Below are positions 1 through 32,785 of a stretch of 32,785 nt of DNA, piece by piece (the first letter of the stretch is position 1; every line of letters begins with the position of its first letter). This DNA comes from a candidate division WOR-3 bacterium. GTDB taxonomy: Bacteria; Hydrothermota; Tepidihabitantia; Tepidihabitantales; CAIPLT01. Location: positions 1 to 32,785 of the forward strand of contig JAOABV010000013.1 in NCBI GenBank assembly GCA_026418155.1. Reading direction: 5' to 3'. The notes below the pieces were generated by a model. That model did no database searches, was not told where the DNA came from, and saw nothing but the letters and a program-made list of their open reading frames with translations. Made by a program: the position numbers and the translations under genes.

Positions 1-560
1 ATAGGTCTATGTTCAATTAAAAGACCTTATCATTCTGTCTGTAAGTAGACGCGCATCGCAAATTAAAGGCTAAAGATTTCAAATAGCCGAATATTCGCTC
101 ATAAGTCACTTCGCATTAAATCAGGATGACAAAAAAGACTTGTCATTATGAACCTTCATGCCTTTCATCCTGATTATTTCCACTTCGCATTCTAATTTTT
201 ATCATTATGAGATTTTTCCCTTTTGTTATTCTGGCTCTTTTCTTCTGTCATACTGAATTCATCTCCCTTTTAGCATTCTGAGTCTTTTATCTTTCTCTGT
301 CATTCTGGTGAGCGAAGCGACGACAAATCCCATTTGCCCAAAAAGCATCCGCATTTTAAGATTCTGAATCAAATGTATAATGACAATATGCCTTCCTTTC
401 TGTCATTCTGAGCGAAGCGAAGAATCCCAAATGCCGAGGAATATTAAATTTTACATACTCCACACAGAATGCCGAAAGACCGGCAGTTGAGATGTTTCGC
501 TACCGCTCAACATGACAAACAAAGTGGCCTCTCGCATTCCCAGTGTCAAGCAATAGAGAA
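1..560. repeat. Gene-free region of degenerate TGTCATTCTGAG-type intergenic repeats
   Basis: No credible reading frame lies here. Two good copies of a repeat that begins TGTCATTCTG and continues AGCGAAGCGA sit at 298-331 and 401-428. A copy in the opposite orientation (GCTCAACATGACA at its end) lies at about 489-517. Weaker fragments (CATTCTG, CATACTG, CATCCTG, TCATTATG) recur at about 30, 121-151, 225, 246 and 273. The pair at 121-131 and 141-151 (TCAGGATGACA / TGTCATTATGA) can nearly fold on itself. I recall similar sequences as intergenic repeats in many unrelated bacterial genomes, but their function is not known to me. Confidence 0.6.
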
Positions 561-660
561 AGTCATCTGAAAGACCGTCAACGATGTCTCTGAAAAATAT
601 CCAGCGAGATTAGTGTATTCAATAAACTAAAATTGACCTTTTCAGAATTCTATATTCTTG

Positions 661-689
661 TTGACAAATCACAAAAAATTTGGTATAAG
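661..689 (+). promoter_or_regulatory. Sigma-70-type promoter for the Lon-like gene
   Basis: TTGACA at 661-666 is followed after exactly 17 bases by TATAAG at 684-689. Transcription would begin near 696, giving a leader of about 160 nt that contains the palindrome at 723-835. Confidence 0.7.
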
Positions 690-722
690 ATTAAAATATA
701 AGTGTTATGCAAAAAACAAAAA

Positions 723-835
723 ACCGGCGGCTACGCATAATTGAAAGCATTCTATTTTAAAGAATTAATTGGGGCACTCCGGCTCCGCTTTCTAATTGAG
801 AAGGATTCTTTAAAATATGCTTGATAGCCGCCGGT
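723..835 (+). promoter_or_regulatory. 113-bp imperfect palindrome in the leader of the Lon-like gene
   Basis: The outer arms ACCGGCGGCTA (723-733) and TAGCCGCCGGT (825-835) are perfectly complementary over 11 bp. Inner arms TATTTTAAAGAAT and ATTCTTTAAAATA (from about 753 and 804) are complementary over 13 bp, and short AAGCA/TGCTT pairing can extend between them. The structure lies between the promoter at 661-689 and the start codon at 858, so the transcript would carry a long stem-loop. Either a cis-acting RNA structure or a small non-coding inverted-repeat element (MITE-like) would fit. No poly-T run follows, so it is not a classical terminator. Confidence 0.6.
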
Positions 836-857
836 ATTAAATTAGCAATAACTGATT

Positions 858-3275
858 ATGAAAAACAATCAATTTGAAGTTCCAATTGAAAAACTACGAT
901 TAGTTTGCGACCCGAACAAATTTCCTTTTGAAACAACTGATGAAGTTGGAATATGTAATGATATTATTGGTCAAGACCGAGCAGTTAAAGCCTTAAAGTT
1001 GGGAATAGAAATTCCCAGTGCCGGCTATCATATTTTTGTTACAGGTTTAGTGGGCACTGGTCGCACAACCGCTGTAAAGTATCTTTTAGATACTGCGGAA
1101 AAAAGTAAAAAAATTCCTGATGATATTCTCTATGTGAATAATTTTGCTGACCCTGATAATCCTAAATTAATCCGACTACCAGCAGGTATGGGTGATAAAT
1201 TCGCTTACGCGATGGAAGAATTAATTGAGAACCTTAAGAAAAATATTCCGATGGTCTTAGAAAGCGATACCTATCAACTGCGCCGAAATAAATTGATTGA
1301 ACATTTTAAGGCAAAATCATCTACCTTGGCATTAGAATTTGAAAAGAAACTGCAAGCCGAAAATTTTGGTATCGTGCAATTACTACCGATCGCTCAGCCC
1401 GAGTTGGTTTATATTTATGAAAACCAGCAATTAAATTTTGAAGGCGTTGCTAATTTGTATGCGGAACAAAAAATTACTCGCGAACAGTTTCAAGAAATTC
1501 AAAAGAAGTTCGATAAATTTTCCCAAGAATTAAATGAAATTTTCCAAAAAATCAAAGCAATTGAAAAAGAGACCCGCGCCAGTTTATCAAAATTAGAACA
1601 AGATACAATAAAACCCGTCGTTTTAGAACAAATCGAAGAAATTAAAAGTGAGTTCAATTTCGAACCGGTTCATCATTATTTAGATGAGGTCACAAAAGCA
1701 ATCTTATCCAATATTGAAAGATTTATTCCTCAAGAGAAAAAATCCCATAGTCCAGTTATTGACCAATTTTTAGAATTTAAGGTTAATGTCTTAGTTGATA
1801 ATTCACATCTTGAAGGCGCACCGGTTATTTTTGAGACAACTCCAACTTACAAAAACATTTTTGGCACAATTGAGCGGGTCTGGGACCGTTCTGGCCAATG
1901 GCGAACTGATTTTACAAAAATTAAAGCCGGTTCACTTCTCAAAGCCGATGGCGGATTTTTGATATTAAATGCCTTAGATGCAATTTTAGAGCCCGGAGTC
2001 TGGCCAACTTTGAAAAGAACTTTACGCAATCGGATATTAGAGATAACATCCTTTGACCCCTATACGATGTTTGCTATTTCCGGATTAAAACCTGAACCCA
2101 TACCAATTGATGTTAAAGTGATAATGATTGGCGATGCTCGCATCTATAATATCTTATATAATTACGACGAAGACTTCAAAAAAATCTTTAAGGTTCGGGC
2201 GGATTTTGATTGGGTAATGCCATTATCCGATGAAACCATTAGACAATACGCCCAAGTGATAAAAGGAATTTGTCATAAAGAAAATTTACTTGCTTTTGAT
2301 AAGACCGCAGTCGCTGCTATTGTAGAATACGGGGTCCGTTTAGCCGGGAGAAAAAATTATCTCTCAACCCAGTTTAATCTTATCACGGATGTGCTCAAAG
2401 AGGCTAATTATTGGGCACAAAAAGAAAAGGCAAAAGTAATATCAAAAAGACATATTGAAAAAGCAATTGAAGAAAGAATCGAGCGTGTAAAATTAATCGA
2501 AGATAAAATTCAAAAGATGATTGAAGAAGGCACCATCTTTATTGATACTGAAGGTAAAGTTGTCGGACAAGTCAACGGTTTATCAATTTATGATGTTGGC
2601 GAATATTCCTTTGGTCGTCCTTCGCGCATCACGGCCAAAATTGGTGTTGGTGCCTCGGGTGTAATCAATATTGAGCGCGAAGCCGAACTCTCTGGTCCAA
2701 TTCATAGTAAGGGCGTCTTAATTCTTTCTGGTTATCTTCGTGATAAATATGCTCAAGATAAACCATTAGCCTTAAGTGCCAGTTTATGCTTTGAGCAATC
2801 TTATTCAGGTGTTGAAGGCGATAGCGCTTCTTCAGCCGAACTTTATGCGTTGCTCTCCAGCCTTTCTGGCATTCCAATTCGCCAGGATTTAGCGGTTACC
2901 GGTTCAGTCAATCAAAAAGGTGAAGTGCAACCCATCGGCGGCGTCAATCAAAAAATTGAAGGGTTTTTTGCGGTATGTAAAGCCAAAGGACTTACTGGCA
3001 CTCAAGGTGTAATTATTCCCCAAGCCAATATTGACGATTTGATGTTGCGCAATGAAGTATTAGAAGCAGTCCGCCAAGGAAAATTTCATATTTATGCAAT
3101 AAAGACCATTGATGAAGGAATTGAACTCTTAACCGGTGTCAAAGCCGGCACAAAAGATGAAAATGGCAATTATCCTCAAGGAACCATCAACTATTTAGTT
3201 AACGAAAGATTAAAACAATTAGCCCAATACTGGCAGGAGTATCAAGGTCTTTCAACCGGAAAAAGTAACCTCTAA
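858..3275 (+). CDS. ATP-dependent Lon-family protease with AAA_32-type ATPase domain
   Basis: This 805-aa protein is a Lon-family serine protease of the type with a divergent ATPase domain (AAA_32), predicted to degrade cytoplasmic proteins using ATP. A P-loop-like GLVGTGRT lies at residues 63-70, with arginine in place of the usual lysine; as far as I recall, this is common in the subfamily. A charged, probably coiled-coil stretch fills about 120-270. The C-terminal Lon peptidase domain has the serine in GDSAS (S656) and the lysine in GGVNQK (K699). Their 43-residue spacing equals that of the E. coli Lon pair. No transmembrane segment is evident, unlike archaeal LonB. There is no clear Shine-Dalgarno before the ATG, and the leader holds a large palindrome, so expression may be controlled after transcription. 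The gene converges with the RseC-like gene, three bases apart. Confidence 0.9.
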   Translation: MKNNQFEVPIEKLRLVCDPNKFPFETTDEVGICNDIIGQDRAVKALKLGIEIPSAGYHIFVTGLVGTGRTTAVKYLLDTAEKSKKIPDDILYVNNFADPDNPKLIRLPAGMGDKFAYAMEELIENLKKNIPMVLESDTYQLRRNKLIEHFKAKSSTLALEFEKKLQAENFGIVQLLPIAQPELVYIYENQQLNFEGVANLYAEQKITREQFQEIQKKFDKFSQELNEIFQKIKAIEKETRASLSKLEQDTIKPVVLEQIEEIKSEFNFEPVHHYLDEVTKAILSNIERFIPQEKKSHSPVIDQFLEFKVNVLVDNSHLEGAPVIFETTPTYKNIFGTIERVWDRSGQWRTDFTKIKAGSLLKADGGFLILNALDAILEPGVWPTLKRTLRNRILEITSFDPYTMFAISGLKPEPIPIDVKVIMIGDARIYNILYNYDEDFKKIFKVRADFDWVMPLSDETIRQYAQVIKGICHKENLLAFDKTAVAAIVEYGVRLAGRKNYLSTQFNLITDVLKEANYWAQKEKAKVISKRHIEKAIEERIERVKLIEDKIQKMIEEGTIFIDTEGKVVGQVNGLSIYDVGEYSFGRPSRITAKIGVGASGVINIEREAELSGPIHSKGVLILSGYLRDKYAQDKPLALSASLCFEQSYSGVEGDSASSAELYALLSSLSGIPIRQDLAVTGSVNQKGEVQPIGGVNQKIEGFFAVCKAKGLTGTQGVIIPQANIDDLMLRNEVLEAVRQGKFHIYAIKTIDEGIELLTGVKAGTKDENGNYPQGTINYLVNERLKQLAQYWQEYQGLSTGKSNL

Positions 3276-3278
3276 TTA

Positions 3279-3704
3279 TTATTTACCACCATTAGGTGGG
3301 CTTATCTTTTCTTTAATTGTGGCTAAACTCTTACCTTTTTTAATCAAATAATTATTTATTATCTTTACTACTAAAAATCCCAATCCCAGTCCCACACCAC
3401 CCAAAATTGCCGAAAACTTCTCACTGCTGATTTTTCTACCGAAAAATACTCCAATTAAAAATAACACTACGGGGAGCCCTAAAACCAATGATAGCGATAA
3501 AACCCGATGTTTTTCTTTTATCTCAATTTTTACCCAATCACCAACTTGAGCATTAAGATTGTTTTGTAGTTCGATTACTTTCTTATTTTTACCTAAGGGA
3601 TTACAGATATTGGCTTGAGTGCAATGGGCACAACCACCTGATGGTGTAATTTCAATTTTAGCGGTTGTTCCTTCTATCTCAATTATCTTACCAATCTCTT
3701 CCAT
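3279..3704 (-). CDS. RseC/MucC-family membrane protein (SoxR-reducing-system-like)
   Basis: This 141-aa protein has the RseC/MucC layout. A short beta-rich N-terminus carries a cysteine cluster (C25, C28, C34) that could hold a metal or an iron-sulfur cluster. Two hydrophobic segments follow, at about 69-89 and 99-117, then a basic tail. In Proteobacteria the family is tied to the anti-sigma factor RseA and to reduction of SoxR; in other phyla it often accompanies Rnf-type redox complexes. Here its start codon directly abuts the stop codon of the lipoprotein gene, and a ferredoxin gene lies upstream, so co-transcription and a redox-linked membrane role are plausible. The exact function is inference. 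Confidence 0.8.
   Translation of the reverse strand: MEEIGKIIEIEGTTAKIEITPSGGCAHCTQANICNPLGKNKKVIELQNNLNAQVGDWVKIEIKEKHRVLSLSLVLGLPVVLFLIGVFFGRKISSEKFSAILGGVGLGLGFLVVKIINNYLIKKGKSLATIKEKISPPNGGK
3286..3313 (+). terminator. Possible short intrinsic terminator after the Lon-like gene
   Basis: CCACC-ATTA-GGTGG (3286-3299) is a 5-bp hairpin followed by a T-rich tract. It starts 10 bases after the Lon-like stop codon and lies inside the 3' end of the convergent RseC-like gene. The stem is short and the T tract is interrupted, so the call is weak. Confidence 0.35.
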
Positions 3705-4535
3705 TTATGGTAACGGTGGCATGACTCTTCTTCCCCGAGCTCTACCAGGAGTATTGTCAAATACTTCAATAATATGATAAATTACCGCAATTGATTGTCG
3801 AGGTGACGAACTGTGAAAATAGTCGTGAACCGTATTGATGTATTCAACAACATCTTTCTCATAAGGCGTAAGTTTAGGATTGTGCGGATGTAACATTTGA
3901 GCAATCGCTCTTAATTCATAAGACGGAAAATCTAAAAAGACAATTGCCACACCAGGGTCAGTCATTTGATTTAAGAAAGTGTGAGTTTCAAATTCCGGTG
4001 TGGCATAAAGTTCTAACGAGACCTGTTTGGTTGGGTCAAAAATCTCTTTACCATTGCGGTATAAACTTTCCAGAATTGAAATCTTTTTTTGCATATCAGC
4101 ATCAAAAGTAGTTTTTAATAAATTCAGCACTTCTTTAATCTTTTCTGACTTAGGTAAAAATCCCATACCTTTTACCGCACAGTTTATTGAGAATTGCGCA
4201 TCATTTCTTTTCAAACCATGAGAAGCAACCATTCCGTTATGAGCACCAGCTAAAGAAGGCATTTGGTCTTTTCGGATGCGTTCAATTGTTTCTAAGCGTC
4301 GTTGAAAACTCCAGTCCAAGAATTTCTCTGGCAGGGGTTGGATTTTGAAGTTTTGCCAGCGATTTTCTACTCGGGCGCGAATAATTCCCTTATGGTAATT
4401 TTTTAAATCAATATTAGTCTGGATAAAATAACCACCTTTTCTCCAAAACTTTCGCTGAGCATGCTCAATGTTTTTAGAACCTTTGCAACTTAAGAGAATA
4501 ATAGACATCATAAACAAATAAAAAATACCCCTCAT
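3705..4535 (-). CDS. Unknown exported lipoprotein
   Basis: I do not recognise a family for this 276-aa protein. The N-terminus is a lipoprotein signal: a hydrophobic stretch ends in LLSC with the cysteine at residue 17, so the mature protein should be lipid-anchored. The rest is soluble, basic and mixed alpha/beta in character, with no metal or catalytic motif I can name. It is the middle gene of a three-gene minus-strand set; the next gene, rseC-like, starts at the base after its stop codon, which suggests translational coupling. The ferredoxin gene lies 60 bp upstream. A link to redox membrane biology can be suggested only from position. Confidence 0.75.
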   Translation of the reverse strand: MRGIFYLFMMSIILLSCKGSKNIEHAQRKFWRKGGYFIQTNIDLKNYHKGIIRARVENRWQNFKIQPLPEKFLDWSFQRRLETIERIRKDQMPSLAGAHNGMVASHGLKRNDAQFSINCAVKGMGFLPKSEKIKEVLNLLKTTFDADMQKKISILESLYRNGKEIFDPTKQVSLELYATPEFETHTFLNQMTDPGVAIVFLDFPSYELRAIAQMLHPHNPKLTPYEKDVVEYINTVHDYFHSSSPRQSIAVIYHIIEVFDNTPGRARGRRVMPPLP

Positions 4536-4595
4536 TACTAATTAAATATTAAGCGTAAAAATTTTGGGCCTTATTAATTTTGGCGTTAGGATTAA

Positions 4596-4784
4596 TTATT
4601 CTTCAATTTTAATTGCTGAAGTTGGACAATCTTCTGCTGCCTGTCGTGCGCATTCTTCAGCACCAGGCGCGATGATTTCTTGCTTTGCCTTGGCAACATC
4701 GCCATCCATTTCAAAAATATCAGGACAGGATGTTACACAGAGTTCACAACCTGTGCATAGTTCTTTATCAACACTAACTTTCAT
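4596..4784 (-). CDS. Single-cluster 4Fe-4S ferredoxin (Thermotoga-like)
   Basis: This 62-aa ferredoxin is a small soluble electron carrier. C10, C13, C16 and the late C53 (in a CPT motif) are the expected ligands of one 4Fe-4S cluster. C20 and C45 are the two extra cysteines that form a disulfide in Thermotoga-type ferredoxins. Length and spacing closely match that type as I remember it. The ATG is preceded by a strong AAAGGAG (4796-4790), and a promoter lies further upstream. It is the first gene of the set with the lipoprotein and the RseC-like protein. Its partners cannot be told from the sequence; anaerobic oxidoreductases are usual. Confidence 0.92.
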   Translation of the reverse strand: MKVSVDKELCTGCELCVTSCPDIFEMDGDVAKAKQEIIAPGAEECARQAAEDCPTSAIKIEE

Positions 4785-4821
4785 ATTATCTCCTTTACTA
4801 AATTAGTAAAATTTGTAAAAT

Positions 4822-4850
4822 ATATTAGAAAAAAATTGTGCGACTGTCAA
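4822..4850 (-). promoter_or_regulatory. Promoter of the ferredoxin gene
   Basis: On the minus strand TTGACA (4850-4845) is followed after 17 bases by TAATAT (4827-4822), a fair -10 box. Transcription would start near 4815, about 30 nt before the ferredoxin start codon, which has a strong Shine-Dalgarno. Confidence 0.6.
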
Positions 4851-5103
4851 GGATAAAATTCTAAAACAACAGTGAAAAAAGTCAATTTTTACTATTACTC
4901 AATGAATATTTCTTGTGTTTCTCCCTACGGATGTATGCCGCCAGTGTCTTCAGTGGCATTTTGCCAGAGGGCGCGATACTAAATCCTCTGAACAAATTTT
5001 CTGAATTACTTGCGATACGCGCCCATTCGCTACGACGCCGCTTCGGGTCGGTCAATATTTTATGATAAAAATTAACTCTTTCAGAAATTGCTAAATATGG
5101 CTA

Positions 5104-5131
5104 TTGACAAGTCTAATTTATTGCTTATAAT
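5104..5131 (+). promoter_or_regulatory. Consensus promoter of the transporter gene
   Basis: TTGACA (5104-5109) and TATAAT (5126-5131) are separated by 16 bases, and both boxes are perfect matches. The predicted leader to the start codon at 5287 is about 150 nt and AT-rich. Confidence 0.75.
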
Positions 5132-5286
5132 GTAAAATGTCTAAGCATAAATTTTTATAAAAACTTTATTATATGTAATATCAATTAGATACGGACAAAG
5201 AAATTTTTTATAAAATAACGAGATACAAAGAATCAAAATAATCTTTATGATGTCCAAAAAGTTTATCGGCAAAAGCGAACTTAACT

Positions 5287-6630
5287 ATGAAGAATAAAGT
5301 TATCCCCAAAATCATCTATATTACTTTAATTCTTCTAATTGCATTTGTTATTTATCTGCTTCCTATACCTAACATTTCTGAACCCGCAAAACGGACACTA
5401 TCCATACTAACTATTGCCGCTCTATTCTGGATAACTGAAATTATCCCCTTATATATTACTTCCTTTGTAATTTTATTCTTGGAAGCAATATTTTTAACTA
5501 ATCAAATGGGCGGTAATTTCAAAATTTTTTTAGTGCCCTTTTTTGACTCCGTCATTGTTTTGTTTTTAGGCGGACTGGTTTTGGCTCAGGCATTAAAGAA
5601 ATATGATTTGGATGAATGGTTCACTTTTATCATCTTAAAACGAATTGGTAATAAGCCTTCGCAAGTTTTAATTGGCTTTATGGCGGTAACCGCGTTTCTT
5701 TCCATGTGGATGTCCAATACGGCTACCACCGCATTAATGATTGGGTTAGTGCTCGTTTTAACGCAAAACATTCCCCGAAACGACCCTTTAATAACTGCCC
5801 TGGCTTTAGGAATTCCATTTTCAGCCAACATTGGTGGTATTGCTACACCAATCGGAACTCCACCTAATGCCTTAACTATTAGTATCTTACATTCGAAAAA
5901 TATCACCATTACATTTTTAGGCTGGATGCTCTTTGGATTGCCATTAACAATAATTCTTTTTTTGGTGATTTATCTAATCTTAAAAAAATATTTTAAGTCT
6001 AATTTAAGAGAGATTAATTTAGCACAAGAAAAAAATAATGGTTTTTCTAATGAACAAAAATTAATTATCGCCGTATTTCTTATGACGGTGCTATTATGGC
6101 TCACTTTTGAACTCCATAAAATTCCAACCAGTATTGTTGCTTTATTGCCGGTAATTATTTTTAGTGGTTCAGGATTATTAAAAGAAGAGGACTTTGGGCG
6201 CATTGGTTGGGATACATTAATCTTAATGGGCGGTGGTTTGTCCTTAGGAATGACTATCGAAAAGAGTGGTTTAAGCAGTTGGTTTGTCAGTCAAATTAAT
6301 TTTGCCGCCCTACCTAATGTTATTTTATTAACAAGTATCACTTTGATTACTATCTTTTTAACCAGTTTCATTTCTAATACCAGTGCCGCGGCAATTCTCT
6401 TACCCATTGCAGTAAGTTTAACCACCAAACCAATTGGTCCGGCACTTGCTGTCGGTTTATCAGCCTCAATTGCAATGGTCTTACCAGTCAGCACACCTCC
6501 AAATGCAATTGCTTATGGTTCAGGCTTGATAAAAACAAAAGATATGGTCAAATATGGTGGCATAATTGCAATCTTGTCAGCAATTATTATAACACTATTT
6601 GTTTTGCTCATATCTTTATTAGTTAAATAA
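5287..6630 (+). CDS. DASS (SLC13) family sodium/anion symporter
   Basis: This 447-aa membrane protein has about eleven hydrophobic segments and the two signature loops of the divalent anion:sodium symporter family: SNTATT at residue 143 and SNTSAA at residue 363. Each is followed by a proline/glycine-rich stretch (GTPPNAL and STPPNAI), which gives the inverted-repeat architecture of the family. Such carriers import dicarboxylates, citrate, sulfate or phosphate with sodium ions; the substrate cannot be read from this sequence. The length is typical for the bacterial form lacking a TrkA-C insertion. The ATG has no clear Shine-Dalgarno. The zinc-ribbon gene begins 30 bp downstream and is probably co-transcribed. 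Confidence 0.88.
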   Translation: MKNKVIPKIIYITLILLIAFVIYLLPIPNISEPAKRTLSILTIAALFWITEIIPLYITSFVILFLEAIFLTNQMGGNFKIFLVPFFDSVIVLFLGGLVLAQALKKYDLDEWFTFIILKRIGNKPSQVLIGFMAVTAFLSMWMSNTATTALMIGLVLVLTQNIPRNDPLITALALGIPFSANIGGIATPIGTPPNALTISILHSKNITITFLGWMLFGLPLTIILFLVIYLILKKYFKSNLREINLAQEKNNGFSNEQKLIIAVFLMTVLLWLTFELHKIPTSIVALLPVIIFSGSGLLKEEDFGRIGWDTLILMGGGLSLGMTIEKSGLSSWFVSQINFAALPNVILLTSITLITIFLTSFISNTSAAAILLPIAVSLTTKPIGPALAVGLSASIAMVLPVSTPPNAIAYGSGLIKTKDMVKYGGIIAILSAIIITLFVLLISLLVK

Positions 6631-6659
6631 ATTATTGTCAACGCAAAGGGAGAAAATTT

Positions 6660-7043
6660 ATGGAAAGCGCCAAAAGAGAAACCTGTCCCAAATGTAAAAG
6701 CACTACCTTAATCAATAATGTTTTAGTTAAAACCGGAGATAATATCCGAGTTTATGTTGAATGTGCCAATTGCCATGCTTTTGTTGCTCGCTATACTTTA
6801 TTAACCTATACTTCTGATAAACCTTATGAAGTCTTATTAAGACGACTGCGTTGTTTAGAATATGCTAGTGGCAAAAAGGCCCTTCGAGAATTAGAAGAAT
6901 ATAATAAATTTATTGAACAGGAATTTGCTCATGCAAAATCATTAGTTGCCACTGAAGAAACCCGAACAATTGAAGACCTGATAAAAGCCAAATACGAAAA
7001 GACCGACGATAATTCCGAATCGGTTTCGACTGATTGTCGTTAA
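6660..7043 (+). CDS. Small zinc-ribbon protein of unknown function
   Basis: I do not recognise a named family for this 127-aa protein. Its N-terminal third is a zinc ribbon: CPKC (C9, C12) and CANC (C35, C38) flank a beta-hairpin-sized spacer. The remainder is helical and charged, with a lysine/arginine-rich middle, and looks suited to binding a partner or nucleic acid. GGGAG stands a few bases before the ATG, supporting the start. It follows the transporter by 30 bp, so it probably shares that transcript, though a functional link is not evident. Confidence 0.75.
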   Translation: MESAKRETCPKCKSTTLINNVLVKTGDNIRVYVECANCHAFVARYTLLTYTSDKPYEVLLRRLRCLEYASGKKALRELEEYNKFIEQEFAHAKSLVATEETRTIEDLIKAKYEKTDDNSESVSTDCR

Positions 7044-7466
7044 ATCAAAATTGAGAACTCGGAAAAAGCCAAGTTCTACTTAAGATACTGAGTTTTCCGA
7101 ACACTGTTTGTCTTGCTTTGCTTTGTTTACTATTGGTTCCTTGGCACTTTTTCAGATATTTCAAAATAAAAACTCTCAAAGTTTGTACCCAACATATTGG
7201 TGACACAGAAAAGAGAAAGAAATTCCTTGATTTCATGTTTTATTGAGCAGAAAATTATTTTTTTGAAGTCTCAAAATAGACTATATGACCAATAAGTTAT
7301 CTTTTTCTTTTCTAAGAAAGACATTATTGTGAGACCGTAGAAATAACCGGCAGTCATCGAAAAGGACTTAAAAAAATCTTTTCTAAAAATTAATAATATA
7401 ATTGGACATCATAAATTGATGTTTTATTTAGTCTTGACTTTTAGGTAAAAATTAGTAGTCTAAAAT
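7044..7466. other. Intergenic region, one hairpin, no gene seen
   Basis: This AT-rich stretch of 423 bp has no convincing reading frame. Just after the zinc-ribbon stop, GAACT..GG / CC..AGTTC (7055-7076) forms a hairpin, and TCGGAAAA (7059-7066) can alternatively pair with TTTTCCGA (7093-7100). Neither is followed by a T run. TTGACT at 7434-7439 is a good -35 box for folK, but I cannot find a matching -10 at a standard distance. Confidence 0.4.
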
Positions 7467-8015
7467 ATGGCTCGGATATATTTAGGTCTGGGTTCTAATT
7501 TGAATGACCGTGAATATATGATAAAGCGCGCAATCCAAAGTCTTAATCGCCATAATATCAATGTGATTCGAATCTCACCAATTTATGAAACTGAACCCAT
7601 CAATGATAGTGGAAATAATATTTCAGTATTACCTAAGACAGCGCCAACTACCTCAGCAAAATTTCTTAATTGTGTTGCCTTAGCCGAAACATTATATGAA
7701 CCCGAGGTATTACTAAAAGTAATCAATGATATTGAGAATAATTTAGGTCGTAAACGAAAAGAAGGAATTCGCAATTTACCTCGGACAATTGATATTGATA
7801 TCTTATTTTACGATGACCGAATTATTGATACGCCAAATCTGAAAATTCCTCATACCGCATTGCATAAACGCGCTTTCGTGCTTATACCCTTATTTGATTT
7901 GAACCCTGAACTATTTCATCCGGTCATCAAGAAAACAGTTAAAGATCTGTTAAAGTCAGTAGACAAAAAAGGAGTGGTTCTTTGGCAGAGTCAGCCAATA
8001 TCGACACGGATTTAA
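7467..8015 (+). CDS. folK: HPPK, folate-pathway pyrophosphokinase
   Basis: FolK transfers pyrophosphate from ATP to 6-hydroxymethyl-7,8-dihydropterin, a step of tetrahydrofolate synthesis in the cytoplasm. The 182-aa protein begins with the signature YLGLGSNLNDRE (5-16). YETEP follows at 40-44, and the catalytic RTIDIDILFY motif lies downstream with the conserved PHTALHKRAFVL. Between YETEP and KFLNCV (about 45-64) there is an insertion of roughly ten residues compared with the usual enzyme. The 3' end overlaps the kinase gene by 34 bp, implying coupled translation. This folK-kinase pairing is, as I recall, common in several phyla. Confidence 0.93.
   Translation: MARIYLGLGSNLNDREYMIKRAIQSLNRHNINVIRISPIYETEPINDSGNNISVLPKTAPTTSAKFLNCVALAETLYEPEVLLKVINDIENNLGRKRKEGIRNLPRTIDIDILFYDDRIIDTPNLKIPHTALHKRAFVLIPLFDLNPELFHPVIKKTVKDLLKSVDKKGVVLWQSQPISTRI
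7971..7974 (+). promoter_or_regulatory. Ribosome binding site that sets the TTG start of the kinase
   Basis: AAAAAAGGAG ends at 7974, seven bases before TTG at 7982. The placement supports TTG as the true start of the deoxynucleoside kinase inside the 3' end of folK. Confidence 0.6.
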
Positions 8016-8650
8016 GATATATTGCCATTGAGGGAATGATTGGAGTTGGCAAAACCGCTTTGGCAATAAAACTTGCGGAAAAATTGAATGCACGATGTGT
8101 CTTAGAAGAAGTTGAAGAAAATCCATTTCTTGCCAATTTTTACCAAGATATGCGAACCTACGCTTTACCCACCCAGTTATTCTTTTTACTTTCGCGACAT
8201 CGACAACAGCAACAGATATCCCAACAGGCATTATTTCAAGAAAGAATTGTCTCTGATTATACTTTTTATAAAGACCGGATATTTGCTTATCTAAATCTAT
8301 CTGACCACGAGTTAAAATTATATGAGAAGATTTATGACTTTCTGGAAAAGGATGTGCCGAAGCCAGATTTAGTTGTATATCTCCAAGCATCAATCCCTTT
8401 GTTATTAGAACGAATTAAAAAGCGTGGCCGAAGTTTCGAGCAGGACATTAGCCCTGAATATCTTGAAGCACTCTCTGATGCTTATAATCGCTTCTTCTTA
8501 CATTATGACGCAACACCGCTCCTAATCGTTAACACTGCTAATTTAGATTTTGTCAAAAACGAAGATGATTTTGTTACTTTATTTAAAGAGATTATCACTA
8601 CCACCCAAGGACGTCGATTCTTTTCACCCAGAACAAAAAAAATAAGATAA
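7982..8650 (+). CDS. Deoxynucleoside kinase (dNK family)
   Basis: This 222-aa enzyme phosphorylates deoxynucleosides for salvage into dNTPs, using ATP. The P-loop GMIGVGKT (18-25) is followed by an EEVEENPFL motif, the RHRQQQQ region, and the ERIVSDYTFYKDRIF stretch that corresponds to the catalytic and specificity segment (ERS/DR) of the family. A lid rich in arginine (KKRGR) follows. Which base it prefers (dG, dA or others) cannot be decided from the sequence. The start is TTG with a GGAG seven bases upstream. An in-frame ATG occurs only later and would remove the P-loop. It overlaps folK by 34 bp. Confidence 0.87.
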   Translation: MAESANIDTDLRYIAIEGMIGVGKTALAIKLAEKLNARCVLEEVEENPFLANFYQDMRTYALPTQLFFLLSRHRQQQQISQQALFQERIVSDYTFYKDRIFAYLNLSDHELKLYEKIYDFLEKDVPKPDLVVYLQASIPLLLERIKKRGRSFEQDISPEYLEALSDAYNRFFLHYDATPLLIVNTANLDFVKNEDDFVTLFKEIITTTQGRRFFSPRTKKIR

Positions 8651-8799
8651 ACAAACCTTATTCAACAAAATTTATAAATCTTTTAGCCTTAATTAAACAC
8701 CTATTGTTATCTAACACCATTTTGGTAGTAACAACGCAAATTAGTGTAAGTGTTTTTATATGTATTAGTTAAAATTTGATATGGTTAAACCAGTTGACG

Positions 8800-8831
8800 T
8801 TGACTTTATCTTAAGTTAAACTATATATAAT
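8800..8831 (+). promoter_or_regulatory. Promoter of the first GWxTD gene
   Basis: TTGACT at 8800-8805 is followed after 16 bases by TATATA (8822-8827), which overlaps TATAAT (8826-8831). A second TTGACG precedes it at 8794-8799. Transcription would begin about 15-20 nt before the ATG at 8855. Confidence 0.5.
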
Positions 8832-8854
8832 AGTATATTCAAATAAAAGAAAAT

Positions 8855-10102
8855 ATGGTAGTTTTGACATTGCTTTTTAGTGTATTTTTAATTACTAATA
8901 ATACTTTTGCTGGTGAAATTAAAATTTCATCTGACTATATTCTGATTCGAAAAGCGGAAAATCGCTATGACTTGCATTATTTCTATGAGTTCCCCTATTC
9001 GGATATTTATTTTACAAAACAAAACCAAGGTTTTAAAAATCGCTATCAAATTACCATACAAATTTGGAACCACAAAGAACTTGTCGCCGGCAAAATTCTG
9101 GAAAGAGAAGTATTCGTAGAAAGATATGAAGATACCAAACTTCAAACCAAATCATTAACCGATAGTCTCCAACTCGAATTTATCTATCCTTCAAAAAATA
9201 AAACCCAATTGACCTTAAAAGTAAAAATCCGAGACCTTAACTCTGATAGTTATGGAGAAGATAAATTTGATATACGGCTTTACAATCTTCCCCATCGAAT
9301 TCTATTTTATAAAAATAATACACCAAACCCCAAACGAATCTACTCAACTGACATTGGCAAAGAAGAGACATTAGGAATTCGATTGGAGTTATATTCAAAC
9401 CAAGCGAAGAATTGCTCGCTGTTAATTAAAAGAGAACTTCTTCCGTCTTTTCCAATAACATCCGACAAGAAAAAATCTCGTCTGAGAACTGAAAAAAGGG
9501 TTTTCTTAGTTCCGATAGTTATTACGGACACACAATCTGCTCAAGAAAAAACAATTCTTAGTTTTTCATCGCCCATACGCAATCTCGTTGAAGACGGCGA
9601 AGGCAAGTATCGAATAACAATTATTGTTTATGATGATAAAGCGAAGAAAATATTAACCGCAATTGATTTTTTTGAGATAAAAAATTCTTTTTTTAACTCG
9701 ACAACTGAATATTTAGAAATGGTTGACCGTTTAATGTACATTGCTACCGAAACCGAAATGCGTAATCTAAAAATGGCCGATGTGACATCAAGAGAGTCAC
9801 TATGGAATGATTTTTGGAAAAAATATGACCCGAACCCTATTACGGAAATAAATGAAGCCGAAGAGGAGTATTTCTCTCGGATTGATTATTGCATAAAAAA
9901 ATTTTCCGGTGGTGATAGAGGCTATAAATCTGACCGTGCTAAAATTTATATGAAATATGGTGAGCCCGATTATGTCGAATATGCGCCTTTTGAAAAACAT
10001 CGTAACGCTTATGAGATCTGGTATTATTATCGATTAGGGAAACAGTTTGTCTTCTTAGACCAGCGAGGATTTGGCGAATTTATTCTCACCGAAATAAAAT
10101 GA
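8855..10102 (+). CDS. Exported GWxTD-domain protein
   Basis: The 415-aa protein begins with a hydrophobic segment ending around TFAGE, a signal peptide, so it should leave the cytoplasm. The bulk is beta-rich. The C-terminal ~130 residues form a GWxTD domain: the motif reads GYKSD at 356-360 (W to Y and T to S), followed by DRAKIYMKYGEPD and the WYYY..G..FVFLD..GFG end typical of the family. GWxTD proteins are known mostly from Bacteroidetes/Chlorobi, Acidobacteria and related candidate phyla; their function is unknown, and a periplasmic or cell-surface role is likely. A second GWxTD gene follows after 105 bp, with tandem repeats between the two. Confidence 0.85.
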   Translation: MVVLTLLFSVFLITNNTFAGEIKISSDYILIRKAENRYDLHYFYEFPYSDIYFTKQNQGFKNRYQITIQIWNHKELVAGKILEREVFVERYEDTKLQTKSLTDSLQLEFIYPSKNKTQLTLKVKIRDLNSDSYGEDKFDIRLYNLPHRILFYKNNTPNPKRIYSTDIGKEETLGIRLELYSNQAKNCSLLIKRELLPSFPITSDKKKSRLRTEKRVFLVPIVITDTQSAQEKTILSFSSPIRNLVEDGEGKYRITIIVYDDKAKKILTAIDFFEIKNSFFNSTTEYLEMVDRLMYIATETEMRNLKMADVTSRESLWNDFWKKYDPNPITEINEAEEEYFSRIDYCIKKFSGGDRGYKSDRAKIYMKYGEPDYVEYAPFEKHRNAYEIWYYYRLGKQFVFLDQRGFGEFILTEIK

Positions 10103-10112
10103 CCATGATAAA

Positions 10113-10150
10113 ATGGTTGTTATAATATAATATGGTTGTTATAATATAAT
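10113..10150 (+). repeat. Exact 19-bp tandem repeat between the GWxTD genes
   Basis: ATGGTTGTTATAATATAAT occurs twice head to tail (10113-10131 and 10132-10150), followed by a partial third copy TATAATATAA. Each unit contains TATAAT, so it could duplicate a -10 box for the second gene, but it may also be simple slippage. Confidence 0.8.
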
Positions 10151-10366
10151 TATAATATAAAATGAAATATAAAAATGAGAACAATAAAATAAAATGATTG
10201 TATTACCGTGCCTAAAATGTTATCTACTAAATATATTGGTCATATGAAAACACTAATCGGGCTTATCAGTCCAAGTGTAAATTATGATTTCTATAATTCA
10301 ACTTTCAAAGACTTAATGATTTTTCTTATTTATGAAAAAAACATCTATATTAATTCCGTTTTTAAG

Positions 10367-11713
10367 ATGAAACTTAAAAAGAAAATAAGGCCATTAAGAA
10401 TTTTTAATTCATTTAGAATGTGTTTTATAATAGTTCTTTTGTTTTGTTCGCTAAATTTTTTATTAGCACAACAACTTTCAGTTGATTGGGCAGCATTTAA
10501 CTACAGCCAAGGACTTTCTTTGGTAGAAGTTTATTATTCTTGCCCTTATAATATCTTTCACTACAAAACTAAAAATGATACGATTTCTGCTCAATATCGA
10601 GGCTCGTTTTATTTGAAGAGCATTAATACGCCGGAATCGATTATTGATAATTTTGAACGACGGGCAATAATTTCATCTTTTGAAGACGCACAAAAAAGAG
10701 ATATGATGCTGGTCGATGGCTTCGGTTTTTTTGCCCGACCAGGGCCATATTGGTTTCGCTTAACACTCGAAGATGCCATTTCAACTTTAATTTTTACTGA
10801 TACCATTACAGTTCCTAATTTTGAACAAGCCCCGGCTTTAAGCGATGTCGAGTTAGCATCATCAATAAAACCTGACACTTTAGGCGGTAAATTCTGCAAA
10901 CAAGGCTTACGGATAATTCCCAACCCTTCTGGTAAATTTGGCCAGCATTACGAATTAATGTATGTCTATGTCGAAGGTTATAATCTAATTGACGACACCT
11001 TGCCATATGAATTTACTTATCGAATTTTAACTATTGATAACGACTCCAAGCAGTCGATTATTAAAACCTTTCCGACTGAAATTAAAAAGAAATCGGGCAG
11101 TAGTTTTGCCTATGCATTTGCTTTAAGCACAAAGGGATTAAAACCAGGTAGTTATCTTTTAGAAATTCAGTTAAAGGATAACACGTCCAACCAAACAGCA
11201 AGTAGCAGGAAAGTCTTTTCTATCAGTGGAAACGATATAAGTACAGCAACATTGGTTAAAGCAAGTTTACCTTTAGAAGACACCTTCTATTATCGGAAAA
11301 TCGATTTATTAGCAACACCAAAAGAACTAAAACAATATCAAAAATTAACTTATGAAGGGAAGAACGAATTTTTGCGGCGCTTCTGGCGTAAATATAATTA
11401 CGCAGAGTTTATAAAGAGGATAAAATATGTTGAAACTAAATATCAGTTCGCAGGCAAATCGGGCTGGGAAACGGACCGAGGAAAAATTTATATTAAATAT
11501 GGTGCTCCAGATGAAATAATTGCTCATACGATGATTGAGCATGTTAAACCGCACGAACATTGGTATTACTATGAAAAAGGATTTCATTTTATTTTTATTG
11601 ATATCCGAAACGATGGAACTTTTCCTCTAATTTACTCCAATACTGATTTAGAAAAAAAACATCCCGAATGGGAAAAATATATTGACCCACTGGAATTAGA
11701 TGATTTACGGTAA
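10367..11713 (+). CDS. Second exported GWxTD-domain protein
   Basis: I place the start at the ATG 10367, giving 448 aa. It is followed by a basic n-region (KLKKKIRPLR) and a hydrophobic stretch ending ALA-like (FLLAQQ), a proper signal peptide. An in-frame GTG at 10208 would add 53 residues that bury the signal, and it has no Shine-Dalgarno. The middle part is beta-rich, and the C-terminus holds a canonical GWETD at 366-370 followed by DRGKIYIKYGAPDEI and HWYYYEKG. It is a paralogue of the upstream GWxTD protein in layout. The molecular function is unknown; the two probably act together outside the cytoplasm. Confidence 0.83.
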   Translation: MKLKKKIRPLRIFNSFRMCFIIVLLFCSLNFLLAQQLSVDWAAFNYSQGLSLVEVYYSCPYNIFHYKTKNDTISAQYRGSFYLKSINTPESIIDNFERRAIISSFEDAQKRDMMLVDGFGFFARPGPYWFRLTLEDAISTLIFTDTITVPNFEQAPALSDVELASSIKPDTLGGKFCKQGLRIIPNPSGKFGQHYELMYVYVEGYNLIDDTLPYEFTYRILTIDNDSKQSIIKTFPTEIKKKSGSSFAYAFALSTKGLKPGSYLLEIQLKDNTSNQTASSRKVFSISGNDISTATLVKASLPLEDTFYYRKIDLLATPKELKQYQKLTYEGKNEFLRRFWRKYNYAEFIKRIKYVETKYQFAGKSGWETDRGKIYIKYGAPDEIIAHTMIEHVKPHEHWYYYEKGFHFIFIDIRNDGTFPLIYSNTDLEKKHPEWEKYIDPLELDDLR

Positions 11714-11801
11714 TGTTCCACTCATAATAAAAGACCCAGAGGGCAAATGAATCTATTTGTAAATTTTATTATCTTACAGCAAATGTAAGGACTAAAGAAC
11801 T

Positions 11802-12512
11802 GTGATGTCACAAAAACATCTTGATGAGAAAAATATTCAATGTTTTGAAATCCAAATAAATCCTTTTCGAACCGAACTGGTATTAGTGAATCTAACGGAA
11901 AATAACGAAGAATTTAACCTCAAAGATTGGGTAGTAATTACTCTTTATAAGGAAATATTATTAGGGAAAATTGTGTGGTTAGTTCCCTATTCGCAATCGG
12001 CAATTTATGGAAAAATTTTAAGAAAAGCAACTGAAGACGATTTCTATCAACAAACAATTATAAAAAAAGAAGCAGATGAACTCTATACCTTAATTGAACC
12101 GATTGTTCGAAGTGTTGAACCGTCAGCAAAGGTTGTGTTAGTTGATAAAAGTTTTAATCGTTATAAAATATATTGCTATCTGATTGCAGAAAAAAGAATC
12201 GACTATGCTAAATTGCTTAAGATGTTAAATAATACTTTAGGAACACGCATTGTGATAAAACAGATTGGGGTCCGCGATTATACGAGGAGTTTAGGTGGAA
12301 TCGGCGTTTGTGGCCGCGAAATATGTTGTCGAACCTTTTTAGAGACCCTTCAATCTATTACCTTAAGTATGGCACGCCAGCAAAATATATATGTAGAACC
12401 AGAAAAAATTTCCGGTGTTTGCGGCAAATTGCGCTGTTGTCTTGCATTTGAATTAAATGTTGAGCAATTAAAAGAAGAACTCCAGTCTAATAAAAAGCCT
12501 GTCGAAAAATAG
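11802..12512 (+). CDS. PSP1-domain protein (RicT/YaaT-like)
   Basis: This 236-aa cytoplasmic protein matches the PSP1 C-terminal domain: IKQIGVRDYTRSLGGIG is followed by CGREICC (C170, C175, C176), SMARQQNIYVEPEKISG, then CGKLRCC (C207, C212, C213) and AFE. In Bacillus the homologue RicT (YaaT) joins RicA and RicF, binds iron-sulfur clusters and affects RNA processing and development; both cysteine clusters are kept here. No RicA/RicF partner is visible in the window. GTG at 11802 sits ten bases after AAGGA; the adjacent ATG at 11805 is also possible and changes only one residue. Confidence 0.88.
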   Translation: MMSQKHLDEKNIQCFEIQINPFRTELVLVNLTENNEEFNLKDWVVITLYKEILLGKIVWLVPYSQSAIYGKILRKATEDDFYQQTIIKKEADELYTLIEPIVRSVEPSAKVVLVDKSFNRYKIYCYLIAEKRIDYAKLLKMLNNTLGTRIVIKQIGVRDYTRSLGGIGVCGREICCRTFLETLQSITLSMARQQNIYVEPEKISGVCGKLRCCLAFELNVEQLKEELQSNKKPVEK

Positions 12513-12815
12513 ATAAAATTCTTACTTCCCAAATCGCCTATCCGTTCCTAAAACGATACAATCCATTTTAATAGAGAGCATATTATCACATTAGAATTCT
12601 ATCCATATTATGAAAAAATTTTCATTTAAGCAATGTTTTGAGCAAATGCTTAATTTCTAATATTTTTATTTTTTAATTGCATTTGTCTATATTCTGTAAT
12701 CTTTTCAATTATCAAGTTTAAGGACCAAATCGATGAGCTTTCAAAAGATTGACATAACGGATATCTTTTCTATAATATTTTATTAGAAATTTAATATCAT
12801 TAAAAGGAGACTATT
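12513..12815. other. Intergenic region upstream of rtcB
   Basis: The 303 bp contain no gene. The only clear element is the rtcB promoter at 12749-12776; the remainder is plain AT-rich sequence. Confidence 0.5.
12749..12776 (+). promoter_or_regulatory. Consensus promoter of rtcB
   Basis: TTGACA (12749-12754) and TATAAT (12771-12776) are separated by 16 bases, both perfect. The predicted leader is about 33 nt and contains AAAGGAGA just before the ATG. No upstream RtcR/sigma-54 arrangement is seen, so expression here is probably constitutive. Confidence 0.75.
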
Positions 12816-14276
12816 ATGCCAACAGGTTGGACTGGCCCATTAGAAAAAATTGATAATTACAGATTAAAAATACCTAAAAGTTATAAGCCACAAATGAAAG
12901 TTGATGGTATAATTTATATTGATGCCCGATTAGTCGATAAGGTTCGAGAAGATATGGCACCGGAACAGGTAGCCAATGTAGCCACAATGCCAGGAATATT
13001 AAAAGCCTCAATGGCTATGCCTGATGTGCATTGGGGGTATGGATTTCCGATTGGAGGTGTGGCTGGCTTTGATACAAAAACCGGTGTCATTTCACCGGGT
13101 GGTGTTGGCTATGATATTAACTGCGGTGTAAGATTGCTTCGCACAAATCTTTTTCGAAAAGATATTACTGAAGATATTTTAGAAAAATTGGTGCGTTCAT
13201 TATTCTATAATGTGCCTTCGGGTGTTGGTTCAACCGGCAAAATCAGAATTACTGAAAGTGAAGTAAAACAAGTTTTAATTAAAGGTGCTCGTTGGGCATA
13301 CGAAAATGGCTACGGAACAAAAGAAGATTTAGAACATACTGAAGAACATGGACAAATGGCAGGTGCTGACCCATCAAAAATTTCTCGTCGAGCCTTAGAA
13401 CGAGGTGCACCGCAATTAGGAACACTTGGCGCCGGTAATCACTTTTTAGAGATACAAGAAGTGGTTGAAATCTACGACACAAATGCGGCTAAAATATTCC
13501 AGTTAGAAAAAGGTGAGATAACTGTAATGATTCATACTGGTTCGCGCGGACTGGGTTATCAAATTTGTGACGATAATGTAAGGGATTTAGGTAAAGCAGT
13601 TCAAAAATATAACATTTCATTACCGGACCGACAACTGGCTTGTGCGCCAATCGAATCTCCTGAAGGCAGAGCTTATTTTTCTGCTATGGTTTGTGCGGCA
13701 AATTATGCTTGGGCAAATCGGCAATGTATCACCCATTGGGTGCGCGAAGCCTTTAGCCAAGTTTTTAATAAATCACCCGACCAATTAGGTATGGAATTAA
13801 TATACGATGTTGCGCATAATATTGCGAAATTCGAAGAACATATGATTAACGGAAATAAAATAATGGTATGTGTACATCGAAAAGGTGCCACGCGGGCATT
13901 TCCTCCAGGACATCCGGCCTTGCCAGAAAAATATAAACCGATTGGTCAGCCAGTAATAATTCCTGGAGATATGGGAACAAATTCGTATCTGCTTTTAGGC
14001 ACACAAAAAGCCTTTGAGGAAACCTTTGGTTCCACTTGTCATGGTGCAGGACGAGTCTGGTCACGAACTAAAGCATTAGATGAAACCAGAAATCGTGATA
14101 TTGCGCGCGAACTAAAATCAAAAGGCATTTTAGTTATGGCTGCCAGTCAGGAAGTATTACGCGAAGAAGTGCCTGATGCTTATAAAGATGTTGATATTGT
14201 AGTCGATATTTGCCACAATGCAGGAATTTCAAAAAAAGTTGCCAAAATGAGACCTTTATGTGTAGTGAAGGGGTAA
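12816..14276 (+). CDS. rtcB: RtcB, 3'-phosphate RNA ligase
   Basis: RtcB joins RNA 2',3'-cyclic phosphate or 3'-phosphate ends to 5'-OH ends with GTP and manganese, in RNA repair or tRNA splicing. The 486-aa protein has all family blocks: PDVHWGYGFPIGG, YDINCG with the metal-binding C103, GAGNHFLEI, IHTGSRGLGY, YDVAHNI, HRKGATRAFPPG, PGDMGTNSYL and TCHGAGR with the guanylylated histidine H409. The length is the standard long form. An AAAGGAGA site stands before the ATG. No archease or rtcA gene is adjacent; archease may be elsewhere. Nothing unusual is seen in the active site. Confidence 0.96.
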   Translation: MPTGWTGPLEKIDNYRLKIPKSYKPQMKVDGIIYIDARLVDKVREDMAPEQVANVATMPGILKASMAMPDVHWGYGFPIGGVAGFDTKTGVISPGGVGYDINCGVRLLRTNLFRKDITEDILEKLVRSLFYNVPSGVGSTGKIRITESEVKQVLIKGARWAYENGYGTKEDLEHTEEHGQMAGADPSKISRRALERGAPQLGTLGAGNHFLEIQEVVEIYDTNAAKIFQLEKGEITVMIHTGSRGLGYQICDDNVRDLGKAVQKYNISLPDRQLACAPIESPEGRAYFSAMVCAANYAWANRQCITHWVREAFSQVFNKSPDQLGMELIYDVAHNIAKFEEHMINGNKIMVCVHRKGATRAFPPGHPALPEKYKPIGQPVIIPGDMGTNSYLLLGTQKAFEETFGSTCHGAGRVWSRTKALDETRNRDIARELKSKGILVMAASQEVLREEVPDAYKDVDIVVDICHNAGISKKVAKMRPLCVVKG

Positions 14277-14362
14277 AATTAATAAGAGTAAAAAAACAGC
14301 TTTCAATAAATGTTGGCTAATTTTTAGCATTTATCTGCTATCTTAAGAGTACATACTAATTA

Positions 14363-16180
14363 ATGTTGCCGGTTGACAAAATAAGTTTAGTTCCCAAAAC
14401 AAGCGGTGTTTATCTCTTAAAAGATAAAAATGGTAGAATCATCTATGTGGGTAAATCAAGAAATCTTAGAGAAAGGCTTCGGGCTTATACTCAAGAACAA
14501 ACACAATTTTCTCGTGAACAATTAATTAGATATATTTATGATTTTGAGATTATTGAAACTAAATCTGAGGTCGAAGCCTTAGTCCTTGAAGACAATTTAA
14601 TTAAATTGAATAAACCGCGCTTTAATGTGCGGTTAAAAGACGATAAAAAATTTCCTTATCTAAAGATTACGGTTCAGGAGAAATTTCCCAGAATCTTTGC
14701 GACGCGTAATTTAAGAAAAGACGGTTCAGTTTTATTTGGACCTTATACGAATGCCAAAAATCTGCGTCGTGCCATCAAAGCAGTTAGAACAATTTTTAAA
14801 ATCCGAACTTGTCAGAAAAAACTACCTTTAACCAAACCTGAACGCGCCTGTCTCAATTTCGCAATGAACCGTTGTTTAGCGCCTTGCCAAAATACTATTA
14901 CAGAATTAGATTACCGACAACGGATAAATAATGCCATTTCTTTTTTATCAGGAAAATCAAAAGGCTTAGAAAAAGAACTTGAACAACGGATGAAAAATGC
15001 TTCGGACCAAGAAGATTTCGAAACCGCCGCAATTTTGCGCGACCAACTTTTTGCTTTGAGAGATATTACACAAAAACAAGATGCTGTATTTACTGATATT
15101 GCATCCCGAGATATTATTGGCCTTGCTTTAGCCGAGACCGCAAGTAAAGAAGGATTGCAGCGTACAAAATCTTATGCGAATGCTACTTTAATTAAAATTC
15201 GGGATGGCAAAATTATTGGTAAGGAAAATTATCCTTTTATCCTAAATAAAAAAACTGACCCGGATGAGATCGTTGAAACGCTCTTAAGAACAATTTATCT
15301 GCACACTTATGATATTCCTGACGAAATTATTCTTCCAATAAATCTTAAAAACAAACAAGTTTTTCGACAATGGTTTCGACAAGAAAAAGACAAAAAAGTC
15401 AGAATTTATCATCCGCGCTCGGGAATAAAAAAAAGATTGTTAAAATTGGCTTTAACCGATGCTGAAGTTGGTCTTACAGAAATTATCCCTGCGCCCAAGC
15501 CCTCTCAGCCTCTTTTAGAATTACAGCGAATCTTACATTTGTCTCAACCACCTAAGACTATTGAAGGCATTGATGTCTCAAATATTGCAGGTACTTTGGC
15601 AACAGGTTCAATTGTTGTTTTCACTAACGGTTATCCTAATAAAAAAGAATATCGGATGTTCCGAATCAAAAATGTCTCTGGACCTGATGACTATGCAATG
15701 ATTCAAGAAGTATTAACCCGGCGCGTAACCAAATTAATAGGTGAAAATCAACCTTTACCTGATTTAATCTTAATTGATGGTGGTAAAGGTCAACTATCGG
15801 CTGCGGAAAAAGTATATGCATCAGCGCCAAAACCAATACCACTACTTGCTTTCGCGAAAAGGACCGATACATTATATTATAGTGATGGTCGAGAAATCTC
15901 GATTCCAGCTTATTCACCCGCATTAAAACTACTCAAACGAATTCGAGATGAAGCACATCGCTTTGCGATAAGATATCATAAAAGATTGCGTGGGAAAAAA
16001 TTAATCGTTTCCGAATTAGATGCCATACCAGGTATTGGTCCGAAACGAAAGCAAACCTTAATAAAACACTTTGGCAGTGTGGATAAAATCAAGTCAGCAT
16101 CCGTTGAAGAAATTGCTCGGCTTAATGGCTTTAACCAAAAAATTGCTGAGAAGATTTATCATGAATTAAATAAAAAGTGA
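14363..16180 (+). CDS. uvrC: UvrC, excinuclease ABC subunit C
   Basis: UvrC makes both incisions around bulky DNA damage marked by UvrA-UvrB. The 605-aa protein has an N-terminal GIY-YIG nuclease (GVY at 15-17, YVG at 28-30, E76 region) and four cysteines C150, C163, C171 and C175 that match the known iron-sulfur cluster site. A UVR helix pair (about 200-235) contacts UvrB. The RNase-H-like second nuclease has GIDVSN with D404 and LILIDGGKGQL. The C-terminal double helix-hairpin-helix has PGIGPKRKQTLIKHFGS. All expected domains are present. The ATG lacks a strong Shine-Dalgarno. Confidence 0.96.
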   Translation: MLPVDKISLVPKTSGVYLLKDKNGRIIYVGKSRNLRERLRAYTQEQTQFSREQLIRYIYDFEIIETKSEVEALVLEDNLIKLNKPRFNVRLKDDKKFPYLKITVQEKFPRIFATRNLRKDGSVLFGPYTNAKNLRRAIKAVRTIFKIRTCQKKLPLTKPERACLNFAMNRCLAPCQNTITELDYRQRINNAISFLSGKSKGLEKELEQRMKNASDQEDFETAAILRDQLFALRDITQKQDAVFTDIASRDIIGLALAETASKEGLQRTKSYANATLIKIRDGKIIGKENYPFILNKKTDPDEIVETLLRTIYLHTYDIPDEIILPINLKNKQVFRQWFRQEKDKKVRIYHPRSGIKKRLLKLALTDAEVGLTEIIPAPKPSQPLLELQRILHLSQPPKTIEGIDVSNIAGTLATGSIVVFTNGYPNKKEYRMFRIKNVSGPDDYAMIQEVLTRRVTKLIGENQPLPDLILIDGGKGQLSAAEKVYASAPKPIPLLAFAKRTDTLYYSDGREISIPAYSPALKLLKRIRDEAHRFAIRYHKRLRGKKLIVSELDAIPGIGPKRKQTLIKHFGSVDKIKSASVEEIARLNGFNQKIAEKIYHELNKK

Positions 16181-16245
16181 ACCCCTTGGGGATATAAAAA
16201 ACAATTAAAAGTTTTATAGTTAACAGGTTATACCTATTATAAAAT

Positions 16246-16917
16246 ATGATTGCCCATAAAATTTTGCTTTTTGATTTAGATGGCACTCTGACCGATTCAA
16301 AGCAAGGCATAATAAATTCGATTCGCTATGCATTAAGTAAAATGAACTTAAAAGAAAACAATATAAATCTGGAAAAATTTATTGGTCCGCCTTTGGCAGA
16401 ATCATTTGAAAAATATTTTGGATTGGACAATAATACTGCTCGTTATGCAGTATCAGTCTATCGTGAATACTATGCAGTGAAAGGTATCTTTGAAAATAGA
16501 GTCTATCCTGGCATACCGGAATTATTGCACAAACTAAAAGATAAGAAAAAAACTTTGGTATGTGTTACTTCCAAAGCAGGTTATTATGCTCAACAAATAT
16601 TAGACCATTTTAATTTGAGTCAATATTTTACTAAATTAGTTGGCAGTAATATGGATTTAACTTGCACTCATAAGATCGAACTAATCAGACTTGCACTCTC
16701 TTATTTCCCAGAAAATTCTAATTCTGACTTTATAATGATTGGAGACAGAGCAGATGATATTATTGGTGCTAAAAAGAATAATATTAAATCGATTGGCGTA
16801 TTGTATGGATATGGAACCGCTGAAGAAATCAAAGCAGAAACACCTGATTATATTGTTAAGTCAGTAAAAGAATTAAGAAGGACTTTATGCGGTTTTTCGC
16901 TTTTGTTTTTTAAGTAA
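16246..16917 (+). CDS. HAD-superfamily phosphatase (phosphoglycolate-phosphatase-like)
   Basis: This 223-aa cytoplasmic enzyme has the HAD motifs in order: FDLDGTLTD with D10 (nucleophile) and D12 (acid/base), VTSKAG as motif II, a lysine downstream (HKIELIR) and MIGDRADDIIGAKKN as motif IV. A helical cap is inserted between motifs I and II, as in Gph and PpaX-like enzymes. The substrate could be phosphoglycolate, pyrophosphate or another small phosphate ester. It starts 65 bp after uvrC. The ATG comes directly after TATTATAAAAT with no Shine-Dalgarno. The last residues (FSLLFFK) are hydrophobic and may have been added by stop-codon drift. Confidence 0.85.
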   Translation: MIAHKILLFDLDGTLTDSKQGIINSIRYALSKMNLKENNINLEKFIGPPLAESFEKYFGLDNNTARYAVSVYREYYAVKGIFENRVYPGIPELLHKLKDKKKTLVCVTSKAGYYAQQILDHFNLSQYFTKLVGSNMDLTCTHKIELIRLALSYFPENSNSDFIMIGDRADDIIGAKKNNIKSIGVLYGYGTAEEIKAETPDYIVKSVKELRRTLCGFSLLFFK

Positions 16918-17115
16918 TGAGACTATCTCAATGCTGGTTTATCTTCAAACACTAACTTAAACGAAAATGCGAACTTGCCGAATTTTTATATTTGACCGAA
17001 TTAACTCAGGAGACAAAAGATTAATTGATTCATTCGGCTATCTAATCGATGATGCGTAGGATAAATTGTGCGGCGAATAAAAGGATTATCGAAAAATCAG
17101 TCGGTTTAGCGGTTT

Positions 17116-17207
17116 GGTAGGTATGGCCATAGGATGCCTACCGGAATGTCTCTCGGCTTGTCTTCTGGCTTATCGACCGGCTCACCTTTAGGATAACGGA
17201 GAATGTC
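17116..17207 (-). repeat. Dispersed GC-rich repeat, copy 1
   Basis: Read on the minus strand, this segment runs GACATTCTC..CCTAA..AGGTGAGCCGGTCG..AAGCCAG..GACAAGCC and aligns over about 55 bases, at roughly 80% by eye, with 32730-32785 on the plus strand. It continues into a hairpin made of GGTAGG..TATGG and CCATA..CCTACC (17116-17142). It is clearly richer in GC than its surroundings. Confidence 0.6.
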
Positions 17208-17882
17208 CACAGATTAGATAAAATACCATATTTCTAATTTTTCACAAAAGTTGATTATATCTTCAAAATAAATGACCAACAATTATTCTTATAAAAATAA
17301 ATAAATAGTTTGTCTACTGTCGCTTCATTGTATATTACTTTCCGCCGGTGCCTGGTTCTTTTAACTGGTGCCTGTGCTTTTATTATACTCATAAAAATAC
17401 CATATTTCCAATCAGCCACTGTTTTGTCTAATGATTTAACTTTTAGATTATCAATTAGATAACAGATAAAGTCGCGTAATTTTCTGTTTGCTAATTAAAA
17501 TACACTGCTTGATAAAATTTTTAAGGGCTGTCATTTATTTGTTGTTTTCTGTATTTTAGAATTATTACCAACTATTTTAGTTAAAGGAAAATATTTTATA
17601 TATTTATGACTGAGAAAAAAATAGTTTGAAGAAATAATGGGAAGGAGAGAAGTTTATCTTTAATTTAACAGAATCGCCGCACATCCAGAAAAATCCTTCT
17701 GAAAGACAAAAAGAAAAGCAACGCTAAGAACAAAAGAAAAAGAATATATTTTATATTAAATTAATTTGGTTTCGTCAAGCATCAGAAAATAGAATAAAAA
17801 TTTTAACAACAGATTATTGTTATGTTAAAGTTATCTTAGACTCAATACGATGTAATATATTCAGAGGTCTCATTTAATTTTA

Positions 17883-17911
17883 TTGACATGACGAATTCAT
17901 TAAATTATAAT
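17883..17911 (+). promoter_or_regulatory. Perfect-consensus promoter of asnA
   Basis: TTGACA (17883-17888), 17 bases, then TATAAT (17906-17911). Transcription should start near 17918, leaving a 34-nt leader that contains the Shine-Dalgarno. Confidence 0.8.
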
Positions 17912-17936
17912 TTTTTATTCATAAGTTTCGTTTATG

Positions 17937-17943
17937 AAAGGAG
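17937..17943 (+). promoter_or_regulatory. Ribosome binding site that sets the asnA start
   Basis: AAAGGAG lies eight bases before the ATG at 17952. An in-frame ATG at 17934 overlaps this site and is therefore unlikely to be the start. Confidence 0.75.
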
Positions 17944-17951
17944 CAACAAAA

Positions 17952-19103
17952 ATGAGTGATAAGAAAACTTTGGCTGAAAAGAAAAAAGCCGATTTAGCTG
18001 GTCCCGGAATCGGAGATTATAAAGAAATTGAGAAAATTCTTCCTACTGATTATAAATCACTTTTGGATGTCAAAGAAACACAATTTGCTCTGTTTAAATT
18101 AAAACGGTATATTGAAGATAATTTAAATAAAGAATTAAATCTTTTTACTGTCGAGGTGCCATTAATCGTTGATGTTAAAAGTGGCGTTAATGATATGCTT
18201 GACCGAGATGGTTCACGAACTCCGATTCAATTTCACATTTCCAATGATTATGATAAACACCCAATTGATGCTCAAATTGTCCAAGCAGCAACGAAGTGGA
18301 AGCGAATGGCATTAAAACAATTCAAGTGTAAAGTCGGCGAAGGTATAAATACTGATATGCGCGCAGTCCGAAAAGATTATTTTTTAGACCATGACCATAG
18401 TGCCTATGTTGACCAGTGGGATTGGGAAAAGGTCATCACGAAAAAAGACCGTAATCTCGATTATTTAAAAAATACAGTTAAGAAAATCTGGAAAGTTATT
18501 AAAAATGCCGAAACTTATATTCAAGAGGAATTTCCGAAATTAAAGACAAAAAAATATCCCAATTTACCTGATGAACTTACTTTTTTCCACGCTGAAGAAA
18601 TTCTCGATATGTATCCCAATATGCCTCGCAAACAAAGAGAAACCGCGATATTGCAGAAATATCCGGCAATCTTTATTATAGGAATTGGTTGGATTTTAAA
18701 AGACGGCTATCCTCACGAGATGCGAGCTGCGGATTATGATGATTGGGTTACTCCTACTATTACTAAAAATGGGCAATTAATGCATGGCTTAAACGGCGAT
18801 ATTCTGGTCTGGAATCCTGTCACAAAACGCCGTCACGAACTATCATCAATGGGCATTAGGGTGACCAAAGAAACCTTATTAGAACAACTCAAAATTACCA
18901 ATCAAATGCACCTTTTGAAATATCCCTATCATCAAGCAATAATGAAGGACGAAATTCCTTTAAGCATTGGTGGTGGAATCGGGCAATCAAGAACCTGTAT
19001 GCTTCTTTTAAGAAAAGCCCATCTGGGTGAAGTGTCTGTGACAGTGTGGCCCAAGATTCTCAAAGATATTTGTGCTAAGAAAAATATCTTTGTTTTGGAA
19101 TAG
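17952..19103 (+). CDS. asnA: Aspartate-ammonia ligase (asparagine synthetase A)
   Basis: AsnA makes asparagine from aspartate, ammonia and ATP through an aspartyl-AMP; it is related to class II aminoacyl-tRNA synthetases. The 383-aa protein shares long signature stretches with the E. coli enzyme: AATKWKRMALK, YVDQWDWEKV, RAADYDDW, GLNGDILVWNPV, ELSSMGIRV and GGGIGQSR (GQSR at 344-347) near the C-terminus. It is about 50 residues longer than E. coli AsnA, with the extra length mainly at the N-terminus and in middle loops. The start is chosen from the AAAGGAG at 17937-17943. An asparaginase-like gene follows after 142 bp. Confidence 0.95.
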   Translation: MSDKKTLAEKKKADLAGPGIGDYKEIEKILPTDYKSLLDVKETQFALFKLKRYIEDNLNKELNLFTVEVPLIVDVKSGVNDMLDRDGSRTPIQFHISNDYDKHPIDAQIVQAATKWKRMALKQFKCKVGEGINTDMRAVRKDYFLDHDHSAYVDQWDWEKVITKKDRNLDYLKNTVKKIWKVIKNAETYIQEEFPKLKTKKYPNLPDELTFFHAEEILDMYPNMPRKQRETAILQKYPAIFIIGIGWILKDGYPHEMRAADYDDWVTPTITKNGQLMHGLNGDILVWNPVTKRRHELSSMGIRVTKETLLEQLKITNQMHLLKYPYHQAIMKDEIPLSIGGGIGQSRTCMLLLRKAHLGEVSVTVWPKILKDICAKKNIFVLE

Positions 19104-19245
19104 TCGACTTTAATATTAATAAGACGAATCTAACAAAGCACGATAAAGAGTCTTTCACTTGATAAAGCATAATCGGTAAATTGTCTTATGGTTATGACAT
19201 ATTAGTAATAAGATAAAGGTAATACCGGGCATTAAATTTTTTACA

Positions 19246-19746
19246 ATGAAAATAAGAATTATTGTTACTGGTGGCACATTTGATAAAGAATATAATGAAT
19301 TGACTGGCGAATTGTATTTCAAGCATACTCACATCTATGATATGCTTAAACTTGGCCGTTGTAAACTTGATATCGTTGTTGAAGAACTGATGATGATAGA
19401 TAGTGCATTAATGACTGATGTTGAGCGTGACAAAATTATCAATGCGGTGAATCGAGCTAAAGAAAACCGAATTTTAATTACTCATGGCACTGACAAAATG
19501 GTTGATACTGCCCATGCTTTAGCCCACGCGGTCAAAAATAAGACCATTGTGCTAACGGGCGCAATGGTTCCTTATAGTTTTGGCAGTTCCGATGGCATGT
19601 TCAATTTAGGTTCTGCTTTAGCGTTTGTCCAAACATTACCTCCGGGAGTTTATGTTGCAATGAACGGTAAATGCTTCCACTGGCATAAAGTCAGAAAAAA
19701 GAAAGAAACTGGTTATTTTGAAGAAATAGATGAACAAACTAAATAA
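19246..19746 (+). CDS. Single-domain asparaginase-like protein
   Basis: The 166-aa protein equals only the N-terminal domain of the type I/II L-asparaginase fold. The catalytic elements are present: TGGT (T11) at the N-terminus, THGTDKM with T82 and D83, a lysine before VLTGAMVP (K97 or K99) and SSDGMFNLGSAL. The second domain, which in full-size enzymes (about 330 aa) helps build the active site across subunits, is absent. The reading frame ends cleanly without a frameshift in sight, and short asparaginase-domain proteins of about 160 aa are known in other bacteria. It follows asnA, so a role in asparagine turnover is likely but unproven. There is no clear Shine-Dalgarno. Confidence 0.82.
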   Translation: MKIRIIVTGGTFDKEYNELTGELYFKHTHIYDMLKLGRCKLDIVVEELMMIDSALMTDVERDKIINAVNRAKENRILITHGTDKMVDTAHALAHAVKNKTIVLTGAMVPYSFGSSDGMFNLGSALAFVQTLPPGVYVAMNGKCFHWHKVRKKKETGYFEEIDEQTK

Positions 19747-19941
19747 CATTGAGAACAAATAGAGAAGATAAGAAATTATGTTTTTTTTAATGAATCGACA
19801 AACAAATTAAATAAAATAATGGAAGGGAATAAATAAGAATAAGGAATTTTTAAATGTTATATTTACTCTCAAGAAAATAGACGAAACATATTAAATAATA
19901 TTACTTGACCGGGCTTAAAAACAATAATCTGAAAGAAGCAA

Positions 19942-20113
19942 TATGATAGACTGACTAATACACTCGATGAAATTACAAAAAAAATTCCGCTTGACCTTTC
20001 TAATGGAAAACAATATATTTATTTATAAGAAATTATCTGATGGATTCATAACTTATAGAATTGGCTCGGATGGCAAAGATGACCATGGGAATCCGGAAAC
20101 GGTTATCGTTTGA
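19942..20113 (+). pseudogene. Frameshifted 3' remnant of a protein with a GSDGKDDHGNPE-type C-terminus
   Basis: One frame reads YDRLTNTLDEITKKIPLDL then SNGKQYIY before a stop at 20026. The next frame, entered near 20024, continues KKLSDGFITYRIGSDGKDDH then GNPETVIV to a stop at 20111. Joined, this is the familiar ending 'P-D-L..iP.D...Gk..iYkk..dGf..YsiGpdGkDDgGnPe..iv' of bacterial proteins whose C-terminus resembles pseudopilin-type domains. A single +1 shift joins the halves. The N-terminal part was not found upstream, so this looks like a decayed, truncated gene. A single base error in the assembly would fix only the frameshift, not the missing N-terminus. Confidence 0.5.
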
Positions 20114-20697
20114 AAAGTTAAAATATAAAATTGACAATTAAGATATAATAAAAAATAATAGTTGTCATAATGTATATTAATAAAGACAACAATAAATCTA
20201 CTAAAGCAAATTTTGCTTTTTGAATTCACCTCAAAATAAACTTACCGGTATTGAAACTCAAAATATATGTCGTTGCTATAGGTAATATTTAGATGCAAAT
20301 TTTTGCACATTTTATACTAATTTTGTGTCATTAAATAGTAAGGACTACATAATTTCAGGCTCCCCAATGTTATACATAAACGTATACAAAAAAATAAGAT
20401 ACAGTTTTGCTATATCTCTATGAATTTCAATCTGCTAATGCTAAATTCTATTAATTGGATGGTATGACTCCCTCCACGGCTCAGAAATTCGAAAAAGTTA
20501 TGTTGAGGATTTCTTAAGAGCAAGCAAGAAATAATTTTTAATTCAGGATTACGAAATACATTTTGTCAAATGCCGACTAAAATATCTTTTAATTGATGTT
20601 TTAATTAGGCTTATGGTCTACCATTTAGGTTATATCATCAGTCGTTGTTCAGAGCATAAAAAAGTAAACTATTAAGGCATACAGTCCCTCATTTTAG

Positions 20698-20776
20698 AGT
20701 TTACAAAAGCGCTCTTTTTTAATATTTCTCAAACTGTTTCATTTTATCAAAAAAGTTTGCAAAACTGCTCTTTTTT
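20698..20776 (+). repeat. Pair of 23-bp imperfect direct repeats
   Basis: AGTTTACAAAAGCGCTC plus a T6 run (20698-20720) and AGTTTGCAAAACTGCTC plus a T6 run (20754-20776) agree at 20 of 23 positions. They are 56 bp apart. Confidence 0.6.
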
Positions 20777-20877
20777 CATTGGTGTTATGGGCCAAGCGGT
20801 ATATAGGGTCAAAAAATTGACTATTTGAAAAATTAGCAATTTATGATTAAGATTCTAAACAACAAAGAGGTTAATTC

Positions 20878-20906
20878 TTGACTTTAAGAAGTTTTGCTTG
20901 TATGAT
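20878..20906 (+). promoter_or_regulatory. Promoter of the DUF3467 gene
   Basis: TTGACT (20878-20883), 17 bases, TATGAT (20901-20906). The leader is about 50 nt and ends with AAAGGAG just before the ATG at 20963. Confidence 0.7.
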
Positions 20907-20962
20907 ACAGCAAGTGAATTCCGAAAGTAAAAGCAAATATTTTAGTTAGAAAGGAGCAAATT

Positions 20963-21277
20963 ATGGCGAATGAAGTGAAACCGCCGATTAATATTGAAAT
21001 CGGTGAAAAGGAATCCGAAGGAATCTATTCTAATTTTGTGCTTATTGCCCATTCAGCATCAGAATTTATTATTGATTTCGCCCGGATGCTTCCTGGCTTA
21101 CCTAAAGCCAAAGTCTTTTCGCGAATTGTGATGACACCTCAACATGCGAAGTTATTACTTAATGCCTTAGAAGAAAACATTAAAAAATATGAAGACCGAT
21201 TTGGTAAGATAAAACTACTGGGTAAAGAAGAAGAGATTAAAGGTTTTGGCTTTTCTCCTACTACTGAAAAGTCATAA
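20963..21277 (+). CDS. DUF3467 family protein
   Basis: This 104-aa cytoplasmic protein has the pattern of DUF3467: an N-terminal beta-hairpin region (INIEIGEKESEGIYSNFVLIAHSASEFIIDFARMLPG) is followed by KVFSRIVMTPQHAKLLLNAL and a C-terminal helix. The family is widespread and of unknown function. The start has a good AAAGGAG site, and it is preceded by its own promoter. The CCA-type nucleotidyltransferase gene begins 126 bp later with its own possible -10 box, so the two may be separate transcripts. Confidence 0.85.
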   Translation: MANEVKPPINIEIGEKESEGIYSNFVLIAHSASEFIIDFARMLPGLPKAKVFSRIVMTPQHAKLLLNALEENIKKYEDRFGKIKLLGKEEEIKGFGFSPTTEKS

Positions 21278-21352
21278 AATCACATAAAACCGAGAATGAA
21301 CATTAATAAATACAAACTCAAAAAATATTTACTTGAGTTCAAATGAATACTT

Positions 21353-21379
21353 TTGATTTCAGACAGGTTTTTCTATAAT
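21353..21379 (+). promoter_or_regulatory. Possible promoter of the nucleotidyltransferase gene
   Basis: TATAAT at 21374-21379 is perfect. The -35 is weak: TTGATT at 21353-21358 with only a 15-base spacer, or a frame one base earlier. The leader would be about 18 nt. Confidence 0.4.
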
Positions 21380-21403
21380 TTAAATTTACTTATTTTTTAA
21401 GTA

Positions 21404-22624
21404 GTGAAAGAATTTAGAGAACTAAACGAACCTTTACAGTCTTTAGTAAAACAGATTGTTACTGTTTGTCAACGGTATAATGCGGAAGCATTTTTAGTTG
21501 GCGGACCACTGAGAGATTTGTTGATGAAAAAAGGAAAATCATCGCCGACAATAACAGACTTAGATATTGCGGTGACAAAATCTTATTATAATATTGGCAG
21601 AGATTTAGCAAAGAAGTTAAAAGCAAAAGTGATTCATTATCCTCAATTTATGACACTAACTCTGCAATGTCCAATGTTAAGAATTGATATTGCCCAAACG
21701 CGTAAAGAATATTACCCTCAACCGGCAGTTTTACCCCAAGTTAGTCCGGCATCAATTGAAGAAGATTTGAAACGACGCGACTTTACGATTAATGCAATGG
21801 CACTAAAACTTACTAAAAAACCGCCCTATCCGATTATTGATTTATTTAATGGCCAAAGAGATTTGAAAGCCAGCATAATTCGGATTTTGCATACTTCCAG
21901 TTTTATTGATGACCCGACTAGAATTTTCCGAGCAATACGATTTGCCGTCAGATTCAATTTCAAAATTGAGCCGATAACAAAACTCTTAATGAAAAAGGCA
22001 ATTTTTGATAACCGAATTAATCTACTTTCGGGTGAACGCATCTTGTATGAGTTAAAAATGATTCTCCAAGAAAAGAAAGCAACTGAGATATTAAAGACAT
22101 TACAGCAATTTAAGATAATAGAAAATGTTTTCGGAGTTCAATTACCGAAAAAGTTTTTTCAAGAAAGTCAAATTTTAGATGATTTTACGGATATTGATGC
22201 CAAGTTAAGCCATCTTTTTGCTTATTTACCGGAACCGACTTGGTCGCGCTTTCCTTTGACTTTGGAAGTAAAAAATTGTGCTAAGGCGATAAAGAATTTT
22301 TCTCAGGTAAGAAAGAGATTAGCCCGAACAAGATTGCCTAGCCAAATTTATCAAATATTATCTTCATTACCAAAACCTGCGCTAAAAATTTTATCTTTAG
22401 TTGAGAAAAAGGTGATAAGCAATAAAATTAAATTATTCCTCGAGAAATATTCTAAAATAAAGATTTATACCTCGGGTAAATTGTTACAATCAATGCAAAT
22501 ACCTCCAGGACCGATTTATCGAAAAATTTTGGCTGGTCTACGAACTCAGGTTTTAGACGGAAAAATTAAAGGTCAAAAACAAGAGATTGACTATATTAAA
22601 ACTCTATTAAAATGTCAAATTTAA
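21404..22624 (+). CDS. CCA-adding / poly(A)-polymerase family nucleotidyltransferase
   Basis: This 406-aa class II enzyme adds nucleotides to RNA 3' ends, most likely CCA to tRNA; a pure A-adding or poly(A)-polymerase role is possible. The N-terminal domain has VGGPLRDLL (32-40), where the family usually has GGxVRD, and the metal-binding aspartates D52 and D54 in TDLDIAV. RRDFTINAMAL starts at 124, and DDPTRIFRAIRFAVRF is the next conserved block with RRDF used for nucleotide choice. The C-terminal part is helical and basic. No HD domain is apparent. GTG at 21404 is the only start near the leader; the Shine-Dalgarno is weak. The peptidase gene overlaps its last 13 bases. Confidence 0.87.
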   Translation: MKEFRELNEPLQSLVKQIVTVCQRYNAEAFLVGGPLRDLLMKKGKSSPTITDLDIAVTKSYYNIGRDLAKKLKAKVIHYPQFMTLTLQCPMLRIDIAQTRKEYYPQPAVLPQVSPASIEEDLKRRDFTINAMALKLTKKPPYPIIDLFNGQRDLKASIIRILHTSSFIDDPTRIFRAIRFAVRFNFKIEPITKLLMKKAIFDNRINLLSGERILYELKMILQEKKATEILKTLQQFKIIENVFGVQLPKKFFQESQILDDFTDIDAKLSHLFAYLPEPTWSRFPLTLEVKNCAKAIKNFSQVRKRLARTRLPSQIYQILSSLPKPALKILSLVEKKVISNKIKLFLEKYSKIKIYTSGKLLQSMQIPPGPIYRKILAGLRTQVLDGKIKGQKQEIDYIKTLLKCQI

Positions 22625-23247
22625 CTTCAATTATTCTATCGGCACCAGCAATTCTTTTTGGATTAACAATTCATGAATATGCTCATGCCTTAATTGCCTT
22701 AAAACTTGGTGACCCAACCGCAAAATTTATGGGTCGGTTGACCTTAAATCCCTTAAAACATTTAGACCCGATTGGTACAATTAGTCTTTTTCTATTTCGA
22801 CTGGGATGGGCAAAACCCGTTCCAATTAATCCCAATTACTTTAGAAATTATAAACAAGGGGTATTATTAACTTCATTAGCCGGACCAGGAGCAAATTTTA
22901 TCGTTGCCGTTATTTTTGGATTGTTACTAAGAATAATCTATTTAATACCTTCTCTCTCGCCGAGTAGTTTTATCATAATTATCTTAGAAATGTTCGTATT
23001 TTTTAACCTCATTTTAGCCATCTTTAATTTAATTCCCATACCACCTCTTGACGGCTCCAAAATTCTCTATTATCTTTTACCGACAACAATGGCGGAAGAG
23101 TATGCTAAATTAGAGCGCTACGGGTTTTTTATGCTGTTAGGAATTATCGTATTAGGTCAACTAATCGGCTTTTCAATTTTTGGTATTATAATTTTACCCT
23201 TTATAAGAATATTTTCGAGTTTGATTATTGGCCATAGTATTATTTAA
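22612..23247 (+). CDS. Site-2-protease-family membrane metallopeptidase (M50)
   Basis: This 211-aa membrane protein has the zinc-binding HEYAH at 21-25 inside the first hydrophobic helix, the NPLKHLDPIG stretch, and the second metal site PPLDG with D147. About five membrane segments are visible and no PDZ domain, which is the compact 'YwhC/Rip-like' form of the family. Such enzymes cut within membrane-embedded substrates, often anti-sigma factors; the substrate here is unknown. It overlaps the upstream nucleotidyltransferase gene by 13 bp, so translation is probably coupled. Confidence 0.88.
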   Translation: MSNLTSIILSAPAILFGLTIHEYAHALIALKLGDPTAKFMGRLTLNPLKHLDPIGTISLFLFRLGWAKPVPINPNYFRNYKQGVLLTSLAGPGANFIVAVIFGLLLRIIYLIPSLSPSSFIIIILEMFVFFNLILAIFNLIPIPPLDGSKILYYLLPTTMAEEYAKLERYGFFMLLGIIVLGQLIGFSIFGIIILPFIRIFSSLIIGHSII

Positions 23248-23299
23248 AAACATAAACACAATTTATGCCGTTTCTCGGTGGTGAAATAGCACTAAAATT

Positions 23300-25924
23300 A
23301 TGAGAGCAGGTTTTAGAGCAAAAAGTGACAACTCAAAAATTAAAATAATTATAAGTGTCTTAATTGTTTTATTAATTGCCTTTATTCTAATTAGTTTAAT
23401 CTCATTTCATTTTGGCCAAAAATCGCCTTCTGATAACTGGGGTGGTTTTATCGGCAGTCATCTGAGTCTAGGACTAGTCTATATGCTTGGCTATTGCGTC
23501 TATCTAATTCCAGCAATTATCTTACTTTTTACCATTAGTGAATTGGTTAAAGAAAGTTTTCGACGATTTATTCTACCAAGCATCATTTGGCTCTTGGGTA
23601 TCTTTTTGTTTGCCAGCATTATTTCATTTTCAATTGGGCGGATTGGTTATACCAGTAATTATGGTGGTTTAATTGGCAGTTGGTTTGCCAAATTATTATT
23701 AAATCAATTGGGTATTTTATTGACTTATTTTATTCCACTATTTCTGCTTTATAGTTTAGTTCCCCTAATCCGTAATCCTAAAAACCGGCGAACCTATCTG
23801 CGTGAAGGTCTATTTATCTTTCTATTAATTGTGCTTGTACAAATGCTTATTGCTCGAATAAAACCAAGTGCTTATTGGTTGCCGGGAAAAATAACCGCAA
23901 TTCCACTTGCTGGTAAAATAACTAATGCTTTTATTAATTGGTTTCGCTATTTGACAGGCAATTGGGGAAGTTTAATAATTATTATTGTTGCGCTTTTAAT
24001 TGTAATTTTAGTTTTTACCAATGTGCCATTTGTGCATTTGATTGCCAATATCTACCATTCTATAATTAGCAGTTTTAAAAAAATAAAACCAAAGAAAAGG
24101 ACCGCAGTTATTAAAGAACCAATATCAGAAAAATCGAATGTACCAGAACCTGTGGTTGAAGGAGCAGTTCAGACTGAAACCGAAACAGAAATTATAGAAC
24201 CTCCTCCGACTAAAACAATCACTGATAAAAGGAAATCATTTATTGGCACAAAAGGTGTCCAAAGTGCTGTAATTGACGAACAGCAATTTCAGAATGAATT
24301 TTTAGCATCTTTGGATATTCCGCCAAGTGAAGAAGCACCGGTTGACCAGAAAACTTTAGAAGAAGGGGCTAAAGTCTTACTGGAAAAATTAAAAGAGTTC
24401 GGTATTGAAGGAAGAGTTACTGATATTCTAACTGGTCCAATGATTACCCGTTATGAATTTGAACCAGCACCAGGCATAAAGATTCAACGCATTGAGAGTT
24501 TGGCGGATGATTTAGCACTTTCGCTTAAAGCCGAAAGAATTCGTATCTTAGCACCGATTCCTGGCAAAGCAGTTGTTGGTATTGAAGTTCCCAATAAATA
24601 TCGTAGAATTGTCTATTTGCGCAATATCTTAACAACTGAAGAATTTACCGCCAAGACCTCACCATTGACTTTTGCCTTAGGTGAATCGATTACCGGTGAA
24701 CCTTATTGTGCCGACTTACGCGAAATGCCGCATGTTTTAATTGCCGGGACTACGGGTTCAGGTAAGAGTGTTTGTATCAATACAATGATTACTTCGATTA
24801 TATTCCGCTCGTCTTATCATGATGTCAGATTTTTAGCAATTGACCCAAAACAATTGGAATTGCCCGTTTATAACTCAATACCGCATTTGCTCAGTCCAAC
24901 AACTATTGACCCGAAAGTAGCAATATCAGAATTGGACAGAGTAATCAGTATAATGGAAAGTCGTTATGGAATATTTGCTGGATTAGGAGTTCGGGATATT
25001 GCTGGTTATAATTTAGTCGCACAAAAAGAAGGATTAGAAAAGAAACCGTATATTGTTGTGGTTATTGACGAACTTGCGGATTTAATGATTAGAGCCCCCA
25101 CGGAAATCGAAGAAAAAATCACCCGCTTGGCACAAATGTCTCGGGCGGTCGGCATTCACTTAGTTTTAGCAACGCAAAGACCATCAGTAGATGTTATTAC
25201 TGGTTTAATCAAGGCAAATTTTCCTTGTCGGATTGCATTTCAAGTGGCATCAAAGACTGATTCGCGGACAATTTTAGATATGAATGGTGCCGAGGCATTA
25301 TTAGGTCGAGGCGATATGCTCTTTTTACCGCCAGGCAAAGGTGAACCACAAAGATTACATTGTGCTTATGTTTCGGCACAAGCAACCAAAAGAATCGTTG
25401 ACCTTTGGACCAAAAGGTATCTTATTGAATTATTATCCGAGTATGTTTCTAACCCTCAGGAAATGGCGGAGCAAATTATTGCTAAACAAGTCGTCGATGT
25501 TCTAATTGACCGAGAAAAAGCATCAATTAAAAGAAAACAGCAGGATTTTTACTCAGTTGTTCCCGAAGATATTGCAGAAAAACTTTGGGCTCGCGAGTAT
25601 CATCAAAAACTCTCTGAAGAAATTGATATGCCACACAGTAAAAAAACAGAAAGACCTGGAGCCGAACGCGAAGTTGATGAACTTTTAGCCGAAGCGGCCA
25701 AAATTGTCTTTCGACATCGCGAAGCATCAGTTTCAATGCTTCAAAGAAGACTTGATATTGGCTGGGCAAGAGCCGGACGGATTATTGACCAGTTAGAACA
25801 ATTGGGCGTTGTCGGTCCTTATGTTGGTTCTAAATCCCGTAAGGTCTTAATTGACACTGAAGAAGATTTACAAAAACTGCTTGGCACTTTGACACACAAA
25901 CCTTTAAGTGAAAATAAGACTTAA
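23300..25924 (+). CDS. ftsK: FtsK/SpoIIIE DNA translocase
   Basis: This 874-aa protein pumps chromosomal DNA through the closing septum. Four to five N-terminal membrane segments fill about 15-260, including GGFIGSHLS and GGLIGSW motifs. A charged linker of about 80 residues follows. The motor domain has the alpha region (RIESLADDLALSLKAERIRI), Walker A AGTTGSGKS with K489 and Walker B VVVIDELAD with D590. A C-terminal gamma winged helix (EAAKIVFRHREASVSMLQRR onward) reads orienting DNA sequences. All parts are intact and of normal length. The 4Fe-4S gene follows after 67 bp. Confidence 0.95.
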   Translation: MRAGFRAKSDNSKIKIIISVLIVLLIAFILISLISFHFGQKSPSDNWGGFIGSHLSLGLVYMLGYCVYLIPAIILLFTISELVKESFRRFILPSIIWLLGIFLFASIISFSIGRIGYTSNYGGLIGSWFAKLLLNQLGILLTYFIPLFLLYSLVPLIRNPKNRRTYLREGLFIFLLIVLVQMLIARIKPSAYWLPGKITAIPLAGKITNAFINWFRYLTGNWGSLIIIIVALLIVILVFTNVPFVHLIANIYHSIISSFKKIKPKKRTAVIKEPISEKSNVPEPVVEGAVQTETETEIIEPPPTKTITDKRKSFIGTKGVQSAVIDEQQFQNEFLASLDIPPSEEAPVDQKTLEEGAKVLLEKLKEFGIEGRVTDILTGPMITRYEFEPAPGIKIQRIESLADDLALSLKAERIRILAPIPGKAVVGIEVPNKYRRIVYLRNILTTEEFTAKTSPLTFALGESITGEPYCADLREMPHVLIAGTTGSGKSVCINTMITSIIFRSSYHDVRFLAIDPKQLELPVYNSIPHLLSPTTIDPKVAISELDRVISIMESRYGIFAGLGVRDIAGYNLVAQKEGLEKKPYIVVVIDELADLMIRAPTEIEEKITRLAQMSRAVGIHLVLATQRPSVDVITGLIKANFPCRIAFQVASKTDSRTILDMNGAEALLGRGDMLFLPPGKGEPQRLHCAYVSAQATKRIVDLWTKRYLIELLSEYVSNPQEMAEQIIAKQVVDVLIDREKASIKRKQQDFYSVVPEDIAEKLWAREYHQKLSEEIDMPHSKKTERPGAEREVDELLAEAAKIVFRHREASVSMLQRRLDIGWARAGRIIDQLEQLGVVGPYVGSKSRKVLIDTEEDLQKLLGTLTHKPLSENKT

Positions 25925-25991
25925 TTAAAATATAGACGATGCGTTTTTCTGCATTATTATTCATAACATCGATGACATAAAGGAGACCATA

Positions 25992-26540
25992 GTGTCCGAA
26001 GAAAAAATACCGATTCATTATGTCTGCACGCATAATGAAGCAAAAGAATTAATTGAAAAGCATAATCAGTTCTGGGTTTCTAACTGTGGATGTCGAGAAA
26101 GTAATGAAAAAGGATGCCAGCGTTCCCGAATTGATGTCTGTCTATTTTGGGACCCAAATGATCCTGGTAGTGGCTCTAACAAAAAGGAAGTTAACATTGC
26201 TTTTGTTCACAACATTATGAAAGAGGCACATACCAAACAACTCGTAACACGACCATTTCGCAATGAGACAAGAACTGACACTGCCGGTATTTGCTTTTGC
26301 TGTGAGGATTGTTGTGCTTATTTTGTATCACCAGGTAAATATGCTTGCGACAAAGGAAAATACATTGAAAAAACCGATATGGAACAATGCACGCATTGTG
26401 GCGAATGCGAATCAGTCTGTTATTTCAAAGCCAGAAAGATGATTAATGGAAAACTTGTCATTGACCCAAATGCCTGTTATGGTTGCGGATTATGTGTTGC
26501 CGTTTGTCCAACAGAATGTATAAAAATGATTTTAAGATAA
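25992..26540 (+). CDS. Cysteine-rich double 4Fe-4S protein
   Basis: The 182-aa protein has 20 cysteines. The C-terminal third is a bacterial-type ferredoxin domain with two cluster motifs: C133, C136, C139, C143 and C162, C165, C168, C172. The first motif lacks the usual proline after its last cysteine. The N-terminal 120 residues are a separate cysteine-rich part: C32, C34, C42, C50 and the dense patch C101, C103, C104, C107, C108, C119, which could hold another metal centre. There is no signal peptide, so it acts in the cytoplasm. GTG is the start, five bases after AAAGGAGA. The role is likely electron transfer; partners are unknown. Confidence 0.82.
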   Translation: MSEEKIPIHYVCTHNEAKELIEKHNQFWVSNCGCRESNEKGCQRSRIDVCLFWDPNDPGSGSNKKEVNIAFVHNIMKEAHTKQLVTRPFRNETRTDTAGICFCCEDCCAYFVSPGKYACDKGKYIEKTDMEQCTHCGECESVCYFKARKMINGKLVIDPNACYGCGLCVAVCPTECIKMILR

Positions 26541-26561
26541 GTAACAAAAAGAGTTACGACA

Positions 26562-27197
26562 ATGAGAAAAAGTGAAATAATCGTATTGCTGATTTTTCTT
26601 TTAAGTTTAGCCATTAGTATCTATTTCTATCCGAAATTACCAGACAAAATTCCGTCGCACTGGAACATACAAGGAGAAGTTGATGGTTATATGAGCAAAT
26701 TCGAAGGATTATTCTTGATGCCGATTGTTTTATTAGTAATGTTCCTTCTTTTCATTATAATCCCTAAAATTGACCCGTTAAAATCTAATATTGAAAAGTT
26801 CCGAAAATACTTTGATGGATTTATTATTCTGCTCTTCTTATTTATGCTTTCTCTCCAAATATTTATAATTTTTTGGTCGCTGGGAACAAAAATAAGACCC
26901 CAAATATTATTTCCGATTGGATTAGGGGTTCTATTCTTCTATATTGGTTTTCTTTTGGAAAATGCCCAACGAAATTGGTTTATTGGTATTAGAACTCCTT
27001 GGACATTAAGCAGTGATTCGGTATGGGATAAGACCCATAAATTAGGTGGAAAATTATTCAAGATAATCGGCATTATTGCATTAATTGGTATTATCTTTAG
27101 TAAATACGCATTCTGGTTTGTCATTGTCCCAGTAATTATCACAAGTCTCTATTTGTTCATCTTTTCTTATATTAAATACCGAGCGGAGAATAGATAG
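26562..27197 (+). CDS. SdpI-family / DUF1648 membrane protein
   Basis: This 211-aa protein has five to six membrane helices. The N-terminal part carries the DUF1648 motif PDKIPSHWNIQGEVDGY. The C-terminal part carries the SdpI signature NWFIGIRTPWTLSSDSVWDKTHKLGG. In Bacillus, SdpI protects against the SdpC toxin and also senses it, but the wider family is common in bacteria without SdpC and its general function is unclear. No toxin-like small gene or SdpR-type repressor is seen next to it. It follows the 4Fe-4S gene by 21 bp and may share its transcript. Confidence 0.87.
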   Translation: MRKSEIIVLLIFLLSLAISIYFYPKLPDKIPSHWNIQGEVDGYMSKFEGLFLMPIVLLVMFLLFIIIPKIDPLKSNIEKFRKYFDGFIILLFLFMLSLQIFIIFWSLGTKIRPQILFPIGLGVLFFYIGFLLENAQRNWFIGIRTPWTLSSDSVWDKTHKLGGKLFKIIGIIALIGIIFSKYAFWFVIVPVIITSLYLFIFSYIKYRAENR

Positions 27198-27291
27198 TTT
27201 AATAATATACATTTTCAGTTATATTAGATATTTGTTTTCTTAACGCAAGAGACTATATTATGATGTTTTGGAAAAAGAACGAGAAATACAT

Positions 27292-27792
27292 TTATTCTTT
27301 TTCCGTGTATTCACTCCATTGTTCAGCGAGAATATCTCTTCTTGGTTTATACACGGTTTCATAAAAATATCGCATTGACATCAATACACCTCTATCATAT
27401 TCTTGGCAAATCTTTACTGCTTCTTTCCAGGCTTTATTAAATGCTTTACCAAACCGATGGGCGATTTGTTTTTCGAAGTTTTCTGGAGTTTGCACTTCGT
27501 TACCGATTGTAAATAGTCTTTTTCCTTCTAACTCTACAGCATACGCCATTTCATCGCCGAGACGATAAATGCCGAATGTCTTTTGCAGTTGCTCAATCTT
27601 TTTCGGCGCCAAATGTAGTTTGAATTTTGGAGGTTTTATTGGACCTGGCTTTGGTTTGAAACCTCTTTTGGCGGCAGCATAAAATATTGCCCGATTGAGC
27701 CCCCAACTCTTTGCAGTATCAAGTGGCTCGCCTAAAACATAAGCCCTTGCGGCTTGTAATAGTGCCATCACCTGAAATCTACCTACCGGCAT
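27292..27792 (-). CDS. Unknown basic protein, possibly leaderless
   Basis: I do not recognise this 166-aa protein. The N-terminal ~40 residues are alanine-rich helices (MALLQAARAYVLG, AIFYAAAKRGF). A short lysine/proline-rich linker (KPKPGPIKPPKFKL) follows, then an alpha/beta body with a run of charged residues at the end. There is no signal peptide or membrane segment. The start codon lies only seven bases after TATAAT (27805-27800) and has no Shine-Dalgarno, so the message may begin at the ATG. The gene is convergent with the SdpI-family gene and downstream of the decayed FMN-binding gene. Homologues would have to be searched to name it. Confidence 0.65.
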   Translation of the reverse strand: MPVGRFQVMALLQAARAYVLGEPLDTAKSWGLNRAIFYAAAKRGFKPKPGPIKPPKFKLHLAPKKIEQLQKTFGIYRLGDEMAYAVELEGKRLFTIGNEVQTPENFEKQIAHRFGKAFNKAWKEAVKICQEYDRGVLMSMRYFYETVYKPRRDILAEQWSEYTEKE

Positions 27793-27820
27793 TTTATTTA
27801 TTATAGCTTAGTGTCTTTGG

Positions 27821-28203
27821 TTAGTGCATTTTTAAATGTTTTGGCAGTGCTTTAGAGGTTGTGGTTGCTTTAGTAACCGCATCAACTTTAAGTGATTAGA
27901 GTCGTTTGATTCGTTCAAGGATTGCCTCAGCTATTTTTGCATATTTAAGGTTGCAGTTTTATTACGGCTTTGAAATTTTCAATTTCGTGATTTTTAACTG
28001 TTAGTTCTATTTCAAATGTAAAATTTCTGTAAGCAAAATCACCATTATAAACTCCAGCCGGTATCTGACTATGGTTAATGTCTGTGAATTGCATCTGCTG
28101 TACAACTAAATATTGGTCGCAAAGTCGCAAATTAGAAAATTACAGTTGCAGTTATTAAAATTGATAAACTAATAGCAATTCCGATTAAGATTCTTTTTAG
28201 CAT
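27821..28203 (-). pseudogene. Decayed FMN-binding-domain membrane-anchored protein
   Basis: On the minus strand from an ATG at 28203, frame one reads MLKRILIGIAISLSILITA and TVIF, a membrane anchor, then stops. A +1 shift enters the frame that reads TDINHSQIPAGVYNGDF, then FTFEIELTVKNHEIENFKAVIK. After another +1 shift the third frame reads KYAKIAEAILERIKRL, a TAA codon (probably once CAA), and SLKVDAVTKATTTSKAL to a stop at 27823-27821. Together this is the order of a complete FMN_bind protein: anchor, 'DGxYxGxF', 'VTVKDHKI', and 'VDAVTGATTTSKA'. Two frameshifts and one nonsense codon make it a pseudogene. Live relatives (RnfG/NqrC-like domains) carry FMN outside the cytoplasm. Confidence 0.75.
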
Positions 28204-28267
28204 TACATTATCTTATAATAATAGATTTGAAAACCAATTTGTTTGAATTTTACCTTAGCCATTCGTA

Positions 28268-28840
28268 TCATTGCCATTTAATTTTTCGCCAACTCAATGT
28301 TGTTAATGGTGCATCTGTGCCAACTTGATATTGGGAATTCAATTCTTTTAAGACAATTCCTTCCTGTCCTAATTTTACCGTTTGTTCTATATTGCCTTTG
28401 AAATCTTTATATTCAATTAAACTCAAAGGTGGCCTTAATGGTAGTTGTTTAAGTATTCGTTTTCGTGCTTTTAATGGTAAATTACCGATAAATTTATTTT
28501 TATAATAAATAATATCAAACACATATATTATCGGTTTTGCTTTGGGTTTCTTAGCAAATAATGATGGGATAAATCTTCGTCCGTGAGAAGAAAAGAGTTC
28601 ACAATCTAAAAGAGAACCATTAGGAACATCGAGCAATGCCTTATTTAAGAAAGATAATTTATTTGACCAGTTAGGTCTTTTCTCTAATCGTCGGCCCCAA
28701 CATTCAATGCGACCATTAGAATATTTTATTATCTGCATGCGCCAACCATCAATCTTTGGTTCGATTATCCACTGACCTTTAAGTTTCTCACCAAAATAAG
28801 GTATTGGTTGCATCAGCCAAATTGGACCGGATAAGTTCAT
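28268..28840 (-). CDS. Minimal ATP-dependent DNA-ligase-like adenylation protein
   Basis: The 190-aa protein is the nucleotidyltransferase domain of the ATP-dependent DNA ligase superfamily. Motif I is EPKIDGWR with the adenylated lysine K29; motif Ia/GRR is at 49-51; motif III is DCELF with E81, then FDI at 109-111; motif IV is EGIVLKE (E160, K165); motif V is SWRKIKW (K186, K188). Nothing follows motif V, so the OB-fold domain that clamps DNA in all ligases I know is missing, and no N-terminal DNA-binding domain is present. The gene starts 14 bp after tsaE. It may seal nicks with a partner, or adenylate another nucleic acid. Confidence 0.82.
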   Translation of the reverse strand: MNLSGPIWLMQPIPYFGEKLKGQWIIEPKIDGWRMQIIKYSNGRIECWGRRLEKRPNWSNKLSFLNKALLDVPNGSLLDCELFSSHGRRFIPSLFAKKPKAKPIIYVFDIIYYKNKFIGNLPLKARKRILKQLPLRPPLSLIEYKDFKGNIEQTVKLGQEGIVLKELNSQYQVGTDAPLTTLSWRKIKWQ

Positions 28841-28854
28841 ATATCTTAAGATAA

Positions 28855-29289
28855 TTAATCGGATTTCGCACTAAATCTGTTAATTCTTATTTTTCGTTTG
28901 TTTTCTCCTAAAACCTCCAATGTAACTTTTGTGATATTTTGGGGCAATTCGCTTTCTGCCTTTTCTGCCCATTCAATCAGACAAATACCATTACCATATA
29001 AATAATCATCTAAACCAATGCTTAATATTTCCTCAAGATTTTTTGTGCGATATAAATCAATATGATAAATTGGCAATCGGCCTTGATATTCATTAATCAT
29101 AATAAATGAGGGGCTTTTAACAATATCTTGTTCTTTAACCCCTAAGCCAAGACAGATTCCTTTAATCATCGTCGTCTTGCCACTGCCTAATTCACCATAA
29201 AAAGCGATTATATCACCGGGTTTAAGTAATGTTCCAATATTCTTGCCAAGTTCAATTGTTTCTTCAGATGATTCGGTTATGTATTCCAT
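28855..29289 (-). CDS. tsaE: TsaE, tRNA t6A-modification ATPase
   Basis: TsaE is the ATPase that resets the TsaB-TsaD complex, which makes threonylcarbamoyladenosine at position 37 of ANN-reading tRNAs. The 144-aa protein has the family hallmarks: Walker A GELGSGKTT at 32-40, SPSFIMINEY, the HIDLYR motif and LIEWAEKAE. The length is standard. No tsaB or tsaD gene is next to it in this window. It is preceded by a hairpin-bearing 66-bp gap after the thiolase gene, and is followed closely by the ligase-like gene. Confidence 0.93.
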   Translation of the reverse strand: MEYITESSEETIELGKNIGTLLKPGDIIAFYGELGSGKTTMIKGICLGLGVKEQDIVKSPSFIMINEYQGRLPIYHIDLYRTKNLEEILSIGLDDYLYGNGICLIEWAEKAESELPQNITKVTLEVLGENKRKIRINRFSAKSD

Positions 29290-29296
29290 ATCAAAC

Positions 29297-29349
29297 CCAC
29301 AGAGGCACAGGGTATCAAATTGATTCTCTGTGCCTCCAATTCTTTGTGG
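29297..29349 (-). promoter_or_regulatory. Long inverted repeat between thiolase and tsaE
   Basis: GAGGCACAG (29302-29310) and CTGTGCCTC (29328-29336) are a perfect 9-bp inverted repeat. Outer arms CCACA (29297-29301) and TGTGG (29345-29349) add a second stem across an internal loop. It fills the gap between the thiolase stop and tsaE, so it could act as an intercistronic stabiliser or weak terminator. No T run follows on the minus strand. Confidence 0.5.
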
Positions 29350-29355
29350 TATTTT

Positions 29356-30549
29356 TTACACCATCTCTACTGCCATTGCAACTGCTTCGCCGCCACCTAA
29401 ACAAATCGCAGCAAGGCCTTTTTTTAGATTACGGTCTTTTAAGGCATGTAATAGTGTTACAACGATTCTGGCTCCTGAAGCCCCAATGGGATGTCCTAAC
29501 GCTACTGCACCACCATTAACATTGAGCTTTTGGGTATCGATACCGAGTTCTTTAACATCTGCCAGTACTTGCGAACTGAACGCTTCGTTTATTTCAATTA
29601 AATCAAAGTAATTAACATCAACATTCAATTGTTTTAAGATGCGCTGGACTGCTTTAACTGGCGCATAAAAGAGCATTTTCGGTTCAACACTACCAGTAGC
29701 ATAAGCCGTAATTTTAGCAAGCGGTTTGATGCCTTTTTTATCTGCAATTTCTTTAGACATTACCACCAATGCAGCAGCACCATCATTGATACTCGAAGCG
29801 TTGCCTGCAGTAATGGTTCCATTATCTTTTTTGAATACTGGCTTTAATTTAGCCAAGGATTCCATTGTCGTATCAGCGCGTGGTCCTTCATCTGTGTCAA
29901 TTACAATCGGTTCGCCTTTTTTCTGTTGAATCACTACAGGCACAATTTCGGCTTTGAACTTACCATTTTTAATGGCCTCAACTGCTTTACGGTGGCTATG
30001 ATAAGCCCATTCATCTTGCATTTCTCGTGTGATACCTGAGTTCTCCGCAGTAAATTCACCAAGCATTCCCATATGAACATTTTCAAATGCACACCAGATA
30101 CCATCATAAATCATTCCATCAACAAGTTTCACATCTCCCATCTTATTTCCATTGCGTAATTGGTGTAGATAATATGGTACATTAGACATTGATTCTTGAC
30201 CACCAGCGATAACGATTTTAGCGTCACCGGCTTTAATTTGCTGAGCGGCTAAAACAATCGCAATCATTCCTGAACCGCATACTTTATTAACTGTTAATGC
30301 TGGAATTTCAGGTGATAGGCCGGCTTTAATTTGAGATTGGCGCGCAGGAGCTTGTCCTAAGCCAGCAGGACAAACGTGTCCCATAATCACACCGTCAATA
30401 TCATCAGAAGTGATTTGAGCTCTTTTTACGGCTTCTTTAATGGCAATTCCGCCCAATTCGGCTGCGGATAAACTGGCAAGGCCACCTAAAAACCTACCTA
30501 CTGGTGTTCTTGCTGCTGAGGCGATTACAATTTCTGTTGTATTTGTCAT
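29356..30549 (-). CDS. Acetyl-CoA acetyltransferase (thiolase)
   Basis: This 397-aa thiolase condenses two acetyl-CoA to acetoacetyl-CoA or cleaves the reverse, in short-chain acyl-CoA or butyrate-type metabolism. C91 in NKVCGSGM is the acyl-carrying cysteine; [21 protein letters not shown] and CLGGGEAVA supply the other catalytic residues. The length is normal and no motif is damaged. AAAGGAG stands before the ATG. The crotonase gene lies 146 bp upstream on the same strand, so the two enzymes probably share a promoter and a pathway. Confidence 0.94.
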
Positions 30550-30695
30550 AATTTACTCCTTTCTCAAAAATATCTAATTACAGAGGTTATTGAGTTCGGC
30601 AGAGAAAAAATATTTCTTTTCTCCGCAGTCCTTATATCCTCTGACTGATTCGTTCATTTTTTATTAAAATCCATTTCAAAGATGAATGTAACTTT

Positions 30696-31472
30696 CTATT
30701 TCATCCAACTTGCTTTTCTTTTTTCTAAAAATGCACTCATTCCTTCTTTGGGTTCACCTGTGGAAAAACATAATGCAAAAGTTTCGATTTCCAGTTCTTT
30801 AGCCGTTTCCAAATTAGCATCCAGCCCTCGATTAATAATTGTTTTTGTCATTCTAATTGCTAATGGTCCTTTGTTCATAATCTTTTTTGCCATCTCTTTT
30901 GCAGATTCAATCAATTTTTCTGCTGGCACCACTTTATTAGCAAGACCAATTCGGTATGCTTCTTGTGCATCAATCATATCACCGGTATAGATTAGTTCTT
31001 TTGCAATACCGGCACCACATAATCGTGCTAACCGCTGAGTGCCACCAAACCCAGGAATGATACCAAGATTAACTTCAGGTTGACCAATCTTAGCGTTTTC
31101 GGAAAGAATTCTAATGTCACAGGCAAGTGCAATTTCACAACCTCCACCTAAGGCAAACCCATTAATCGCCGCAATTACTGGTTTCTCAATATTCTCCAGT
31201 TTACTAAGAACTCGATGGCCATTTTGGGCAAATGTCCTTGCTTCAACACTGGTAAAATTGCGCATTTCCGATATATCAGCCCCGGCAACAAATGCCTTGC
31301 CTTCGCCAGTTAGAATAATAACGCTAACATCAGAATTAACAGCAAGGATATCTAATGTGTGTTCTAATTCCAAAATGGTTTCGGTATTAAGTGCATTCAA
31401 AACTTGCGGCCGATTAAATTTAATAATAGCAATATTATCTTCGATTGTTACCAAAAGATTCTTATTATTCAT
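30696..31472 (-). CDS. Enoyl-CoA hydratase (crotonase family)
   Basis: This 258-aa enzyme hydrates short-chain enoyl-CoA to 3-hydroxyacyl-CoA. The oxyanion-hole block AFVAGADISEM, GGGCEIALACDIRI with one catalytic Glu, and GQPEVNLGIIPGFGGTQRL with the other are present. A GEPKEGMSAFLEKRKASW end is typical. The start is set at the ATG at 31472, which follows AAGGAGG (31483-31477); an in-frame TTG at 31493 would put that site inside the gene. The hydroxyacyl-CoA dehydrogenase and acyl-CoA dehydrogenase that complete the pathway are not in the window. Confidence 0.93.
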   Translation of the reverse strand: MNNKNLLVTIEDNIAIIKFNRPQVLNALNTETILELEHTLDILAVNSDVSVIILTGEGKAFVAGADISEMRNFTSVEARTFAQNGHRVLSKLENIEKPVIAAINGFALGGGCEIALACDIRILSENAKIGQPEVNLGIIPGFGGTQRLARLCGAGIAKELIYTGDMIDAQEAYRIGLANKVVPAEKLIESAKEMAKKIMNKGPLAIRMTKTIINRGLDANLETAKELEIETFALCFSTGEPKEGMSAFLEKRKASWMK

Positions 31473-31476
31473 TATG

Positions 31477-31483
31477 CCTCCTT
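31477..31483 (-). promoter_or_regulatory. Ribosome binding site that sets the crotonase start
   Basis: AAGGAGG on the minus strand lies four bases before the ATG at 31472. The spacing is slightly short but the site is strong; it argues against the upstream TTG. Confidence 0.6.
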
Positions 31484-31528
31484 GCTTTGACAATATCCTA
31501 TATTATTTACATTTAAATCCATTAGTCT

Positions 31529-31556
31529 ATTATAGAAAAATCATATCAATAGTCAA
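31529..31556 (-). promoter_or_regulatory. Promoter of the crotonase-thiolase transcript
   Basis: On the minus strand TTGACT (31556-31551) and TATAAT (31534-31529) are separated by 16 bases. Transcription would start near 31522, about 50 nt before the crotonase ATG. Confidence 0.7.
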
Positions 31557-31665
31557 TCTTTTTGAATTATCATATGAAAAATGCGTTGCAATATTATGTA
31601 TTAAATATTCCCAGTAAATAAACACATCATGTAAACTCCTACTCGTAGCGTTGTTTTAGAGTTTA

Positions 31666-31758
31666 ATAATGTTAATTCCTAATTTTAAGATAATCCGTAG
31701 ATAATATAAATTCCTAACTCATAGCATTTTGGGAGATAATGTTAATCTCTAATTTTAT
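31666..31758 (+). repeat. Three imperfect AT-rich direct repeats
   Basis: ATAATGTTAATTCCTAATTT (31666) and ATAATGTTAATCTCTAATTT (31737) differ at two positions. A third, weaker unit ATAATATAAATTCCTAA lies between them at about 31697. Spacings are 31 and 40 bp, so this is not a regular array. Confidence 0.55.
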
Positions 31759-32729
31759 CGCTTTTTATGTTCAATTTTATTCTGAGCCTTTATGACCTGT
31801 GCCTTTTCGTAATTTTCAACATTATTAAGCAATTTGTCTGGTATGAGATATTGTTCCTATTTGTGAAATAAGAACTCGTAAAAAGTACCATAAAAACCAT
31901 GCGCTGCGTATACGCTCGTTTCGAGCCGGTATCAATTCAATCAGTGTATTCAAGAATACGAGAATGACTTTTTAATTTTCTGCTCAATAACTTATCAATA
32001 AGAACAAGGAAAACACTAATAACTATTAATGACTTATAACTTAAAGTCGTCAAGTGCGATAACTAACTTAAAGATAATTTTGTTAGGTAACAAGTCAAAA
32101 AATTATAATAAACAACTTTACTGAATCCAAAACAAAAATAGCGCTATTTTATTTTCTCTTAAGGAATAATTGCTGTCTGCAATAATTACTTGAGTATCGG
32201 CATAATTGGTAGGATATTACAATTCAGTCTTGATGACCTAATCCGCTTGCTAATAGAATGGCTATTTTGTTAACTTTTTCGCATCTTATTACCTTAATTA
32301 CCTTAAATTTATATACCTGACCAACTTGTTAAAAGAGATGCTCTAAGACTACTGACAAGGCAACTTTTTACTCATCAATATTGTTTTCCTTTTCACTATC
32401 TCAATTAGAAAGATAATTGTGAAAGGAACTTTTCCCCATAATTATAATTAATAGTGATTAGTTGATAATTTTCAATAGGTTAGATAAAAATAGTGTTTGA
32501 TTTTTATTCTGTTTGCAAGTAGAAACGACAAGGCATAATTGGAGAGTGTAATCTTTTGCATAGGCTGTCCTGCTGTTTTAGAGATATTGTCAATGTTTGC
32601 GAAAATTCTGGTAAATTAAAGATAACGATATTCTTTTTCTTCCGTTTTTAAATGTTCTGTCCCGCTGTTTTTTTGATAGACAGTCACTATAACCAACCCA
32701 ATTAAAATTTCGCTTTAACCACAGGCTTA

Positions 32730-32785
32730 ACTGACATTCTCGGTCACCTAATAGGTAAGCCGGTCGGCAAGCCAGGGGGCAGGCC
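32730..32785 (+). repeat. Dispersed GC-rich repeat, copy 2 (cut by the window end)
   Basis: GACATTCTC..CCTAATAGGTAAGCCGGTCG then AAGCCAG..GGCAGGCC aligns with the minus strand of 17116-17207. The copy continues past the window edge, so its full length is unknown. Confidence 0.6.

What the first reader, a model, noticed from the sequence alone, without database searches (positions are those of the whole stretch)
661..857. Lon-like protease gene has a 160-nt leader with a 113-bp palindrome and no Shine-Dalgarno
Seen: a promoter with a 17-base spacer at 661-689, perfect 11-bp outer and 13-bp inner arms at 723-835, and a start codon at 858 without a ribosome site. Inference: the transcript begins inside a large stem-loop that could control translation or stability of a protease, for example with temperature. 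The alternative is a non-coding inverted-repeat element that landed in the leader.
Basis: partly seen in the sequence, partly recalled or inferred. Interest (0 to 1): 0.5.

Follow-up and report, generated by a model that had tools for sequence, protein, structure and literature searches.

The report
Conserved folded RNA leading protease mRNA
The palindrome in front of this Lon-like protease gene is one species' version of a folded RNA leader that related bacteria have kept in the same place by matched mutations, so it most likely controls how much of the protease is made.

Summary
The palindrome is real: P1 723-733/825-835, P2 753-765/805-817, two inner hairpins. It is the most stable 122-nt stretch of the window and single copy in its 95%-complete genome. 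A covariance model built only from two same-family genomes finds the window copy at E=1.7e-8 and one strong copy in each of the 5 held genomes of the family. In four, it lies between a TTGACA promoter and the LonC-type protease gene; in the fifth the contig ends there. Copies share as little as 50% sequence but keep the fold: 12 of 30 pairs change on both sides (shuffled mean 4.6), though a structure-blind alignment supports this less. G-U exceeds A-C 18 to 5. No Rfam family matches, and none of 142 other genomes of the phylum has it. Best reading: an undescribed, family-restricted cis-regulatory leader RNA, not a mobile element. Temperature control is weakly disfavoured; the missing Shine-Dalgarno is ordinary here. 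How it acts is inferred: sensing, mRNA stability, or attenuation with a short upstream ORF and terminator-like hairpins.

The parts
661..689 (+). Sigma-70-type promoter TTGACA-17-TATAAG driving the leader
   Evidence: Sequence; TTGACA with 16-17 nt spacer and TATAAT/TATACT precedes the element in the four relatives. Transcript start near 696 is inferred.
708..761 (+). Possible upstream ORF, 17 codons (MQKTKNRRLRIIESILF), running into the element and ending in the 5' arm of P2
   Evidence: Sequence; the first ATG after the -10 box opens an ORF into the element in 5 of 5 leaders, 4 of 5 in the same frame relative to P1; ORF lengths weakly longer than shuffles, combined p 0.007 (0.011 without G004), this copy alone p 0.33. 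Translation not shown.
723..835 (+). Structured leader RNA element (whole fold)
   Evidence: Fold z -5.70; hit at 724-842 by model R1, built without it, E=1.7e-8; covariation (weaker).
723..733 (+). P1 5' arm, core GGCGG identical in 5 of 5
825..835 (+). P1 3' arm
   Evidence: against the relatives one U-A pair is C-G and one G-C pair is A-U here
745..749 (+). Lower P2 5' strand (pairs with 818-822)
   Evidence: Fold; less regular in relatives
753..765 (+). P2 5' arm
   Evidence: Perfect 13-nt inverted repeat; upper P2: 2 of 6 pairs with double-sided change
770..787 (+). P3 hairpin (770-775/782-787, loop ACUCCG); relatives GAGGU...ACCUC
   Evidence: 2 of 5 pairs with double-sided change, all cells paired. 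The generic scan flags it, with tail CTTTCTAATT, as terminator-like (1 found, 0.1 expected).
788..804 (+). P4 hairpin (788-793/799-804)
   Evidence: 4 of 5 pairs with double-sided change, 84% of cells paired; not recovered on the structure-blind alignment
805..817 (+). P2 3' arm
858..3275 (+). LonC/LonB-type AAA+ Lon-like protease, 805 aa
   Evidence: Pfam AAA_32, LonB_AAA-LID, LonC_helical, Lon_C above cut-off; best NCBIfam hit LonB is below its cut-off

Best explanation
The palindrome is the window's copy of a roughly 110-130-nt structured leader RNA belonging to the Lon-like protease (LonC-type) gene in one bacterial family. It is transcribed from the promoter at 661-689. It folds into a domain closed by P1, with P2 inside carrying two hairpins (P3, P4) and, in the four relatives, a small extra hairpin (P1.1) on the 5' side. 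It acts in cis on the protease mRNA. Shown by computation: the fold, its conservation by compensatory change, its strand preference, one strong copy per held genome, and linkage to the promoter and LonC with two different kinds of upstream neighbour. Inferred: that it controls how much LonC is made. The mode I judge most likely (about 0.4) is a sensing leader: a protein (LonC itself or a partner) or a small ligand stabilises or opens P1 and P3 and so changes access to, or lifetime of, the mRNA. A passive mRNA-stability or translation-setting domain (about 0.25) and attenuation coupled to the short upstream ORF (about 0.2) come next. The remainder is other modes.
For: R1, built from G003 and G001 only, finds the window element at E=1.7e-8 and one strong hit in each of 5 of 5 family genomes. 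Three sequences folded separately give the same architecture (z -5.70, -4.21, -6.73; the G003 fold was of a longer stretch). On A5, 95.2% of cells pair; 12 of 30 pairs have double-sided changes against a shuffled mean of 4.6 (0 of 500), and slid registers give 0-3. RNAalifold on A5: 20 of 44 pairs with double-sided changes; on a structure-blind MAFFT alignment the P1/P1.1/P2/P3 core is recovered. G-U 18 cells, A-C 5. The divergent upstream neighbours of G002/G003 and of G001/G004 are different genes. One copy per genome. No match in the 142 non-family genomes of the phylum at E<=0.01, nor in 31 other LonC loci except a 34-nt hit at E=4.1.
Against: Only five sequences, two of them 92% identical. 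A5 was fitted to R1's structure. The number of further pair types on A5 does not exceed shuffles (17 against 16.1; 180 of 500 reach it). On the structure-blind alignment A6 the covariation term is slightly unfavourable (+0.72) and P4 is not recovered. Few unpaired positions are strictly conserved, less than expected of a ligand pocket. In the window copy P1.1 is degenerate and the Shine-Dalgarno is absent, so this lineage may be losing part of the function. In G004 the contig ends just after the element, so LonC there is inferred. No expression data.
Confidence: 0.72

Rival explanations
1. Leader-peptide attenuation: a short ORF starting just after the promoter is translated through the 5' arms of P1 and P2. 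The ribosome's progress decides whether the element folds, and perhaps whether a small terminator-like hairpin inside it stops transcription, and so sets LonC output.
For: The first ATG after the -10 box opens an ORF into the element in 5 of 5 leaders; 4 of 5 share the frame reading RRL at P1. ORF lengths are weakly longer than shuffles, combined p 0.007, or 0.011 without G004. A terminator-like hairpin with a T-rich tail, on the leader strand, lies inside the element in 4 of 5 leaders, against 0.1-0.2 expected per region: P3 in the window and G002, P1.1 in G001 and G004.
Against: G002 is in another frame and has no ATG, GTG, TTG or CTG in the RRL frame. Stop positions differ: 5' arm of P2, just before P3, 3' arm of P2. 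The window copy alone has p 0.33. G003's only terminator-like site is on the other strand. The stems are weak (5-6 pairs), are not the same helix in all, and shuffles remove any conserved hairpin, so the excess is partly built in.
Confidence: 0.2
2. RNA thermometer hiding the LonC ribosome site.
For: Protease genes are plausible heat-stress genes. The predicted unpaired fraction of the ribosome site rises from 10 to 75 C in G001 (0.40 to 0.67), G002 (0.34 to 0.83) and G003 (0.21 to 0.84).
Against: The site lies downstream of P1, outside the conserved fold. At 37 C the fraction is 0.41, 0.52, 0.24 and, in G004, 0.97 with no change on heating (transcript truncated by the contig end). The rise is gradual, as for any RNA. 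The window copy has no Shine-Dalgarno.
Confidence: 0.08
3. Mobile inverted-repeat (MITE-like) insertion that landed in the leader.
For: Palindromic arms. A sister-family genome (G005) does carry a multi-copy palindrome in front of its LonC (18 matches).
Against: Only short matches elsewhere in the window genome; one strong copy in each of 5 family genomes, always after this promoter; compensatory changes.
Confidence: 0.02
4. DNA-level element (operator pair or cruciform) or a minus-strand small RNA rather than a plus-strand leader RNA.
For: On the minus strand P1 is followed by a T-rich run. P1's GGCGG core is identical in five, as a protein-binding site might be.
Against: G-U cells outnumber A-C cells 18 to 5 when read as plus-strand RNA (cells of related sequences are not independent). 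The plus strand folds better (-46.1 against -37.8). Inner helices covary, which an operator pair does not need.
Confidence: 0.06

Closest known systems
Structured cis-regulatory mRNA leaders of bacteria (riboswitches, ribosomal-protein and other protein-binding leaders; recalled)
   Same: Promoter, then a folded domain of 110-130 nt with covarying helices, then the gene's start; multi-branched fold closed by a basal stem
   Different: No Rfam 15 family matches; found in one family only; few conserved unpaired bases; no recognised ligand
RNA thermometers (ROSE, fourU; recalled, no model of their own tested apart from Rfam)
   Same: Sit in leaders of stress-type genes
   Different: The ribosome site is not part of the conserved fold
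Leader-peptide attenuators (recalled)
   Same: Small ORF overlapping a folded leader; terminator-like hairpins in 4 of 5
   Different: Frame and stop position not conserved; no terminator helix common to all five
Palindromic dispersed repeats / MITEs, such as the one upstream of LonC in G005
   Same: Long inverted repeat in front of LonC
   Different: The G005 repeat has 18 matches in its genome; this one is single copy and conserved by position

Membership tests
Structured cis-regulatory leader RNA (general kind) | Helices supported by compensatory changes | tested here: met
   12 of 30 pairs with double-sided change, 0 of 500 shuffles reach it; weaker on a structure-blind alignment, 10 of 36 pairs with a term of +0.72
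Structured cis-regulatory leader RNA (general kind) | Fixed position between a promoter and the same gene | tested here: met
   4 of 5 genomes show LonC directly after it; the fifth contig ends there
Structured cis-regulatory leader RNA (general kind) | Changes expression of the downstream gene | not testable with these tools
   Needs reporter or RNA-seq data
Any Rfam 15 family | Score at or above the gathering threshold | tested here: not met
   0 matches in the window and in the four relatives' loci; lax searches of two leaders gave only low-scoring unrelated names
RNA thermometer | Ribosome site held paired by the fold at low and opened at high temperature | tested here: inconclusive
   Site outside the conserved fold in 4 of 4; gradual opening predicted in three, none in G004; no site in the window copy
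Riboswitch | Binds a ligand; conserved unpaired pocket | tested here: inconclusive
   Few invariant unpaired columns in five sequences; binding not testable
Leader-peptide attenuator | Conserved translated upstream ORF and a competing terminator | tested here: inconclusive
   4 of 5 ORFs in one frame, combined p 0.007-0.011, G002 an exception; terminator-like hairpin in 4 of 5 but not the same helix
Mobile inverted-repeat element | Multiple copies at unrelated loci | tested here: not met
   Elsewhere in its genome only 9 matches of 14-20 nt; one strong copy in each of 5 family genomes
LonC/LonB-type Lon-like protease (downstream gene) | LonB-like AAA, LonC helical and Lon_C protease domains | tested here: met
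   Pfam hits above cut-off; NCBIfam LonB cut-off not reached

The most novel reading that the evidence does not exclude
A new class of sensing leader RNA dedicated to a Lon-like protease: a multi-branched RNA that reads LonC level, unfolded-protein load or the state of translation (through a short upstream ORF and terminator-like hairpins) and sets protease output. This would be dedicated RNA-level control of a LonC-type protease, which did not appear among the papers my searches listed.
Probability: 0.35. Interest if true: 0.7.

Novelty: new member of a known kind. Interest (0 to 1): 0.5.

Why it matters
If right, this is an undescribed structured RNA class attached to one protein-quality-control gene in a little-known lineage (the genome is held here only as 122 contigs). 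Leader control of a LonC-type protease did not appear among the papers listed by my searches. It gives an immediately testable reporter construct, and it shows that a long palindrome in a leader can be told from a mobile repeat by a model built only from relatives.

Tried and rejected
Mobile element: rejected. Eight loci with short matches to the arms or to the pattern CCGGCGGCTA (L002, L008, L024, L040-L043, L057) were read with 180 nt on each side; none shows the element, and each match lies in an open stretch of 246-510 codons. The other short matches were not read. Rfam look-ups, strict and lax, gave nothing. Extra weak model hits: G002 C29 (E 0.30, inside an open frame), G002 C77 (E 0.0015, a terminator-like hairpin after a gene) and G009 (E 0.008, inside a frame that looks like a short-chain dehydrogenase on the other strand) were read and judged chance. 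Hits in G007 and G008 (E 0.1-0.6) were not read. Pairing of the P3 loop (ACUCC) with the LonC ribosome site looked compensatory between G001 and G004. It fails in G003 and the window copy, and at least 13 stretches of the element do as well in every leader: rejected. Thermometer: weakly disfavoured. The first alignments of G003 and G001 were unusable because of a wrong coordinate (A2) and a bad end (A3); A4 was used instead. Naming the lineage failed: a search centred on L073 was not accepted. A Stahlbacteria/WOR-3 placement is only a guess from a 52% LonC match. It raised the attenuation rival from 0.15 to 0.2 and lowered the passive domain from 0.3 to 0.25. A closer look raised the thermometer from 0.05 to 0.08.

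Full report
OBSERVATION. The window is contig C13 of a 1.74-Mb genome in 122 contigs, 95.41% complete. RNA 719-840 folds to -46.1 kcal/mol, z -5.70, with 0 of 200 shuffles as good. Among 4356 122-nt windows scanned in steps of 15 across the whole window on both strands, only the one on the element reaches that energy (raw energy). The gene has the LonB-like AAA, LonB LID, LonC helical and Lon_C protease domains and stays below NCBIfam's LonB cut-off. The missing Shine-Dalgarno is not special: of 26 ORFs checked (of the 31), 7 have a clear one, 2 a weak one and 17 none, this gene among the 17 (starts not verified).

COPIES IN THE SAME GENOME. BLAST of the element against its own genome gives 13 rows at E<=10: itself, three rows of its own opposite arms, and nine matches of 14-20 nt (best E 0.03). 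The two I read (L002, L008) show no similar element and lie in long open frames. Bare-sequence hits at E<=0.1 occurred in 17 of 61 genomes, the window genome among them; the five of those loci that I read (L040-L043, L057) were chance matches in long open frames. So the sequence itself is neither repeated nor conserved enough for BLAST.

RELATIVES. LonC was found at E<=1e-50 in 57 of 61 genomes. Reading the upstream regions of 32 LonC loci (one, L011, is cut off) showed that two same-family genomes, G003 (LonC 70% identical) and G001 (59%), carry different sequences with the same layout: P1 (CCGGCGGCUA / AGGCGGUUGC / GGCGGUUGAGG with their partners), P2, hairpin P3 (GGGGC..GCUCC / GAGGU..ACCUC / GAGGU..ACCUC) and hairpin P4. 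Folded one by one they give the same architecture, except that the window copy lacks a clear P1.1 hairpin.

INDEPENDENT TEST. Model R1 was built from G003 and G001 only (A4). Over 36 sources it found the window element at 724-842, E=1.7e-8 (and, being a palindrome, its reverse strand at E=0.0017). The 31 other LonC loci (26 from non-family genomes, 5 from named records whose family is not known) gave only one 34-nt match at E=4.1. Across all five held genomes of the family it gave one strong match each: G003 1.5e-30, G001 9.5e-29, G004 7.3e-26, G002 2.0e-17, G000 1.3e-7, plus one weak extra in G002 (E 0.30). In G002 the element is followed by a clear Shine-Dalgarno and the LonC N-terminus at the contig end. 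In G004 the contig ends right after an AAGGAG, so LonC there is inferred from the same promoter and upstream genes as in its congener G001.

COVARIATION. On A5 (five sequences aligned to R1), 95.2% of 147 cells pair, 12 of 30 pairs carry double-sided changes (shuffled mean 4.6; 0 of 500 reach it), and shifted registers give 0 to 3. One of the five measures, the number of further pair types, does not exceed shuffles (17 against 16.1, 180 of 500). RNAalifold on A5 gives 44 pairs, 20 with double-sided changes. Against this: A5 is fitted to the structure, and G001 and G004 are 92% identical. With a structure-blind alignment (A6) RNAalifold returns the P1/P1.1/P2/P3 core with 10 of 36 pairs changed on both sides, but a slightly unfavourable covariation term (+0.72), 7 of 36 pairs broken or gapped in two sequences, and no P4. 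On A5 the window copy shares only 50-53% of element positions with each of the other four, yet 10-12 pairs differ from each by compensatory change; 3-8 pairs are broken in one or the other. Reading strand: 18 G-U cells against 5 A-C cells, among 175 Watson-Crick and 15 other cells. The plus strand folds better than the minus.

CONTEXT AND RANGE. Upstream, G002 and G003 share a divergent gene that looks like a histidine ammonia-lyase; G001 and G004 share divergent genes resembling a tyrosine recombinase and a D-Ala-D-Ala ligase (names recalled from the sequences, no family search; homology within each pair). In the window no open stretch of 60 codons lies in the 723 bases before the element, where the contig begins. 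The element therefore travels with promoter and LonC over two kinds of neighbour. Model R2 (five sequences) over 28 genomes of the order gave, beyond the family copies and two of their reverse strands, five weak hits. The two read (G002 C77, G009) are chance; three in G007 and G008 were not read. Over 147 genomes of the phylum, 5 have a match at E<=0.01, all in the family (strict filters and a capped number of scored candidates, so weak copies could be missed). LonC genes of another family in the order (G007, G010, G012) appear leaderless by eye. G005, in a sister family, has a different long palindrome in front of LonC, but that one is a dispersed repeat with 18 matches in its genome: the contrast expected of a mobile element.

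HOW IT WORKS. Shown by computation: a conserved plus-strand fold between promoter and protease. Inferred: control of LonC output. A thermometer is weakly disfavoured: in the four leaders with a ribosome-site-like run it lies outside the conserved fold. Its predicted unpaired fraction at 37 C is 0.24 to 0.97; it rises gradually with temperature in three and is flat in G004 (truncated). A pairing of the P3 loop with the ribosome site was tested and rejected. An upstream ORF starts after the promoter in 5 of 5 and shares one frame in 4 of 5, with combined length p 0.007, or 0.011 without G004: suggestive, not established. Terminator-like hairpins on the leader strand lie inside the element in 4 of 5 (P3 in the window and G002, P1.1 in G001 and G004; 0.1-0.2 expected per region), while G003 has one only on the other strand; they are weak and not the same helix. 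P1's GGCGG and P2's AGA/UCU pairs never vary in the five although pairing alone would let them, which I take as a hint of recognition by something. Hence a sensing leader (protein or ligand) is my first choice at about 0.4, a passive stability or translation domain about 0.25, attenuation with the upstream ORF about 0.2.

KNOWN OR NEW. No Rfam 15 family reaches its gathering score in the window or the four relatives' loci; lax searches of two leaders gave only unrelated low-scoring names. Paper searches were seen as listings only: structured RNA motifs and WOR-3 (15 of 191 listed), Lon protease with riboswitch, leader RNA or thermometer (15 of 455), LonC and Lon-like proteases (10 of 26), WOR-3/Stahlbacteria with noncoding RNA (5 of 5), LonB with COG1067 (none), Lon with mRNA leader or upstream ORF (8 of 21). 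None of the listed titles is about such a leader. In PMC12542636 (WOR-3 genomes) a term search of the main text found no mention of Lon, protease, RNA motif, riboswitch or noncoding. Of PMC3391209 I read the outline and abstract, which describe an ATP-independent Lon-like protease. The phylum of the window is not established; a Stahlbacteria MAG has a 52% LonC match. I rate this a new member of the known kind 'structured cis-regulatory leader RNA', in no named family.

Noticed in passing
window 1-560: Non-coding stretch with degenerate copies of a TGTCATTCTGAGCGAAGCGAAGAATCCC-type dispersed repeat; a query with 290-440 finds 3 further places in the genome.
   Followed up: partly
L012:1195-1440 (G005): A sister-family genome has an unrelated long palindrome at its LonC leader that is a multi-copy repeat, 18 matches in the genome.
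   Followed up: partly
L015, L016, L017 upstream of LonC (G010, G012, G007): LonC genes whose promoter-like sequence ends only a few bases before the ATG, suggesting leaderless transcripts (by eye).
   Followed up: no
window, 26 of the 31 ORFs: Only 7 of 26 ORFs have a clear purine-rich ribosome site, 2 more a weak one, 17 none (starts not verified).
   Followed up: no
window 10108-10150: Short tandem repeat, 19-nt unit, 2.3 copies, between two ORFs.
   Followed up: no
L097:1501-1640 (G002): In G002 both P3 (tail ATTTTTTTAT) and the 3' arm of P1 (seven T) are followed by T runs, so this copy could terminate transcription; the other four copies lack a T run after P1.
   Followed up: partly
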